A DNA stretch of 64,000 nucleotides from Idiomarina tyrosinivorans. GTDB lineage: Bacteria > Pseudomonadota > Gammaproteobacteria > Enterobacterales > Alteromonadaceae. The stretch spans positions 310,001 through 374,000 of the forward strand of contig NZ_PIQH01000001.1 of the NCBI RefSeq assembly GCF_003987475.1. The letters run 5' to 3'. Under the pieces are notes generated by a model. It made no database searches. It was not told the origin of the DNA and worked only from the letters and a program-made list of their open reading frames with translations. Made by a program: the position numbers and the translations under genes. Numbering within the stretch: the stretch's first letter is position 1; each line of letters begins with the position of its first letter. Positions 1 to 64,000 of the stretch are shown one piece after another.

Positions 1-1035
1 GCTCACATTACACAACGTCACATGATTCGACGTATGCAAGAACAACAACGGTCAACACCGCTAACTATCGCCAGTATGATTGGTGCTATTCTTCTGGGAA
101 TAGCAAACCCTGAAGCGGGGGCAGCGGGCCTTTACACGGCAGTTGGCGCATCTGCCCAGTCGCAAATTAATTATACCCGTGCTTACGAGCAAGAGGCTGA
201 TCGCATCGGTATGCAAACCTTATATCATGCTGGGTTTGACCCTAAAGCGGCGCCCAACTTTTTCGCCCGCTTAGCTGAGCAGTATCGTTATACTTCTAAG
301 CCGCCGGAAATGTTGCTGACCCACCCGTTACCCGAGTCGCGTATTGCGGATACTCGCTCTAGGGCGGCGGCACTACCATCAGTAGACGTAGCGCCCAGCC
401 TAAATTTTATGCTCGCTAAAGCCCGCGTCCAAGCACGTTATACGCACGACAAAAGCGCGTCTGAGTTTGCTCAAATGGCACAGTCGACACAATTATTTCA
501 GCAGCGTGCTGGGCGTTATGGCCTTGCGATCATTGCGTTAGATAAGGGCAACCCACAACAAGCACAGGACTATCTTAAGCCGCTGTTAGACGATGACCCA
601 CAAAACGTTTTCTATCTTGACGTGGAAACTGACATATTGCTCGGATTGGGAGATGCGCAAGCGGCCCAAGATATGCTGCGCACCGCCTATGAACGACGCC
701 CTAATGAACAGACCATTACCATGAATTTGGCCAATGCTGCGCTCAAAAACCATAACCCGCAACTGGCTATTGCAGTGCTACGGGACTATTTATTACACCA
801 TTCAGACAGCTATCTGGCGCAACAAATGCTGGTAGACGCTTATGGTAAAGCAGGGAATCTTGCCGCAATGTATGAGTCGCGCGCAGAGGTGATGGTCATG
901 CAAGGACGGTATGACATTGCTATCGACCAACTACAAACCGCACATAACCATACCGACAACGATACCACCCACAACCGTTTGGATGGTCGTATTGAACAAA
1001 TACGCGAACTGCGCCACCAAGCAGAGCAGCTTTAG
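1..1035 (+). CDS. bepA: BepA/YfgC-family periplasmic M48 metalloprotease with C-terminal TPR domain (5' truncated by window edge)
   Basis: The reading frame is open from base 1, so the N-terminus lies outside the window. The first visible residues, AHITQRH, are the end of the HExxH zinc helix of M48 peptidases: the second zinc histidine is residue 2 and the HE pair is cut off. The glutamate of YEQEADRIG (about residue 65) is the expected third zinc ligand. From about residue 140 onward the protein is a helical tetratricopeptide array ending in a Glu/Gln-rich helix. In E. coli, BepA is a periplasmic chaperone-protease that helps assemble or degrade LptD and BAM substrates. It converges on the thioredoxin-like gene with a 2-bp gap. 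Confidence 0.9.
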   Translation, partial: AHITQRHMIRRMQEQQRSTPLTIASMIGAILLGIANPEAGAAGLYTAVGASAQSQINYTRAYEQEADRIGMQTLYHAGFDPKAAPNFFARLAEQYRYTSKPPEMLLTHPLPESRIADTRSRAAALPSVDVAPSLNFMLAKARVQARYTHDKSASEFAQMAQSTQLFQQRAGRYGLAIIALDKGNPQQAQDYLKPLLDDDPQNVFYLDVETDILLGLGDAQAAQDMLRTAYERRPNEQTITMNLANAALKNHNPQLAIAVLRDYLLHHSDSYLAQQMLVDAYGKAGNLAAMYESRAEVMVMQGRYDIAIDQLQTAHNHTDNDTTHNRLDGRIEQIRELRHQAEQL

Positions 1036-1037
1036 GG

Positions 1038-1484
1038 CTATTTGCGTAGCGCCTGATTTAGTGATTCCACGGTTTGCTCACCCAGTAGTGGCCCAGTGAC
1101 ACTGCCATCGGAATGGACAATATAGGTCGCAGGTAGCATTTTGGGCCGTTCGAATGGGAATTTTGGCGCAGGATTCGGTAGCACCAGAGGGTAACCAATG
1201 TGGTGCTTGGATTTTAGCGCTGCAAGTTGTTGATTCGACATCGGGTCGAAGCTAACGCCAAAAAGCTTCACATCATCGCCCTTTTGTTGGTAAAAACGAT
1301 TAAGCTCGGGAACCTCACGTAAACAAGGCGCACACCACTCCGCGAAAAAATTGACCACCACCGTTTTTCCTTGTAACTGTTGCCACTGATAGCTTTGTTG
1401 GTCATCAGAATGAAAGTCGGCTTGCGGCTGACAGCCGCTAATTAACAGCAGAAAACACAGCGCAATTGTTTTGTTAAGGTTCAT
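1038..1484 (-). CDS. TlpA-like thioredoxin-fold lipoprotein (thiol-disulfide oxidoreductase)
   Basis: A 148-residue protein. It begins with a lipoprotein signal ending in LISGC (lipobox, Cys18), so it is probably a membrane-anchored periplasmic lipoprotein. The thioredoxin fold carries the redox pair WCAPC near residue 50, followed by the REVPELNRFY helix and the cis-Pro region LPATYIV near residue 118, as in the TlpA/ResA family. Those proteins reduce specific periplasmic disulfides, for example in cytochrome c maturation; the partner here is unknown. It stands alone on the minus strand, between convergent bepA and divergent arsC. Confidence 0.88.
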   Translation of the reverse strand: MNLNKTIALCFLLLISGCQPQADFHSDDQQSYQWQQLQGKTVVVNFFAEWCAPCLREVPELNRFYQQKGDDVKLFGVSFDPMSNQQLAALKSKHHIGYPLVLPNPAPKFPFERPKMLPATYIVHSDGSVTGPLLGEQTVESLNQALRK

Positions 1485-1541
1485 GTTATTCCTCGGCTAA
1501 GGTAAGCTATAGGCTTTCCCCATGGTAAAAGGAATTGATCA

Positions 1542-1889
1542 ATGAACCAAGTCGTCATTTACCACAACCCGCGCTGCTCAAAAAGTCGCCAGACGTTGGC
1601 GTTATTAGAAAAAAAAGGTATTCAGCCAGAAGTGGTCGAGTATTTGAAAACGCCATTGGACGAAAGCCAAATTCGCGCATTACTCGCTAAGCTGGACCGC
1701 TCCGCGAGCGAGATAGTGCGGCGCAAAGAAGCAGAATATAAAGAAGCCGGTTTAACCGCAGACAGTTCCGAGCAACAACTCATTAGCGCCATCGCAAGCT
1801 ATCCTAAGCTGCTGGAACGGCCAATTGTGGTTAACGGTGATAAAGCAGAAGTGGGACGTCCCCCTGAAGCGGTGCTAAATATCCTATGA
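1542..1889 (+). CDS. arsC: Glutaredoxin-dependent arsenate reductase, ArsC family
   Basis: A 115-residue protein of normal ArsC length. The catalytic cysteine lies in HNPRCSKSR (Cys12), and the C-terminal GRPPEAVL segment is typical of the family. ArsC reduces arsenate to arsenite using glutathione and glutaredoxin; some close homologues (YffB/Spx type) have other roles. There is no arsR or arsB beside it, so it is probably not part of a dedicated ars operon. The stop overlaps the start of wrbA (ATGA), which implies translational coupling in a three-gene operon arsC-wrbA-DUF2069. The same order occurs in other gammaproteobacteria. Confidence 0.9.
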   Translation: MNQVVIYHNPRCSKSRQTLALLEKKGIQPEVVEYLKTPLDESQIRALLAKLDRSASEIVRRKEAEYKEAGLTADSSEQQLISAIASYPKLLERPIVVNGDKAEVGRPPEAVLNIL

Positions 1890-2461
1890 GTTGCCGCATT
1901 GTCATTTTCTATTTCAGTCGCCATGGTGCCACTCAGCAACTTGCTGACGCAATAGCCGAAGGGGTAAGCAAGGCCGGCGCTGAACCGCTAATGCGCACCG
2001 TTGAGAGTGATAGCGAGGCAAAAAGTGCTCGCGATATCAGCATTAGCCGTGATGACCTGAAACAGTGCGACGGACTGATTCTCGGCAGTCCGACCCGCTT
2101 TGGGCACATGGCAAGTGGCCTGCAAAAATTCTGGGAGTCGACCAGCAGTGAATGGTTAGCGGGTGCACTAGAGGACAAGCCGGGAGCGGTATTTACCTCC
2201 AGCCAAAGTTTGCATGGCGGACAAGAAAGCACGCTCCTGACGCTGGCATTACCATTACTGCACCATGGTATGACCCTTGTTGGAATACCTTACAGCGAAC
2301 CCGCCGTACAACAAACCCAATCTGGGGGTAGCCCTTACGGTGCTAGCCATGTTGATGGCATTTCCAATACACTCAGCGCTCACGAACGGCAATGTGCTAT
2401 CCGCCTTGGCCAACGTGTGAGCCAAATTGCTAAGGCTATGCAGGAGTTACCTAAGCCATGA
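1886..2461 (+). CDS. wrbA: WrbA-type NAD(P)H:quinone oxidoreductase (flavodoxin-like)
   Basis: A 191-residue flavodoxin-fold protein. The FMN phosphate loop is visible at the N-terminus (FSRHGATQQLA, about residues 9-19). The WrbA signature GSPTRFGHMA lies near residue 67 and the SSQSLHGGQE loop near residue 108. WrbA enzymes reduce quinones by two electrons with NAD(P)H and FMN in the cytoplasm, protecting against redox cycling. It overlaps arsC upstream and DUF2069 downstream by 4 bp each (ATGA), so the three are co-translated. Confidence 0.92.
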   Translation: MSCRIVIFYFSRHGATQQLADAIAEGVSKAGAEPLMRTVESDSEAKSARDISISRDDLKQCDGLILGSPTRFGHMASGLQKFWESTSSEWLAGALEDKPGAVFTSSQSLHGGQESTLLTLALPLLHHGMTLVGIPYSEPAVQQTQSGGSPYGASHVDGISNTLSAHERQCAIRLGQRVSQIAKAMQELPKP

Positions 2462-2871
2462 CCGACCGCTCTATTGTGCCTGAAGATTTCCCAAGACGTG
2501 CCAAAATCATGCGCCGTTTAACCCTTATCAGCTATATTCCTCTGCTGCTGTTTGTGGCTTTTTGGCAATTTAGCACCCGTGAAGCTAGCCTCGGCCAATT
2601 GCCGACCTACCTTAGTGTTGTGTTGTGGGTTGTGCCCCTGTTACTGCCATTGCATGGCATCATTAAAGGCAAACCTTATACCCATGCTTGGGCAAACTTC
2701 ATTTTGGTTTGGTACTTCTTGCATTCATTGACCACCCTTTACACCCATCCTGATGAGCGCGTTTTTGCTGCCATTGAATTACTATTAACCAGCTTGGCAT
2801 TTATTGGGGCGACCGGTTATGCACGCTATCAAGGGCGCGTATTAGGCTTAGGACTGAAAAAACAAAAGTAG
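2458..2871 (+). CDS. DUF2069 small inner-membrane protein
   Basis: A 137-residue protein with four hydrophobic segments (about residues 21-40, 52-70, 78-98 and 104-122) and a basic C-terminus (LGLKKQK). Length and pattern fit the DUF2069 family, which usually follows wrbA in gammaproteobacteria. No catalytic motif is visible and the function is unknown. It is the last gene of the arsC-wrbA operon and converges on hda with a 2-bp gap; no terminator hairpin is visible at the junction. Confidence 0.85.
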   Translation: MTDRSIVPEDFPRRAKIMRRLTLISYIPLLLFVAFWQFSTREASLGQLPTYLSVVLWVVPLLLPLHGIIKGKPYTHAWANFILVWYFLHSLTTLYTHPDERVFAAIELLLTSLAFIGATGYARYQGRVLGLGLKKQK

Positions 2872-2873
2872 GA

Positions 2874-3605
2874 TTAAATAGCCAACACTTGTTTGATAAA
2901 GGGAATGGTCAAGCGCCGCTTTTGTGCCATCGAAGCGCGATCTAAACGCTCTAAACACTGCATTAGGTCGCGCATATCGCGCCCCAAGCGCAATAGCATA
3001 AAGCGCGCAACCTCATCACCTAACTCCAGCCCACGTTGTTCCGCACGGACAATTAACGCTTCGCGCTTTTGCTCATCGGTTAACGGCTCTAAATGATAAG
3101 TCGCGGCCCATTGCAATCTTGATAACAAATCATTCAAGGCTGCCTGCAAATGTTGCGAAGACTGTGAAGCGGTGATCAATAATAGACTCCGACTATGGTC
3201 AGTTAAGCGATTAATTAAGGCAAACAGTGCCTCTGCCCACTGTTGCTGCTGTAACACTTCATCAATGTCATCAAGGCAGATCAGGTCGTAATGCTCGAGC
3301 CCCTCAAACATCGCCGGCGAGGCTTGCCCTGCCAGCTCCCTTAGCGGCATATACATTACCGTCAGTCGTTCTGCGGCGGCGGCACATAGCGCATGCAGTA
3401 AGTGAGACTTACCAGCAGCTTGCGCACCCCAAACCAAGCTCATGCGGGCACTGATGGAATCTTGCGGGGGTTGGTGCAACCAGTTTTTTAACATCGACAA
3501 GGTTTGCCCATTTGCCCCCTCTATGAAGGTAACAAAGGTTTCATCATCAGGAAGCTGCACCGCTAAAGCAAGCTGCTGCGGTCCAGCAGAGCGTGTTTCA
3601 GCCAT
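2874..3605 (-). CDS. hda: Hda, DnaA regulatory inactivator
   Basis: A 243-residue AAA+ protein homologous to DnaA domain III. Hda bound to the DNA-loaded sliding clamp triggers hydrolysis of DnaA-ATP and so limits re-initiation. The N-terminus has a clamp-binding-like QLALAV (residues 11-16), in the same place as QLSLPL in E. coli Hda. Walker A is GAQAAGKS (60-67) and Walker B is LICLDDID (108-115). The start at 3605 is preferred: it shares one base with the upstream stop (TGATG) and matches the family N-terminus. A start at 3617 would only add MVRL. It is cotranscribed with the DUF2066 gene, whose upstream region holds a perfect DnaA box. Confidence 0.93.
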   Translation of the reverse strand: MAETRSAGPQQLALAVQLPDDETFVTFIEGANGQTLSMLKNWLHQPPQDSISARMSLVWGAQAAGKSHLLHALCAAAAERLTVMYMPLRELAGQASPAMFEGLEHYDLICLDDIDEVLQQQQWAEALFALINRLTDHSRSLLLITASQSSQHLQAALNDLLSRLQWAATYHLEPLTDEQKREALIVRAEQRGLELGDEVARFMLLRLGRDMRDLMQCLERLDRASMAQKRRLTIPFIKQVLAI

Positions 3606-4681
3606 CAATCGGACCACACATAGCGGTTTGCTGTAAGGGTTTCGGGCATTGCGAACGGTGACCGCTGATGCTGTGTTAAACGACCATCCAGATCGATTGC
3701 TTGATAGACCCGCTCGGCACTACCCAGTAGCCATAGTTTGAAGCGCCCTTGCTGATGACCGTATTGTTCCAATTGCACTCGTTGTACTGCAGCGATACTT
3801 TTCAAAAAACTTTCCACATTTAATACATCTGCCAGCGAATCTAATCCTTCAATTTCTACTATGAGCTGCGACGCTTCACCGGCGTCAGTGCGGACACTAA
3901 ACTGTTGCGCCAAACGGTTACCAATGTCGTCCACTAACGGTACCGCCATATAATCTGGATCATTGCCTTTAATTTGCCCATGCAAGCGCTCGTTACCGAT
4001 TTCTAAATACCAGTTTAGCCGCCAATTCGGCTGTTGCTCAGGTTGATACAGCAAGCGACCCACTACCACCCCATCAACATCATAGCGTTCGCTTGCACGG
4101 CGAATGGGGCTGATAAAACGCCCCCACACGTCGGTTAAGCTCACCGCCATAGCATCCCTAAGATCCATCAGTGGCAATGCCATGGGTACACCGCGAATGG
4201 TGGCTTGGTTACGCAACTGCTGGGTAAAAATCGATTCGCTGTCGCTGGCGAGAATTTTGCGTTCGCCATCACGGCTTTCGACCGCCATCCACAACATTAA
4301 CTGAGGTCGGCGTTTACCCCATATGGGCAACTGTGCAGAACGTAATAACGCTGTTATTTTGGTCTCATCGAACTCAGCCTGCAAAAACGTCTGACCGTTA
4401 TGTTGGGTATAAGCGTACTGAATCAAATAAGTATCAACATCCGCTAGGGCGCGATCAATTGCTGGCGCAACGTTATCCCAGTCACTGATATTACTCACCC
4501 TCGCCAACGTTTGCTTAAACGCTTCCCGAAGTGCGCGACTGCGCTCTTGCCCGGTCTGAGTATTCACCGATACTTGGCTTTTATAGAGATCTTCAAGAAT
4601 TTCGGCATGTGCCGGCAGCGCTGTTACCACCAACAATGACGCGCAAAGTAAGTAACCGCAAAGGGCTCGGGTCAAACGCAT
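3605..4681 (-). CDS. DUF2066 secreted/periplasmic protein
   Basis: A 358-residue protein with a clear signal peptide (hydrophobic GYLLCASLLVV, cleavage after LPAHA near residue 26). The rest shows the DUF2066 pattern, including TLARVSNISDW near residue 60 and VDGVVVGRLLYQP near residue 200. The function is unknown. It sits directly upstream of hda with a TGATG overlap, a neighbourhood I recall from other Alteromonadales and Vibrio genomes. The two genes probably share a promoter in 4682-4875. Confidence 0.82.
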   Translation of the reverse strand: MRLTRALCGYLLCASLLVVTALPAHAEILEDLYKSQVSVNTQTGQERSRALREAFKQTLARVSNISDWDNVAPAIDRALADVDTYLIQYAYTQHNGQTFLQAEFDETKITALLRSAQLPIWGKRRPQLMLWMAVESRDGERKILASDSESIFTQQLRNQATIRGVPMALPLMDLRDAMAVSLTDVWGRFISPIRRASERYDVDGVVVGRLLYQPEQQPNWRLNWYLEIGNERLHGQIKGNDPDYMAVPLVDDIGNRLAQQFSVRTDAGEASQLIVEIEGLDSLADVLNVESFLKSIAAVQRVQLEQYGHQQGRFKLWLLGSAERVYQAIDLDGRLTQHQRSPFAMPETLTANRYVWSD

Positions 4682-4875
4682 GGATATCCTTTTGCTGAAA
4701 AAACGTGCTCATTACAAGGCCTATCGCTGCATCATAAACAGCCGCCAGCCAATCGGCAAGTAACAAGCTGTGGATAACTAATTTGGTTAATGACTATCGA
4801 AAAAGTTCCCACAGGTGATACAGTTAGCAATTAGCTATCTTCTGTCGTACTGCAGCCACTGGGAGACAATACCGC
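4682..4875. promoter_or_regulatory. Divergent intergenic region between the DUF2066-hda operon and an MFS gene
   Basis: This 194-bp region must hold promoters for both directions. It contains a perfect DnaA box at 4769-4777 (listed separately) and an AT-rich stretch around 4775-4830. No convincing sigma-70 -35/-10 pair could be fixed by eye. The MFS gene start at 4876 is preceded by GGGAGA at 4860-4865, a reasonable Shine-Dalgarno sequence. Confidence 0.5.
4769..4777 (-). promoter_or_regulatory. Perfect 9-mer DnaA box (TTATCCACA on the minus strand)
   Basis: TGTGGATAA on the plus strand equals the high-affinity DnaA box TTATCCACA. It lies 88 bp upstream of the DUF2066 start, in the operon that ends with hda. 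Since Hda converts DnaA-ATP to DnaA-ADP, a DnaA site in its promoter suggests feedback. This is inference from position; a single 9-mer can occur by chance. Confidence 0.5.
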
Positions 4876-6165
4876 ATGCTTAAACAACAACTTCGTGGCG
4901 TTAGCTCATTACTTACCAGCATCAGCTTGATTGGTATCTGCGTGGGGATGACCAGTACCCTACTCAGTTTACGGGCGACCATCGAAGGGTTTGGCACCTT
5001 AGTAACCGGTGTGATCATGTCGGCCTACTTTATCGGCTACCTGTTTGGCAGTACTCGCGCGCCCAAAGATATTCGCCGTGTTGGTTATATTAGAGCTTTT
5101 GGCGGTTTGGCGGCGCTAGCGGCATTTTCTATTTTAGTGCAGGCCATTTGGGTGAACCCCATTGTTTGGTTCTTGATGCGTTTTCTGACCGGTTTCGCTA
5201 TTTCAGCGATTTTCGTGATTGTTGAGAGCTGGCTCAACACCATGGCAGACAACCGCAGCCGCGGCACCCTGCTTTCCATCTATTTAGTACTCATTTACGG
5301 CGGTTTGGTGGCCGGTCAATTAATTTTGGGGGTGGCCGATCCTGGTGGATTTGTCGCCTTTGCCATCGTCGCATTGCTCATTAATTTGGCGCTGATCCCA
5401 ATTCTTATTAGCGTTACTGTAGAGCCAACCACGCACGAGTCAAAAAAAGTGCCCGTCAAACTGTTACTTAGCACCGTCCCACTCGGTGTGGTAAATGCGT
5501 TTATTATGCAGGCCTGTTATGCCATGTTTTATGCCATTGGGCCAATGTATGCGTCCTATATTGGTTTGAGCATCTTTCAGGTGACGTTATTTATGGCCGC
5601 CTTCATCCTTGGTGGATTGATTTCCCAAGCGCCCATAGGGTTACTCTCAGACCGCGTTGATCGGCGTTTGATGATTACCATTTGTGCGTTTGGTGGCACC
5701 GCTGTGTCTTATCTATTGTCACAACTTCCTGCCGATCAAGCGGGACTGATTTATGCTGCGGTGGCACTCCTCGGGGCGTTTATTTTGCCGCTTTACTCGC
5801 TGGGCATGGCGCATACCAACGACTATCTTGAACGCGACCAAATGGTCGGGGCAACCGGCGCTATTATTAAAATTGGCGGCGCGGGCTCGATCATCGGGGC
5901 TCCATCAGTGGCGGCCTTAATGGAGTTCGGTGCGATAGAGTTTTTCTTTTGGTTACTGGCTATTCTCACAGCTATCGTCGGTGGCTACGCGCTTTACCGT
6001 GTAACCCGTCGTGCCAAAGCAGAAGATCAATACCATTCAAGTTTTGCGGTATTGCCACCTTCGCAAACATCAGATGAGCTATTAACCGCGATGGCAGAAG
6101 AAGTACCAGAAGAGGAAGAAGCGGAATCGGATGAGATAGAGGCGCACGCAATTCTTAAACGCTAG
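4876..6165 (+). CDS. MFS transporter, YcaD-like
   Basis: A 429-residue carrier with about 12 hydrophobic segments, starting in the first helix (SLIGICVGMTSTLL). After helix 2 comes GSTRAPKDIRRVG, the MFS A-like loop, and LSDRVDRR near residue 256 is the equivalent loop between helices 8 and 9. The whole resembles the YcaD branch of the Major Facilitator Superfamily, whose substrate is unknown. The last 45 residues form a very acidic hydrophilic tail (EEVPEEEEAESDE), which is not typical of the family core. It is a single gene, converging on pgm. Confidence 0.82.
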   Translation: MLKQQLRGVSSLLTSISLIGICVGMTSTLLSLRATIEGFGTLVTGVIMSAYFIGYLFGSTRAPKDIRRVGYIRAFGGLAALAAFSILVQAIWVNPIVWFLMRFLTGFAISAIFVIVESWLNTMADNRSRGTLLSIYLVLIYGGLVAGQLILGVADPGGFVAFAIVALLINLALIPILISVTVEPTTHESKKVPVKLLLSTVPLGVVNAFIMQACYAMFYAIGPMYASYIGLSIFQVTLFMAAFILGGLISQAPIGLLSDRVDRRLMITICAFGGTAVSYLLSQLPADQAGLIYAAVALLGAFILPLYSLGMAHTNDYLERDQMVGATGAIIKIGGAGSIIGAPSVAALMEFGAIEFFFWLLAILTAIVGGYALYRVTRRAKAEDQYHSSFAVLPPSQTSDELLTAMAEEVPEEEEAESDEIEAHAILKR

Positions 6166-6178
6166 CGCCCCATCAACA

Positions 6179-6212
6179 GGGTTAACGAGTTATTGCAATA
6201 ACTCGTTAACCC
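6179..6212. repeat. Perfect 34-bp palindrome at the MFS/pgm convergent junction
   Basis: The half-site GGGTTAACGAGTTATTG is followed directly by its exact reverse complement, with no spacer. It starts 13 bp after the MFS stop and covers the last seven codons and stop of pgm. In RNA from either strand it would form a 15-16-bp hairpin, but no U-tract follows on either side, so it is not a classical intrinsic terminator. It may act as a 3'-end-protecting hairpin for both transcripts or as a binding site. Confidence 0.75.
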
Positions 6213-7824
6213 ACGCTTGTGCTTCACTAATAATAGCGTCTAGATGCGCCTCATCGACAAAGCTTTCGGCGTAGATTTTATACACCGGCTCTGTGCCTGA
6301 AGGCCTTGCAGCAAACCACCCTTTGGCGGTTTCTACTTTAATTCCACCAAACACCGCGCCATTGCCTTTGGCTTTGGTGTCGATTGCGGTGACTGCGTCA
6401 CCTGCCAATTGCTCAAGCTTCACTTTATACGCACGAATAGCGCCAAACTGGCGATTTTGTTCTGCGCTCGAGGCGGTATCGACACGGCGGTAATACCCCG
6501 TGCCGTGCTGTTGGCAGAGTGCTTGATAATATTGTGCAGGAGTTTTCCCGGTTGCAGCAACGATCTCCGCTGCCAACAACGCCATTACAATACCGTCTTT
6601 GTCGGTGGTCCAAACATCGCCGCTGCGGGTCGCTAAGGTGGCTCCAGCACTTTCTTCGCCAGCGAATACCAAACTCCCGTCGTGCAACCCTTGCGCAAAC
6701 CACTTAAAACCTACAGGGGTTTCTAACAGTGGCCGTTGATGTTGTGCTACCACTTTATCGATCAAGGCACTAGATACCAGCGTTTTACCAATGGCTGCTG
6801 TTGCCGACCATTGCCGATGCTGACACAAATAATCGATGGCAACCGTTAGGTAGTGATTGGGGTTCATCAAGCCAACGTCAGGGCTGACAATGCCGTGACG
6901 ATCAAAATCTGGGTCATTGCCAAATGCTAACGCATAGTTATCTTTGTACTGTAGTAGCGATGCCATCGCCGAAGGTGAGGAGCAATCCATCCGGATTTTG
7001 CCGTCTTTATCTAAGCACATAAATCCGAACTGAGGGTCAACCACGGCGTTAAAAATATCCAGATTTAACTGATAACGCTGGGCAATTTGCTGCCAATAGC
7101 GACTACCTGCACCACCCATTGCATCAACGGCTAAGGCCAAATTCGCTTGGCTAATAGCGTCCATATCGATGACCGTTGTTAACGCTTCAATATAGTCACT
7201 GCGCCAATCACAAAATACCAACCGCGGATGCTTGAGGACATCTCCTTCACAGGTTTGTACGCCCATCAAATCGGAGCTTAGCAAGGCGTTCGCATACTTC
7301 TCGATGGTTCGCGTGGCATCGGTATCCGCCGGTCCCCCATGAGGCGGATTATATTTGAAGCCGCCGTCTTGAGGAGGATTATGCGACGGCGTGATCACCA
7401 CCCCGTCCGCCTGTTGCTTAGGATTTTTGGCATTCCACGCAATCACTGCACGGCTCAAGCTGGGCGTCGGGGTATAGTCGTGTTCAGTTTGCACATGCAC
7501 CGTCAAACCATTTCCCAAAAACACATCAAGTGCCGATAAGTAGGCAGGCTCGGACAGTGCATGGGTGTCTTTCGCTAACAATATCGGGCCGCTAATCCCC
7601 TGCTCTTCGCGATAGGCACAAATGGCCTGAGCAATCGCTAAAATGTGGGCTTCGTTAAAGGATTTGTCGAGCGCACTCCCGCGGTGCCCAGAAGTCCCGA
7701 ATTGCACCTGTTGTGAACGCTGCCGAGGATCCGGCTCGTTGACATAATACGCGGCTACCAATTGCGCAATATTGATTCGGTCAGATAACTCAGCTGGCTG
7801 TCCAGCGCGAGGGTGCATCGCCAT
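6190..7824 (-). CDS. pgm: Phosphoglucomutase (alpha-D-glucose-phosphate-specific)
   Basis: A 544-residue enzyme (E. coli Pgm has 546) that interconverts glucose-1-phosphate and glucose-6-phosphate. The phosphoserine loop is TPSHNPP with Ser147, the metal loop is DPDFDRHG near residue 308, and the C-terminal phosphate-binding loop is RPSGTEP near residue 512. The early QFGTSGHRG (41-49) is also typical. Its start overlaps the stop of seqA (TAATG), the same seqA-pgm arrangement as in E. coli, so the two are cotranscribed. Confidence 0.96.
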   Translation of the reverse strand: MAMHPRAGQPAELSDRINIAQLVAAYYVNEPDPRQRSQQVQFGTSGHRGSALDKSFNEAHILAIAQAICAYREEQGISGPILLAKDTHALSEPAYLSALDVFLGNGLTVHVQTEHDYTPTPSLSRAVIAWNAKNPKQQADGVVITPSHNPPQDGGFKYNPPHGGPADTDATRTIEKYANALLSSDLMGVQTCEGDVLKHPRLVFCDWRSDYIEALTTVIDMDAISQANLALAVDAMGGAGSRYWQQIAQRYQLNLDIFNAVVDPQFGFMCLDKDGKIRMDCSSPSAMASLLQYKDNYALAFGNDPDFDRHGIVSPDVGLMNPNHYLTVAIDYLCQHRQWSATAAIGKTLVSSALIDKVVAQHQRPLLETPVGFKWFAQGLHDGSLVFAGEESAGATLATRSGDVWTTDKDGIVMALLAAEIVAATGKTPAQYYQALCQQHGTGYYRRVDTASSAEQNRQFGAIRAYKVKLEQLAGDAVTAIDTKAKGNGAVFGGIKVETAKGWFAARPSGTEPVYKIYAESFVDEAHLDAIISEAQAWVNELLQ

Positions 7825-8312
7825 TATAAAAACTCCCTAATTCTCTCAGCATCGGCTGCACTGTAACCCAGTTCCTTGGCCACTTGGGTTAACATGGATT
7901 TCTTTTTCGTGGTGTTGGTGTTGGTGATCACCCAAAACGGTGAATCCGGAATAGGCTTCGGGTTGGTGCTATTTCCTGAGGTTAACAAGGCTTGCTCAGA
8001 GGTTGCAAAGTACTGTCGGTCTCGGCCAGTGATACCCAACACTTTTTCGAAGCTGTCGCTATGGCAGCGATACAGCGTGCTCAATATATACAGAAAACGC
8101 CCTACCACACTCTTCTCTATGGTCATGTCTTGCACAGTAATGCGGTTAAATATGGAATCGGATGTTGCGATAGGAGCCGCTTCCGCAACAGCCTGAGCGT
8201 CGCCATCAATATTCAATAGGCGGCGCAATATCGTCGATGCACTCTCACCGATTTGTTGGGTATGGCTAGCAATATATGCGTATACATCGTCTTCAACTTC
8301 AATACGTTTCAT
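7824..8312 (-). CDS. seqA: SeqA, negative modulator of replication initiation
   Basis: A 162-residue protein. SeqA binds hemimethylated GATC sites and sequesters oriC after initiation. The start at 8312 gives MKRIEVEDDVYAYIAS, which matches the E. coli oligomerisation domain; a longer frame to 8354 adds a 14-residue prefix not seen in the family. The DNA-binding region shows SGNSTNPKPIPDSPFWV near residue 115 and ends with AERIREFL. Its presence implies Dam methylation in this organism. It is cotranscribed with pgm and divergent from ybfF. Confidence 0.93.
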   Translation of the reverse strand: MKRIEVEDDVYAYIASHTQQIGESASTILRRLLNIDGDAQAVAEAAPIATSDSIFNRITVQDMTIEKSVVGRFLYILSTLYRCHSDSFEKVLGITGRDRQYFATSEQALLTSGNSTNPKPIPDSPFWVITNTNTTKKKSMLTQVAKELGYSAADAERIREFL

Positions 8313-8401
8313 AGCCTTGTCCGACTTCCTTCTTCCGTAAACTTGCAACCACAAGGGATTCTATCGAAAATAGCCGAAAGTCTATCACCAAACGGACAAC
8401 G

Positions 8402-9193
8402 ATGGCAGATTTACCCTTATTAAACTACGAAACCCTCGGCAATAAACAAGACCCTGCAGTCTTTGTGATTCATGGCTTATTCGGCGACAAAGATAATTTA
8501 AAAGCTATCGCGAAACCGCTCGACGGCTACTTTCGCATTTTAGTCGATGCCAGAAACCACGGTGATTCGTTCCACTCTGATGATTTTAGCTACGTAGCAA
8601 TGGCTGCTGATATTGCTCGCCTTGCCGACCATTTAGGACTAGACACCTTTGCCGTTCTTGGCCATTCAATGGGCGGCAAAATAGCCATGGAAACGGCGTT
8701 ACAGTATCCGCAGCGCGTCACCGCAGTGATTGCTGCGGACATTGCCCCTGTCGCCTACCCCGCACATCACCAAACCATTCTTGAGACCATGCAAGAGCTG
8801 GATTTGGCGCAATTGACATCACGCCGCCAAGCAGACCAGCAGATGGCACAAAACATTAAAGAACAAGGGGTGCGCCAATTCTTATTGAAGAATTTGCGAC
8901 AAACCGACAATGGCTATCAATGGCGATTAAATTTGTCCGGCTTAATTGATCATTATGAAGCCGTTGCCGGCGCGGTCAGTGAAGGCAATTACTCGGGCCC
9001 AGTGTTGTTTATTAAGGGCGGCCAGTCCAACTATCTCACGGCCGATCACCAAGCCGCCGTCGAGCAGCGTTTCAGCAACACCCAAGTAAAAATTATTGAA
9101 GGCACCGGCCATTGGTTACACGCTGAAAAGCATCGGATTTTCGAACGTTTGTGCCGCGAGTTTTTCGATCGCGAAATTCGCCATGAAAGCTGA
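8402..9193 (+). CDS. ybfF: YbfF-like alpha/beta-hydrolase (esterase)
   Basis: A 263-residue alpha/beta-hydrolase. The oxyanion region is VIHGLFGDKDN (22-32), the nucleophile elbow is GHSMGG with Ser89, and the histidine is probably that of GTGHWLHAEK near residue 236. E. coli YbfF hydrolyses acyl-CoA and short esters in vitro, but its physiological substrate is unclear. It is divergent from seqA, exactly as in E. coli, with 89 bp between the starts. Confidence 0.9.
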   Translation: MADLPLLNYETLGNKQDPAVFVIHGLFGDKDNLKAIAKPLDGYFRILVDARNHGDSFHSDDFSYVAMAADIARLADHLGLDTFAVLGHSMGGKIAMETALQYPQRVTAVIAADIAPVAYPAHHQTILETMQELDLAQLTSRRQADQQMAQNIKEQGVRQFLLKNLRQTDNGYQWRLNLSGLIDHYEAVAGAVSEGNYSGPVLFIKGGQSNYLTADHQAAVEQRFSNTQVKIIEGTGHWLHAEKHRIFERLCREFFDREIRHES

Positions 9194-9245
9194 CATGTGG
9201 TAATCTCGGCGTATCTTTAAAGCGTATTGCTGAGTGAGTACCGTT

Positions 9246-9461
9246 ATGCTGTCTAAGTACTATGAGCAAATCGAAACGATTGGGCTAAACTTTGCGTTAG
9301 CCATTTTATTTTTACTCATCGGGCTCGCCATCCGCGACGTGCTCAATCGGGGAAATGTCCCTAAATTCGGTCGCATTATTGTTTGGCTAGTGCTTTTTCT
9401 TGGCTGCTTCGGTTTTATCGCCAAAGGCATTATCGAAGTGATTTGGGAAGGTGGATTATAG
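9246..9461 (+). CDS. DUF2788 small membrane protein
   Basis: A 71-residue protein (MLSKYYEQIE...) with two hydrophobic helices, about residues 12-29 and 45-64, joined by a short basic loop. The ATG at 9246 is chosen; an in-frame GTG at 9234 would add four residues. It fits the DUF2788 family, typically found beside ybfE and fldA in marine gammaproteobacteria. No function is known. The stop directly abuts the GTG start of ybfE. Confidence 0.8.
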   Translation: MLSKYYEQIETIGLNFALAILFLLIGLAIRDVLNRGNVPKFGRIIVWLVLFLGCFGFIAKGIIEVIWEGGL

Positions 9462-9782
9462 GTGGCAAAGGAAAGCGCTGATGCGGTAACAATTGATTTG
9501 TTCGTGCAGCAAAAGAAACCTGGCAGACCTCGAACAAATCCTTTACCGCGCAACGAGCAACTTCGCATCAACAAGCGCAAACAATTACAGCGCGATCGTA
9601 GAGAGGGTCGCCGCCGTATAGAATTAAAAGCAGACCAACAGGTCTACCAACAACTCAGCGAGCTGGCCGAACAATTAGATACTCGTCGTAGCCACCTTGT
9701 TGAGGACATCATCAAACTCGCGTTGGCGCATCCTGACATTGCGCCAGCAGTCATTAACGCGTTAAAAGCAGGTAAAACGTAA
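9462..9782 (+). CDS. ybfE: YbfE-like ribbon-helix-helix type small DNA-binding protein
   Basis: A 106-residue protein starting with GTG immediately after the DUF2788 stop. It has the LDLF-like IDLFVQQKKPGRPRTNPL segment (an AT-hook-like GRPR), the conserved QLRINKRKQLQRDRREG, and a C-terminal helical part. It aligns well by eye with E. coli YbfE, called a LexA-regulated protein. I see no CTG-N10-CAG LexA box upstream, so SOS control is not supported here. It is followed by fldA after 3 bp. Confidence 0.85.
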   Translation: MAKESADAVTIDLFVQQKKPGRPRTNPLPRNEQLRINKRKQLQRDRREGRRRIELKADQQVYQQLSELAEQLDTRRSHLVEDIIKLALAHPDIAPAVINALKAGKT

Positions 9783-9785
9783 ACT

Positions 9786-10316
9786 ATGGCTACTGTAGGA
9801 ATCTTTTTTGGCAGTGACACGGGCAACACCGAAGCAGTTGCACAAATGATCCAAAAGTCACTGGGAAAGAAATTAGTGGATGTAAAAGACATCGCTAAAT
9901 CCACAAAAGAAGATATTGCCGAATTCGACTTATTATTGTTCGGCATTCCAACTTGGTATTACGGTGAAGCGCAGTGCGACTGGGATGACTTTTTCCCAGA
10001 GCTGGAAGAAATCGACTTTACCGATAAGTTAGTCGCAATTTTTGGTTGTGGCGACCAAGAAGACTACGCCGAATATTTCTTAGACGCGATGGGCGTGGTG
10101 CGCGATATCGTCGAAAGTAAGGGCGGCATTATTGTCGGTCATTGGCCAACTGACAGCTATTACTTCGAAGCATCAAAAGCCTTGGTCGATGACAATCACT
10201 TTGTCGGCCTCGGTATTGATGAGGATCGTCAACCGGAGCTCACCAAAGAACGTGTCGAGAAATGGTGCGCGCAAGTTTATGAAGAAATGTGCCTAGCAGA
10301 ACTGGCAAACGACTAG
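9786..10316 (+). CDS. fldA: Flavodoxin I
   Basis: A 176-residue long-chain flavodoxin. The FMN phosphate loop GSDTGNTEA spans residues 9-17, with the PTWYYGEAQCDWDDF loop near residue 57 and the GCGDQEDYAEYF loop near residue 93, both flanking the isoalloxazine ring. Flavodoxin transfers single electrons in the cytoplasm, for instance to IspG/IspH, BioB and MetH. The fldA-fur order matches E. coli; the gap to fur is 48 bp. Confidence 0.96.
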   Translation: MATVGIFFGSDTGNTEAVAQMIQKSLGKKLVDVKDIAKSTKEDIAEFDLLLFGIPTWYYGEAQCDWDDFFPELEEIDFTDKLVAIFGCGDQEDYAEYFLDAMGVVRDIVESKGGIIVGHWPTDSYYFEASKALVDDNHFVGLGIDEDRQPELTKERVEKWCAQVYEEMCLAELAND

Positions 10317-10364
10317 CATTTCAGAGTAAGCTGACAAATACATTCCGTTACGACAAGCGAAATC

Positions 10365-10808
10365 ATGGCAACTAACGACGAACAATTGAAAAAAGCTGGG
10401 CTCAAAGTCACGTCGCCTCGGATGAAAATTCTTGAGATTTTAAAGCAGCCTGATAATCAACATATTAGCGCTGAAGACGTTTACCGCATTTTGCTTGAGC
10501 AAAAAGAAGAAATCGGTTTAGCCACGGTATACCGGGTGCTGAACCAATTTGACGATGCCGGTATTATCACCCGCCATCACTTTGAGGGTGGGCGCTCGGT
10601 TTTTGAACTCAGCAAAAAAGATCATCACGATCATTTGGTCTGTTTAACCTGTGGACACGTGTTTGAGTTTGAAGACGATGTAATTGAGGAGCGCCAAGAG
10701 CGCGTTGCTGATCAAAACAACCTTACACTCACCAACCACAGCTTGTACCTCTACGGCGAATGCCAAAACGCTGACCATTGTCAGCACAATCAGCTCGAGG
10801 AAGAGTAA
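10365..10808 (+). CDS. fur: Fur, ferric uptake regulator
   Basis: A 147-residue regulator of normal length. The winged-helix part runs to about residue 85 (GLKVTSPRMKILEIL at the start, LATVYRVLNQF for the recognition helix). The metal region contains HHDHLVCLTCGH near residues 86-97, with a CxxC pair, and a second histidine/cysteine region at the C-terminus (CQNADHCQHNQ). With Fe(II) it represses iron-uptake genes. Its stop overlaps the next start (TAATG). Confidence 0.96.
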   Translation: MATNDEQLKKAGLKVTSPRMKILEILKQPDNQHISAEDVYRILLEQKEEIGLATVYRVLNQFDDAGIITRHHFEGGRSVFELSKKDHHDHLVCLTCGHVFEFEDDVIEERQERVADQNNLTLTNHSLYLYGECQNADHCQHNQLEEE

Positions 10809-11845
10809 TGGCGCTGCGCTGGCTGATCTATGGGGCCTATGGTTACTCTGGTCACCTGATTGCGCAGCAGGCCAAAAAGCTGGGGTACAGTCCGGTACTG
10901 GGTGGCCGCAACGCGGCTAAGCTAGAAACCGTTGCTAATCGCTTAGAACTTCCCTTTCAGGCATTTTCACTGGATGATGCAGGCGCTATAGAAAAAGCGT
11001 TAAAAGATGTGGATTTAGTCATTAACTGTGCTGGCCCCTTTCAATATACCGCCGCACAGTTAATCGCAGCGTGTCTTGCGACGAAAACGCACTACCTTGA
11101 TATTACAGGTGAAATCGAAGTCTTCGAATTAGCCCATCAATACGCTCGGCAAGCGCGTGAAGCGGGCGTTGTACTCTGCCCTGGCGTCGGTTTCGACGTT
11201 ATCCCTACCGACTGCGTCGCCGCGCGGTTGAATGCGCAAGTGCCCGATGCGGAATACTTGGCATTAGGTTTCGATTCAACCTCACGAATGAGCCAAGGCA
11301 CAGCAAAAACCTCGATTGAAAGACTGAGCAAGGGTGGCGCGGTTCGGCACAATGGCGTTATTGAGAACGTTCCTCTGGCCTATCGTACCCGTACTATCGA
11401 CTTTGGCAATGGCGAAAAACTTGCTATGACGATCCCTTGGGGGGACGTTTCCACCGCCTACTACACCACCGAAATACCGAACATAGAAGTCTATGTGCCA
11501 GCAAGTCCCAAGTTGGTTAAGCGGTTACGGATGCTCAACTGGTTTCGCTGGTTATTCTCGTTCGCTTGGGTGAAAAAGCGTTTAATCGCGAAAGTAAAAG
11601 ATCAACCTGCAGGACCAGACACACAGGAACGCAAAAATAATCCAACCTACGTGTGGGGCGAAGTTCGTAACGCTAAAGGCTACACCAAAAGCCTAAAAGT
11701 AAAAGTGAAGAATGGTTACAGTGTAACTGCTGAAGGTGCAGTAATGCTGGCAGTTTATACTCTACAGAACCCACAAAAAGGGGGCTTTTACACCCCCTCT
11801 AGACTTTACGGCGCCAAATTGCTTGACGCCTTTATTGTCGATTAA
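10808..11845 (+). CDS. Saccharopine dehydrogenase-like NAD(P)-binding oxidoreductase
   Basis: A 345-residue protein. The N-terminal Rossmann motif is YGAYGYSGHLIA (GxxGxxG), followed by GRNAAKLE and the INCAGPFQYTA strand, and GVGFDVIPTDC near residue 128 is typical of the saccharopine dehydrogenase-like / trans-acting enoyl reductase family. The start at 10808 overlaps the fur stop (TAATG), so a longer upstream start is unlikely. The substrate cannot be told. The 3' end of the gene carries, on the opposite strand, a hairpin that serves as a terminator for glnS. Confidence 0.83.
   Translation: MALRWLIYGAYGYSGHLIAQQAKKLGYSPVLGGRNAAKLETVANRLELPFQAFSLDDAGAIEKALKDVDLVINCAGPFQYTAAQLIAACLATKTHYLDITGEIEVFELAHQYARQAREAGVVLCPGVGFDVIPTDCVAARLNAQVPDAEYLALGFDSTSRMSQGTAKTSIERLSKGGAVRHNGVIENVPLAYRTRTIDFGNGEKLAMTIPWGDVSTAYYTTEIPNIEVYVPASPKLVKRLRMLNWFRWLFSFAWVKKRLIAKVKDQPAGPDTQERKNNPTYVWGEVRNAKGYTKSLKVKVKNGYSVTAEGAVMLAVYTLQNPQKGGFYTPSRLYGAKLLDAFIVD
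11775..11799 (-). terminator. Intrinsic terminator of glnS, inside the 3' end of the convergent gene
   Basis: Read on the minus strand, AGGGGG and CCCCCT pair around an 8-nt loop and are followed by a run of five T. It lies about 60 bp past the glnS stop and entirely within the coding region of the oppositely oriented saccharopine-dehydrogenase-like gene. Confidence 0.75.
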
Positions 11846-11858
11846 TCAGCCGCAGGCG

Positions 11859-13550
11859 CTAGGCTTCGGTGGCACCCTGTTGCATTTGCTGCTCAATTTT
11901 TGCCCAACTATCGCGCAACCCAACCGTTTGGTTGAACACCAACTGGCCTTCCGCTGCTTGGTTGTCTAGCACGTAATATCCCAAACGCTCAAACTGTAGC
12001 GGTTGGTCGCTAGTTGCTTGTTGCAAACTAGGCTCAACAAAGCCTTGCTTGATGACCAATGACTCTAGGTTTAAGGTTGAGAAAAAATCTTCCTCTGCCG
12101 CTGGGTTTGGCACCTTGAACAAACGATCATAGACACGGAACTCCGCCGCTACTGCATCTGCCGCCGATACCCAGTGGATGACACCCTTAACTTTACGGCC
12201 GTCACTCGGATCGCGCCCTAGGGTTTCGGCATCATAGTGGCAATATATAGTAGTGATGTTGCCGTCAGCGTCTTTTTCAACCTTATCGGCGCGTACCACA
12301 TAGGCATTACGCAAACGTACTTCTTTGCCTAACACCAAGCGTTTGAATTTTTTGTTGGCTTCCTCACGGAAATCTTCACGCTCAATCCATAACTCACGCG
12401 AAAAGGGTACCTTACGTGTGCCCATGCTTTCGTCATTAGGATGGTTTGGCGCGTCCAGCAATTCAGATTCGTCCTCAGGGTAGTTTTCGATAACCACGCG
12501 AACCGGATCCATAACCGCCATCGCCCGCGGCGCACTGGCATTCAGGTCATCGCGGATACAGGCTTCGAGCATGCCCATTTCCACTTGGTTATCCATTTTG
12601 GTTACCCCGATGCGATGGCAAAATTCCCGAATAGACGCTGGCGTATAACCACGCCGTTTCAGCCCGGCAATGGTCGGCATCCGTGGGTCGTCCCAACCAC
12701 TGACTTTGCCCTCTTCCACCAGCAAGTTCAATTTACGCTTGCTCATTACCGTGTATTGTAAATTTAACCGTGAGAACTCGATTTGTTGCGGGTGACAATC
12801 GATACTGATGTTATCTAACACCCAGTCATACAAGCGGCGGTTATCTTGAAATTCCAAGGTACATAACGAGTGCGTAATCCCTTCTAGCGCATCGGAAATA
12901 CAATGGGTGAAATCGTACATAGGGTAAACACACCACTTATCACCGGTCTGGTGGTGGTGAACATTACGAATCCGATACAACACCGGATCGCGCAGCACCA
13001 TAAACGGTGATGCCATATCAATTTTGGCGCGTAAACAACATTCACCCTCATTGAACTCGCCAGCCGTCATGCGTTTAAATAATTCGAGGTTTTCCTCTAC
13101 GCCGGTATCACGGTATGGGCTGTTGCTTCCTGGCTCCTTCAAGGTGCCACGCATTTCGCGCATGGCCTCTTGAGTAGAAAAGTCGACGTAAGCAAGACCT
13201 TTCTCGATAAGCTCTATTGCGTAACCATGAAGCTGGTCGAAGTAGTTTGAGGAGTAGCGCGGCTCACCCTGCCACTGATAACCTAACCACTGTACGTCAC
13301 GTTTAATCGATTCAATATAATCCACTTTTTCTTTCAACGGATTGGTGTCGTCGAAACGCAGATTACATGTGCCTTGGTAGTCTTCAGCAATACCAAAATT
13401 CAACACAATAGATTTAGCGTGACCAATGTGCAAAAAGCCATTCGGCTCTGGTGGAAACCGAGTATGCACAGATTGGTGTTTGCCGCTCTTTAAATCAGCA
13501 TCAATAATCTGACGGATAAAATTCGTTGGACGGACGTCAGTGTCAGCCAT
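11859..13550 (-). CDS. glnS: Glutaminyl-tRNA synthetase
   Basis: A 563-residue class I synthetase (E. coli: 554). The HIGH motif is exact (residues 41-44, in [12 protein letters not shown]) and the KMSKS equivalent is MSKRKLN near residue 270. The C-terminal beta-barrel domains follow from about residue 340. The enzyme charges tRNA-Gln with glutamine in the cytoplasm. It is monocistronic: terminated within the convergent neighbour and followed upstream by the pxpC end 94 bp away. Confidence 0.97.
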
Positions 13551-13644
13551 CAGCCAATGGACTCCCTACTACAATAAAAAATAAGCGCCTATGATCGCAG
13601 TTTATCGACGCACAGGCAAGCCACAGTCGGCAAAAGCTAAGGTT

Positions 13645-14595
13645 TTATCCTCTGCCTCCAGCCATTGGCTTAACCCCAAAAAAGCGGTAGAAGCGCCGCG
13701 CTTGCTGTTGCGCGGTTTGTTGGTCAATAAAGGTAAAACGAATGTCTTGATCTGGACGCGTTTGTGCCACTTTACCGAGGTCAATAGCACTGACCACGCC
13801 CAATTTCGGGTAACCGCCCAAGGTTTGTCGATCGTTTAGCATGATAATGGGTTGCCCATCTGGCGGAATTTGAATCGCACCAATGCTGATACCCTCCGAA
13901 ATCAATCCACCGTGTTCATAGGCAACTGCAGGCCCTTGTAACCGAACCCCCATCCGATCACTTTGCTGTGAAGCGGTATACACGCCTTGCTCGAAACACG
14001 CCTGGGCTTCTTCACTAAAGTCGTCAAACTGGAACGCAGGAACCACACCAACAGTGGCTGCACGGCTATAATTAGGTTTGTAGGGCCATCCAATTCGCCG
14101 CCGCACGGCGATAGAGGATGCCTTACAGGCAATTTCATCACCGTCCTGCAACGGTTTACCCATTCCATCTAAACCACCCAACTGCTCGCGCGTGACCGTC
14201 GCGCAACTACCCAGCTTAGGCGCCACCTGAAAACCACCAGCGACCGCTAAATAGCTTCTAACGCCGGCGCTGGCAAATCCAATTTTCAATCGTTGCCCTG
14301 CTTCCGCGGTGTAAGTCTGCCAGCCATTTAATTGCTGCTTATCCAGCGTCAATGGCACTTCCGCTCCGGTAACAACGAACGCCGTAGGCTGGCTAAATTC
14401 CACTTCAAGACCGCCCAACAGGCATTCAATTTGCGCACAATTAAAATGATTACCCAGCAATCGGTTAGCCCACAGGAACGCATGTTCATCTACGGGTCCG
14501 CCTCGTGTAATGCCCGAGGCCAAATAGCCAAACCGCCCGAAATCTTGAATCAAGGACTGCATCCCGCTGCTGACAACAATCACACCGTTACTCAT
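13645..14595 (-). CDS. pxpC: 5-oxoprolinase subunit PxpC (biotin-dependent carboxyltransferase AHS2 family)
   Basis: A 316-residue protein with the AHS2/KipA fold: early GMQSLIQDFGRFG, then GGPVDEHAFLWANRLLGN, and late PPDGQPIIMLNDRQTLGGYPKLG. Together with PxpA and PxpB it forms the prokaryotic ATP-dependent 5-oxoprolinase, which opens pyroglutamate to glutamate. The ATG at 14595 overlaps the pxpB stop by 8 bp (a TTG at 14598 is an alternative). It is the last gene of the pxpA-B-C operon. Confidence 0.92.
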   Translation of the reverse strand: MSNGVIVVSSGMQSLIQDFGRFGYLASGITRGGPVDEHAFLWANRLLGNHFNCAQIECLLGGLEVEFSQPTAFVVTGAEVPLTLDKQQLNGWQTYTAEAGQRLKIGFASAGVRSYLAVAGGFQVAPKLGSCATVTREQLGGLDGMGKPLQDGDEIACKASSIAVRRRIGWPYKPNYSRAATVGVVPAFQFDDFSEEAQACFEQGVYTASQQSDRMGVRLQGPAVAYEHGGLISEGISIGAIQIPPDGQPIIMLNDRQTLGGYPKLGVVSAIDLGKVAQTRPDQDIRFTFIDQQTAQQQARRFYRFFGVKPMAGGRG

Positions 14596-15322
14596 CAAGC
14601 AGCCCTCCTTGCGCTAAAAATGCCTCTTTACTGATTCCGGTAAAGCGCACCCGGTCACCGCTTTTCATGGTATTCAGCTCACCGCTACTCGGATCGTAAA
14701 GGGTTTTTGCAGTGCGCCCAATGATGTTCCAACCGCCTGGAGAAGGTAACGGATAGACCGCAGTCTGCCGCTCAGCTATGGCCACGCTGCCTGCGGCCAC
14801 TTTTTCCCTCGGACTATCTAAGCGTGGCGTCTGTAAGTCTTCAGCCACCTCGCCTAAATAAGCAAAACCGGGGGCAAACCCTACCGCGTAGACTCGATAA
14901 CTTTGCTGTTGGTGCTTTTCAATCACTTGTTCAACGGAAAGACCATGTTGCTTAGCCACCCTTGCCAAATCAGGCCCCACGGATTGGTCGTAATAGACCT
15001 CGATAACATGCTCGGTCACCTGTTGCTGCTCGCCGCTAGTGGAGGCGTCGTCTAAGCTCTCAAGCAACTCTTTTAAGCTATGTTTGACTTGGCTCTCGGT
15101 TCGCTGCAATACATCGTAATAAACCAATAATGAACTATAAGCGGGAACCAGCTCTGTTATCCAATCGCCAGCGTTGCGCTGCATGTAGTCGCGGAATTGT
15201 TGCACCCGCTGATTCGCCGACTCGGAAATATGGTCAGCAAAATAAAGTATAATGGCATCGACGCCGGCACGAACCATCATCGGCCGTTCGAGTAAATTGC
15301 TGCGGTTATTCTGACGACTCAT
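14588..15322 (-). CDS. pxpB: 5-oxoprolinase subunit PxpB (AHS1/KipI family)
   Basis: A 244-residue protein. The family motif GFAPGFAYLGE lies near residue 148 and SPGGWNIIGRT near residue 200. The start at 15322 (MSRQNNRSN) is chosen; an ATG at 15334 would add MRSI and is also possible. Both overlap the pxpA stop, so translation is coupled. PxpB works with PxpC in 5-oxoproline hydrolysis. It overlaps pxpC downstream by 8 bp. Confidence 0.9.
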   Translation of the reverse strand: MSRQNNRSNLLERPMMVRAGVDAIILYFADHISESANQRVQQFRDYMQRNAGDWITELVPAYSSLLVYYDVLQRTESQVKHSLKELLESLDDASTSGEQQQVTEHVIEVYYDQSVGPDLARVAKQHGLSVEQVIEKHQQQSYRVYAVGFAPGFAYLGEVAEDLQTPRLDSPREKVAAGSVAIAERQTAVYPLPSPGGWNIIGRTAKTLYDPSSGELNTMKSGDRVRFTGISKEAFLAQGGLLDE

Positions 15323-16064
15323 TATTGATCTCATCTATTAGGCTTCTAATAGCTTTTACGGTTTCTACCGATTTTGGATTGTCGCCATGTACACAAAGTG
15401 TATCGATAGTGATATCCAATGGTTCGCCATTAATGCTACTGATTGGGCGTTTTTTCGCAAATGCCTCAACTTGGTCGAGAATCTTCTGGTTATATTGATA
15501 AACGGCATCGGCACGGTTGCGTGAGCGTAAACGGCCGTTATCATCGTAGGCTCTATCGGCAAAACCCTCGAACCACAAAGACACACCATGTTGGCGCGCC
15601 TGCTCCCTATTCTGTTGGTTGTCTTCGGTGGCCAATACCACCAAACGCATACCCTCACCTAAATCGGCAATGGCGCGCAGTACGGCATCAAATAGCCGTT
15701 CATCGGCGGTCATATCGTTGTACATGGCACCATGCGGCTTTACATACTCAACTCTAGCACCCTGCGCCTTCGCTATGGCTTGTAGCGCCCCCACTTGGTA
15801 TTGCACCATGGCGTAGATCTCGTCCGCCGAACAGTTCATGCTACGCCGCCCAAACCCTTGCAAATCCGGGTAACCAGGGTGAGCGCCAATTTTTACCTCG
15901 TGCTCCACGGCTAAAGCTACCGTCCGTTGCATCACTAGCGGATCGGAGGCGTGAAAACCACAAGCAATATTGGCCATATCGACATAAGGCATCAATAATT
16001 GATCGTCACCCATGGTCCAAGGGCCAAAGCTCTCTCCGATATCGCAATTCAATCTGATGGTCAT
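15306..16064 (-). CDS. pxpA: 5-oxoprolinase subunit PxpA (LamB/YcsF family)
   Basis: A 252-residue protein of normal LamB/YcsF length. The N-terminal signature LNCDIGESFGPWTMGDD (residues 5-21), the NIACGFHASDP strand and VKPHGAMYNDM near residue 118 are all present. It is the third component of 5-oxoprolinase. The upstream membrane-protein gene ends 4 bp before its start, so the operon probably begins with the small membrane proteins at 16927 or 16747. Confidence 0.94.
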   Translation of the reverse strand: MTIRLNCDIGESFGPWTMGDDQLLMPYVDMANIACGFHASDPLVMQRTVALAVEHEVKIGAHPGYPDLQGFGRRSMNCSADEIYAMVQYQVGALQAIAKAQGARVEYVKPHGAMYNDMTADERLFDAVLRAIADLGEGMRLVVLATEDNQQNREQARQHGVSLWFEGFADRAYDDNGRLRSRNRADAVYQYNQKILDQVEAFAKKRPISSINGEPLDITIDTLCVHGDNPKSVETVKAIRSLIDEINNESSE

Positions 16065-16068
16065 ACGA

Positions 16069-16464
16069 TTACTGCTTCTCTTGTTCGCTGTCGCCGGCGG
16101 CAGCTAACCGCGCATAACTGTATCCAACCAAATACAAACCAATACCTAATGTCGCCAACTGTAATGGCGGCATACAATAAACCAGCTGTTGGTGTTTGGC
16201 GAACACCGCCACCGCACCGGTTAATCCCATCGTGGTTAAGCCCGCACTGACGTAGGTCAGAGGCCCTAGCCAACGAGCCACAATCTGCAACCGCAGTAAC
16301 GCACAAAGCCCTCCTAAAATTACCCCCCAAGCCATGGGCACGCCAACCCTATACCATCCTAGTTGATATTGGTTAATCACCTCGGTTAGTTGCTCGGTTG
16401 AGGCCGAATAAAACATCAGCCCAACGGCTCCAGCCAAAATTATAATACGGGTTGTCAGGTTCAT
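16069..16464 (-). CDS. Hypothetical four-helix membrane protein upstream of pxpA
   Basis: A 131-residue protein with hydrophobic segments near 5-22, 41-60, 66-88 and 98-116, ending in an acidic/basic tail (AAGDSEQEKQ). I do not recognise the family. Because it is packed 4 bp from pxpA and lies in the same direction, it could be a small permease component or accessory protein for the oxoproline pathway, but nothing in the sequence proves this. No usual pyroglutamate transporter (DUF979/DUF969 type) is seen here. Confidence 0.7.
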   Translation of the reverse strand: MNLTTRIIILAGAVGLMFYSASTEQLTEVINQYQLGWYRVGVPMAWGVILGGLCALLRLQIVARWLGPLTYVSAGLTTMGLTGAVAVFAKHQQLVYCMPPLQLATLGIGLYLVGYSYARLAAAGDSEQEKQ

Positions 16465-16480
16465 TTATCTGCGCCTCTCG

Positions 16481-16747
16481 TTACATCGCTAAACTCATCA
16501 ATAACACCACTACCGCAGCTACCGGAACCCATAACACTGGGGATTGATACCAGCGCAGCGGCGCCGACTGTGACGCCTCTTGGTGTTGCTGCTGTTGCGC
16601 TGGCATTCGGTATAACCAAATGATCCCGACTAACATCAGTGCCGCGCCTACCAAGCGAATGACATCTGCATGTTCGCTAAGGGTGCCAAGCAAGGCGACT
16701 AATAACCCGGCGATAAGTAATAGCAACGGCAACATGCGTTTTAACAT
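16481..16747 (-). CDS. Hypothetical small membrane protein (88 aa)
   Basis: An 88-residue protein with three hydrophobic stretches (about 4-22, 28-45 and 69-87) and a polar Gln-rich linker (PAQQQQHQEASQS) between the second and third. No family is recognised. It lies 16 bp from the next gene and 21 bp from the 52-residue gene upstream, so the three small membrane genes and pxpABC look like one transcription unit. Confidence 0.65.
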   Translation of the reverse strand: MLKRMLPLLLLIAGLLVALLGTLSEHADVIRLVGAALMLVGIIWLYRMPAQQQQHQEASQSAPLRWYQSPVLWVPVAAVVVLLMSLAM

Positions 16748-16768
16748 TGCGTCCTCTCTTATTATTGT

Positions 16769-16927
16769 TTATTGACGTTTCTTAGCCCGCGTCCACAGCA
16801 AGGCAAAGCCGATGACTGATACCAACATCACTAACAGTCCAACCACTACGGCGACCATCTGTTTTTCTAAAACACCGCTCATAAAAGATGCCAAACCCAC
16901 GCAAAATGCTAACAGTGCAATAACCAT
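16769..16927 (-). CDS. Small two-helix membrane protein (52 aa), not previously listed by length-limited gene callers
   Basis: I translated this directly: an ATG at 16927 opens a 52-codon frame ending in TAA at 16769-16771. The product begins MVIALLAFCVGLASF and ends LLWTRAKKRQ, with two hydrophobic segments (2-20 and 25-45) joined by EKQ and a positive C-terminus. The start is preceded by GGGAG six bases upstream, a good ribosome-binding site. It is the first gene of the small-membrane-protein/pxp series. The function is unknown; translation is inferred from the site, the packing and the hydrophobic pattern. Confidence 0.6.
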   Translation of the reverse strand: MVIALLAFCVGLASFMSGVLEKQMVAVVVGLLVMLVSVIGFALLWTRAKKRQ

Positions 16928-17065
16928 GTGATGCTCCCAAAAAAACTTTTACTGTCCCACAGTAGCGCGTTTTCGCGTGAGCGAAAAGCCACAACGTAAT
17001 CCTTGCAGGTATAGTCCTTAGTCGTAATACTATCAATAAGTTAAATAGCATCAAAAGGTTGGCTT

Positions 17066-18016
17066 ATGACCCGTGCGCAACAAGACAATGATATTGAGCA
17101 ATGTGAGTCCGAGTTAATAGAACGCGACAGCACTGTGATTAACCATTTGCGCCGTCCATTAACGCCTTGGTTGACGGTAGATCGAGCGATTCCCCAGCGT
17201 ACCCTACGGATGGTAGGCCCGTGGTGCTTTGTCGACCATTTTGGTCCGGTTGCCGCCGCTGATTATCAGGCGTTTGACGTGGCTCCACATCCTCATATCG
17301 GTCTACAAACCATCACTTGGCTTTTCAGTGGGCAATTATTACACCTCGACTCACTAGGCAATGAACAGCCGCTCCGCGCCGGGGAACTCAATGTGATGAC
17401 CGCCGGTAAAGGTATTAGCCATGCCGAAGTTGCGGATGTGCAAAACCAAGCGCCACTGCACGGACTACAGCTATGGAGTGCGTTACCACTAAAACAAGAA
17501 CAGTGTGAGCCGGCCTTCGAGCACCACCGCCAATGTCCGCTGTTTTCTATCAATGGCACAATGGCCACGTTGTTGGTCGGCCATTACGAAAATTACCGTT
17601 CACCCGCAAGCTGCTATCATCCGCAAATAGCCATGACCTTAACCTCGCAGCAACCACAAACCAGTAAACTCCATCTAAAACCAGAATTTGAGTACGCTCT
17701 GGTTGTTTGTCAGGGTCGTATTTATGTGGATGGGAAGGCAGTTAATGCCCAGCAAACGGTGGCTTTGGGATCATCCAGAAGCAGTGTTCACATCGAGTTT
17801 TCAACAGATACTCGGGCGCTATTGATTGGCGGCGAGCCGTTTCCGCAACCCGTTACTATGTGGTGGAATTTCGTCAGTCAGAAAGTCGAGCGCTTAGCGC
17901 AAGCGGCTAAGGATTGGCAGCAGCATCAGCCACGCTTTGGGAACGTCAGGGGTTACCAAGGTACGCGAATTGAAGGGCCCGAATTCCCCAACAACCTGAA
18001 GCAGCAAGGTGATTAA
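17066..18016 (+). CDS. Pirin family protein (cupin)
   Basis: A 316-residue bicupin. The N-terminal pirin domain shows LRMVGPWCFVDHFGP near residue 48 and the metal-binding region APHPHIGLQTITW near residue 73, with NVMTAGKGISHAE near residue 111. The C-terminal pirin domain contains LLIGGEPFPQPV. Bacterial pirins are iron-binding; some have quercetinase activity and others bind pyruvate dehydrogenase. The role here is not known. It is divergent from the pxp group and converges on sucD with a shared terminator. Confidence 0.87.
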   Translation: MTRAQQDNDIEQCESELIERDSTVINHLRRPLTPWLTVDRAIPQRTLRMVGPWCFVDHFGPVAAADYQAFDVAPHPHIGLQTITWLFSGQLLHLDSLGNEQPLRAGELNVMTAGKGISHAEVADVQNQAPLHGLQLWSALPLKQEQCEPAFEHHRQCPLFSINGTMATLLVGHYENYRSPASCYHPQIAMTLTSQQPQTSKLHLKPEFEYALVVCQGRIYVDGKAVNAQQTVALGSSRSSVHIEFSTDTRALLIGGEPFPQPVTMWWNFVSQKVERLAQAAKDWQQHQPRFGNVRGYQGTRIEGPEFPNNLKQQGD

Positions 18017-18018
18017 AC

Positions 18019-18048
18019 AAAAAAGCCCGGCACTGTAGCCGGGCTTTT
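18019..18048. terminator. Bidirectional intrinsic terminator between pirin and sucD
   Basis: AAAAGCCCGG and CCGGGCTTTT form a 10-bp stem around an 8-nt loop, with A- and T-runs on both sides, so it can stop transcription from either direction. It is 3 bp past the pirin stop and 18 bp past the sucD stop. Confidence 0.9.
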
Positions 18049-18065
18049 ACTATCGAGTCAGTGGC

Positions 18066-18938
18066 TTACCAACCGGTTTTTTCACGAACCGCTTTGCCGA
18101 TATCTGCCAAACTGCGAACGGTTTTAACGCCCGCCGCTTCTAATGCAGCGAATTTCTCGTCAGCCGTTCCTTTACCGCCAGCGATGATCGCACCCGCGTG
18201 ACCCATACGTTTGCCTGGAGGCGCTGTTACGCCGGCAATGTATGAAACAACAGGTTTGCTTACGTGATTTTTGATGTATTCAGCCGCTTCTTCTTCTGCG
18301 GTACCACCAATTTCACCAATCATCACGATGGCTTCAGTTTCTGGATCTTTTTCGAACAACTCAAGGATGTCGATAAAGTTAGAACCTGGGATTGGGTCAC
18401 CACCAATACCGACACAGGTTGATTGACCAAAGCCTTCGTCGGTTGTTTGTTTCACCGCTTCATAGGTCAATGTACCTGAGCGTGAAACAATCCCCACTTT
18501 ACCTTTCTTGTGGATGTGGCCAGGCATGATACCAATTTTGCACTCATCAGGCGTAATAACACCTGGGCAGTTTGGACCAATCATGCGAACGCCTTTGTGC
18601 GTTAAGTATTCCTTAACGTACAACATATCCAGCGTTGGAATACCTTCAGTAATACAAACAATCAGTTCGATGCCAGCATCTGCCGCTTCGATGATTGAAT
18701 CTTTACAGAATGGTGCCGGAACATAGATAACAGACGCAGTAGCGCCAGTTGCTGCAACGGCTTCTTTTACCGTGTTAAATACCGGTAAACCTAGGTGAGT
18801 TTGTCCACCTTTACCTGGCGTTACACCGCCAACCATTTGCGTACCATAGGCAATGGCTTGCTCTGAGTGGAACGTACCTTGACCACCAGTAAAGCCCTGG
18901 CAGATCACTTTGGTGTTCTTATCGATCAAAACACTCAT
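18066..18938 (-). CDS. sucD: Succinyl-CoA synthetase subunit alpha
   Basis: A 290-residue protein of normal length (E. coli 289). The catalytic phosphohistidine is His247 in KRMGHAGAI. The CoA-binding domain at the N-terminus has [14 protein letters not shown]. With SucC it makes ATP or GTP from succinyl-CoA. Its ATG overlaps the sucC stop (TAATG), so translation is coupled. It is the last gene of the TCA operon. Confidence 0.97.
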
Positions 18939-20104
18939 TATTGACCTCCTGCCGCAGCAACCACTTTATCGGCTGCGTCTTTCAAGCTTTCTGCAGCGAT
19001 AATATTCAGGCCACTTTCATTCAATTTTTGTGTACCCAATTCTGCGTTGTTACCTTCTAAACGAACAACAACAGGAACTTTCACACCAACTTCTTCAACT
19101 GCACCGATGATACCTTCAGCGATCATGTCACAACGGACGATACCACCAAAGATATTAACCAATACGGCTTTCACACTGTCGTCTGACAGAATGATTTTGA
19201 ACGCTTCAGAAACACGCTCTTTGGTCGCGCCGCCACCAACATCCAAGAAGTTTGCTGGTTCGCCGCCACTCAATTTAACGATGTCCATAGTACCCATCGC
19301 CAAACCTGCGCCGTTAACCATACAACCGATGTTGCCGTCTAACGCTACGTAGTTCAGTTCCCATTTAGCCGCTTCGGCTTCACGCGCGTCGTCTTGTGAC
19401 GGATCGTGCATTTCACGGATTTTCGGCTGACGGTACAAGGCGTTGCTGTCGATGCCTACTTTCGCATCTAAGCAGTGCAAGTTACCTTGGTCAGTGATAA
19501 CCAATGGGTTAATTTCTAACAACGCCAAGTCGTAGGTTTCGAACATCTTCGCCAAGCCTAAGAAGATCTTGGTGAACTGTTTTACTTGGTCTGGGGTTAA
19601 GCCCAACTTGAAACCTAGCTCACGACCTTGGAATGGCTGTGCGCCAACCGTTGGATCGATTTCTACTTTGAGAATTTTTTCTGGGGTTTCTTCTGCGACT
19701 TTCTCAATTTCTACGCCGCCTTCGGTTGATGCCATGAACACGATTTTACGTGAGCCACGGTCAACCACTGCACCTAGGTACAATTCATCAGCGATGTCAG
19801 TGCAGCTTTCAACCAAGATCTTAGCGACCGGTTGGCCTTTCTCGTCGGTTTGGAAAGTGACAAGGTTCTTACCCAACCAGTTATTCGCGAAATCGCGAAT
19901 TTCTTCGTGGGTTTTAACCAATTTCACGCCGCCCGCTTTACCGCGGCCACCGGCATGAACCTGACACTTGACGACCCACATGTCGCCGCCAATTTTCTTT
20001 GCAGCTTCAACAGCTTCATCCGCTGTATCGCACGCAAAACCTTCAGATACAGGCAAACCGAACTCTTTAAAGAGTTGCTTACCCTGATACTCATGCAAAT
20101 TCAT
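18938..20104 (-). CDS. sucC: Succinyl-CoA synthetase subunit beta
   Basis: A 388-residue ATP-grasp protein, as in E. coli (388). It opens with [19 protein letters not shown], has the [10 protein letters not shown] nucleotide loop near residue 52 and the C-terminal [10 protein letters not shown] loop near residue 320. It forms the nucleotide-binding half of succinyl-CoA synthetase. A 135-bp gap with two hairpins separates it from sucB, so its level may be set apart from sucAB. Confidence 0.97.
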
Positions 20105-20239
20105 GATGCTCTTCCGATTCGTTTTAACAACAAAAGCAGCCTGATGCTGCTTCCCCGAAATCCGCGCGGGATTTTACCCCGAACGGCAGTAAATTAACAG
20201 CCGCAACGACAATCGTTGCGGCGTTATTCGTAGAAAATC
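20105..20239 (-). promoter_or_regulatory. sucB-sucC intergenic hairpins
   Basis: Two stem-loops are visible in this 135-bp gap. At 20201-20221 CCGCAACGA pairs with TCGTTGCGG around 3 nt; it lacks a U-run. Near 20133-20150, read on the minus strand, AGCAGC/GCTGCT closes a 5-nt loop and runs into TTTTGTTG, a weak terminator-like signal. They may stabilise the upstream message or reduce read-through between sucAB and sucCD. Confidence 0.45.
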
Positions 20240-21787
20240 CTATACGTCTAGGATTAAGCGTTGTGGATCTTCCAACAATTCTTTCACGGTCACCAAGAAT
20301 CCAACAGATTCTTTACCGTCGATGATGCGGTGATCATAAGACAGCGCCAAATACATCATTGGCAAAATCTCAATTTTTCCATCCACAACCATAGGACGCT
20401 CTTGGATTTTGTGCATACCCAAGATAGCGCTCTGTGGTGGGTTCAAAATCGGCGTTGATAACAACGATCCAAATACCCCACCGTTGGTGATAGTGAAGTT
20501 TCCGCCTTGCATTTCGTCAAGCGTCAACTTGCCATCACGGCCTTTAATAGCAAGCTCACGGATGCCATTTTCGATGTCAGCCAAGCCCATACGGTCGGTG
20601 TCACGCAATACCGGCGTTACCAAACCACGAGGGGTCGATACCGCGATACTGATATCGAAGAAGTTGTGATAGACGATATCATCGCCGTCGATTGATGCGT
20701 TCACTTCTGGGAAACGTTTCAATGCTTCAGTGACAGCCTTCACATAAAAGCCCATAAAGCCTAAACGCGTACCATGGCGCTCTTCGAAGATGTCTTTGTA
20801 CTTCTTCCGCAAGTCCATGATGGGCTTCATGTTGATTTCGTTAAACGTGGTCAACATTGCAGTATCATTTTTCGCCTGCAACAACCGTTCTGCAATACGC
20901 TTACGCAAGCGGGTCATTGGCACACGTTTTTGATCACGATCACCGGCAGCTGCTGGTGCCGCCTTCTGCGAAGCTGACGCAGATGATGCGCTAGACGAAG
21001 ACTGTTGTTGGCCCTTAACGTGTTTTTCCACGTCTTCTTTGGTGACTCTTCCACCTTTGCCTGTGCCTTTTACGTCACTGGCTTTCAAGCCGTGTTCACC
21101 GAGTAAGCGACGCACCGCTGGACCCGCCACATCGGCATCGCCTTCATCGCTGCTGCTTTCGGCTTTACTGTCGCTGCTATCAGCCGTTTTGCTAGAACCA
21201 GCAGAAGCGCCGGCTTCAACAATACCAATCACATCATCAGCGCCAACGGTATCGCCTTCGTCATGCTTAATTTCCGCCAACACGCCGTCAGCAGGTGCAA
21301 CCACTTCTAAAACCACTTTGTCGGTTTCAATATCGACAAGGTTTTGGTCACGCGTTACCGCTTCACCCGCCTTAACGTGCCAGGTTGCGATCGTCGCATC
21401 TGATACCGATTCTGGCAGTTGCGGAACTTTAACGTCGATCTTTTCACCGCTGCCCGAAGCGTTATCCGCTGATTTTTGCTTTTTCTCAGCGCTGTCGTCG
21501 CTGTTAGATTTGCTGTCAGCTTTGTTATCGCTGCCAGATTTCGCCGCATCGCCTTCTTCGATTTTACCGATGACTTCTTCTGCGCCAACGGTTGTACCTT
21601 CTTCAGCAATGATTTCACCGATCACACCATCGGCCTCAGCAACGACCTCAAGAACAACTTTGTCGGTTTCAATATCGACCAAGTTTTGATCGCGCTCAAC
21701 CTTATCGCCAGGTTTCACGTGCCATGTTGCGATGGTCGCATCCGCGACCGATTCAGGTAACTGAGGAACTTTAATATCAATCGCCAT
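20240..21787 (-). CDS. sucB: Dihydrolipoyl succinyltransferase (2-oxoglutarate dehydrogenase E2) with two lipoyl domains
   Basis: A 515-residue protein, about 110 longer than E. coli SucB (405). The extra length is a second lipoyl domain: residues 1-77 and about 116-192 are near copies, each with [12 protein letters not shown] and a lipoyl lysine (Lys43 and Lys156). Ser/Asp/Lys-rich linkers follow each domain. The E1/E3-binding domain is about 220-258 ([14 protein letters not shown]) and the acyltransferase core runs from about 285 to the end, with the active-site SYDHRIIDG. It forms the core of the 2-oxoglutarate dehydrogenase complex and lies 13 bp after sucA. Confidence 0.96.
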
Positions 21788-21800
21788 GATTTATCTTCAC

Positions 21801-24605
21801 CTATTCAATGGTTAGCGCTTCGTCAACGAGTTGTTTCTGCTGCTGATTGTGCTCAGACAAGTAACCGACCGCAGGCGCCGCAGAAGCTTGTCTGCCTCGG
21901 TACGATAACTGTGCCCCCGCCGGAATCGCTGCCCAGAAGTGATGCTGGCTACTATACCAAGCACCCTGGTTCTGAGGTTCTTCCTGACACCAGACAAAGT
22001 CTTTGACGTGCTGATAGTCTTTCATAATTTCCGCAACTTCTTCCGTTGGGAAAGGATAAAGTTGTTCGATCCGAACCAACGCCACGTCTTCTTGTTCGCG
22101 TTCTCTACGTGCTGAGAGCAGATCGTAGTAGACCTTGCCGGAACAGAAAACCACCCGTTTTACTTTTTTCGGATCTAACGAGTCGATTTCGCCAATCGCA
22201 TTCTGGAACCCGCTGTCCGCGAGTTCATCCATTTCTGACACTGCCATTGGATGACGCAGCAACGATTTTGGCGTCATAACAATCAATGGCCGACGCACAG
22301 GGCGCAGCTGTTGGCGTCGAATCATATGGAACACCTGTCCTGGCGTGGTAGGTACGCACACCGACCAGTTGTGGTCTGCCGATAACTGCAAGAACCGCTC
22401 TAAGCGTGCAGAACTGTGCTCTGGACCTTGGCCTTCATAGCCATGCGGAAGCAACATGGTGAGTCCGCATAAGCGTCCCCATTTTTGCTCGCCGGAGCTT
22501 AGGAATTGGTCAATGACCACCTGCGCACCATTGGCGAAGTCGCCAAATTGTGCTTCCCACATCACCAACGACTTAGGCTCTGCTGTTGCATAGCCATATT
22601 CAAAGGCAACAACCGCGGCTTCTGAGAGCACCGAGTCATAAATCTCGATTTGCTCTTGGTCGTCGCTCAAATGATTCAATGGCATGTAAGTGCTGGCATC
22701 TTTTTGATTATGCAACACTGCATGACGATGGAAGAATGTTCCACGCCCACTGTCCTGACCGGTTAACCGAATATGGGTGCCCTGCGTAACCAACGTTGCA
22801 TAAGCCAAGGTTTCGGCAAAGCCCCAATCCATGGGTTTATCGCCCTTCGCCATTTTCAACCGTTCTTGGTAAACCTTCGCAACACGAGATTGCAGTTTAT
22901 GAGATTCTGGGTACTGACAGATTTTCTCACCCAATTCACGCAAGCGCTTGGCATCGACTTTGTGGTCGTAAGCAACATCCCAATCGTTACCGATGTATGG
23001 AGACCAGTCTACTGAGTGGGCTTTCATTGGGCGATATTCTTCCACCACCACTTCACCCTTATCTAAGGCGTCGCGGTAGTCGCTGACTCGCTGTTTAGCT
23101 TGCTCTTCGTCCAGCAAGTTTTCTTCTTGCAAACGCTTCGCGTAGATTTCGCGCGGTACCGGATGCTTTTTAACTTTGCTGTACATCAACGGCTGTGTAG
23201 CACTTGGCTCATCTGCCTCGTTGTGACCGTGACGGCGGTAACAGACCAAGTCGATCATGACATCGCGCTTAAAGGTGTTGCGATAATCCAACGCCAACTG
23301 TGTTACGAAGACAACCGCTTCTGGGTCATCCGCGTTAACGTGGAAAATCGGTGCCTGCACCATTTTCGCGATGTCAGTACAGTATTGCGTTGAACGCGCA
23401 TCTTCCCGCTTCGAGGTAGTGAAGCCGACTTGGTTATTGATGACGATTCGAATCGAACCACCCACTTGGTAGGCCCGCGTTTTCGACATATTAAAGGTTT
23501 CTTGCACGACACCTTGGCCGGCGATGGCGGCATCACCATGGATAGTGATAGGTAATACTTTGCTACCCGTGCTGTCTTGCAAGCGATCCATCCGTGCGCG
23601 CACCGAGCCCATGACCACTGGATTAACAATTTCCAAGTGCGATGGGTTGAAGGCTAACGCTAAATGCACGTTACCGTTCGGTGTGGCAAAATCGGAAGAG
23701 AAGCCCATGTGGTATTTGACGTCGCCTGAGCCTTTATTGGCGGCGTGTTTGCCGGCAAATTCGTCAAACAGGTCTTGCGGCTTTTTACCTAAAACGTTAA
23801 CCAATACGTTCAAGCGACCACGGTGAGCCATACCAATGACGACTTCTTTCGCGCCCTGTTCGCCGGAGCGAGAGATCAAGGATTTCAATAACGGTACTAA
23901 GCTGTCGCCACCCTCTAACGAGAAGCGTTTAGCGCCAGGGAACTTCGAGCCGAGATATTTCTCAAGACCATCCGCCGCAACCAGTTCATTGAAAATCCGT
24001 TGTTTTTGCGCTTTATCAAAAGACGGACGTCCCAACACGCCTTCCAGCCGTTGTTGGATCCAGCGTTTTTCTTCGGTCGACACGATGTGCATATATTCTG
24101 CACCAATCGAGCCGCAATAGATCTTTTCTAAGGCATCGTGAATATCACGAAGCTTCATGGTGTCTTTACCGACTGCCAACGAACCAACGTTGAACTCGCG
24201 GTCTAAATCGTCTTTCGACAGCTCATGAAAGTCTAGCGCCAAGTCTGGAACCGTTTCCTGTTTCCATAAGCCCAACGGATCCAAGTTTGCGTGTTGATGA
24301 CCACGAAAACGGTAAGCGTTGATCAGCTGAAGGACTCGGACCTGTTTCAGGTCAGGCGCTGCTGCTGTAGCGTTGGAAGCTTTTAATTTGTTCTTCGCAA
24401 ACTCACGAAATTGCTCGCGAATTTGGCTGTGCTTGGTATCTAAGGTATGACCATCACGTGGCAAAGCATCAAACATTTGACGCCACTCGTCACTGACGGC
24501 TGTAGGATCATCTAAGTAAGCTTCGAAAAGCTCTTCTACGTAGGCCGCGTTTCCACCTGCTAGATGCGAGGATTCTAGCCATTCACGCATTACGCCATCT
24601 TGCAT
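21801..24605 (-). CDS. sucA: 2-oxoglutarate dehydrogenase E1 component
   Basis: A 934-residue thiamine-diphosphate enzyme (E. coli 933). The N-terminal helix MREWLESSHLAGGN binds the complex core in the family. GMAHRGRLNVL near residue 255 and the TPP/Mg region HGDAAIAGQGVVQE with INNQVGFTTS near residues 355-400 are visible. It decarboxylates 2-oxoglutarate and passes succinyl groups to SucB. AAGGAA 6 bases before the ATG is a good ribosome-binding site. A strong terminator separates it from sdhB upstream. Confidence 0.97.
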   Translation of the reverse strand: MQDGVMREWLESSHLAGGNAAYVEELFEAYLDDPTAVSDEWRQMFDALPRDGHTLDTKHSQIREQFREFAKNKLKASNATAAAPDLKQVRVLQLINAYRFRGHQHANLDPLGLWKQETVPDLALDFHELSKDDLDREFNVGSLAVGKDTMKLRDIHDALEKIYCGSIGAEYMHIVSTEEKRWIQQRLEGVLGRPSFDKAQKQRIFNELVAADGLEKYLGSKFPGAKRFSLEGGDSLVPLLKSLISRSGEQGAKEVVIGMAHRGRLNVLVNVLGKKPQDLFDEFAGKHAANKGSGDVKYHMGFSSDFATPNGNVHLALAFNPSHLEIVNPVVMGSVRARMDRLQDSTGSKVLPITIHGDAAIAGQGVVQETFNMSKTRAYQVGGSIRIVINNQVGFTTSKREDARSTQYCTDIAKMVQAPIFHVNADDPEAVVFVTQLALDYRNTFKRDVMIDLVCYRRHGHNEADEPSATQPLMYSKVKKHPVPREIYAKRLQEENLLDEEQAKQRVSDYRDALDKGEVVVEEYRPMKAHSVDWSPYIGNDWDVAYDHKVDAKRLRELGEKICQYPESHKLQSRVAKVYQERLKMAKGDKPMDWGFAETLAYATLVTQGTHIRLTGQDSGRGTFFHRHAVLHNQKDASTYMPLNHLSDDQEQIEIYDSVLSEAAVVAFEYGYATAEPKSLVMWEAQFGDFANGAQVVIDQFLSSGEQKWGRLCGLTMLLPHGYEGQGPEHSSARLERFLQLSADHNWSVCVPTTPGQVFHMIRRQQLRPVRRPLIVMTPKSLLRHPMAVSEMDELADSGFQNAIGEIDSLDPKKVKRVVFCSGKVYYDLLSARREREQEDVALVRIEQLYPFPTEEVAEIMKDYQHVKDFVWCQEEPQNQGAWYSSQHHFWAAIPAGAQLSYRGRQASAAPAVGYLSEHNQQQKQLVDEALTIE

Positions 24606-24653
24606 TGCGTTTCCTTCACACTCGTTTGCAAACGTTAGGATTGTGCTGTTTTT

Positions 24654-24692
24654 GTAAAAAAATAGCCACCCTCTTTTGGATGGCTATTTATT
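24654..24692 (-). terminator. Intrinsic terminator between sdhB and sucA
   Basis: On the minus strand, AAATAGCCATCC pairs with GGGTGGCTATTT (one G-U pair) around a short A-rich loop and is followed by a run of T. It lies 40 bp after the sdhB stop and about 50 bp before the sucA start, so sdhCDAB probably ends here at least in part, with read-through or a separate promoter for sucABCD. Confidence 0.85.
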
Positions 24693-24731
24693 ACATCAAA
24701 AAAACCAATGGATAGCCAACTGTGCGCTGCA

Positions 24732-25445
24732 TTAAACAGCGCGGTTCAGTAACATTGATTTAATGTGACCAATAGCCTTAGTTGGATTTAAGCCTTTCGG
24801 ACAGACGTTGACACAGTTCATGATGCCGTGGCAACGGAATACGCTGAAGGCATCATCAAGATCGTCCAAACGCTCTTCAGTTGCGGTATCACGGCTGTCG
24901 ATTAAGAACCGATAAGCATGCAACAGACCTGCAGGACCAACGAACTTGTCTGGGTTCCACCAGAATGACGGACATGACGTTGAACAGCATGCACACAAGA
25001 TACACTCGTACAGACCGTCCAATTTCGCACGATCTTCAGGTGACTGCAGACGCTCGCGCGCAGGTGGCGTTTTCTCGTCGTTGATCAGGTACGGCTTAAT
25101 GCGCTCGTATTGCTGATAGAACTGACTCATATCAACGATCAAATCGCGAATCACTGGCAAGCCAGGTAATGGGCGAATGACAATCTTACGACCTTTCAAC
25201 GATGACATTGGCGTAATACACGCCAAGCCATTTTTACCGTTCATGTTGACACCGTCAGAACCACACACACCTTCACGGCATGAACGACGGAATGCTAACG
25301 ACGGATCCTGCTCTTTCAATTTGATCAGCAGGTCCAACACCATAAGGTCTTGCTTTTCATCGACCTCAAGAGTGTAGTCCTTCATGTAAGGCTTATCATC
25401 AACATCCGGGTTGTAACGATAAACTGAAATAGCAACTTTTTTCAT
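24732..25445 (-). CDS. sdhB: Succinate dehydrogenase iron-sulfur subunit
   Basis: A 237-residue protein (E. coli 238). The [2Fe-2S] ligands lie in CREGVCGSDG (about 56-65), the [4Fe-4S] ligands in CILCACCSTSCP near residue 148, and the [3Fe-4S] ligands in CHGIMNCVNVCPKGLNP near residue 205. It passes electrons from the FAD of SdhA to the quinone site at SdhC/D on the inner membrane face. It follows sdhA by 13 bp. Confidence 0.97.
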   Translation of the reverse strand: MKKVAISVYRYNPDVDDKPYMKDYTLEVDEKQDLMVLDLLIKLKEQDPSLAFRRSCREGVCGSDGVNMNGKNGLACITPMSSLKGRKIVIRPLPGLPVIRDLIVDMSQFYQQYERIKPYLINDEKTPPARERLQSPEDRAKLDGLYECILCACCSTSCPSFWWNPDKFVGPAGLLHAYRFLIDSRDTATEERLDDLDDAFSVFRCHGIMNCVNVCPKGLNPTKAIGHIKSMLLNRAV

Positions 25446-25458
25446 CGTTTACCCCTTA

Positions 25459-27225
25459 TTAATAAGTACGTGCTTTTGGCGGAAAGGCTTCACGCAACTT
25501 CGGCGCCATATTCACGTCACGGTTAACCATTTCTTCGTCTTCCGGACGATAAACCGTGTGCACCAACCAGTTGTCATCATCACGCTCAGGATAGTCTGCA
25601 CGGCTGTGCGCGCCACGACTTTCTGTGCGGTAGTTTGCTGACACCGCTGTTGAGTACGCGGTTTCCATTAGGTTATCCAATTCTAGACACTCGACGCGCT
25701 GAGTATTGAACTCCCGTGACGTGTCATCCAAGCGTGCATGCTTCAAGCGCTCACGAATTTCTTTCAGTTCGTTCAAGCCTTCAGCCATTGCTTCACCTTC
25801 ACGGAATACCGAGAAGTTCATCTGCATGCACTGCTGCAAGTCTTTCTTGATTTGCGCAGGATCTTCACCTTTCTGCGTAGACTCCCAACGGTTAAAGCGT
25901 GCTAGCGCTTGATCGACATCGTCTTGCGACGCTTCACGCGCTTCCGCATTAGCCGCTAAGCTCTCGCCCAAGTGCATACCGGTCGCACGACCAAATACCA
26001 CCAAGTCAAGCAGTGAGTTACCGCCCAAACGGTTAGCGCCGTGTACAGACACACAAGCAATCTCACCACAAGCGTACAAGCCTTTAACGTGGCTAGTTTT
26101 ACCCGATTTGTCGACGTCTAATACCTGACCATTAACGTCCGTTGGAATACCACCCATCATGTAGTGACAGGTTGGGATGACTGGAATAGGTTCTTTCACT
26201 GGGTCAACGTGCGCGAACGTACGCGACAAGTCACAAACGCCGGGCAAGCGACTCTCTAGTGTTTCTTTACCTAAGTGGTCAAGTTTAAGTTTCAAGTGCG
26301 TGCCCCACGGACCTTCACAGCCGCGGCCTTCACGAATTTCGGTCATCATGGCACGAGAGACAACGTCACGCGATGCCAAGTCTTTGGCATTCGGCGCATA
26401 ACGTTCCATGAAACGTTCGCCATCTTTGTTCAATAAGTAACCGCCTTCACCGCGGCAGCCCTCAGTAACCAAACACCCAGCACCAGCGATACCGGTTGGG
26501 TGGAACTGCCACATTTCCATATCTTGTACTGGCACGCCAGCACGCAATGCCATACCCACGCCGTCACCGGTGTTGATGTGCGCATTTGTGGTTGAGGCAA
26601 AAATACGGCCTGCACCGCCAGTTGCAAGAACAACGGCTTTGGCTTTAACAAAGTGCACTTCGCCGGTTTCGATGTCCATAGTGGTTACACCGACGACCGC
26701 GCCATCTTGGTTTTTGACGATGTCCAGTGCATACCACTCAGAGAATACGGTGGTCTTGTTCTTAACGTTTTGCTGGTACAACAAGTGCAGTAGCGCGTGA
26801 CCGGTACGGTCTGCCGCAGCCGCTGTCCGCGCTGCTTGCTCACCGCCGAATTCTTTCGACTGACCGCCAAATGGGCGTTGATACACTTTACCGTTTTCAA
26901 AACGCGAGAACGGTAAACCCATATTCTCTAGTTCAAGAATGGCTTCAGGGCCGCTCTTACACATGTATTCGATGGCGTCTTGGTCACCAATGTAGTCCGA
27001 CCCCTTAACGGTGTCGAACATGTGCCATTGCCAGTTATCTTCGTGAGCGTTACCCAGCGCTACAGTGATACCACCCTGCGCAGAAACCGTGTGAGAGCGC
27101 GTTGGAAAAACTTTCGACATCAACGCACAGCTCATACCCTCTTGGGAAATTTGCAGTGCAGCTCGCATACCCGCGCCGCCGGCGCCAATAACGACCGCAT
27201 CAAACTCTAATGTTTTAACCTTCAC
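25459..27225 (-). CDS. sdhA: Succinate dehydrogenase flavoprotein subunit
   Basis: A 588-residue flavoprotein, as in E. coli (588). The FAD dinucleotide-binding motif [11 protein letters not shown] (16-26) is followed by the covalent FAD histidine in [11 protein letters not shown] near residue 45. The substrate region HPTGIAGAG and the catalytic arginine region [13 protein letters not shown] are present. It oxidises succinate to fumarate on the cytoplasmic face. It abuts sdhD directly. Confidence 0.97.
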
Positions 27226-27573
27226 TTAAACACCCCACAGTACGAATAAGCCAGTGAGCCACATTGCGATCAAACCAACGCTGACCACAAATTGGATGAG
27301 TGCGCGTAAACGCGTCGCTTTAACGTAGTCGGTTAATACTTGCCAGATACCGATCCAGCCATGCATTAACACCGCTGTCAGCGTTAACAGAGTAAAGACT
27401 TTTACCCACAAGCTTGAGAACAGCGCGCTCCAGTTGGCGTACGTTACGTCAGGCGTAGTGACAAAGAAGCCGATGATAAACAGGCTGTACAGCGCCATGA
27501 TAATGGCTGAAGCACGCACCAGTACGTAATCGTGTGTGCCACTACGGCCGAAAGTTGAGGCAACACTTACCAT
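27226..27573 (-). CDS. sdhD: Succinate dehydrogenase membrane anchor subunit D
   Basis: A 115-residue protein with three membrane helices. The start at 27573 gives MVSVASTFGRSGTHDYVLVRASA, which matches E. coli SdhD; AGGAG lies seven bases upstream. A TTG at 27579 would add two residues. The likely heme ligand is the histidine of VLMHGWIGIWQVL near residue 70. It overlaps the sdhC end by 7 bp. With SdhC it binds heme b and ubiquinone. Confidence 0.94.
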   Translation of the reverse strand: MVSVASTFGRSGTHDYVLVRASAIIMALYSLFIIGFFVTTPDVTYANWSALFSSLWVKVFTLLTLTAVLMHGWIGIWQVLTDYVKATRLRALIQFVVSVGLIAMWLTGLFVLWGV

Positions 27574-27941
27574 AACCAAACTCCTGCTAGTACTGATAAA
27601 ATGATGGCTAGGACGATTGCCGCGGTGGCACTCGCATTACCAGACTCCAGTTCTTCCCAGAAGCCTAAGTCCATCACCAAGTGACGTAACCCAGCAAGGA
27701 AGTGGTATCCTAACGCTGTCAAAATACCCCATGCGATAAACTTCGCGATAAAGCTAGTCATTACAGCTTCAACGGTAGCAAATCCTTCCGGACCACTCAG
27801 TGAGACTGCGAAAGCCCAAGTCAGGAAAACTAACGCCACTAACATGACCACACCAGTTACGCGGTGCAATATGGATGCTTTGGCAGAGGCAGGAAATTGA
27901 ATTGTTGTTAAATCTAAATTAACGGGTCTTTGTTTCTTCAC
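27567..27941 (-). CDS. sdhC: Succinate dehydrogenase cytochrome b556 subunit
   Basis: A 124-residue protein with three membrane helices. KKQRPVNLDL at the start is almost identical to E. coli SdhC, HRVTG (about 26-30) is the quinone-site region and HFLAGLRHLVMD near residue 83 holds the heme-ligand histidine. Translation starts at GTG (27941); there is no in-frame ATG just upstream and AAAGG precedes it. It is the first gene of sdhCDAB and divergent from gltA. Confidence 0.94.
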   Translation of the reverse strand: MKKQRPVNLDLTTIQFPASAKASILHRVTGVVMLVALVFLTWAFAVSLSGPEGFATVEAVMTSFIAKFIAWGILTALGYHFLAGLRHLVMDLGFWEELESGNASATAAIVLAIILSVLAGVWLW

Positions 27942-28367
27942 GGTTGTTTTGCCTTTTAGAAAAGCATGTCAGAAATGCTAAGGACTCCTGATCCACCCTT
28001 TGGTGAATCACCCTTCAACTCAACCAGAATAGCAAGCGAATCATTCTCTTACTAATCCAGCCAGAGTATATCTAGCCTCAAGGATAATTACAATTCCCGA
28101 AACTTCAAACGGGATTCATCTAGATTTGGATTAACACCAGACCGTAATTGTCATTTTTCTGCAATAAGACATAGGTCTAATTTAGTAATCCGAATAGCGC
28201 CTCTATAACGTAATCACAGTACGCAACAAACAAGCCATTTGTTCGTCCCAAATTACATTTTCAGAATCAAACGCACGTTTACAAAAATTGACATTTAGGC
28301 GCTATTTCGAGTACAACTAGCGCACTTTTTACTTTGAGAAGAAAGCAGCAAGCGAGGAGAATTCCTT
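27942..28367. promoter_or_regulatory. sdhC/gltA divergent regulatory region
   Basis: This 426-bp AT-rich region holds no gene I can support. It should carry the promoters of sdhCDAB-suc (minus) and gltA (plus). A perfect inverted repeat AACAAA-N7-TTTGTT at 28225-28243 could be an operator, although no regulator is identified. The likely gltA promoter is listed separately. No clear CRP, Fur or ArcA site could be fixed by eye. Confidence 0.5.
28288..28317 (+). promoter_or_regulatory. Candidate sigma-70 promoter of gltA
   Basis: A consensus -35 TTGACA (28288-28293) is followed after 18 bp by TACAAC (28312-28317) as a -10 element matching 4 of 6. This would start RNA about 45 bases before the gltA ATG. 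AGCGAGGAG at 28350-28358 is a strong ribosome-binding site. Confidence 0.5.
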
Positions 28368-29648
28368 ATGGCTGACCGTAAAGCCACACTGCAAATTGAT
28401 GACCAGTCGATTGAATTACCAGTACTTTCTCCAACTGCCGGTAAAGACGTAATCGACGTTCGTAGCCTTGGTAAACATGGCTACTTTACCTTTGATCCAG
28501 GCTTCCTAGCCACCGGTTCATGCGAATCTAAAATTACCTTTATTGATGGCGAAAACGGTGTACTGTTACACCGCGGCTACCCTATTGGCCAATTAGCAAC
28601 AGAAGCAGACTACTTAGAAGTTTGCTACATGTTGTTGCATGGCGAAGCGCCAAATGCGGAAGAATATAAAGAATTCCGTAAGACCATCACTAAACACACC
28701 ATGGTGCACCAAGGCATCCATAATTTCTTTAATGGTTTCCGCCGCGACGCGCATCCAATGTCGATGCTGTGTGCAGTTGTGGGCGCCCTGTCATCGTTTT
28801 ATCACGATGATTTAGATATCCACGATCCTAAGCAGCGCCTGCGTAGTGCGTACCGTTTGGTAGCAAAAATGCCAACCATCGCCGCGATGGCATACAAATT
28901 CAGCAACGGCCAGCCATTCGTTTACCCACGTAACGAATTAAGCTACTCAGAGAACTTCTTAAACATGATGTTCTCAGTGCCAGCAGAAGATTACGAAGTG
29001 AATCCCGTTATCGCCAAAGCGATGGACCGTATTTTCACCTTGCATGCTGACCACGAGCAGAACGCCTCAACCTCAACCGTGCGTTTAGCCGGTTCATCAG
29101 GCGCAAACCCATACGCTTGTATCGCTGCCGGTGTCGCATCACTTTGGGGACCTGCGCACGGCGGTGCTAACGAAGCATGCTTGCGGATGCTGAAAGAAAT
29201 CGGTTCAGTAGAAAACATTCCAAAATACATCGAGAAAGCCAAAGATAAGAGCGATCCGTTCCGCCTAATGGGCTTTGGCCACCGGGTTTACAAAAACTTC
29301 GACCCACGAGCCACAGTAATGCGTGACACCTGCCACGAAGTACTGAAAGAGCTGAACATTGAAGACCCATTATTAGACGTAGCAATGGAATTAGAGCGCA
29401 TCGCGTTAGAAGACGATTACTTCGTAGAGAAGAAATTGTACCCGAATGTCGACTTCTACTCCGGCATCATTCTGAAAGCGATCGGTATTCCAACCAACAT
29501 GTTCACCGTGATTTTTGCACTATCACGCACCGTAGGCTGGGTATCACACTGGAACGAAATGATGGGCGAAGACAACCAGAAAATCGGTCGTCCACGCCAG
29601 TTGTACACCGGTTACACGCAACGCGAGTTCAAGCCAATCAAACGCTAA
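28368..29648 (+). CDS. gltA: Citrate synthase (type II)
   Basis: A 426-residue enzyme (E. coli 427). The catalytic histidines lie in [10 protein letters not shown] and [14 protein letters not shown], and the catalytic aspartate in PNVDFYSGI near residue 363. It condenses acetyl-CoA and oxaloacetate; type II enzymes are hexameric and NADH-inhibited. It is a single gene divergent from the sdh-suc operon, ended by an intrinsic terminator and then a large palindromic repeat. Confidence 0.97.
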
Positions 29649-29664
29649 CGACCGTTGCCATACC

Positions 29665-29692
29665 AAAAGCCCGCCTCACCGCGGGCTTTTTT
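29665..29692 (+). terminator. Intrinsic terminator of gltA
   Basis: AAAAGCCCGC and GCGGGCTTTT form a 10-bp stem around 6 nt and end in a run of six T, 16 bp after the gltA stop. Confidence 0.9.
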
Positions 29693-29754
29693 GTGCCTGC
29701 TGTCTTGGGGTTGGTTGCTCTCTACCTCGGCGATGAGCTTGGGCGCGTCGGCAA

Positions 29755-30059
29755 TTCTTTACCGCGGCCTTAAGCAAAGGCTCGCGGCATCGTCAGGGTT
29801 GGGGGAAGGCTCGGGGTGTGGGCGCTGGGGTGGTTAGTGCTCAGCGTCCCGTCGGTTCACGGTGTCTCCGGTAAAAAGACGCTCGAGCCATCCATGGCCG
29901 CTCAGTCTCTGGCCCTCCCTGGCCAGAGATGCTTTTTACCGGAGCCCCCGCGCCCCAACGACACGCCAATCAATATCGAGGAAAACGCGCCCACACCCCG
30001 AGCCAAATAGGTGCGGAGAAGCGATGCCGCCCACCATCGCGGAAAGCCGCAGTAAAGAA
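29755..30059 (+). repeat. A module of palindromic repeat, copy 1
   Basis: This 305-bp unit is self-complementary in nested layers. Ends: TTCTTTACCGCGGC (29755) with GCCGCAGTAAAGAA (30046-30059). Next: CGGCATCG (29785) with CGATGCCG (30022). Next: GGCTCGGGGTGTGGGCGC (29808-29825) with its exact complement at 29987-30004. Next: CTCCGGTAAAAAG (29866-29878) with CTTTTTACCGGAG (29932-29944). The apex branches into two hairpins: CTCGAGC...GCTCAG enclosing CATCCATG, and TCTCTGGCC (29906-29914) with GGCCAGAGA (29921-29929). Confidence 0.88.
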
Positions 30060-30119
30060 GTATCAGCCTTTATCAGTTAGCCGTTACCCATAAGCTTCAG
30101 ACAGCCTGCTTGGGGTTGG

Positions 30120-30429
30120 TTGTTCTCTGCCACGGCGCGCTCGGTGTTGCATCGGCATCGCTTCTCCGTAGCCCTTAGCTTGGGGTGTAGGCGCGACTCC
30201 CCCCTCCATTGAAAGCACAACGTTGGGGCGCGAAGCTGGGGAAAAAGTATCTCCGGCCATGGACGGCCGGAGACTAAGCGCCTCATGGATGAGCTTGAGC
30301 GGCTTTTTCCCCAGCTTCGTGAACCGGCGGGGTGCCGTGCAATGACCCTCTGAGCGCCTATACACCAAGCGCCCTCCAGCCCCTCACGATGCCGACCCAC
30401 CCAAGCTAAATCGCCGTGGTAGAGAACAA
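30120..30429 (-). repeat. B module of palindromic repeat, copy 1
   Basis: A 310-bp relative of A in the opposite orientation, with the same layers but different bases. Ends: TTGTTCTCTGCCACGGCG (30120-30137) with CGCCGTGGTAGAGAACAA (30412-30429). Central stem: CGAAGCTGGGGAAAAAG (30231-30247) with its exact complement (30303-30319). Apex hairpins: TCTCCGGCC (30250-30258) with GGCCGGAGA (30265-30273), and CTAAGC...GCTTGAG enclosing CTCATGGATGAG (30282-30293). Confidence 0.88.
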
Positions 30430-30504
30430 GCAACACCAATCCCTCGGCCGCAGTAAGGCATTCTTGCGACGTGGTTTGGGGCTTTTTGTTTGTGGTTTTG
30501 ACTA

Positions 30505-30529
30505 AGTATTGGTGAAAACAGCCAATACT
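30505..30529. promoter_or_regulatory. Inverted repeat, candidate activator site
   Basis: AGTATTGG and CCAATACT form a perfect 8-bp dyad around 9 nt. It lies about 105-130 bp before the start point predicted from the sigma-54 promoter, the usual distance for an enhancer-binding protein. No cognate regulator is encoded nearby. Confidence 0.4.
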
Positions 30530-30607
30530 ATTGGGGGATTGTTGCTATGAGTCTTGTTTTGTTAATTTTAAGCTATTGAATTTATTGATTTTTAAATATC
30601 TCTTAAG

Positions 30608-30625
30608 TTGGCACAGCGACTGCAT
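30608..30625 (+). promoter_or_regulatory. Candidate sigma-54 (RpoN) promoter for the RND operon
   Basis: TTGGCACAGCGACTGCAT fits the -24/-12 consensus (TGGCAC-N5-TTGCA) with one mismatch in the -12 box. GG (30610-30611) and GC (30622-30623) are exactly 10 bases apart, as sigma-54 requires. Transcription would start near 30635, leaving a leader of about 37 nt. Confidence 0.5.
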
Positions 30626-30671
30626 TAGTGGGTCTAACGTTAATAAAAACTTTACTAAGAGGACATTCCTC

Positions 30672-31748
30672 ATGACCGTACAACCGATGACTCGCACCAT
30701 TTGTGCTGCCGCACTAGCTCTCAGTAGCTTAACCCTGTTGGGTTGCTCAAATGCTGATGCGCAAGACAAAAATGACAAAAAAGAACAGGCTGTTGTGACT
30801 ATTCCAGTAGAGGTAACCACTGCTGGTGAGGGCGCAATTACGGCTAACTATCAAACTACGGCGGTATTAGAGCCTGAATCTGAAGCGGATGTGATTAGTC
30901 GAGTGAACGGTATTGTCGAAACCTTGCGCGTTGAAGAGGGTGATTACGTTAAAAAGGGCCAAGTACTGGCTACTTTGCGTGACGAAGAATATAGGATCAA
31001 ACGCGATGAAATGGCGGCGGAATTGGCGAGTGTTAAACAAGAGCTTTCACGTCTTGAACAGATGCATAAAGAGGGCTTAGTCAGCGCCGATGCTTACGAC
31101 AAAGTGAAATACCGTTACCAAGCAACCAAAGCGCAATATGATATGGCGGCTTATCAGCACGACAATACGGTCATTCGTGCGCCAATCAGTGGCTACATTG
31201 CTGAGCGGTTCGTCAAAGTGGGTAACTTAGTTACTCAGTACGAAGAGAAAGCGCTGTTTCATATTGTTGCCCAAGAAACGTTACAAGGCATCGTTTACTT
31301 ACCTGAAAAACAACTTGCTAACGTCAAAGTGGGTCAGACTGCCCTGCTCTACACGGCGGTCAGTAACGAGCACCCGATTACGGCTAATATCGAACGGATT
31401 AGTCCAATGATCGATAGCGATACCGGGACCTTTAAGGTGGTATTGCAAGTGAATAACAGTAACGGTCAGTTAAAGGCGGGAATGTTTGCGAAAGTGCAAA
31501 TGCAATATGAAACCCACAATAACGTAGTGCTGCTACCTCGCTATGCGGTGGTCAGTGTAGACGATAAGCACAGCGTATTTCGGGTAAATAGTGAAAATAA
31601 AGCAGAGAAAGTGGACATCACTATTGGCTTTGAAAACGAGAGCTGGGTTGAAGTTCAGCAAGGCATTGCTGCCGGCGATAAAGTGGTAACCAGCGGTCAA
31701 AACCAATTGAAAGATCAAACCCAAGTTAGCGTTATTCCGAACGCCTAA
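30672..31748 (+). CDS. RND efflux periplasmic adaptor (membrane fusion) lipoprotein
   Basis: A 358-residue HlyD/AcrA-type adaptor. The lipoprotein signal ends with LTLLGC (Cys25), so it is probably lipid-anchored. The biotinyl-lipoyl half-motifs are VISRVNGIVETLRVEEGD (about 75-92) and VIRAPISGYIAERFVKVGN near residue 170, flanking a short alpha-hairpin; beta-barrel and membrane-proximal domains follow. The ATG at 30672 is chosen because it has AGAGG upstream and gives a proper signal. It is 24 bp from the first permease. It would link the permeases to an outer-membrane channel, which is not encoded here. Confidence 0.9.
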   Translation: MTVQPMTRTICAAALALSSLTLLGCSNADAQDKNDKKEQAVVTIPVEVTTAGEGAITANYQTTAVLEPESEADVISRVNGIVETLRVEEGDYVKKGQVLATLRDEEYRIKRDEMAAELASVKQELSRLEQMHKEGLVSADAYDKVKYRYQATKAQYDMAAYQHDNTVIRAPISGYIAERFVKVGNLVTQYEEKALFHIVAQETLQGIVYLPEKQLANVKVGQTALLYTAVSNEHPITANIERISPMIDSDTGTFKVVLQVNNSNGQLKAGMFAKVQMQYETHNNVVLLPRYAVVSVDDKHSVFRVNSENKAEKVDITIGFENESWVEVQQGIAAGDKVVTSGQNQLKDQTQVSVIPNA

Positions 31749-31772
31749 ACCGTATACCACAGGGAGAGATGT

Positions 31773-34700
31773 ATGCGTATTGTCGATTTAGCGGTAAAGC
31801 GTCCGGTCACAATTACCATGATCACCGCTGCGGTGGTGTTATTTGGCTTGGTTGGACTGTCTCGATTAGCGGTAAATTTGTTGCCAGAGCTGGCCTATCC
31901 TACCTTAACCATTCGCACGGAGTATACTGGCGCTGCGCCCGCTGAAGTCGAACAATTGGTAAGCAAACCTATTGAGGAACAAGTCGGAACGGTTAAGGGT
32001 TTGCGCACCATTCAGTCGGTTTCACGCGCGGAACAGTCCGATGTGGTGCTGTCATTTGCCTGGGGCACCGATATGGATATGGCAAGCTTGGACGTTCGCG
32101 AAAAGCTCGATATTGTTGAATTACCGCTCGATATTGAACCACCGGTACTGCTGCGCTTCAACCCATCAATGGACCCGATTTTTCGCGCCAGTCTAACCAC
32201 CGATAAAAGCCTAACCACGCAACAACTGAAAGCGATGCGTACATACGCCGAAGAGCAACTAAAGCGGCAATTAGAGTCGCTGGACGGTGTTGCTTCGGTG
32301 CGCTTAGGTGGCGGGCTTGAAGATGAAGTTCACGTTAATATCGATATGGCCAAAGCGGCGCGATTAAATATTCCCCCTGAGCTCATTGAACAGCGATTAC
32401 AAAAAGAAAACGTGAACCTTTCTGGTGGACGGGTAGAAACACAACGGCACGAATATCTGATTCGTACGATTAACCAATTTTCAAACCTGCAACAAATTGG
32501 CGAAGTGTTTATTGCTCGCCGCGACGGCAGAAATATCCAATTGAAAGATGTTGCTGCGGTTGAAGATGCATTTCATGAACGCGATGCAATTACCCGTGTT
32601 AACGGTCACGAAGCAGTGGAATTATCTTTCTATAAAGAAGGTGATGCTAACACTGTCGCCGTAGCAAAACGCATTACTGCGCGCCTTAACCAATTGCAAC
32701 AAAACCTACCTGAAGGCTACCAACTGTCGCCAACCTATGACCAATCGGAATTTATCGCCAATGCGATTTCCGAAGTGCGAGACGCGGCAATTTTTGGTGG
32801 TCTATTGGCGATGGTGGTGATTTTCCTGTTCCTACGCCAAGTTTGGCCAACCATTGTTATCTCGCTCTCAATTCCACTGTCGATCATCGCTACCTTTAAC
32901 TTAATGTATGCCAACGACATTAGCTTAAATATCATGTCATTGGGCGGTATAGCACTCGCGGTGGGAATGTTAGTCGATAATGCCATTGTGGTACTAGAAA
33001 ATATTTCGCGCTACCGCAGCCAAGGCCTTTCCACCGTAGAAGCCGCTCGCCAAGGCAGTAAAGAAGTCGCCGGCGCAATAACCGCATCGACTCTCACCAC
33101 CATGGCGGTATTCTTTCCTTTGGTATTCGTTGAAGGTATTGCTGGACAACTTTTCAGCGATCAAGCGTTAACCGTAACGTTTTCATTGGCCGCATCATTA
33201 TTGGTCGCGATTACGGTTATTCCGATGCTGTGTTCGCGGGAACGCCGGCAACACGATGCAGAATCCGCAGAACCGTTATTCGCGCCGCGCGAAAAACCCG
33301 CGCCGGCAACAACACGCTGGGGCAAAATCATACGCGCTCTGCGCTGGACAGCAGTGCTGCCATTTGTGGTTATTGCTGCCATTATTAAAGCGCTTATTGT
33401 CGCGGTTATGGCGTTATGGCGCTTATTCGCACGTGCTTTCCACGTGCTTACCCAACCCTTAGTGCGTAGTTTTGGTTTTGCCTTTGAGTACTTCCACAAT
33501 GGCTATCAACGTATACTCAGCCACGCCCTTAACAATGCGTGGACGACCTTGACAGTGATTCTATTTGTCGCCGCCTCAAGCTTACTGCTAATCCCCGGGC
33601 TGAAGGTAAATGTCCTACCCGACATGGCACAGGGTGAGTTTTATCTCGAGGTTGAACGTGCTCCAGGAACCACAATTGAGCAGACCGATCAATCATTGCA
33701 ACAACTCGCCGCGGCGATCAGTGACGACTCTAGCGTCGCCCGTACCTACTCTCTAGCGGGAACTGGCAGCTTAATCAATGCCTCTCCGTCGCAGGGCGGC
33801 GACTACTGGGGGCGACTGAATGTGGTTATGGCCGACTCGGCAACGGCGGCCGATCAGCAACGCGTAAAACAACGCTTACGTGATGTGGCGCAAACACTAC
33901 CTGGCGTATCCATTCGTGTGGGTCAGGCGGAACTATTCAGCTTGGCACAACCGATTGTTGTCGAGATCAGTGGCTACCAGCTTGGGCCCATTCGCCAACT
34001 CGGATTGCAGCTACAAGAAACGCTGCAACAGCAGTCTCGCTTTACCGATGTGCAAATTAATATGAGCAACGGTCAGCCAGAAATTGCGGTGTATTTTAAC
34101 CATCAAAAGCTGGCTCAGCTGGGCCTTTCTGCACCGGATGTAGCGCAGCGCTTGGCGATGTCGATCGGTGGTAAAACCGCCACAAAATACAGCTTAGAAG
34201 ACCGTAAGATCGACGTTGTTGTGCGCGGTGACGAACAACAACGCAATTCACTGCAAGATATTTCAGAATGGATTATCAACCCTGGCGCTCAACAAGAGGT
34301 ACCACTCTCCTCGGTTGCGGATATTAAGACCATTGTCGGTCCTAGCGAGATCACCCGTATTGGTCAGCAACGCACTGTGCTGGTAAAAGCCAACTTAGCC
34401 TACGGCGACTTGCAACAAGCGGTAACGGAAGTACAAAACAGTATCGACCAATTGACGAAAATACCAGGAGTGGATATTCGTCTTGCCGGACAGAGTGAGG
34501 AAATGCAGCAATCGTTTCGTTCGCTGCAATTCGCCCTCGCCCTAGCGGTGTTCTTGGTCTATTTAGTGATGGCCTCGCAATTCGAATCGTTGCTGCATCC
34601 ATTGTTTATTCTGTTCACCGTACCATTGGCTGGGGCTGGGTCGATTATTGGTCTTGCTGTTACCGATAGCAGTCTCAATGTGATGGTTTTTATCGGCCTT

Positions 34701-35021
34701 ATCATGCTGGCTGGGATTGTGGTGAATAACGCGATTGTCCTAGTCGATCGCATCAATCAGTTGCGTCAAGCGGGTAGTAATAAGCTGGATGCGGTCATCG
34801 AGTCTGCCAGCACCCGCTTTCGGCCGATTATTATGACCACTCTCACTACCGTGCTTGGCCTTATTCCATTAGCAATTGGGGTTGGTGAGGGCGCGGAAAT
34901 TCGTACACCGATGGCAATCACCGTCATCTTTGGGTTAAGTTTTGCCACCCTACTGACGTTATTCTTTATCCCTGCACTGTATGTTGCCGTGGGTCGTCGT
35001 CAGCAAGGAGGCCACGCATGA
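31773..35021 (+). CDS. RND efflux permease 1 (AcrB/HAE family)
   Basis: A 1082-residue inner-membrane permease with the usual 12 helices and two large periplasmic loops. GMLVDNAIVVLENI in helix 4 near residue 400 has a single acidic residue where AcrB has Asp407-Asp408. The helix 10 region is LIMLAGIVVNNAIVLVDRI. It is about 40-50 residues longer than AcrB because the cytoplasmic linker between helices 6 and 7 (about residues 490-585) contains an additional hydrophobic stretch (VLPFVVIAAIIKALIVAVMA). Substrates are unknown. It overlaps the second permease by 4 bp (ATGA), suggesting a heteromeric pump or two pumps sharing one adaptor. Confidence 0.9.
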   Translation: MRIVDLAVKRPVTITMITAAVVLFGLVGLSRLAVNLLPELAYPTLTIRTEYTGAAPAEVEQLVSKPIEEQVGTVKGLRTIQSVSRAEQSDVVLSFAWGTDMDMASLDVREKLDIVELPLDIEPPVLLRFNPSMDPIFRASLTTDKSLTTQQLKAMRTYAEEQLKRQLESLDGVASVRLGGGLEDEVHVNIDMAKAARLNIPPELIEQRLQKENVNLSGGRVETQRHEYLIRTINQFSNLQQIGEVFIARRDGRNIQLKDVAAVEDAFHERDAITRVNGHEAVELSFYKEGDANTVAVAKRITARLNQLQQNLPEGYQLSPTYDQSEFIANAISEVRDAAIFGGLLAMVVIFLFLRQVWPTIVISLSIPLSIIATFNLMYANDISLNIMSLGGIALAVGMLVDNAIVVLENISRYRSQGLSTVEAARQGSKEVAGAITASTLTTMAVFFPLVFVEGIAGQLFSDQALTVTFSLAASLLVAITVIPMLCSRERRQHDAESAEPLFAPREKPAPATTRWGKIIRALRWTAVLPFVVIAAIIKALIVAVMALWRLFARAFHVLTQPLVRSFGFAFEYFHNGYQRILSHALNNAWTTLTVILFVAASSLLLIPGLKVNVLPDMAQGEFYLEVERAPGTTIEQTDQSLQQLAAAISDDSSVARTYSLAGTGSLINASPSQGGDYWGRLNVVMADSATAADQQRVKQRLRDVAQTLPGVSIRVGQAELFSLAQPIVVEISGYQLGPIRQLGLQLQETLQQQSRFTDVQINMSNGQPEIAVYFNHQKLAQLGLSAPDVAQRLAMSIGGKTATKYSLEDRKIDVVVRGDEQQRNSLQDISEWIINPGAQQEVPLSSVADIKTIVGPSEITRIGQQRTVLVKANLAYGDLQQAVTEVQNSIDQLTKIPGVDIRLAGQSEEMQQSFRSLQFALALAVFLVYLVMASQFESLLHPLFILFTVPLAGAGSIIGLAVTDSSLNVMVFIGLIMLAGIVVNNAIVLVDRINQLRQAGSNKLDAVIESASTRFRPIIMTTLTTVLGLIPLAIGVGEGAEIRTPMAITVIFGLSFATLLTLFFIPALYVAVGRRQQGGHA

Positions 35022-38000
35022 GTGCCGTATCGTACGCCGCGGCGCTAGCGCGCTTTGCATTAAAGCGGCCCGTCACCATTTGCATGCTCAGTGTTTCATT
35101 ACTTTTGCTCGGGCTTATTTCTTCACGGCTGCTGCCCTTAGAAAAATTTCCCGGCATTGAGATCCCAGAAATCGTGGTTTACACGCCCTACCCAAACTCA
35201 AGCCCAGCAGAAGTCGAGCGCCTTATTACCCGACCGCTCGAGGAATCGTTATCGACCCTATCTGGTATCAAGGAAATGCAGTCAAGCTCAACAACCGATG
35301 CCAGTCGCATTGAAATTGAGTTCGACTGGGACGCGTCTATTAATGCAAAATCTATTGATGCAAGGGAAAAGATAGATGCGGTAAAACACTTACTTCCGGC
35401 GGATATTGGTCGTGTTTTAGTGGTGCAATTTAATACCAACGATATGCCGGTTTTTCAGCTGCGAATTTCCAGCCAGCGCGATTTGAGTGATGCCTACGAC
35501 CTCCTCGATCGCAGTTTGAAGAAACCGCTGGAACGGGTCGACGGAGTATCACAAGTCACCCTTTACGGTGTCGAAAAGCGCCAAATCATGATCCGCTTAG
35601 ACAGTAAAGCACTGCTGCAACATCACCTTGATCCAGAAACGGTGCTGGCACAGCTAAGATCGCAGAACTTTGCAATAAATGGTGGCTATGTTCGGACATC
35701 TAGCGAGAAAATATTACTAAATCCGGTAGGTGAATACCGGTCAGTGAATGAAATTAAGCAACTGCCTGTCGCCCCACACTTGGTGTTGTCTGACATCGCC
35801 AGTATTGGCTTTGAAAGTCCTAAACAAGTCGAGGGACGCCATCTTAATCGCACCTATGCAATCGGTATGGACGTATTTAAAGAGTCGAGTGCGAATCTGG
35901 TCGATGTTGCTGAACGGGCTATGCAAGTAGTAAAGGAAGTGGGTAATGACCCGGCCTTCCAAGGCGTTAACCTGTTCGTTATGCAGAATACCGCAGACGA
36001 CGTTAAAAGCTCATTAAACGACTTATTGAATGCCGGATTGGTCGGCGCCCTCCTGTCTTTTGCCGTACTCTACTTATTCCTGCGCAATTGGGCGACTACC
36101 TTAATGGTGGTTATTTCAGTGCCAATTTCCTTGTTTATTACCATGGGCTTTATGTATGCCTTTGGTTACAGCCTCAATATTCTATCGCTAATGGGTTTGA
36201 TGCTGGCGGTCGGCATGCTCGTCGATAATGCGGTGGTAGTGACCGAAAGTATTCAACACGAACGAGAAAACGGCTTAACTGGCGAGGAAGCGACGTTAAG
36301 TGGTACGGGTAAAGTGGCGATGGCGGTGATTGCAGGAACCCTGACCACCGCTATCGTGTTTTTGCCCAATATTGTCGGGGAAAAAATCGATGTCACCATT
36401 TTCCTTGAGCATGTTGCGGTCGCCATTTGTATTTCATTGCTCGCGTCGTTGATTATCTCGCAAACCCTGATTCCGTATTTGGCAACACGTTTTGCTAAGT
36501 ATATGGGTCCAAAATCGGGCAAAAAACAAAAAACGGTCGCGGACCGTAGCACTCCTACGCGCTACCAACGCTTACTAAAATGGTGCATCGGCCACCCACG
36601 TTGGACCTCATTCTGTGCACTATTGTTGTTAGCCAGTATTGCCGTGCCAATGTCGATGGTGAGTGGTGACCAAAATAATGGCGCATTTAATAACCGGCTA
36701 TTTATCAACTACTTTCTTCATTCCGAATACCCTATTACCGAGGTCGAGCAAGAAGTTTCGCGGATGGAAGACTATCTGTTTGAACATCAGCAAGAATTTG
36801 GCTTTGAGTCGGTCTATAGCTATTACCAAAGCGGACAGGCATCGACGACCGTCATTTTGCCGAAGGACTACCGCGGCGATGTCAATCAATTAATGGAGAA
36901 GATCCGCAAGGGCTTTCCTGATTTCGTTCTCAGTGATCCGCAGTTCGGTTGGAACCAACAGAACGGTGGGGTACGGATTACCCTCAGTGGCAGCTCAACA
37001 GACGTACTCAAAGACTTGTCGGAACAATTGGTGCAATCGCTGTCACGTGTACCCGGTTTAACCGACGTACGCTCTGAACTGGCTGACGCTCAAAAAGAAT
37101 TACAGGTTCGTATCGACCGTGAACGCGCTTTAGCGGCTGGGTTATCGACCAGTGAGGTTGCCGAGGCCATTTCACTGGCATTACGGAGTGTGCGATTACG
37201 TTCTTACCGCGCCGATGAGAATGGCGAGATCTTACTGTACGTCGGATTTGAGCACGCGTACCAAGAGTCACTAGATAAGCTGAAACTTTTGCCGATTACG
37301 CAACAGGGTAACCGTGTTGTGACGTTGCAACAGGTGGCTGATATTCGCTTAGCGCCGCGGCTGGGTGAAATTCGTCGCTACGACCGTCAGACCGCAATAG
37401 CGGTTGGCGCAAACCTTAATGACATTACCTTAGATGAGGCGCGTGAACGAATTGGCAATGCGCTGCAAAACTGGCAACTTCCAGCCGGCTACCATTGGTC
37501 CTACGACGGTAGTTTCCGCCATCAAGAAGAGGCGGAAAACATCATGCAAGTGAATATGCTGCTCGCGGTTTGTATGATTTATATTGTGATGGCCGCACTT
37601 TTTGAGTCGATTTTACTACCCACTGCGGTCCTCAGTTCGCTGTTTTTATCGATTGTTGGTGTATTCTGGGCGCTACTTATTAGCGGTCAGCCAATATCCA
37701 TTATGGCGATGATCGGTATTCTGATATTAATGGGGATAGTGGTTAACAATGGCATAGTGTTGGTGGACTACATCAACCAATTGGTCAATAACGGGCGTCA
37801 TTTGGAAGATGCGGTAATCGAGGGCTGCCAGAGCCGCTTACGCCCGATTCTTATGACGGTCGCCACTACGGTGCTCGGCTTAGTTCCGTTAGCCCTAGGG
37901 CATACCCAAATCGGCGGTGATGGCCCGCCATATGCTCCAATGGCTATCGCCATTATTGGTGGGCTGGTGTTCTCTACCATCACCAGCCTAGTTGTGGTAC

Positions 38001-38107
38001 CACACTTTTATGTTCGGCTATTGGTTTGGCGGCATCAGTTTGCGCTTATGCGCCAGCGTCTAAAAGCCAAACTTGAGCGTTACAAACTGTTGCAACGGCC
38101 GCAGTAA
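35018..38107 (+). CDS. RND efflux permease 2 (AcrB/HAE family)
   Basis: A 1029-residue permease, clearly diverged from permease 1. Helix 4 has GMLVDNAVVVTESI and helix 10 has LILMGIVVNNGIVLVDYI, so it too carries one aspartate in the proton-relay motif. The N-terminal RFALKRPVTICML and the porter-domain YPNSSPAEVERLITRP are typical of the family. The end is basic (RQRLKAKLERYKLLQRPQ). It is translationally coupled to permease 1. Tandem RND permeases with one adaptor are known from MdtABC, where the two form a heterotrimer. Confidence 0.9.
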   Translation: MSAVSYAAALARFALKRPVTICMLSVSLLLLGLISSRLLPLEKFPGIEIPEIVVYTPYPNSSPAEVERLITRPLEESLSTLSGIKEMQSSSTTDASRIEIEFDWDASINAKSIDAREKIDAVKHLLPADIGRVLVVQFNTNDMPVFQLRISSQRDLSDAYDLLDRSLKKPLERVDGVSQVTLYGVEKRQIMIRLDSKALLQHHLDPETVLAQLRSQNFAINGGYVRTSSEKILLNPVGEYRSVNEIKQLPVAPHLVLSDIASIGFESPKQVEGRHLNRTYAIGMDVFKESSANLVDVAERAMQVVKEVGNDPAFQGVNLFVMQNTADDVKSSLNDLLNAGLVGALLSFAVLYLFLRNWATTLMVVISVPISLFITMGFMYAFGYSLNILSLMGLMLAVGMLVDNAVVVTESIQHERENGLTGEEATLSGTGKVAMAVIAGTLTTAIVFLPNIVGEKIDVTIFLEHVAVAICISLLASLIISQTLIPYLATRFAKYMGPKSGKKQKTVADRSTPTRYQRLLKWCIGHPRWTSFCALLLLASIAVPMSMVSGDQNNGAFNNRLFINYFLHSEYPITEVEQEVSRMEDYLFEHQQEFGFESVYSYYQSGQASTTVILPKDYRGDVNQLMEKIRKGFPDFVLSDPQFGWNQQNGGVRITLSGSSTDVLKDLSEQLVQSLSRVPGLTDVRSELADAQKELQVRIDRERALAAGLSTSEVAEAISLALRSVRLRSYRADENGEILLYVGFEHAYQESLDKLKLLPITQQGNRVVTLQQVADIRLAPRLGEIRRYDRQTAIAVGANLNDITLDEARERIGNALQNWQLPAGYHWSYDGSFRHQEEAENIMQVNMLLAVCMIYIVMAALFESILLPTAVLSSLFLSIVGVFWALLISGQPISIMAMIGILILMGIVVNNGIVLVDYINQLVNNGRHLEDAVIEGCQSRLRPILMTVATTVLGLVPLALGHTQIGGDGPPYAPMAIAIIGGLVFSTITSLVVVPHFYVRLLVWRHQFALMRQRLKAKLERYKLLQRPQ

Positions 38108-38137
38108 ACGAATATCGAAGAGCACACGGAAGCTGAC

Positions 38138-38893
38138 CTATTTGGCCAGTTTCCGTGCGTGCTGCAGGTCGTCCTCGGTGTCAATTCCAGGTGCCGGCGC
38201 AATGATAGCTTCCGCAACGTGAATACGCTCGCCATGCCATAAGACTCGTAATTGCTCTAGCGACTCCAGCTTTTCTAGTGGACTCGCCGGCCATTCGACG
38301 TAACGCCAAACAAATCCTGCGCGGTAGGCGTAAATACCAATATGGCGCCAATACGCGGCATCCAACTCACAGGCTGAACGCTCCGCGTTAAAGCGCTCGC
38401 GATCCCATGGAATAGCAGCTCGACTGAAATATAGCGCGTAGCCCGACGCATCGGTGACCACTTTTACCACGTTGGGGTTAAACAGCTCAGCTGAATCATC
38501 GATAGCAACGGCGAGTGTTGCCATTGGTGCTTGTCGCTGGCTTGCCAAGTTTTCTGCAACCTGACGAATAATTTCAGGCGGGATAAAAGGCTCGTCGCCT
38601 TGCACGTTGACGACCACTTCATCGTCTGCCAACGCTAAATGATCGATAACTTCCGCGACGCGTTCAGTACCCGATTGGTGGTGTTCAGCGGTCATCATTG
38701 CTCGCCCACCAAAGCCCTCGACTACATCGATAATTCGTTGGTCATCGGTGGCAACAATCACTTCCGCCGCGCCCGCTTGTTGGGCGCGTTCAACCACGTG
38801 CTGAATCATTGGTTTACCAGCAATATCTGCTAGCGGTTTCCCCGGTAATCTTGACGATTGATAGCGTGCTGGAATAACAACAGTAAAACTCAT
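38138..38893 (-). CDS. kdsB: 3-deoxy-manno-octulosonate cytidylyltransferase (CMP-Kdo synthetase)
   Basis: A 251-residue nucleotidyltransferase (E. coli 248). The N-terminal [16 protein letters not shown] is the CTP-binding signature; [14 protein letters not shown] near residue 93 and [10 protein letters not shown]-like [14 protein letters not shown] near residue 187 are also visible. It activates Kdo for lipid A inner-core synthesis. Its ATG overlaps the stop of the Trm112 gene by 4 bp. Confidence 0.96.
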
Positions 38894-39081
38894 AACGCCT
38901 CCAACTGCTCCGACGTTAAATGGCTTGCTTCATCAACAATTAATACCGGAATCCCGTCGCGCACAGGAAATGCCAACTGCTCACCGCGACACACCAGAAC
39001 GGCCGATTTTTCATGCCATTCCAATTTACCTTTACAATTGGGGCAAGCCAAAATAGCCAATGTTGTGTTATCGATTGCCAT
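38890..39081 (-). CDS. ycaR: Trm112 family protein (YcaR-like)
   Basis: A 63-residue protein. The zinc-type CPNC pair lies at residues 13-16 ([12 protein letters not shown]), a single further cysteine in LVCRGEQ, and the conserved [11 protein letters not shown] follows. Bacterial Trm112-like proteins often sit between lpxK and kdsB, as in E. coli. The molecular role is uncertain; eukaryotic Trm112 activates methyltransferases. It overlaps lpxK by 14 bp and kdsB by 4 bp. Confidence 0.9.
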
Positions 39082-40066
39082 TTTCTTTCCTTTCTATTTT
39101 AGTCGCCAAATGATGCGTGAGTTGTTCTGGAAGTGTTGCCCGAATCGGTAAATAAAACCAATTTTCGCCAGCAAATTTTTGGCATTTACCGGCATCTTTT
39201 TCGGTCATCACAATAATGTCATCACTGTTAAAGCGCGCAAAATCGCCCGCTTTATACGGGTAATGATCACGGAATACAAGCCGTTCTGAAATCTCGTGTC
39301 CTTGCTGCTCTAATAACCGGAAAAATCGCTGTGGGTGGCCGATGCCAGCAACCGCTACCACGTTCAATGGCGATTCTGGCGGCGATTCTTGATCGTCTAT
39401 TACCCGTCGCCACGGCAAAGCTTCCAACTCCATCACATAGCGAGCGAACGGGTGTTGGGCATTATTAGCGATAACCCAAGGTGCATCGTGCAAACGCCAG
39501 GCCCCTTCACGCAATGGTCCACAGGGTAATAGCCAACCATTACCGACACCGCGATCGGCGTCCAACACAATAATCTCAACATCGCGTGCCAGGTGGTAAT
39601 GTTGCAAGCCATCATCGCTGACGATGACATCAACCTCTGGGTGATGATGCAGCAGATGCTCCACAGCGTTGCTGCGTTTTTTATCAATCACCACGGGGCA
39701 ACCAGTGCGGCGCCGCAACAGCAGCGGCTCATCACCGGCTTGCTCGCTACTATCGTCTTGCGCGACCGAGAATGGTGTTTGCGCCTTGGCGCCATAGCCG
39801 CGACTAATAATGCCAGGGGTGAAGTCTTGCCGTTTCAGCTCTGCACATAGCGCCTCAACCATCGGGGTTTTGCCAGTTCCTCCCAATGTGATATTACCCA
39901 CAACAATCACCGGCACGGGGGCCCGATAACGCGTCAATATGCCAAGCTGATAAGCGCTACGGCGTAAACTACTGATAAACCAAAACAGCAGGGTTAATGG
40001 TAACAGCGGCCACAACAATGGGTGCAACTGCTGCCGATACCAAAGCCGTTGGATAAATTGGCTCAT
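39068..40066 (-). CDS. lpxK: Tetraacyldisaccharide 4'-kinase
   Basis: A 332-residue membrane-associated kinase (E. coli 328). It has a hydrophobic N-terminal helix (LLPLTLLFWFISSL) and the P-loop VGNITLGGTGKTP near residue 56. The DDGLQHYHLARD motif near residue 160 contains the catalytic Asp/His pair of the family. It phosphorylates the lipid A disaccharide at the 4' position. It overlaps msbA by 4 bp, as expected from the msbA-lpxK operon of other gammaproteobacteria. Confidence 0.95.
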   Translation of the reverse strand: MSQFIQRLWYRQQLHPLLWPLLPLTLLFWFISSLRRSAYQLGILTRYRAPVPVIVVGNITLGGTGKTPMVEALCAELKRQDFTPGIISRGYGAKAQTPFSVAQDDSSEQAGDEPLLLRRRTGCPVVIDKKRSNAVEHLLHHHPEVDVIVSDDGLQHYHLARDVEIIVLDADRGVGNGWLLPCGPLREGAWRLHDAPWVIANNAQHPFARYVMELEALPWRRVIDDQESPPESPLNVVAVAGIGHPQRFFRLLEQQGHEISERLVFRDHYPYKAGDFARFNSDDIIVMTEKDAGKCQKFAGENWFYLPIRATLPEQLTHHLATKIERKENGNR

Positions 40067-41823
40067 GCACCGTTACCAAATTGCAGATTATGCAGCTGAT
40101 AGTACATCCCTTGCTGCTTAAGTAACTGTTCATGGCTACCACGTTCTACAATCTGACCAGCATCCATCACCAGAATCTCATCGGCATTTTCAATGGTCGA
40201 CAAACGGTGAGCAATAACCAGTGATGTTCGGTTTTCTCGCAGCGCGCCGAGTGCCTCTTGAATATGGCGCTCCGACTCTGTGTCCAAGGCAGAAGTCGCC
40301 TCGTCTAGAATTAAAATCGGGGCATCTCGAAGCAGTGCTCGAGCAATCGCAATGCGCTGCCGTTGGCCGCCTGAGAGCATGACCCCATTTTCACCGACCA
40401 TGGTGTCTAAGCCCATGTTCATGTTATCGGTAAATTCGGTCACATAAGCTTGTTCAGCTGCACGCAAAATGTCGTCTTCGGTGACATCGCGCGACGCCCC
40501 ATAGGCGATATTGTTGGCAATGGTATCGTTAAACAACGTGACGTGCTGAGAAACCAATGCAAATTGGCGTCGTAAACATTTCAGTTTATAATCCTGAATA
40601 TTGACACCATCCAAGGTAATGGCGCCCTCTTCAACATCATAGAATCGGGTTAGCAGATTGGAAATCGTCGATTTCCCACTTCCCGAACGGCCTACCAAGG
40701 CTAACGTTTTGCCATGCTCCAACGAAAATGAAACGTCGTTTAATGCGGGTTCTTCTGCGCTGCCATAACTGAACGTCACGCCATCAAAACAAATGTCACC
40801 TGTCGCACGTTCAACCTGTTTACTGCCTTTATCGACCTCGACCGGCTGGTCAAGGATACTGAATACTGATTGTGCCGCGGCAATCCCGCGTTGGAAGTCG
40901 CTGTTTACGTTGGTCAGTTGTTTCAATGGCCGCAACAGCATAATCATTGAGGTTAACAAGGTAGTGAACGCCCCTGCCGATAACTCGCCGAGCATATCTG
41001 GAAAACTCGCAATAATGAGCACCATAGAAAGGCTTAGAGAGGCAATAAACTGAATCACCGAGGTGCTGATAACACGGGTGCTGACCAGCTTCATATTCTG
41101 CTGGCGAGTGTTGTTGTTAATTTTTGCGAAGCGCCCAGATTCTCGTTTTTGGCCTTCGTGCATAACCACAACTTTGTGGCCATTGATCATTTGCTCAGCG
41201 GTCGTGGTAACGTTACCCATAGCTGTCTGAATACGACCAGAAACCGTGCGAAAACGTTTCGAAACCACGTTAACCACTTTCGCAATCAACGGTCCCACCA
41301 CAAGAAACACCAACGATAATTGCCAGCTTTGGTAAAACATTAATCCCAAAAGCCCGACAACAAATGCCCCTTCTCGGATTAAAATAAGTAAAGCGCGACT
41401 GCTGGCTTCGGCGATTTGCTGGGTATCGTAGGTGATTTTTGAAATGAGATCCCCAGTAGAATGCTTGTCGTGGAAGCTCACTGGTAGCTTCATCATGTGA
41501 TCAAACAATTCCTGCCGCATTCGGGTGACAACCTTAAATCCTACCCAGTTTAGAAAATAGTTGGAAATAAAGTTGAATAAGCCGCGGATAATGAAAAATA
41601 CAGGTACGAAAATCGCACCATAAATCAAAATGGTAGAATCTTGTTCGGTTAAACCGTCATCGATCAAGGTTTCTATTTGAGAGAAAAAATAGGTATCTAT
41701 TGCGGCATAGCCTAACATGCCGACAATGGCAGTGAAGAATGCGGCACGATAAGGTTTTATATACTGAATCAGGCGTTTAAACGCACTATTTTTTGCGGGT
41801 TGTGATTCCATGCAATCCATCAT
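40063..41823 (-). CDS. msbA: Lipid A export ABC transporter MsbA
   Basis: A 586-residue half-transporter: six membrane helices to about residue 325, then the ATPase with Walker A VGRSGSGKST, signature LSGGQRQR and Walker B ILILDEATSALD, and the switch histidine in VIAHRLST. It flips lipid A-core across the inner membrane. Three close ATGs exist (41823, 41820, 41811); the last would give MESQPAKNSAF and none has a strong ribosome-binding site. It is first in msbA-lpxK-Trm112-kdsB. Confidence 0.95.
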   Translation of the reverse strand: MMDCMESQPAKNSAFKRLIQYIKPYRAAFFTAIVGMLGYAAIDTYFFSQIETLIDDGLTEQDSTILIYGAIFVPVFFIIRGLFNFISNYFLNWVGFKVVTRMRQELFDHMMKLPVSFHDKHSTGDLISKITYDTQQIAEASSRALLILIREGAFVVGLLGLMFYQSWQLSLVFLVVGPLIAKVVNVVSKRFRTVSGRIQTAMGNVTTTAEQMINGHKVVVMHEGQKRESGRFAKINNNTRQQNMKLVSTRVISTSVIQFIASLSLSMVLIIASFPDMLGELSAGAFTTLLTSMIMLLRPLKQLTNVNSDFQRGIAAAQSVFSILDQPVEVDKGSKQVERATGDICFDGVTFSYGSAEEPALNDVSFSLEHGKTLALVGRSGSGKSTISNLLTRFYDVEEGAITLDGVNIQDYKLKCLRRQFALVSQHVTLFNDTIANNIAYGASRDVTEDDILRAAEQAYVTEFTDNMNMGLDTMVGENGVMLSGGQRQRIAIARALLRDAPILILDEATSALDTESERHIQEALGALRENRTSLVIAHRLSTIENADEILVMDAGQIVERGSHEQLLKQQGMYYQLHNLQFGNGA

Positions 41824-41877
41824 TTGCTACGCAATATCCGTTATTCTAACCGCTTTCTTACCAGTGTGGCTAGCTGA

Positions 41878-44112
41878 TCACTCAAACCAATGCCGTTGGC
41901 TTGGTTCAGCGGGTGTGGTCAAACGCCAGTGCAAGCCGTCACTCCAAACCGTAATTTGACCGTACTTTCCACTATCCCACAGGGTGTGCCCACGTTGTTC
42001 AACACGTTGCTCAATCACCGCGTTGGGAAAATGAAAACGCGAGTAACGGGCACTGCTGTTAAGTACTACTTGAGGTGCTACGGCATCCAGCCACTGCTCG
42101 CTACTGGCGTTGCGGCTTCCGTGATGGCCAAGCACTAATAAATCCGAGCTAAGTTGGTCGCGCTGTTGACGCATTAGCCAATACTCGCCAAGAGCCTGCA
42201 AATCGCCAGGAATTAACATGGTGAAGTGACCGAAGCGTAGCTGCACAACGCAGGAACGATTATTCTCTTGCCAGCTATCTGGCAACGCGGTTACTGGCCA
42301 CAGTATCCTCCACTGCAACTGGTGCCAAACGCCTTGTTGCCCTTGTTGGCAAGGTGTCTCACTGGGTCTGCCGAGCCAGTGCAAATTAGGATAGCGTTGA
42401 GCTAAATAACGGTAGCCACCGCTGTGGTCAGTGTCAGTATGGGAAATCATCGCCAATTCAGGCCACAAACCCCGCGCCACCAGCCACGGATCGATTTCGC
42501 TAGCCGCGATGCTATAGCCGCTTTCCGCAGCCCACCCAACATCGATTAATAACGCTGCGTTATTGCGCTCTATCACAATCGCCTGACCATGGCCCACCGC
42601 CAGCAAGTGCAGTTTCATAACATCGCTTTGGCCCCACTGATTAACTGCTAAATAACCGCTATATCCGACGCTCAACAACAGTCGCCAGCGCCAATGTAAC
42701 GGCAAAAACCACAAACACCCGAGCGCTAACCAAACAATGTACCCTGAGGTTCTGCGATCAATCCATACCCACGACTCACTGGCCAAGTGCGCCAACCAGG
42801 GTTGTAACCACAGTAACGGTTGCTCAGCCAGCTGCCAAATAGCTGCGCTAGCACTCGGAAAAGCAAACGTGAGTAGCGTGCCGAATAGCGCCAAAGGTAA
42901 GGTAAAGCTGCTTAGCACGGGTAAAACCAGCAAATTGGTCAGTAACGCGATACTACTAACCCCACCGAATAAACTCAGTGTTAACGGCGCCATGCCAATG
43001 GTAAGGGTTGCTTGTAGGTAGACTAATCGCGCGACTGAATGAAGTCGCGGCGCTCTCCAGTAGCTTAAAAATAGCACCGCGACGGCTATTACCGAAAGCC
43101 AAAAGCCGCCGTCTAACGGCGCCAGCGGATCAATACATAGCATCAAACCCATGCTGCGTAGCAGTATCCGCCAACCGCTCGTTTTTAGGCCCAACCAACG
43201 GTGCATAAATAAGCAACTGAGCATGGTTAATGCGCGAATAGCGGAAATCGGAAAACCGGCAATTGCGGCATACCCAAACGCTATGGTTAAAGCCGCAGCT
43301 TCGCAATAGGTTCTTACTGGCAAACGCTCGGTAGCGGCGCCACACCAAGCGCTGAGTCGTAATAATACAACGTAGCCGAGGCGCAATACTAACGCCGCAA
43401 CTAATGCCAGATGCAAGCCCGAAATTGCCAGCGCGTGCGCTAACCCAAGCCGCTGCCATTGCCGTTTGAGGGTATAGGGAATGGCGTAGCGTTCACCGAT
43501 TAGCAGTGCCATCAACAATCCGGGTTGCTGCAATTCACTACTCACCAGTGCGCGTTGCAAACGTTGTCTAACCGAGTTGCCTGCGCGCAACCGCTCGGCC
43601 TGTAGTATTTGTCCGAGGCTATAAATGCGTTGGCGAATAAGAGTGCGCTGCGGCGCCTGACTCGGACTGTTATAACGCCGGTTATCGGCGCCGATTTTTA
43701 CCGTAAACCACCATCTATCACCAATTTCCGGCGGTTGTTGCGCCGCTTCTGCACGCCAATAAAACAGTGAGTCCCGACCTTGTAAGTCCTGCGCATGAAT
43801 CCGCCAAACAGGCTCCGATGCACTACCGTATTGCTCGCTAATGTCGGTTATCGTATAGGCTCTGGCAAAACGAAAGGCATGTGCTAAAGCGAATAAATTC
43901 GACGGTTGGGATAAACAAACGTTGCCATACCCCCACACAATACCGCACAATAAGCCCCCAACAAGCACACCTGAGCGCAGCGCTGGAATTCGCAGCATCA
44001 AAACCAGCAGCAATAAGCAGGCCAGTGCAATGCATCCAAAAGTGAGTAACGGCTGGTAAGAATAAAGTACCAGCAACATCGCGATAATAGCCGCAATGAT
44101 TCCACGATCCAT
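41878..44112 (-). CDS. comEC: DNA internalization competence protein ComEC/Rec2
   Basis: A 744-residue protein. The N-terminal third has several membrane helices and an OB-like soluble part; the Competence domain follows from about residue 215 (GLAHALAISGLHLALV). The C-terminal metallo-beta-lactamase-like domain begins near residue 505 and has SHTDTDHSGGY and LGHHGSRNAS, with metal-binding His/Asp residues. ComEC forms the inner-membrane channel for incoming single-stranded DNA, so the organism may be naturally transformable. It is separated from msbA by 54 bp. Confidence 0.93.
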   Translation of the reverse strand: MDRGIIAAIIAMLLVLYSYQPLLTFGCIALACLLLLVLMLRIPALRSGVLVGGLLCGIVWGYGNVCLSQPSNLFALAHAFRFARAYTITDISEQYGSASEPVWRIHAQDLQGRDSLFYWRAEAAQQPPEIGDRWWFTVKIGADNRRYNSPSQAPQRTLIRQRIYSLGQILQAERLRAGNSVRQRLQRALVSSELQQPGLLMALLIGERYAIPYTLKRQWQRLGLAHALAISGLHLALVAALVLRLGYVVLLRLSAWCGAATERLPVRTYCEAAALTIAFGYAAIAGFPISAIRALTMLSCLFMHRWLGLKTSGWRILLRSMGLMLCIDPLAPLDGGFWLSVIAVAVLFLSYWRAPRLHSVARLVYLQATLTIGMAPLTLSLFGGVSSIALLTNLLVLPVLSSFTLPLALFGTLLTFAFPSASAAIWQLAEQPLLWLQPWLAHLASESWVWIDRRTSGYIVWLALGCLWFLPLHWRWRLLLSVGYSGYLAVNQWGQSDVMKLHLLAVGHGQAIVIERNNAALLIDVGWAAESGYSIAASEIDPWLVARGLWPELAMISHTDTDHSGGYRYLAQRYPNLHWLGRPSETPCQQGQQGVWHQLQWRILWPVTALPDSWQENNRSCVVQLRFGHFTMLIPGDLQALGEYWLMRQQRDQLSSDLLVLGHHGSRNASSEQWLDAVAPQVVLNSSARYSRFHFPNAVIEQRVEQRGHTLWDSGKYGQITVWSDGLHWRLTTPAEPSQRHWFE

Positions 44113-44135
44113 GTGGCTTCCAAAGGTAGTAATGA

Positions 44136-44654
44136 ATGGCTAGAAAATTCATCAAACGGTTCATGCCCGATCACGAAAAGATTCGTCATCACAAAGGCTT
44201 GAAGATATTTGGGACGTTATTACACGATGCCAACCTATGGCACCTGAATCGACGTTCTGCGTCTGGTGCGTTCGCTGTTGGCTTGTTTTACGCATTTGTG
44301 CCGGTGCCCTTTCAAATGTTACTGGCAGCAGCAACCGCTATTCCATTGCGGGTCAATTTGCCGTTAGCCGTTGGTCTGGTTTGGGTATCTAACCCCATCA
44401 CCATGCCGCCATTATTTTACCTGTGCTACTTGGTCGGTAGTGCGGTTTTACAACAACCCCCTTCACACTTTCAGTTCGAGCTGTCATGGGCGTGGTTAGG
44501 TGAAAGTATCAGCACGATTGGTCCAGCATTTTTACTTGGCTGCGCCATATTCGGTACGGTGTCTAGTTTAGTGGGGTATTTCGGCATTCGCTGGCTTTGG
44601 CGTTATTCCGTCGTGCGAGCGTGGCGAAAACGCCACAACTCAACACGCATTTAA
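44136..44654 (+). CDS. DUF2062 membrane protein
   Basis: A 172-residue protein with a basic N-terminus (MARKFIKRFMPDHEKI) and the DUF2062 pattern: FAVGLFYAFVPVPFQM near residue 46, WVSNPITMPPLFYL near residue 84, and two or three further hydrophobic segments. The function is unknown; the family is often located next to comEC and the lol genes in marine gammaproteobacteria. It is divergent from comEC (23 bp between starts) and converges on lolE. Confidence 0.85.
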   Translation: MARKFIKRFMPDHEKIRHHKGLKIFGTLLHDANLWHLNRRSASGAFAVGLFYAFVPVPFQMLLAAATAIPLRVNLPLAVGLVWVSNPITMPPLFYLCYLVGSAVLQQPPSHFQFELSWAWLGESISTIGPAFLLGCAIFGTVSSLVGYFGIRWLWRYSVVRAWRKRHNSTRI

Positions 44655-44658
44655 CGCA

Positions 44659-45897
44659 CTAGCCTTTTTCATGCAATGCCTGAGCCGGTGCGACTTTGGC
44701 TGCACGCTGCGCAGGGTAAATGGTGGCGAGCAAACTCATCAATAAAGCGACAACGGCGACCAATAGACTGTCTTGCCATTGCCAACGCGACGGGATTTCA
44801 CTGACGAAATAGACATCGTCTGATAATACATGGAAGCCCCAAAGTTGTTCAGCCCACTGCAGCAGTACTGGTAATGATAGTGCCAGAATAGCACCAGCAA
44901 CGATGCCAATAGCCGTTCCCCAACAACCGTTTAACAATCCTTGCAGCATGAACACTCTGCGCACTTGGCGGTCTTTTAAGCCCATGGTTTTTAAAATCGC
45001 AATCGAGGCGCGTTTCTCTTGCACCGTCATCACGAGGGTTGAGACGATGTTGAAGCAGGCCACCGCCATCACCAAAATGAGCACCAGATAAATCACACTA
45101 CGCACCAACTGAATATCCCGATAGAGGTGCCCCTGTGTTTGCATCCAATGTTTTATGTAGACAAATTCTGGTAGCGTGTTTCCCACCCGACGCGCAATAC
45201 TCGGCGCGGCGAAAACATCGGTCACTGCCAGTTGAATACGGCTCACTTGCTGCCCTAGGCCGGCCAACTGCTGTGCCGTTGCCAAACTCACATAACCCTG
45301 TTGGTGATCTATTTGGCCGCCGAAGCGAAAGATTCCTGCAACGGTTAAGTGCTGCCGTTGTGGCGCTTTAAACGCCTGTTGACCTTGCTTTGCAACCATT
45401 AGCGTGAGGGTGTCGCCGGCTTGCAAATTCAGGCTCTCTGCTAATCCTGCACCAACAATGATGCTGTTCGGCAGTTGTTGGAAACGTTGCCATGTATCAG
45501 CATCGACATAATCACTCAAGCCCATTACCGCGTTGGCGCGTTGTGGATCCAAGCCCTGAATCTGCATACCGTAAAACTGTTGCTGTTGCTGCGCCATTGC
45601 CGTCATTTCGATGCTTGGCATCGCCGCAGTCACTTGTGGATCCTGTTCAGCCACAGCAACCAAACTCTGCCAATCATCTAACTGGCCATCGACCGCCTCA
45701 AAACTGACCTGCGGCACCAACCGCAGTAACCGATGCTGAAGCACATCGCCAAAGCCATTCATCATCGATAAGGCAGTGATAAGCACCGCGCAGCCAAGTG
45801 CAATACCGCCAATCGACGAGGACGAAATGAATGATAGATAACCGGAGCGCGTTCGGCTTTTGCGAAATCGCCGCGCTAAGCTGAACAATACACTCAC
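44659..45897 (-). CDS. lolE: Lipoprotein-releasing system permease LolE (LolC/E family)
   Basis: A 412-residue FtsX-type permease with one N-terminal helix (about 26-48), a large periplasmic domain, and three C-terminal helices (from about 270). ARRFRKSRTRSGYLSFISSSS precedes helix 1, with GIALGCAVLITALSMMNGF. By position at the 3' end of lolC-lolD-lolE it is LolE. The complex extracts mature lipoproteins from the inner membrane and hands them to LolA. It overlaps lolD by 4 bp. Confidence 0.9.
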   Translation of the reverse strand: MSVLFSLARRFRKSRTRSGYLSFISSSSIGGIALGCAVLITALSMMNGFGDVLQHRLLRLVPQVSFEAVDGQLDDWQSLVAVAEQDPQVTAAMPSIEMTAMAQQQQQFYGMQIQGLDPQRANAVMGLSDYVDADTWQRFQQLPNSIIVGAGLAESLNLQAGDTLTLMVAKQGQQAFKAPQRQHLTVAGIFRFGGQIDHQQGYVSLATAQQLAGLGQQVSRIQLAVTDVFAAPSIARRVGNTLPEFVYIKHWMQTQGHLYRDIQLVRSVIYLVLILVMAVACFNIVSTLVMTVQEKRASIAILKTMGLKDRQVRRVFMLQGLLNGCWGTAIGIVAGAILALSLPVLLQWAEQLWGFHVLSDDVYFVSEIPSRWQWQDSLLVAVVALLMSLLATIYPAQRAAKVAPAQALHEKG

Positions 45898-46592
45898 GCC
45901 ATTTCTCCAGCGCGATCTTCGACTAACTGTCCATGCTGTAAACGAATCACACGCTGGAGTCGTTGCGCCAACGAATTATCGTGAGTCACAACCACAAATG
46001 CTGTCCCCATCGCTTGGTTCATATCCAACATTAATTGATAAACGGTTGCCGCGGTATCATCATCGAGGTTACCCGTCGGTTCATCCGCTAAAATAATTTC
46101 AGGACGATTAACAAATGCACGGGCAATAGCCACTCGCTGGCGCTCTCCGCCAGACAACTCTGAAGGACGGTGCTGTGCGCGATGCGGCAAACCGACCTGC
46201 TCTAACAGTTCAATTGCTCGTTGTTCTGCTTGTTTGGGTGCGTCTCCAGCAATAAGCGCAGGCATCGCGACGTTTTCTAGCGCAGTAAACTCAGGTAATA
46301 AATGGTGGAATTGGTAAATAAACCCTAATTTTTTATTACGCCAATCAGCAAGAGTGTCGTTACTCCACTGTTCTATGGCGTCACCTTGGTAACTCACATG
46401 ACCAGCAGAAGCGCGGTCTAAACCACCCAGTAAGTGCAGTAGCGTACTTTTTCCTGAGCCCGAACTACCAACGATTGCCGTCATACTCTGCGCCGCAATC
46501 TCTAACGACACATCGCGCAATACCTGGACTTCACCAGAACCATCGCGGTAACGTTTGGCTAGCTTATCGCAAGCCAATAAAACTTTAGTCAT
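45894..46592 (-). CDS. lolD: Lipoprotein-releasing system ATPase LolD
   Basis: A 232-residue ABC ATPase: Walker [11 protein letters not shown] near residue 41, Q-loop [16 protein letters not shown], signature [14 protein letters not shown], Walker [12 protein letters not shown] and the switch histidine in VVTHD. The Q-loop sequence is characteristic of LolD. It drives lipoprotein release by LolC and LolE. It overlaps lolC by 8 bp and lolE by 4 bp. Confidence 0.95.
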
Positions 46593-47817
46593 AACGTAAT
46601 GCCTCTGCTGGCTGAATGTGAGCCGCTCGACTGGCCGGATACCAAGTCGCTAGTAGGGTTAATAACAGTGCCGAGACAACAATAACGGCCACTTGCTGGG
46701 GTTGAATAATAATCGGTAATCCTTGCTCGGTACCGGGCAATAGATGAATCCCCAGCAATTGCATCAGGTCATTTAAATACAGACTCAACAACACCCCTAA
46801 AATTAATCCTAACAAGGTGCCGACGACACCATTAATGGTGCCGAGCAACAGGAACATCCGTTGGATCCTGCGCTGATTCATGCCCATGGTCTGCAGCACT
46901 GCGATATCGTGGCGCTTATCGCCGACGACCATCATCATCGCAGAAATACTGTTGAAAGCCGCTACTGCAATGATCAGCCCAAGCATTAACCACATCATCC
47001 GCTTTTCCATGCCAACGGCTGCAAAAAGTTCACCATATTCGCTCCGCCAATCACTGACCTTAAGCGTGGTGTGCGGTGCCAACTGTTTGGCCAGTTGTGG
47101 CGCATCGAAGGCGTCGTTAAGGAACCATTGCACGCCAGAGACATGGCCTGCCGGAAGCCGCAGTAAACGTGCTGCATCGGTAATGTTGGTCAGAACTAAG
47201 TGTTCATCGACTTGCGAACCTAACGCAAAAATTCCCGCAACGGTGAATTGGCGCTGTGCTGGCATCAAACCAAATGGGGTATAGATTCCGCCAGCGGCAG
47301 CAATCAAGCGAATTTTTTGCCCCACCTGAACCCCTAACTGCATCGCTAATGCTTGGCCAATAATTAACTGGTATTCACCGGCTTCGAGGCTTTCCCATTG
47401 GCCGCGAATTAAGCTGTCAGTTAACGCAGGGCCTGCGCCACCGTGCCTTTGATCAATGCCCTGAATCATCACCGCTTGCAGTTTGCCTTGGTGTTGAATC
47501 ACACCTTGGCTGCGCACGTAAGGCAGCGGTTGTGCCAGTGCTCTAAGCGGTGGCAACGTCGCAACCTGCTGTTGCCAGTCAGCCAGGCCTTGCTGGGGAT
47601 CGGGATTAGATACACTCAAATGCGGAACGGCACCGAGAATACGCGACTTTAACTGCCCCTCAAAACCGTTCATTACGGAAATTACCACAATTAATGCCAT
47701 CACCCCCAAAGCAATGCCGAACAACGAAAAACGTTGAATAAAGGTGGTGAATGTCGCACCGTGTTTGGAGCGGCTACTGCGCGCGGCAATAAATAGCGTT
47801 GCAGGTCTGAACATCAT
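46585..47817 (-). CDS. lolC: Lipoprotein-releasing system permease LolC (LolC/E family)
   Basis: A 410-residue FtsX-type permease. The start at 47817 (or the adjacent ATG at 47814) gives MMFRPATLFIAARSSRSK, which matches the LolC N-terminus; a frame running to 47907 adds a 30-residue Cys-rich prefix not seen in the family. Helix 1 is LFGIALGVMALIVVISVM; the last three helices run from about residue 265. It shares its ancestry with lolE in the same operon. It is divergent from the PilZ gene. Confidence 0.9.
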   Translation of the reverse strand: MMFRPATLFIAARSSRSKHGATFTTFIQRFSLFGIALGVMALIVVISVMNGFEGQLKSRILGAVPHLSVSNPDPQQGLADWQQQVATLPPLRALAQPLPYVRSQGVIQHQGKLQAVMIQGIDQRHGGAGPALTDSLIRGQWESLEAGEYQLIIGQALAMQLGVQVGQKIRLIAAAGGIYTPFGLMPAQRQFTVAGIFALGSQVDEHLVLTNITDAARLLRLPAGHVSGVQWFLNDAFDAPQLAKQLAPHTTLKVSDWRSEYGELFAAVGMEKRMMWLMLGLIIAVAAFNSISAMMMVVGDKRHDIAVLQTMGMNQRRIQRMFLLLGTINGVVGTLLGLILGVLLSLYLNDLMQLLGIHLLPGTEQGLPIIIQPQQVAVIVVSALLLTLLATWYPASRAAHIQPAEALRYD

Positions 47818-47906
47818 AATTAGGTTTATTACCGGCACTGGTTGCGAAATATTAAAGAGCAAGGATAATGAGTTGAGCAACGGCTGACAACAATAAGGAC
47901 AAAACA

Positions 47907-48512
47907 ATGACCGACTCTGCGGCTATCGACACCTCAGCTATTGGTGAATACTTCACTATCGCCCAGCCTTTTCCGGTTAACCTGATTACCGTTGCTAATG
48001 ATGCGCTGCCGAGCGAAGAAGCATTTGCCGAGGAAATTCCGGAACTGTTTGTGATGACGTCGCAGTTAGCGCAGGCCGAAGCCAATAGCGCGCCGAGCCA
48101 TTTTGACGACCCCAAACTGCGCCAGGTACTAGCGTTAATTAACACCCAAAACCAGCGCCTGAACATCATGCTCGGCTACTTACTTCGCCATGAAGATGAT
48201 GCCAGCCAGCGCTTTGATGGCGTTGCCTATAGCGGCGGTGGCTTTCGCATCCTCAGTAAGCAGTCGTTTAAGCTGGGGCAAATTTGCCGCGGTAAACTGT
48301 TTTTCCGAGCCGAGCAATTGGCGATATATTGCTACGCCGAAGTAATTGCCGCTGAGCCAGCGGACGCAGGCCAACAGCAACTAACCTTCGCGTTTCGGCG
48401 CTTGCGTGAAGAAGACTTAGAGTTATTGGTGCGGGCCACACTGCATGAGCAATCTCGGCAGCTAAAACAGCGCGCAGAACAACGCCGCCACGATCAAGAA
48501 AACCCAGAGTAA
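47907..48512 (+). CDS. Atypical PilZ-domain protein
   Basis: A 201-residue protein. The region FDGVAYSGGGFRILSK (about 104-119), with GxxYSxGG, followed by the beta-strands LGQICRGKLFF and the helical C-terminus rich in Arg and Gln, resembles PilZ-like proteins next to mfd in Alteromonadales. The classic RxxxR and (D/N)xSxxG pair is not clearly present, so c-di-GMP binding is not assured. It is divergent from lolC and 71 bp upstream of mfd. Confidence 0.65.
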   Translation: MTDSAAIDTSAIGEYFTIAQPFPVNLITVANDALPSEEAFAEEIPELFVMTSQLAQAEANSAPSHFDDPKLRQVLALINTQNQRLNIMLGYLLRHEDDASQRFDGVAYSGGGFRILSKQSFKLGQICRGKLFFRAEQLAIYCYAEVIAAEPADAGQQQLTFAFRRLREEDLELLVRATLHEQSRQLKQRAEQRRHDQENPE

Positions 48513-48536
48513 CCGCCCTTTTCGCGAAAAATTCGT

Positions 48537-48542
48537 TATAAT
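48537..48542 (+). promoter_or_regulatory. Candidate -10 element of the mfd promoter
   Basis: A perfect TATAAT lies 41 bp before the mfd ATG, between the PilZ stop and mfd. No good -35 hexamer is visible 16-18 bp upstream, so the promoter is only partly supported. Confidence 0.4.
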
Positions 48543-48583
48543 GCCCGCCTCCGTTTTTAGCAGTGACATAGGTGTAGGCAGGC

Positions 48584-51500
48584 ATGGCAGAAAGTTCGGT
48601 ATTTAAACCACCGTTACCGCGCAGTGCGACGCAAGATGTAACTTGGGAAAACCTTGCAGGAAGTAGCGTCGCTTTGGCATTGGCCAATGTATTAAAGCAG
48701 CAGCAACGGCGCTGCCTTATCGTGACTCAAGATGCCAACCAAGCCGCCCGTCTAGAACAAGAGCTGCTCGATTTCTGTGCCGATGACGCCGAATTGGCGC
48801 GTGATATTCATGTGTTGCCGGACTGGGAAACCCTGCCGTACGATACCTTCTCACCGCATCAAGATATTGTCTCTGAGCGTCTGCAGTTACTGGCCAAGCT
48901 CCCACATACGTCACGTGGCGCACTGATTGTATCGCTGAACACCTTGATGCACCGATTGGCGCCTACCGCCTACGTTAGCGCCCAAAGTTTACACCTGCGT
49001 TGTGGCCAGAAGCTGGACATTACCGCGTTACGTGAGCAATTAGAACATGCCGGTTATCGCCACGTAAATCAGGTGATGGAACACGGCGAATTCACCGCTC
49101 GTGGTTCACTGTTAGATTTATTCCCGATGGGCAGCCAGCAGCCGTATCGTATCGATTTCTTTGACGATGAAATCGACACCATTCGGCCATTTGACCCCGA
49201 TACCCAGCGCTCACTTGAACAGCAACAGCAAATCGCCTTATTGCCGGCTCACGAGTTTCCAACACATCAAGCCGCGATAGAGCAATTTCGCGCACGCTAC
49301 CGTGAACTGTTCGACGCTAACACGGCAAGGGAATCGATTTATCAACAAGTCAGCAAAGGCGAGTTACCGGGCGGCATTGAATATTATCTGCCGTTATTTT
49401 TTGAGCAAACAGCCACCTTATTCGACTACCTCCCAGAAGATGCTCTACTAGTCACATTAGGCAATATTCAAGGCAGCTTCGAGCAGTTGTGGCGAGACAT
49501 AAGCCAACGCTACGAACTGCGTCGCTACGACAGCTTGCGACCGCTATTACCGCCGCAGCAACTGTACATCCCTGCCGAGGTAATGCACAGCCAATTTAAG
49601 CGCTATCGGCGAATCCGCTGCTGGGTTACGGAACAACAAGCTAAACCGGGAGAAAAGGTCTTTGCCACCAGTCCCATCAGCGGCATTGCCGCTGATCACC
49701 AGCACAAGCAACCGTTCAAAAAGTTTCAGCAGTTCCTACAACAAGCGGAGCAACAACAACAGCGAGTTTTGCTTACCGTCGAAAGTCCGGGACGTCGCGA
49801 GGCCATGCGCGAGGTGCTCGGACGCATTGGCTTTATCGCTGAGAACGTTGACACCGTAGCTGCATTTTTTAACGCCGATATGCCGTTAGCAATGACCGTT
49901 AGCCGTGTGGTCAATTCGTTCTCGCTGCCAAAACAAAAACTGCATGTGATAACCGAAACGGAGTTACTCGGTAATCGCGTTTCTCAGCAACGACGGCGGA
50001 AACAGACGCAAACGGTTAGTAACGAAACGCTTATTCGCAATTTAGCCGAGCTCCAAATCGGTCAGCCGGTGGTGCATATTGAGCATGGCGTGGGTCGTTA
50101 CCAAGGCTTACAAACGTTATCCGCGGGCGGCATTGATACCGAATATGTGACGATCAGTTACGCTGGTGACGCCAAGTTATATGTTCCGGTAGCATCATTA
50201 CATGTGCTGAGTCGTTACAGTGGTGGCGAACAAGAACATGCGCCATTGCATAAATTGGGCAATGACAGTTGGGAAAAGGCCAAACGCAAAGCGGCGGAAA
50301 AAGTTCGCGACGTTGCCGCCGAACTGTTAGATGTTTATGCCCAACGCGAAGCCAAGCCCGGCTACCCGTTCAAACTCGATAACGATGAGTATCAGCGCTT
50401 TGCAGCAAGCTTTCCGTTCGAGGAAACCGACGATCAGCAACAAGCCATTAATGCCGTGTTAGAGGATATGCAAGCCGCACGGGCGATGGATCGCTTAGTC
50501 TGCGGTGATGTTGGCTTTGGCAAAACTGAAGTGGCAATGCGCGCCGCCTTTGTCGCCGTTAACGACAATAAGCAAGTGGTAGTGCTGGTGCCAACCACAC
50601 TGCTAGCTCAACAGCACTACGAGAATTTCCGTGACCGTTTTGCCAACGCCCCCGTGAATGTTGAAGTGCTGTCGCGCTTCCGCACCAGTAAACAAACGCA
50701 ACAGGTTTTAGAGGGCTTAAAAGACGGCACCGTCGATATCGTTATCGGTACCCACAAACTGTTGCAAAAAGACATTGTGCTAAAAAATTTAGGTTTGTTG
50801 ATTGTCGACGAAGAGCACCGTTTTGGGGTAAGACAAAAAGAAGCGATCAAGCGTTTGCGCGCCAGCGTGGATATTTTAACGCTCACCGCCACGCCAATAC
50901 CGCGTACCTTGAACATGGCGATGAACAATATTCGGGATTTATCGATTATTGCGACGCCACCGGCAAAGCGTTTGGCAGTAAAAACCTTCGTCCGCGAGTA
51001 CGACGATGCCACAGTACGCGAGGCTATTTTACGAGAAATACTGCGTGGCGGTCAGGTGTACTTTTTACACAACAACGTTGAAACCATCAACAAAACGGCG
51101 CAAGACATTGAGCGGCTAGTGCCGGAAGCGCGCGTCGCTATTGCTCACGGACAAATGCCTGAGCGTGAGCTAGAGCGAATCATGAGCGACTTTTATCACC
51201 GCCGTTTTAATGTGCTAGTTTGTACCACGATTATCGAGACAGGGATTGATGTTCCTTCGGCAAATACCATCATCATGGATCGTGCCGACCATCTGGGATT
51301 GGCACAGATGCACCAACTTCGCGGTCGGGTCGGACGCTCACATCACCAAGCCTATGCTTACATGTTAACGCCTCACCCAAAACGCATGACCAAAGATGCG
51401 GCGAAGCGACTGGAAGCGATTTCACAATTAGAGGATTTAGGCGCTGGCTTTATGTTAGCCACTCACGATCTAGAGATCCGCGGTGCCGGCGAACTGCTAG

Positions 51501-52066
51501 GCGATGAACAAAGCGGTCAAATTGAATCCATTGGCTTCAGTTTGTATATGGAGATGCTTGAGCAAGCGGTTGCGGCATTGAAATCTGGACGTCAGCCGAG
51601 CTTAGATAACTTGCTGCAAAGCCAGACTGAAGTGGAATTGCGGATTCCTGCCCTGTTACCTGAGAACTATATAAACGATGTTAACTTGCGCTTGAGTCTG
51701 TACAAGCGTATTGCCAACTGTGAAACCCCACAGCAACTAGAAGATATCCATGTAGAAATGATTGATCGTTTCGGTCTACTCCCAGATGCCGCGAAAAACC
51801 TGTTAAAAATTGCTGAAATTCGCCAACGTGCGCAGCAATTAGGGCTTACGAAAGTCGAATTGGGACCGCAAGGAGGAGCCTTTGAGTTTGCAGAACGGAC
51901 TAAAATTGAACCTCAGCAATTGATTCAACTCATACAGAATGAGCCGCAGCGATTTAAACTCGACGGTCCCAATCGTTTACGGATCGTTGACAAGATCGAA
52001 GATACTCAAGCGCGGATAAAACTGATAGAGTCGTTATTAGAAGATTTTACTACCACCGCGGCATAA
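48584..52066 (+). CDS. mfd: Transcription-repair coupling factor Mfd
   Basis: An 1160-residue protein (E. coli 1148). The N-terminal UvrB-homology module is followed by the RNA polymerase-interacting domain (IGQPVVHIEHGVGRYQG near residue 490). The translocase has Walker A GDVGFGKTEVAMRA near residue 643, the DEEHRFGVRQKE box, LTATPIPRTL, and helicase motif VI in QLRGRVGRSHHQAYAY. The C-terminal TRCF domain completes the protein. It displaces stalled RNA polymerase and recruits UvrA to the transcribed strand. It is followed by csiV after 22 bp. Confidence 0.97.
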   Translation: MAESSVFKPPLPRSATQDVTWENLAGSSVALALANVLKQQQRRCLIVTQDANQAARLEQELLDFCADDAELARDIHVLPDWETLPYDTFSPHQDIVSERLQLLAKLPHTSRGALIVSLNTLMHRLAPTAYVSAQSLHLRCGQKLDITALREQLEHAGYRHVNQVMEHGEFTARGSLLDLFPMGSQQPYRIDFFDDEIDTIRPFDPDTQRSLEQQQQIALLPAHEFPTHQAAIEQFRARYRELFDANTARESIYQQVSKGELPGGIEYYLPLFFEQTATLFDYLPEDALLVTLGNIQGSFEQLWRDISQRYELRRYDSLRPLLPPQQLYIPAEVMHSQFKRYRRIRCWVTEQQAKPGEKVFATSPISGIAADHQHKQPFKKFQQFLQQAEQQQQRVLLTVESPGRREAMREVLGRIGFIAENVDTVAAFFNADMPLAMTVSRVVNSFSLPKQKLHVITETELLGNRVSQQRRRKQTQTVSNETLIRNLAELQIGQPVVHIEHGVGRYQGLQTLSAGGIDTEYVTISYAGDAKLYVPVASLHVLSRYSGGEQEHAPLHKLGNDSWEKAKRKAAEKVRDVAAELLDVYAQREAKPGYPFKLDNDEYQRFAASFPFEETDDQQQAINAVLEDMQAARAMDRLVCGDVGFGKTEVAMRAAFVAVNDNKQVVVLVPTTLLAQQHYENFRDRFANAPVNVEVLSRFRTSKQTQQVLEGLKDGTVDIVIGTHKLLQKDIVLKNLGLLIVDEEHRFGVRQKEAIKRLRASVDILTLTATPIPRTLNMAMNNIRDLSIIATPPAKRLAVKTFVREYDDATVREAILREILRGGQVYFLHNNVETINKTAQDIERLVPEARVAIAHGQMPERELERIMSDFYHRRFNVLVCTTIIETGIDVPSANTIIMDRADHLGLAQMHQLRGRVGRSHHQAYAYMLTPHPKRMTKDAAKRLEAISQLEDLGAGFMLATHDLEIRGAGELLGDEQSGQIESIGFSLYMEMLEQAVAALKSGRQPSLDNLLQSQTEVELRIPALLPENYINDVNLRLSLYKRIANCETPQQLEDIHVEMIDRFGLLPDAAKNLLKIAEIRQRAQQLGLTKVELGPQGGAFEFAERTKIEPQQLIQLIQNEPQRFKLDGPNRLRIVDKIEDTQARIKLIESLLEDFTTTAA

Positions 52067-52088
52067 CGCGTTGAGCAAAGGGAACAGA

Positions 52089-53186
52089 ATGAACGCAAAG
52101 CACACCTTGCGCAATTGGATCAAGGTTATCGGATTCACGAGCTTAGTCCTCGGCCCGTTAACGGCAACGGCAAATAGCGATGATTGGCGTTGGTTTGAAG
52201 TCGAAGTGTTAGTGTTTAAACAAAACCCTAACGTTGACGTTGAAGAACGCTTTCCGCTGACCGTTACTGATATTCCCACCAAGTATAGCCGCGATCTTCT
52301 TTCTGCATTCTACCTTAATGACTACAGCGCGATAAAAAGTGGTTTACCGATTTGTTCTGAGCCGCCGTGGCAACAATTAGACGTCGCGTGCCGTTTCGAA
52401 GATGAAAATGCATTGTTAACGATTCCCGGTAACCCCTTTGCGCCACCCAATCTGTTGGATAGCATGCAGAGCACGCCGGTTGTCATCGATGGACCTGGCG
52501 GCGATATTAATATGGCGCAGCAACCCTTTCTACTACCAAAATCCGCGTTACAACTTACCGAGTTACGGCAAAATTTGCAGCGCTCATATAACGCAAAGCC
52601 ATTGCTGCACGTAGCTTGGCGACAACCAGTTTTTAGTCGTAATGTCGGTAGGAAAATCCGCCTATTTGCCGGTAAGCAGTATACGCAGTCGTATCGCTAT
52701 CGCGGCTTACCCAAGGTCAGTTCGACCTTAGCCAACAATAAACCGGTGATTGTTGACCCCATTCAGCACCGCGTTGAACAAGTTGAGCAATTACTCAGCA
52801 AACTCAAACTACATCCACAAGCCTTCAAACAACTGCCAGAGGGTGAAGAACAACAAGCGCAAGCCGATAACGTCAGTGCCGAGTTGTTGCCCGATCGGGT
52901 GTGGGAGTTTGATGGCCTCATTCATGTGTTTTTAGTCGGTAATTATTTGCATATCGATACCGACTTCAACCTGCGCGAACCGGTCCACACTGACCAAGCT
53001 GCAGTGACCCTGCAACAACAGGCAGAGCAGTTGTTGAACGAGGACAATCAACAGCAGTCGTTTTTACGCGCGTACCACTTTAACCAGTTACGGCGAGTGA
53101 TAAGCCACGAAACCCATTATTTCGATCACCCCAAACTTGGAGTTGTCGTACAAATTCGTCGCACAGACCTATCCGCGCGCCGTTAA
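52089..53186 (+). CDS. csiV: CsiV-family periplasmic peptidoglycan-binding-like protein
   Basis: A 365-residue protein with a signal peptide (VIGFTSLVLGPLTATANS). WRWFEVEVLVFKQ right after the signal and the late DRVWEFDGLIHVFLVGNYLHIDTDFNLR match the CsiV family, which follows mfd in Vibrio, Shewanella and relatives. V. cholerae CsiV binds peptidoglycan and helps control cell-wall synthesis. The ATG at 52089 has GGGA upstream; a TTG frame from 52071 is less likely. Confidence 0.82.
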   Translation: MNAKHTLRNWIKVIGFTSLVLGPLTATANSDDWRWFEVEVLVFKQNPNVDVEERFPLTVTDIPTKYSRDLLSAFYLNDYSAIKSGLPICSEPPWQQLDVACRFEDENALLTIPGNPFAPPNLLDSMQSTPVVIDGPGGDINMAQQPFLLPKSALQLTELRQNLQRSYNAKPLLHVAWRQPVFSRNVGRKIRLFAGKQYTQSYRYRGLPKVSSTLANNKPVIVDPIQHRVEQVEQLLSKLKLHPQAFKQLPEGEEQQAQADNVSAELLPDRVWEFDGLIHVFLVGNYLHIDTDFNLREPVHTDQAAVTLQQQAEQLLNEDNQQQSFLRAYHFNQLRRVISHETHYFDHPKLGVVVQIRRTDLSARR

Positions 53187-53212
53187 GCCCATCACTTGGA
53201 GGTAAAGCGACA

Positions 53213-53695
53213 ATGCAAAAATACGAAGAGCTATTGCTTGCCCTGAGAAAGGTTATACGAGCCATCGACCTGTATTCCAAACAGCTCAATAAGTATGCTG
53301 GGCTGACAGGCCCTCAGTTATTGATCATGCGCGAGATTTCCGCTGCCGAAGGCATTACTGCAAGTGCCGTAGCGCAACACATCACGCTCAGCCCCGCCAC
53401 CGTCAGTAACATTATCGAACGGCTCGAACACCGTGAGCTGATTCATCGTCACCGAAGCGATAAGGATAAACGACGCGTTGCGTTGTATCTGACAGAACAG
53501 GGGCAAATGCTTCTTGAGAACGCTCCACAACCTCTGCAGGAACACTTTATTGAAAAGTTTTGTGCATTGGACGATTGGGAGCAGTCTCAATTGCTGTCCT
53601 CGATGCAACGTATTGCCAATATGATGGATGCCGAACGCTTGGATGCAGCGCCAGTATTGGAAGTCGGCTCTTACCAAACTCGCAGCAAAAATTAA
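53213..53695 (+). CDS. MarR-family transcriptional regulator
   Basis: A 160-residue winged-helix protein. The recognition helix region TASAVAQHITLSPATVSNIIERLEHR (about 52-77) and the wing RHRSDKDKRRVALYLTEQG are typical of MarR. Ligand and targets are unknown; the neighbouring msrAB gene 80 bp downstream, in the same direction, is a possible target. The start is preceded by TTGGAGG, a strong ribosome-binding site. Confidence 0.87.
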   Translation: MQKYEELLLALRKVIRAIDLYSKQLNKYAGLTGPQLLIMREISAAEGITASAVAQHITLSPATVSNIIERLEHRELIHRHRSDKDKRRVALYLTEQGQMLLENAPQPLQEHFIEKFCALDDWEQSQLLSSMQRIANMMDAERLDAAPVLEVGSYQTRSKN

Positions 53696-53775
53696 CGGCC
53701 AGAATTTACCCTTTTGTAATCTTTTTCCACAGCACGGGTCTATTACTATAAACCTGTCTGTAAAAGGAAAAAGCT

Positions 53776-54921
53776 ATGACTGTTATGCGTTGTTTAACTG
53801 CGGTCGTAACCCTAAGTTTAGCCGCTCTTGTCGCGCCGCAAGCGGCAGCAAAAGACCAACAACAAGCCGTTGCCACCTTCGCCGGAGGATGTTTCTGGTG
53901 TGTTGAAGAAGGCTTCGAAGAGCTTGATGGTGTTAGCGAAGTCATTTCTGGCTACGCCGGCGGCACAGTGCCAAACCCCAGCTATGAATTAGTCTCATCG
54001 GGTACGACCAAGTATCAAGAGTCAGTTCAGGTGCATTATGACCCACAAATTGTCAGCTATGCCGCACTAGTGCAGAAGCTGTTTCGGTTAATCAATCCGA
54101 CTGACAACCAAGGCCAATTTGTTGACCGCGGCGCACAATACCGACCCTCTATTTTTTACCACAATGCCGAACAACAACAGATTGCCGAGACCATAAAAGC
54201 GGCGATGGCAAAATCTGGACGTTACGACCAGCCACTGACGCTAGAAATAAAGCCCTTTACCACCTTTTATCCAGCAGAGGATTATCACCAGAATTATTAC
54301 AGCAAGAATCCCGTTCGCTATAACCTGTATACCTTTAATTCCGGCCGTTGGGACTACATAGACGAAGTCTGGGGCGAAGATCAAGACGTTGACTACCAGC
54401 AATTTACCAATGAAAACCCATTAGGAAACAGTGCGCCAAGTAGCGGCGCAGCAGATAGCGACTTGCAAGGCAACACGTACACCAAACCTAGCGATAAAAA
54501 GATCCGCGAAATGCTGACGCCGTTGCAGTACGAAGTCACCCAAGAAGGTGAAACCGAGCGCGCTTTCAATAACCCCTACTGGGATAATGAAAAGCCAGGT
54601 ATTTATGTCGACATAGTAACCGGCGAACCGCTGTTTTCTTCAGCCGATAAATACCACTCAGGCACAGGCTGGCCAAGCTTCACCCGCCCTATCAGCGCAA
54701 ATGCGGTTGTCGAGCGTGAAGACAGCTCATGGTTCGTGACCCGTACCGAGATTCGCAGCCGCATTGGTGATTCCCACCTAGGCCACGTATTCAAAGACGG
54801 CCCTCAACCAACCGGGTTACGCTATTGCATGAACTCAGCGGCAATGAAGTTCATACCTCTCGCGCAAATGAAAGCTAAAGGCTACGGCGAGTATATCGAC
54901 CAAGTAAAACAATCCCAATAG
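53776..54921 (+). CDS. msrAB: Secreted MsrA-MsrB fusion, peptide-methionine sulfoxide reductase
   Basis: A 381-residue protein. A signal peptide ([19 protein letters not shown], cleavage near residue 25) is followed by MsrA (about 30-200) with catalytic Cys39 in GGCFWCVEE, and MsrB (about 235-375) with HSGTGWPSF and catalytic Cys351 in [11 protein letters not shown]. The two zinc CxxC pairs found in many MsrB proteins are absent, as in the zinc-free group. It repairs both S- and R-methionine sulfoxide in periplasmic proteins, needing an electron donor that is not encoded here. Confidence 0.95.
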
Positions 54922-55009
54922 CCCCCTACCGCGCCGTCGAAGAACAGCGCTAGGCTGCCAGTTCTTTACTGCGGCCGGAGGCTTGGGTTCGCGGCAGGCT
55001 TGGGATTGG

Positions 55010-55318
55010 TTGTTCTCTACCACGGCGATTTAGCTTGGGCGCGTCGGCATCGTGAGGGGCTGGAGGGCGCTTGGTGTGTAGGCGCTCAGAGGGTCATTGC
55101 ACGGCACCCCGCCGGTTCACGAAGCTGGGGAAAAAGCCGCTCGAGCTCATCCATGAGGCGCTTAGTCTCCGGCCGTCCATGGCCGGAGATACTTTTTCCC
55201 CAGCTTCGCGCCCCAACGTTGTGCATTAAATATGGGAGAAGTCGCGCCTACACCCCAAGCTTAGGGCTACGGAGAAGCGATGCCGAAGCAACACCGAGCG
55301 CGCCGTGGCAGAGAACAA
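55010..55318 (+). repeat. B module of palindromic repeat, copy 2
   Basis: A 309-bp unit. Ends: TTGTTCTCTACCACGGCG (55010-55027) with CGCCGTGGCAGAGAACAA (55301-55318). Central stem: CGAAGCTGGGGAAAAAG (55120-55136) with its complement at 55192-55208. One base differs from copies 1 and 3 in an apex hairpin (CTCGAGC rather than CTCAAGC, opposite GCTTAG), giving a G-T/G-U pair instead of a break. Confidence 0.88.
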
Positions 55319-55378
55319 CCAACCCCAAGCAGGCTGCCTGAAGCTGGTGGATAACGGCTAATAGATAAAGGCTGGTAC

Positions 55379-55682
55379 TTCTTTACTGCGGCTTTCCGCG
55401 ATGGAGGACGGCATCGCTTCTCCGCACCTATTTGGCTCGGGGTGTGGGCGCGTTTTCCTCGATATTGATTGGCGTGTCGTTGGGGCGCGGGGGCTCCGGT
55501 AAAAAGCATCTCTGGCCAGGGAGGGCCAGAGACTGAGCGGCCATGGATGGCTCGAGCGTCTTTTTACCGGAGACACCGTGAACCGGCGGGACGCTGAGCA
55601 CTCACCACCCCAGCGCCCACACCCCGAGCTTTCCCCAACCCTGACGATGCCGCGAGCCCAAGCCTAGGGCCGCAGTAAAGAA
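55379..55682 (-). repeat. A module of palindromic repeat, copy 2
   Basis: A 304-bp unit. Ends: TTCTTTACTGCGGC (55379-55392) with GCCGCAGTAAAGAA (55669-55682), a perfect 14-bp pair here. Central stem: CTCCGGTAAAAAG (55494-55506) with CTTTTTACCGGAG (55560-55572). Confidence 0.88.
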
Positions 55683-55707
55683 TTGACAGGCACATAAAGG
55701 CCCGCTG

Positions 55708-57723
55708 TTAGGCATGCCAGCCGAGTTCGTCGGCGCGTTTTTGGGCATCTGCGGGGACGTCTGTGGCAACAAAGTGGTGATGCAGTATTTGTACGCCTAA
55801 TAGGTGGTTGATCACGGCATCAAGCTGCACTCGTTCTTCTGCTGGCGTTTGTTCATCGTTATGTCGCGCGAAGGTTGCAGTAACTTCGTCGTAATCCAAT
55901 AATCCGGCTTGCTCGACGGCTTCTTTGCTAAGGAATTGGTCGGCGAGTTTTTCGACGGCTTTCCATTTTTCCGGATCGGTATGCGCTGGCGGTGCCATAA
56001 AGGCGAATTTTTCGCGTTTATAAAGGGTTTCTGGCAACAAGCCTTTCATTGCTTCGCGGAGCACGTACTTTTCTTTGTTACCCTTTATCCGCAGGTGTGG
56101 CGGCACTTTAAAGGCATACTCGGCGAGGTGGTGGTCGAGGAATGCTGGACGAGCTTCCATCGAGTTTGCCATGTCCACTCGGTCACCGCCCCAGGTTAAA
56201 ATTTGACCTTCTAACATGGTCTTAATCCAAACATATTGCGCTCGATCTAACGGATGGCGATCGCGCAGCATGGTATCATCTAGGGTATCGGCTATGGCGG
56301 CACTGGGGTCATAATCAGCGACTTTATCCCGCATACCTTGTGCCATCAGCTTTTCGGCTATTGGTGAACAGGATAACCAGGGTTGCACGCAACTGGGGGT
56401 GAAACCCATTTTCTGATTAAAGGCCTCACTGACAAACTCTTCGCGTGCCAACATCGCGCCCTTAAACAAAGCATTATTCTTCTCTAACAGCTCTTGCCAC
56501 TCTAAACGTTCGACTTCTGGCAAATGGTCTAAGCCATGCAAGAACATATCCTTACGAAACGCCGGATAACCGGCAAACAATTCGTCTGAACCTTCGCCTG
56601 TCATTACCACTTTGTAGCCGGCCTGATTCACTTGTTGGCTCATCAGATATTTAGCCACACCCAGGGTATTGTATATGGTGCGTTCGGTATGCCAGAGCGT
56701 CTTCACAAAGTGGTCATAGAGGTCATTCGCTTTCAGCCGCATGATGTGATGGTCGGCTTGGGTGGCTTCTGCCATCTCTACCGCGATAGGCGTTTCATCG
56801 TAATCATCAGAGTCAAAGCCGATGGTAAAGGCTTTCACTGAAGTTTGCGTAGACGCTGCGGCTAAGCCAAGAATGGAGCACGAATCTATACCACCAGACA
56901 AGTAGCAACCGACTGGCACATCAGCCGTCATGCGGTGTTGCACGGCTTCCAACAGTTGCGCCCTTACCCCTTCAATATAGGCTTGTTCATCCGCTTCATC
57001 ACCCGCATGCTGATGCTCCAGCGGAAAGTCCACGTCCCAATATTTATGTTCACTGATCTGCAGTTTGCCATTGACACGCTTAAGCTTCACCACATAACCG
57101 GGTTGCACTTGTTGCACGCCTTCAAACGCCGTTGAACCAGGAACCATAACCTGAATCAGTTGATGGTAGAGACCTTGTGGAGAAAACTCACGCTTTACCT
57201 CTGGGTGTGCAAATAACACTTTCAGCTCAGAACCAAACACCACGCCATTAGCGGTCTCAGTCCAATATAACGGTTTAATACCAAAGCGATCTCGCACTAA
57301 ATAAAGGCTATCCTCTTTTTCGTCGTATAACGAAAAAGCGAATTCACCGCGCAGCGACTTTAGGGTGGTATCTAACCCATAGCGCTCATATAAGTGCAGT
57401 ACAATTTCGGAATCACTTTTGGTACGAAAGCGGGCTCCACGGGCAGTCAGGTCAGCTCTAATCCGCTTAAAATCATAGAATTCACCGTTGTGAGCTAACA
57501 TTAGACGTTGGTCGGCAGACAAAAACGGCTGTCTAGCGCGGTTTTCATCTAAGTCGATAATAGATAAGCGCGCGTGGCTAAAGCCTACGCCTCGAGCATC
57601 CTTTATTTGATAGCCAAAACCATCGGGACCTCGATGGTGCATGATGGCCGCCATATTCACTAAGGTTTGCGCATCAATCGCTTGTTCGGACTGATGATGA
57701 AAAACTCCAGCAATTCCGCACAT
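55708..57723 (-). CDS. asnB: AsnB-type glutamine-hydrolysing asparagine synthetase family protein
   Basis: A 671-residue protein. The N-terminal class II glutaminase starts with MCGIAGVFHH (Cys2 nucleophile) and has HHRGPDGFG near residue 32. The synthetase domain has the PP-loop CYLSGGIDSCSILG near residue 260 and MTGEGSDELFAGYP near residue 370. It is about 115 residues longer than E. coli AsnB (554), similar to the longer AsnO/AsnB-2 forms, so the acceptor may be aspartate or another carboxylate. It is last in a five-gene minus-strand cluster, 18 bp after the transcarbamylase. Confidence 0.88.
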   Translation of the reverse strand: MCGIAGVFHHQSEQAIDAQTLVNMAAIMHHRGPDGFGYQIKDARGVGFSHARLSIIDLDENRARQPFLSADQRLMLAHNGEFYDFKRIRADLTARGARFRTKSDSEIVLHLYERYGLDTTLKSLRGEFAFSLYDEKEDSLYLVRDRFGIKPLYWTETANGVVFGSELKVLFAHPEVKREFSPQGLYHQLIQVMVPGSTAFEGVQQVQPGYVVKLKRVNGKLQISEHKYWDVDFPLEHQHAGDEADEQAYIEGVRAQLLEAVQHRMTADVPVGCYLSGGIDSCSILGLAAASTQTSVKAFTIGFDSDDYDETPIAVEMAEATQADHHIMRLKANDLYDHFVKTLWHTERTIYNTLGVAKYLMSQQVNQAGYKVVMTGEGSDELFAGYPAFRKDMFLHGLDHLPEVERLEWQELLEKNNALFKGAMLAREEFVSEAFNQKMGFTPSCVQPWLSCSPIAEKLMAQGMRDKVADYDPSAAIADTLDDTMLRDRHPLDRAQYVWIKTMLEGQILTWGGDRVDMANSMEARPAFLDHHLAEYAFKVPPHLRIKGNKEKYVLREAMKGLLPETLYKREKFAFMAPPAHTDPEKWKAVEKLADQFLSKEAVEQAGLLDYDEVTATFARHNDEQTPAEERVQLDAVINHLLGVQILHHHFVATDVPADAQKRADELGWHA

Positions 57724-57741
57724 CGTTTGCTTTTCCCTCTG

Positions 57742-58809
57742 TCAAACTACATCAATAACGCGTTCAGCACGCTGAACCATACAAGTGAGTAATGCCATCC
57801 TTAAAAATACTGCCCCGCGGGCCTGGCTGAAATACCAATTGTGGTGGGTGTGGTCGAGGTCAGTCGAGAGTTCTTCGCCCCGAGCCAATGGGTGCAAAAT
57901 AATCGCATCCGATTTCAACGGTGAAGCCGCGGTTAAATGAAAGGCTTTGCCATAGGTATTGAACGAATCGCCTTCCCAAGAAATGGCATTGATATACACC
58001 ACATCAAGGCTCGGCAGTGTTTTGTCTAAATCGTTACTGGTACTGACGTTTATTCCAGCGCGTTCGAGTTGTTCGCGTTGGTTGTTACCAAACAGTGAAT
58101 CGGCAACGGCTTCGTCATGAATAATCACCACTTCCGAAACGGCATCGGAAAATTGCACCAAACACTTTAAAAAGCTACGCACGGTGCGCATTTTGTTAGG
58201 TACGCCAATAATCCCGATACGAATTTTCTGTTTGTCTTTACTGTCAGTCACCAGATCGGGGCGCCATTTAAAAATGGCGTACATGTCGGCGAGCGCTTGT
58301 GTAGGATGCTCATCAACGCCGTTGCCAGCGTTAATAATAGGTATCCGCAAGCAATCCATCATTTCGTGCAAGGAATCTTCATTGTTGTCACGCAACACCA
58401 CGCAGTCGCCGTAGTTATTGAACATTTCAGCAACATCGGCCAAGCACTCCCCTTTCGCAATACCTGTCGTAGAACGGTCGGTAATCGACATAATATCGCC
58501 GCCAAGCCGGTGCCACGCACTTTCAAACGATAACCGAGTACGGGTACTCGGTTCGTAAAAGGCGCTGATCAGAATTTTGCCTTGTAGCGGCGTACTAAAA
58601 CGGCGCGGATTGGCTTCGTATTTTGCCGCCAACCGGAACAACTGGCGCATACCTTCGCGGGAAAACTGATCCGCCGAGACAATGTGCTGATTGGCAATCT
58701 TTAGCAAGTAGTCGCCATCTTCCTGAATAGCCCTTAATAGCGCCTTGGGGTGGGCGTCTCCACACACATCGGGGCGCTCTCGCTCGAACGATACATCCTT
58801 TATGTTCAT
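57742..58809 (-). CDS. Aspartate-carbamoyltransferase-like transcarbamylase with altered second-substrate site
   Basis: A 355-residue protein of the ATCase/OTCase fold. The carbamoyl-phosphate site is intact: STRT (88-91), the SxxxxK loop (113-119), Arg140 and HPTQ (168-171); MRTVRS near 207-212 matches the ATCase Arg167 region, and HPLAR (306-310) the HPLPR loop. But where E. coli ATCase has YMTRVQ, with Arg229 and Gln231 holding aspartate, this protein has YINAIS (272-277). The acceptor may thus not be aspartate. No pyrI or pyrC is adjacent. It is 4 bp from the 40-residue gene upstream. Many annotations would simply call it PyrB. Confidence 0.8.
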   Translation of the reverse strand: MNIKDVSFERERPDVCGDAHPKALLRAIQEDGDYLLKIANQHIVSADQFSREGMRQLFRLAAKYEANPRRFSTPLQGKILISAFYEPSTRTRLSFESAWHRLGGDIMSITDRSTTGIAKGECLADVAEMFNNYGDCVVLRDNNEDSLHEMMDCLRIPIINAGNGVDEHPTQALADMYAIFKWRPDLVTDSKDKQKIRIGIIGVPNKMRTVRSFLKCLVQFSDAVSEVVIIHDEAVADSLFGNNQREQLERAGINVSTSNDLDKTLPSLDVVYINAISWEGDSFNTYGKAFHLTAASPLKSDAIILHPLARGEELSTDLDHTHHNWYFSQARGAVFLRMALLTCMVQRAERVIDVV

Positions 58810-58813
58810 ACAG

Positions 58814-58936
58814 TTACCATAATTTTTTTGTTATCAAATCTTTAATGAACCACGCTAGTAATAACACGGGCGTCGCGCATGAGATCAACGTGGCGCAAAT
58901 AATTAGTGCGGTAAACACCGACTCACTGATGAGCAT
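58814..58936 (-). CDS. Small single-helix membrane protein (40 aa) between the SSS symporter and the transcarbamylase
   Basis: Read by eye: ATG at 58936, TAA at 58814-58816. The product begins MLISESVFTALIIC and ends DLITKKLW, with one long hydrophobic helix (about 7-31) and a basic tail. Its start overlaps the symporter stop by 14 bp and its stop is 4 bp before the transcarbamylase ATG, so the packing argues for a real gene. AAGGGGG upstream could serve as ribosome-binding site. Small one-helix partners are known for some solute:sodium symporters; this is only an analogy. Confidence 0.55.
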   Translation of the reverse strand: MLISESVFTALIICATLISCATPVLLLAWFIKDLITKKLW

Positions 58937-60359
58937 CGCTAGTGCCCCCTTCATCTAATTGCTGCCAGTCAAACGTCGGCTTGGTATATAGCAGACCGAC
59001 AGCGCAAATCAGGCCCGATACCGCACAGGACAGCAATGCCGCGACATAGAAGCCGATAGTAAAATAGCCAATTAATCCCGTTAAGGTTCCCACTGCCATC
59101 GCTAACCCGGCATATACACCCGTTAAGCGGCGTTGATAAAGCCCCAAAACAATAGGCCAGATAGTGCTGGCAACAAATGCCCCAGCAAAATTTAATAAGG
59201 CCCCGAGGGTAGCGATACGCGGTAAACAAAACAGCCATGTCATAATTCCCAGGGCTAAGATCATCCAGCGATTAACCCGCATTAACTGTGCATCCGAGGC
59301 GCTTTTGTTAATACGCTTGTGGTATATATCTTGGGTCAACAAATCGGCACTGGCGGCTAACAAACTATCCAAACTCGACGCTAACGCCGAGAACACCACA
59401 ATAAACACCACGACCGCTCCCACTTTACCTAACACTGCGGCCGCCACCGCGGGACCGACCATATCCGCACTGGGTGGGAAAATACCCAACTGCGGAGCTG
59501 CCAATGCAATAAAACCCGTCACAATCGGAATCGGTAGCCACAATAGCCCACCGGTTAAGTAGGCCTTATAAGCAACATTGCGATGGAACGCCAACGCCCG
59601 TGACCACCAAACATTAGAGTGAAATATTTCGCCTAAGCCAAAAAAAATATTGTTAAACAGAAACATTAGCGAAGCGGGAAACAGCACATCGAGCAGCTTC
59701 GGATGGTCGTCGGTCAGGTGCTGATGAATGGTGTCGAGGCCAACGTTATCCATCAACCAAAATGCCACTAGCACAACGCCAACAATGATGATCAGCGCTT
59801 GAATAAAGTCAGTCGCAATAACCGCGCGCAGCCCACCAAACAGTGTATAAAGCACGCAAATCAACAAAATTGCTGACATGCCCAAGTGGTAATCGAGGCC
59901 ACTCAAAGACTCCAACAGTATGCCGCCAGCCATACCCAAGCTGACTAGCCAACCAAACGCATAGACGATAGAAATAATGATAAACACAGCCCAGGCAAAT
60001 TGACCGTAACGGAGGCGAATAAAGTCACCCGACGTGTAGCCATTGGGAAGTAGCTGTTTAATTCGCTTAGCCATAGGTGCGAACAGAATCAGTCCCAGCG
60101 CGGCAAAGGAATAGCCTACCATGCCCCAGAGCCCAAACTGATAAGTCAATTGCGGGGCAACTAAGGTGGTATTACTGGTTACCCAAGTCGCCATCGCAGT
60201 AGCCGTAGCGAACGCAAAGCCGACGTTGCGGCCGGCCAGCGCAAAGTCCTCGTGGTTCTCGTTACGGCGGCCTAACCACCAACCAAAAACTACCCACGCC
60301 AGTCCAAAACCAGCGATAATCCACAATGCCAACGACGTGTCCAATGCAAACTCGGTCAT
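58923..60359 (-). CDS. Sodium:solute symporter (SSS family)
   Basis: A 478-residue protein with about 13 hydrophobic segments. The SSS pattern includes AGRNVGFAFATATAMATWV (helix 1-2 region), LPNGYTSGDFIRLRYG, LFGGLRAVIATDFIQALIII (the family signature near residue 170-190), and FSALASSLDSLLAASADL near residue 325, which carries the Na2-site serines. It looks closest to the PutP/DUR3-like branch, but the substrate cannot be assigned. It overlaps the upstream periplasmic-protein gene by 4 bp and the 40-residue gene downstream by 14 bp. Confidence 0.88.
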   Translation of the reverse strand: MTEFALDTSLALWIIAGFGLAWVVFGWWLGRRNENHEDFALAGRNVGFAFATATAMATWVTSNTTLVAPQLTYQFGLWGMVGYSFAALGLILFAPMAKRIKQLLPNGYTSGDFIRLRYGQFAWAVFIIISIVYAFGWLVSLGMAGGILLESLSGLDYHLGMSAILLICVLYTLFGGLRAVIATDFIQALIIIVGVVLVAFWLMDNVGLDTIHQHLTDDHPKLLDVLFPASLMFLFNNIFFGLGEIFHSNVWWSRALAFHRNVAYKAYLTGGLLWLPIPIVTGFIALAAPQLGIFPPSADMVGPAVAAAVLGKVGAVVVFIVVFSALASSLDSLLAASADLLTQDIYHKRINKSASDAQLMRVNRWMILALGIMTWLFCLPRIATLGALLNFAGAFVASTIWPIVLGLYQRRLTGVYAGLAMAVGTLTGLIGYFTIGFYVAALLSCAVSGLICAVGLLYTKPTFDWQQLDEGGTSDAHQ

Positions 60360-60775
60360 TGCTGCGCTCCATTATTCGGGGATCGGTAGGCATTGCGGTG
60401 CAGCAACAATAAACTCACCACCAACAGTGCAAACAATGCCGCCCCAGCAGCGAATAAGCTCAATGCCTGCCACAACGGATAATGCTCAACTGTTACCGTT
60501 TGCACCGCGCTATGCTGACCGTCTGCCATAGCGCGCAAGTAATAGGTTCCATCGTCAAAACCGGACAGCGACAATTGCGTAAAATCGCCTAAGGCGGGAA
60601 TTTTTTGGTAATTTTGGGTAAATTGCGGATCGTTGGCGACTTCAATAAAGAGCCCCGACGTATTATCCATACCGCTCACCGAAACGGTAAAATAGCCTTC
60701 GTTGACTGGGGCTGTCGGCACGTCGAGTTGTAACTGCTGCGCCTGCACGGAAGAACTAAAGGCAAACACAAGCAC
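60356..60775 (-). CDS. Hypothetical periplasmic, C-terminally anchored protein (first gene of the SSS-transcarbamylase-AsnB cluster)
   Basis: A frame of 139 residues from a GTG at 60775. It encodes a signal-peptide-like core (VFAFSSSVQAQ), a beta-rich domain of about 80 residues resembling a fibronectin III fold (FTVSVSGMDNTSGLF, DGTYYLRAMADG), and a C-terminal helix (ALSLFAAGAALFALLVVSLLLL) with a basic tail. The start is doubtful: the frame stays open to 60910 and the signal core continues upstream (GWIALTVL), but there is no in-frame ATG, GTG or TTG between 60776 and 60910. No family is recognised. It overlaps the symporter start by 4 bp. Confidence 0.6.
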   Translation of the reverse strand: MLVFAFSSSVQAQQLQLDVPTAPVNEGYFTVSVSGMDNTSGLFIEVANDPQFTQNYQKIPALGDFTQLSLSGFDDGTYYLRAMADGQHSAVQTVTVEHYPLWQALSLFAAGAALFALLVVSLLLLHRNAYRSPNNGAQQ

Positions 60776-60959
60776 GGTCAGCGCAATCCATCCGAGATGG
60801 CGGCTAACGGCATTAAACCAATTGTTGTCACTGCTGACAAAACTATTGATGACTAGGCTCTCGCTTGTTGCTTCGCAATGTTGCCGAAAATTCAGGCTAA
60901 CAGGGGTACTTTACATTTGCAACTTCACGGCCTGAGCGAACACTCGCCACAACACGGCG

Positions 60960-60985
60960 AAAAAAAGAGCAGCCGAAGCTGCTCC
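60960..60985 (-). terminator. Orphan intrinsic terminator on the minus strand
   Basis: On minus, GAGCAGC-TTCG-GCTGCTC is followed at once by seven T: a 7-bp stem with a stable UUCG-type loop. No minus-strand gene lies upstream of it before the divergent gene at 61159, so it must end a short non-coding transcript or act as an attenuator for the downstream cluster. Confidence 0.75.
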
Positions 60986-61060
60986 AAACACAGGGTATCG
61001 TTGTCCAGGGAGTGACAATCCTGTAATTTAACGGTGACTAATCTAGCGCCAAAAAATGAC
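60960..61060 (-). ncRNA. Candidate small RNA or attenuator leader
   Basis: The transcript implied by the orphan terminator. Just before the terminator, 60991-61023 folds as CAGG/CCTG enclosing TTGTC/GACAA (read on plus) around an 8-nt loop. The 5' end is uncertain; TAGATT on minus near 61040 is a weak -10 candidate. It does not resemble any riboswitch or small RNA that I know. Confidence 0.4.
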
Positions 61061-61158
61061 AGTTATAAGACAACTCAATGACGTTTTAGTGGCAAACCGT
61101 TCTACGCATTTGTACGTACTAAAATAGATTCAAACCACCAAGGACTTTGCAGCACATT

Positions 61159-61548
61159 ATGCGGTACTTATGTAGCCTAGGCTCAAATATTCAACCAGAA
61201 AAGCACTTCCGGGAAGTGAAACAGCGGCTGGCAAGCTTGAGTAGCAGCATTCGTTACTCGCGGGCCATTCAAACCCAACCGGTAGATATTGATACCTCGA
61301 AACAGTTTCTGAATGCGCTATTTATTATTGAAAGCGCCCTACCAGAAGCCGCATTGAAGCAAAGTTTTAACCAAATTGAGATACTAATGGGTCGCGACCG
61401 CAGTGACCCACTGTCTAGCCAAAAAGACCGTCCCATTGATATCGATATACTCGGAATTATTACGTCAGAAGCCGCCTTTCCCGACGTTCCTGACTATTTG
61501 CATTCATTAACCGCAGATCTAATGCCACCGCAAGGAGTGACTTCATGA
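61159..61548 (+). CDS. HPPK-like (FolK family) protein, short form
   Basis: A 129-residue protein, shorter than typical FolK (about 160). It starts MRYLCSLGSNIQPEKHF, the usual LGSN opening, and carries GRDRSDPLSSQ followed by DRPIDIDIL, the 6-hydroxymethyl-7,8-dihydropterin pyrophosphokinase signature with its two Mg-binding aspartates. The ATG at 61159 is preferred over a TTG at 61147. It overlaps folM by 4 bp, so it probably handles the same pterins. Whether it is a second HPPK or has changed activity cannot be told without finding the main folK. Confidence 0.78.
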   Translation: MRYLCSLGSNIQPEKHFREVKQRLASLSSSIRYSRAIQTQPVDIDTSKQFLNALFIIESALPEAALKQSFNQIEILMGRDRSDPLSSQKDRPIDIDILGIITSEAAFPDVPDYLHSLTADLMPPQGVTS

Positions 61549-62252
61549 GCCGTACAGCGCTGATTACCGGAGCAGGACGCCGTTTCGGCTATGAGCTTGC
61601 TCATGCCTTACTCGATGAAGGCTATACCGTTTACGCGCATTACAACACCTCAAAAGGCGGTGTCGAAGAATTAGAAAAGCGCGGCGCAATCCCTATTCAA
61701 GCAGACTTTTCCAACAACGCAGAAATAGCCGCAATGGTGAAGCAACTGCAACAGTCCATTGAAAGCCTTGATATATTGGTCAATAACGCCTCCTGCTTCT
61801 TTAATAATGACACTATCGATGACGATGACGACAAATTAGATGCCGTTTACCAAGTACATGCAATCGCCCCATACCGACTGATTACCGGCCTACAATTGGC
61901 CTTGGCAGCCGCAGAAGACGGTTTAGTAATAAACATCACTGATATCTATGTAGAAAGACCATCAGTAGACTACATCGCCTACTGCAGTGCTAAAGCCGCA
62001 TTAGCCAACATGACGCTATCGTTCGCCAAAGTATTAGCGCCTGAGATCCGCGTGAATGCGATCCAACCAGGCCCCATACTGTTTCTCCCCGAACACCAAG
62101 ACGAATATCGCCGCAGCGTGCTAAGCGAAACACCACTAACCGTCGAAGGCGGGCTAGAGCCCATGATCGAAACCGTAAAGTTCTTCCGCGATAACCGCTT
62201 TCTGACCGGCGAATCGATCAAAGTAGACGGCGGCCGAGCCCTCAAAATCTAG
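61545..62252 (+). CDS. folM: FolM-type dihydromonapterin/dihydrofolate reductase (SDR)
   Basis: A 235-residue short-chain dehydrogenase. The N-terminal TGAGRRFG (8-15) is the TGxxxRxG variant that marks pteridine reductases instead of the usual TGxxxGxG. The NNAS motif lies near residue 84 and the catalytic pair is YCSAK near residue 146. FolM reduces dihydromonapterin to tetrahydromonapterin with NADPH and weakly reduces dihydrofolate. It is coupled to the HPPK-like gene by an ATGA overlap. Confidence 0.88.
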   Translation: MSRTALITGAGRRFGYELAHALLDEGYTVYAHYNTSKGGVEELEKRGAIPIQADFSNNAEIAAMVKQLQQSIESLDILVNNASCFFNNDTIDDDDDKLDAVYQVHAIAPYRLITGLQLALAAAEDGLVINITDIYVERPSVDYIAYCSAKAALANMTLSFAKVLAPEIRVNAIQPGPILFLPEHQDEYRRSVLSETPLTVEGGLEPMIETVKFFRDNRFLTGESIKVDGGRALKI

Positions 62253-62327
62253 CCCACAATCGGCTTGAGATTGGTTGTTCTCTACCACGGCGTCTAGCTC
62301 CGGCGCGTCGGCATCGTGAGGGGTCAA

Positions 62328-62632
62328 TTCTTTACCGCGGCCTTAGGCAAAGGCTCGCGGCATCGTTAGGGTTGGGGGAAGGCTCGGGGTGTGGACGCTG
62401 GGGTGGTGAGTGCTCAGCGTCCCGTCGGTTCACGGTGTCTCCGGTAAAAAGACGCTCGAGCCATCCATGGCCGCTCAGTCTCTGGCCCTCCCTGGCCAGA
62501 GATGCTTTTTACCGGAGCCCCCGCGCCCCAACGACACGCCCATCAATATCGAGGAAAACGCGCCCACACCCCGAGCCAAATAGGTGCGGAGAAGCGATGC
62601 CGCCCACCATCGCGGAAAGCCGCAGTAAAGAA
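62328..62632 (+). repeat. A module of palindromic repeat, copy 3
   Basis: A 305-bp unit nearly identical to copy 1. Ends: TTCTTTACCGCGGC (62328) with GCCGCAGTAAAGAA (62619-62632). Central stem: CTCCGGTAAAAAG (62439-62451) with CTTTTTACCGGAG (62505-62517). Confidence 0.88.
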
Positions 62633-62692
62633 GTACCAGCCTTTATCTATTAGCCGTTATCCACTAGCTTCGGACAGTCTGCTTGGGGTTGG

Positions 62693-63000
62693 TTGTTCTC
62701 TATCACGGCGCGCTCGGTGTTGCATCGGCATCGCTTCTCCGTAGCCCTTAGCTTGGGGTGTAGGCGCGACTTCTCCCACATTTAACGCACAACGTTGGGG
62801 CGCGAAGCTGGGGAAAAAGTATCTCCGGCCATGGACGGCCGGAGACTAAGCGCCTCATGGATGAGCTTGAGCGGCTTTTTCCCCAGCTTCGTGAACCGGC
62901 GGGGTGCCGTGCAATGACCCTCTGAGCGCCTACACACCAAGCGCCCTCCAGCCCCTCACGATGCCGACGCGCCCAAGCTAATCGCCGTGGTAGAGAACAA
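62693..63000 (-). repeat. B module of palindromic repeat, copy 3
   Basis: A 308-bp unit. Ends: TTGTTCTCTATCACGGCG (62693-62710) with CGCCGTGGTAGAGAACAA (62983-63000). Central stem: CGAAGCTGGGGAAAAAG (62803-62819) with its complement (62875-62891). Confidence 0.88.
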
Positions 63001-63093
63001 GCAATCCCGAGCCTCCCCCCCAACCCTGACGATGCCGCGAGCCAGACCATAAGCCGCAGTAAAGAACTGGCAACATCAAAGCCAGCAGACACA

Positions 63094-63120
63094 AAAAAGC
63101 CCGCGGTGAAGCGGGCTTTT
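63094..63120. terminator. Bidirectional intrinsic terminator downstream of acnA
   Basis: AAAAGCCCGC and GCGGGCTTTT pair around 6 nt, with A- and T-runs on both flanks. It ends acnA on the minus strand (16 bp after its stop) and could also stop read-through from folM and the repeat. Confidence 0.88.
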
Positions 63121-63135
63121 GTCGGTTCGCTGGGA

Positions 63136-64000
63136 TTAGGCTGCCAGCATTTGGCGCAGTACGTAATGCAAGATGCCGCCGTTGCGGTAGTACTGCATTT
63201 CGTTACCGGTATCGATGCGGCATTTCACATCGAATTCAACGGTTTCGCCGTCGGCTTTTTTGGCTTCGACTTTCAGCGTTTGTCCCGGTTTAAGGTCTTC
63301 ATTGATACCTTTAATCGAGATTTCTTCGTCGCCCGTTAAGCCATGTGCTTCAACGCCTTGGCCGTCAGCAAATTGTAGCGGTAGTACACCCATGCCAACT
63401 AAATTGGAACGGTGAATACGTTCGAAACTTTCGGCAATAACCGCTTTCACGCCCAACAAGGTTGTGCCTTTGGCGGCCCAGTCGCGGCTTGAGCCTGTAC
63501 CGTATTCTTTACCGGCTAGAACGACTAGCGGCGTTCCGTTTTCGATATACTTCATTGCCGCATCGTAAATCGCCATTTGTTCGCCCGATGGAATATATTT
63601 GGTGTAACCCCCTTCTACATCATCAAGCATCTGGTTTTTGATACGAATGTTGGCAAAGGTTCCGCGCATCATGACTTCATGGTTACCACGGCGTGAGCCA
63701 TAGGAGTTGAAGTCTTTAACGGCAACACCATTTTCTTGCAGGTATTTACCCGCTGGCGAATCGGGTTTAATTGAACCCGCTGGTGAAATATGGTCGGTGG
63801 TGATTGAGTCACCGAACACTGCCAGTACCCGCGCGTCTTTGATGTCACTTGGCGCTGCCAACGGCTTATCAATACCTTCAAAGAATGGTGGATTCTTCAC
63901 ATAGGTAGAATCGTCCTGCCAATCGTAGGTGTTGCCTTCAGCAACTTTGATGGCACGCCATTCTTCATCACCTTTAAAGACTTCACCATATTCTTTGCGG
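63136..64000 (-). CDS. acnA: Aconitate hydratase AcnA, C-terminal part (5' truncated by window edge)
   Basis: The frame is open to base 64000, giving the last 288 residues; the iron-sulfur domains lie outside the window. The visible part is the C-terminal swivel domain: [48 protein letters not shown], and [13 protein letters not shown], which carries active-site serine/arginine residues. These match the AcnA/IRP1 type rather than AcnB. It isomerises citrate to isocitrate in the TCA cycle. It ends at a bidirectional terminator next to repeat copy 3. Confidence 0.95.

Follow-up and report, generated by a model that had tools for sequence, protein, structure and literature searches.

The repeat found in the window (the whole 64,000-nucleotide stretch of Idiomarina tyrosinivorans DNA analysed here) is a dispersed composite of two Y-shaped modules, A and B, which resemble the TwoAYGGAY RNA motif (RF01731) and are joined tail to tail. 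These composites are larger and more widespread than we found described in the literature searched (open-licence PMC papers). We tentatively read them as REPIN-like dispersed dimers with a GGA-displaying head, forming an RNA element that CsrA could bind. A motif treated in the literature as an RNA family of unknown function is thus a multicopy dispersed repeat in many Gammaproteobacteria.

Architecture, copies and neighbours of the composite

An earlier note, made from the sequence alone, had described three copies of a large palindromic repeat in the window. All three are real (Table 1; the limits of copies 2 and 3 are approximate): core blocks common to them are 95–96% identical and inverted self-matches within copies are ∼72–80% identical (BLAST against the window). 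The inverted A/B plan and the size of A stand, whereas B is a little longer than had been claimed and the spacer measures ∼51 bp. In copy 1, the reverse complement of A is 78% identical to B over 287 positions. In the predicted folds, A and B each form one long self-paired arm with layered stems and a forked tip with two hairpins (−173.4 kcal/mol, z −9.1 for A; −179.8 kcal/mol, z −9.8 for B; against 60 dinucleotide shuffles each), which bears out the end-to-end self-complementarity noted before.

Table 1. Features of the composite copies and their surroundings in the window (R1 is the module model described in the text).
Feature	Position	Strand	Basis or remark
Citrate synthase gene, presumably gltA (named from its protein sequence), left neighbour of copy 1	28368..29648	+	Matches in 19/19 genomes
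Intrinsic-terminator-like hairpin behind gltA, adjoining copy 1	29665..29699	+	Sequence
Composite copy 1 (A, spacer, B, with a B-type end at left)	29706..30458	.	Genome search and alignment
A module, copy 1	29749..30056 (308 bp)	-	GGA loops on minus strand; fold; R1 match L001:1631-1772 (-), 37 bits
Y head of A	29866..29944	-	Stem CTCCGGTAAAAAG/CTTTTTACCGGAG around two hairpins; minus-strand loops AGGGAG, ATGGAT; sequence and fold
Spacer A/B, copy 1	30057..30107 (∼51 bp)	.	Sequence and alignment
B module, copy 1	30108..30440 (333 bp)	+	GGA loops on plus strand; fold; R1 match L001:1997-2139 (+), 56 bits; RF01731 30.0 bits
B hairpin 1, loop ATGGAC	30250..30273	+	Sequence and RF01731 alignment
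B hairpin 2, loop ATGGAT	30282..30293	+	Sequence and RF01731 alignment
RND efflux adaptor gene, right neighbour of copy 1, codirectional with gltA	30531..31748	+	
Methionine sulfoxide reductase gene (PMSR + SelR), left neighbour of copy 2	53776..54921	+	
Composite copy 2, in reverse orientation to copy 1 (B at left, A at right)	54961..55685	.	Sequence, genome search, BLAST
Asparagine synthase gene, right neighbour of copy 2, convergent	55708..57723	-	
Short-chain dehydrogenase gene, left neighbour of copy 3	61545..62252	+	
Composite copy 3, orientation as copy 1	62262..63070	.	Sequence, genome search, BLAST
Aconitase gene, C-terminal part, right neighbour of copy 3, convergent	63136..63900	-	

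The Y heads are nearly invariant across the aligned copies of this genome; that of A is identical in 11 of 12 aligned A modules, the exception (L051) differing at two positions. The outer ends of the composite are a mosaic, with an extra B-type end before A in some copies and an extra A-type end after B in others. In most copies the outer ends are nearly complementary (TTCTTTACTGCGGC with GCCGCAGTAAAGAA), and no target-site duplication was recognised by eye in the copy alignment. At Rfam's own cut-offs, no match occurs anywhere in the window. A protein-coding element was also considered and rejected, as the three internal ORFs (113–120 aa) match no Pfam family.

The 2.43-Mb genome contains (i) 12 full copies in both orientations, the other 11 being 90–95% identical to copy 1; (ii) one further copy (L014) in which an internal deletion removed the A head, leaving an A-type end and B; and (iii) four pieces truncated where a contig starts, of which two contain A and two contain B. 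The total is therefore at least 15, with at most 17 seen. The earlier expectation of many copies per genome was right, while the density of three per 64 kb reflects a local cluster and not the genome average. The A modules of this genome are 94% identical on average. Such composites break assemblies, as the four contig starts illustrate. Another repeat probably breaks the assembly at the ends of contigs G000:C17 (L306:230-382) and G000:C19 (L010:2286-2438), which share the same sequence (97% over 155 positions).

The whole copy-1 sequence was not found in 18 congeners; only 46-bp head matches occur in two of them (G001 and G012), and these are small Y elements with unrelated but self-complementary arms. 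The idea that the giant composite is specific to this species is thus half right: apart from the head matches its sequence was not found in the 18 congeners, whereas its architecture recurs across the genus. An initial pattern written for the composite had no match in the genome-contig collection, from which records of this genome may be left out. We rejected a phage or plasmid origin: searching the phage and plasmid collections with copy 1 gave no match, and viral contigs contain neither the giant pattern nor the small-element pattern.

As stated in the earlier note, all three window copies lie 3′ of genes and two of them (copies 2 and 3) in convergent gaps. A near-identical terminator-like sequence, ending GTGCCTG, adjoins all three (29681–29699, 55687–55705 and 63086–63104). 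Genome-wide, the terminator GCGGGCTTTTTTGTGCCTG has 16 sites at ≤2 mismatches, 13 of which adjoin a composite (five on its A side, eight on its B side); the other three have no composite in the flanking sequence read, and one of these lies 135 bases from a contig end. We rejected the terminator as a fixed part of the unit; it may be a landing place for the composite or a co-dispersed neighbour. In 13 of 17 copies or pieces it lies between one neighbour gene and the composite, so that this gene would rarely transcribe the composite. A regulon of carbon genes was rejected, because the named neighbours are mixed housekeeping genes (6 of 17 proteins in two neighbour sets have no family).

Relation to TwoAYGGAY and a genus-wide family

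At the Y heads of A and B in copy 1, no bacterial RNA family other than RF01731 was matched. Its matches were obtained at permissive thresholds (30.0 bits for B and 24.1 bits for A; gathering cut-off 43 bits). None of the 19 Idiomarina genomes has a match over the cut-off; sub-threshold matches occur in 14, and the 26 in this genome all fall within composite copies. The AYGGAY loop pair is present on one strand in B (ATGGAC and ATGGAT), and A has ATGGAT and AGGGAG. TwoAYGGAY was listed as an RNA family in 2010 (PMC2864571), and a 2014 paper proposes that it is bound by CsrA (PMC4333381). The heads of A and B share with it a stem and two hairpins with GGA loops. The modules differ from it in that they score below the cut-off, one A loop is AGGGAG and the arms are far longer; moreover, the inverted composite and the genome-wide dispersal are not mentioned for TwoAYGGAY in the available parts of these two papers. 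The earlier remark that no such family had been described therefore needs qualification: the head matches a known motif, below its cut-off, but the inverted composite itself was not found described in a literature search of open-licence PMC papers.

We built a module model, R1, from an alignment of 29 small congener elements, i.e. 27 of 28 loci taken from the RF01731 matches and the two loci with 46-bp matches (G001 and G012). Its structure was set by extending the predicted one, and it contains no sequence of this genome. In the congener alignment, 91.2% of cells pair, both-sided change occurs in 25 of 33 pairs, and covariation is 0.534, compared to 0.168 when shuffled and at most 0.171 when slid. 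R1 finds B in all 15 copies or pieces holding one (51.9–56.1 bits) and A in all 14 holding one (23.9–38.9 bits). Because R1 was built without this genome, these matches are an independent test of membership in the genus family.

The search of related genomes that the earlier note had advised yielded a family: R1 finds at least 289 modules (best 150 candidates scored), spread over 14 of the 19 Idiomarina genomes and including 28 in this one, and no module match in the other five species. Seven congener modules taken as examples fold into the same long paired arms. From 261 congener matches, 87 distinct modules were examined, best-scoring first, and 85 of these have two or more closed ANGGAN loops, although R1 already favours GGA.

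Distribution, pair polarity and gene context

In a sample of the class, module matches are present in at least 65 of 369 gammaproteobacterial genomes (this genome included) and 58 of 272 genera (E up to 1e-4), a lower bound because the best 8 candidates per genome were scored. Among the matches listed, the carriers are mostly Marinobacter, but also Idiomarina, Vreelandella, Stenotrophomonas, Sedimenticola, Halospina, Aquisalimonas and a Desulfuromonadales assembly; the pattern used for other genera requires both GGA hairpins, and its figures cover the matches listed. Of 20 class-level loci read directly, 17 have two or more closed ANGGAN loops; CRAGC separates the hairpins in 19, TTCAC follows them in 14 and GTGT precedes them in nine, and the arms differ by place.

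Many modules are single. Where two lie <300 bp apart, the GGA strand is always minus at the left and plus at the right. This holds for 24 of 24 Idiomarina pairs (11 species; orthologous places counted separately) and, among the matches listed, for 14 of 14 pairs elsewhere (13 in Marinobacter and one in another gammaproteobacterium). A further set gave 7 of 7; one repeats an Idiomarina place, which leaves 6 of 6 new pairs, two of them in other genera of the class sample. The opposite order appears only in this further set, at spacings of 559 and 807 bp. The tail-to-tail layout is shared by Idiomarina, Marinobacter and three loci of other Gammaproteobacteria. In Idiomarina and Marinobacter, the motif often forms inverted pairs of fixed polarity with arms that vary by place yet stay paired.

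Gene context was called with a simple ORF caller of our own, leaving out 13 of 163 distinct elements at locus edges. Of the 10 composites of this genome for which both neighbour genes were called, nine lie in convergent gaps, as do 16 of 24 pairs and 21 of 35 singles in Idiomarina and, among the matches listed for other genera, 10 of 14 pairs and 27 of 75 singles, compared to 77 of 433 control neighbours, which come from loci of the other-genera pattern and are mostly from Marinobacter. Divergent gaps hold 7 of 158 elements, none of them in Idiomarina, compared to 97 of 433 control neighbours. The window has 54 neighbour pairs, of which nine are convergent, including two composite gaps. Single modules in codirectional gaps show no strand preference: in 25 of 55, the sense strand carries GGA.

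Evolution of the modules and competing explanations

For 69 congener modules with a flank match in another species, the nearest relative lies at the same junction in 53 cases, in the own genome in four and at another place in 12. This suggests that most congener modules were inherited in place. The junctions shared with this genome include the acnB junction and the dehydrogenase–aconitase junction of copy 3; yet the A copies here are 94% alike, which suggests that this lineage recently homogenised or re-inserted its copies. Of 18 congeners, one (G006) has an R1 match at the gltA junction. In G004, a Y element that is full in G006 is present after gltA (L112) but, judged by eye, is truncated inside the first hairpin; the other 16 congeners have no R1 match at this locus.

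Constraint on pairing is evident for the family rather than for the recent copies of this genome. In 23 non-overlapping orthologue pairs (1243 cells), 22 double changes at paired sites keep pairing and one breaks it, compared to 8 kept and 13 broken in 3026 cells for six slid controls summed; single pair-breaking changes are not rare (41 of the 1243 cells). Between A and B, six double changes are kept and two broken; among the A copies of this genome, none is kept and one is broken. Between modules within a congener genome, mean identity over 356 pairs is 76% in the core and 41% in the arms; 97% of arm pairs are standard in congener modules, in an alignment that had been fitted to the structure.

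The composites share features with several known systems. REP dimers consist of two inverted hairpins and a spacer, occur in many copies at gene 3′ ends and are commonly heterodimers (PMC3116915 and PMC3733652). Inverted dimers with a spacer, high copy number and location at gene 3′ ends are common to the composites, as the earlier note had recognised in calling the plan REPIN-like with modules far larger than a REP. Compared to the REPs of the GTAG and CGTC families, with hairpins of 20–40 bp, the composites have modules of 308 and 333 bp, a Y-shaped head and no Y1_Tnp association. Like MITEs, they are short, multicopy and without recognised coding capacity, with near-complementary ends; unlike MITEs, they are almost wholly palindromic, with no target duplication recognised and no partner transposase found. 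Csr/Rsm RNAs (of the RsmY/RsmZ and CsrB type) also carry ANGGA in hairpin loops, and CsrA is encoded in all 19 Idiomarina genomes (G000:C21:55609-55764 in this one). In contrast to these RNAs, the modules are many and dispersed, lie often in convergent gaps, and usually have two such loops and long paired arms.

It is possible, if rather doubtful, that the composite is mobile DNA only, i.e. a REPIN-like, non-autonomous element that moves as an inverted pair, with its Y head recognised as single-stranded DNA by a putative transposase or nuclease, and with no RNA role. This would account for the dispersed multicopy pairs of fixed polarity, the near-complementary outer ends in most copies, the 94% identity of the A modules here, the presence or absence at the gltA gap, the copies on either side of one terminator sequence, the single modules without strand preference towards genes and the 3′ and convergent location, which is typical of REPs (PMC3733652). 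It fits less well with the long residence seen in 53 of 69 nearest relatives, with arms so much less alike than cores within congener genomes, unlike freshly copied units, with the absence of copy-1 matches from the phage and plasmid collections, and with the search for a partner enzyme and for target-site duplications (the latter by eye), which recognised neither. The earlier note had suggested a RAYT as such a partner, and here it did not hold up. The one Y1_Tnp gene of this genome (186 aa, L127:2378-2938 on G000:C17) sits among many short REPs (CCTGCCGCAATAGCGGCAGGCTAC and similar); in our reading, it looks like a RAYT with a separate, ordinary REP system. Among the 19 genomes, seven have both Y1_Tnp and modules, four Y1_Tnp only, seven modules only and one neither; PF01797 includes RAYTs as well as other Y1 transposases, and the gene of this genome is the one inspected closely. 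None of nine Y1_Tnp loci scanned has a pair of closed ANGGAN hairpins, and two have a single one. RAYT mobilisation as the current driver was therefore rejected, since the gene of this genome lies among other REPs and Y1_Tnp, present in 11 of 19 genomes, is unlinked to modules.

Two further readings concern the palindrome itself. BIMEs are proposed to act via binding of gyrase or nucleoid proteins, and the composites could similarly extrude, or bind such proteins, between convergent genes, the head sequence being the site of that protein. Their bias to convergent and away from divergent gaps and the very stable long palindromes are consistent with this role in DNA architecture, but a double-stranded site would not need the strand-specific GGA loop kept in both hairpins, and five Idiomarina species have no module match; we consider it very unlikely. 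Quasi-palindrome correction is a template switching that restores pairing, and neutral palindromes kept paired by such switching at replication, with no selected function, would likewise yield double changes that keep pairing, with arm sequences that drift freely. By itself, however, template switching does not explain why the head, the loops and the pair polarity are conserved across genera, and we hold this reading to be quite improbable.

The reading we tentatively prefer is that of an RNA element that CsrA could bind. CsrA-type proteins bind ANGGA loops on rigid stems. On read-through of a neighbouring gene, the composite would act as a structured RNA element: for transcription from either side, the first module would form a plain long hairpin and the second would show two ANGGA loops on a rigid stem, the form bound by these proteins. 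The inverted pair would be the unit of recent copying or homogenisation in this genome, with modules of other Idiomarina species mostly staying in place for long times. Several observations argue for this RNA reading: (i) strand-specific GGA loops in 85 of 87 modules, found with a model that favours GGA; (ii) the fixed polarity, by which transcripts from both sides would carry one GGA head each; (iii) the kept double changes (22 against 1 broken) and covariation (0.534 against 0.168); (iv) at least 15 copies, the R1 matches to A and B, the convergent-gap bias and CsrA in 19 of 19 genomes; and (v) the published proposal of CsrA binding by TwoAYGGAY (PMC4333381).

Other observations argue against the RNA reading. 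Five CsrA-bearing Idiomarina species have no module match, the terminator shields one neighbour in 13 of 17 copies or pieces, and no kept double change occurs among the A copies of this genome. Part of the head outside the loops is conserved as well (CRAGC in 19 of 20 class-level loci), which exceeds what CsrA is known to need. In the class sample, CsrA matches occur in 60 of the 65 genomes with modules and in 253 of the 304 without, which is a weak difference (p 0.08); the five module-bearing genomes with no CsrA match count against the reading, and four of them are <90% complete and one is 98% complete. A simple 3′-UTR sponge is disfavoured because single modules lack strand preference (25 of 55 with sense-strand GGA). 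It seems unlikely, on balance, that the composites form a distributed CsrA buffer, in which many tail-to-tail palindromes per genome, placed across Gammaproteobacteria in 3′ gaps that convergent genes share, would offer a GGA head to read-through from either side, and their summed read-through would set free CsrA. The composites offer a testable link between mobile DNA of the REP type and decoys for RNA-binding proteins.

Y modules also cluster along the genomes of some congeners, at ∼511–561 kb of G016:C1, ∼202–252 kb of G002:C17 and ∼485–510 kb of G005:C1, and an integron array was considered because of this clustering.
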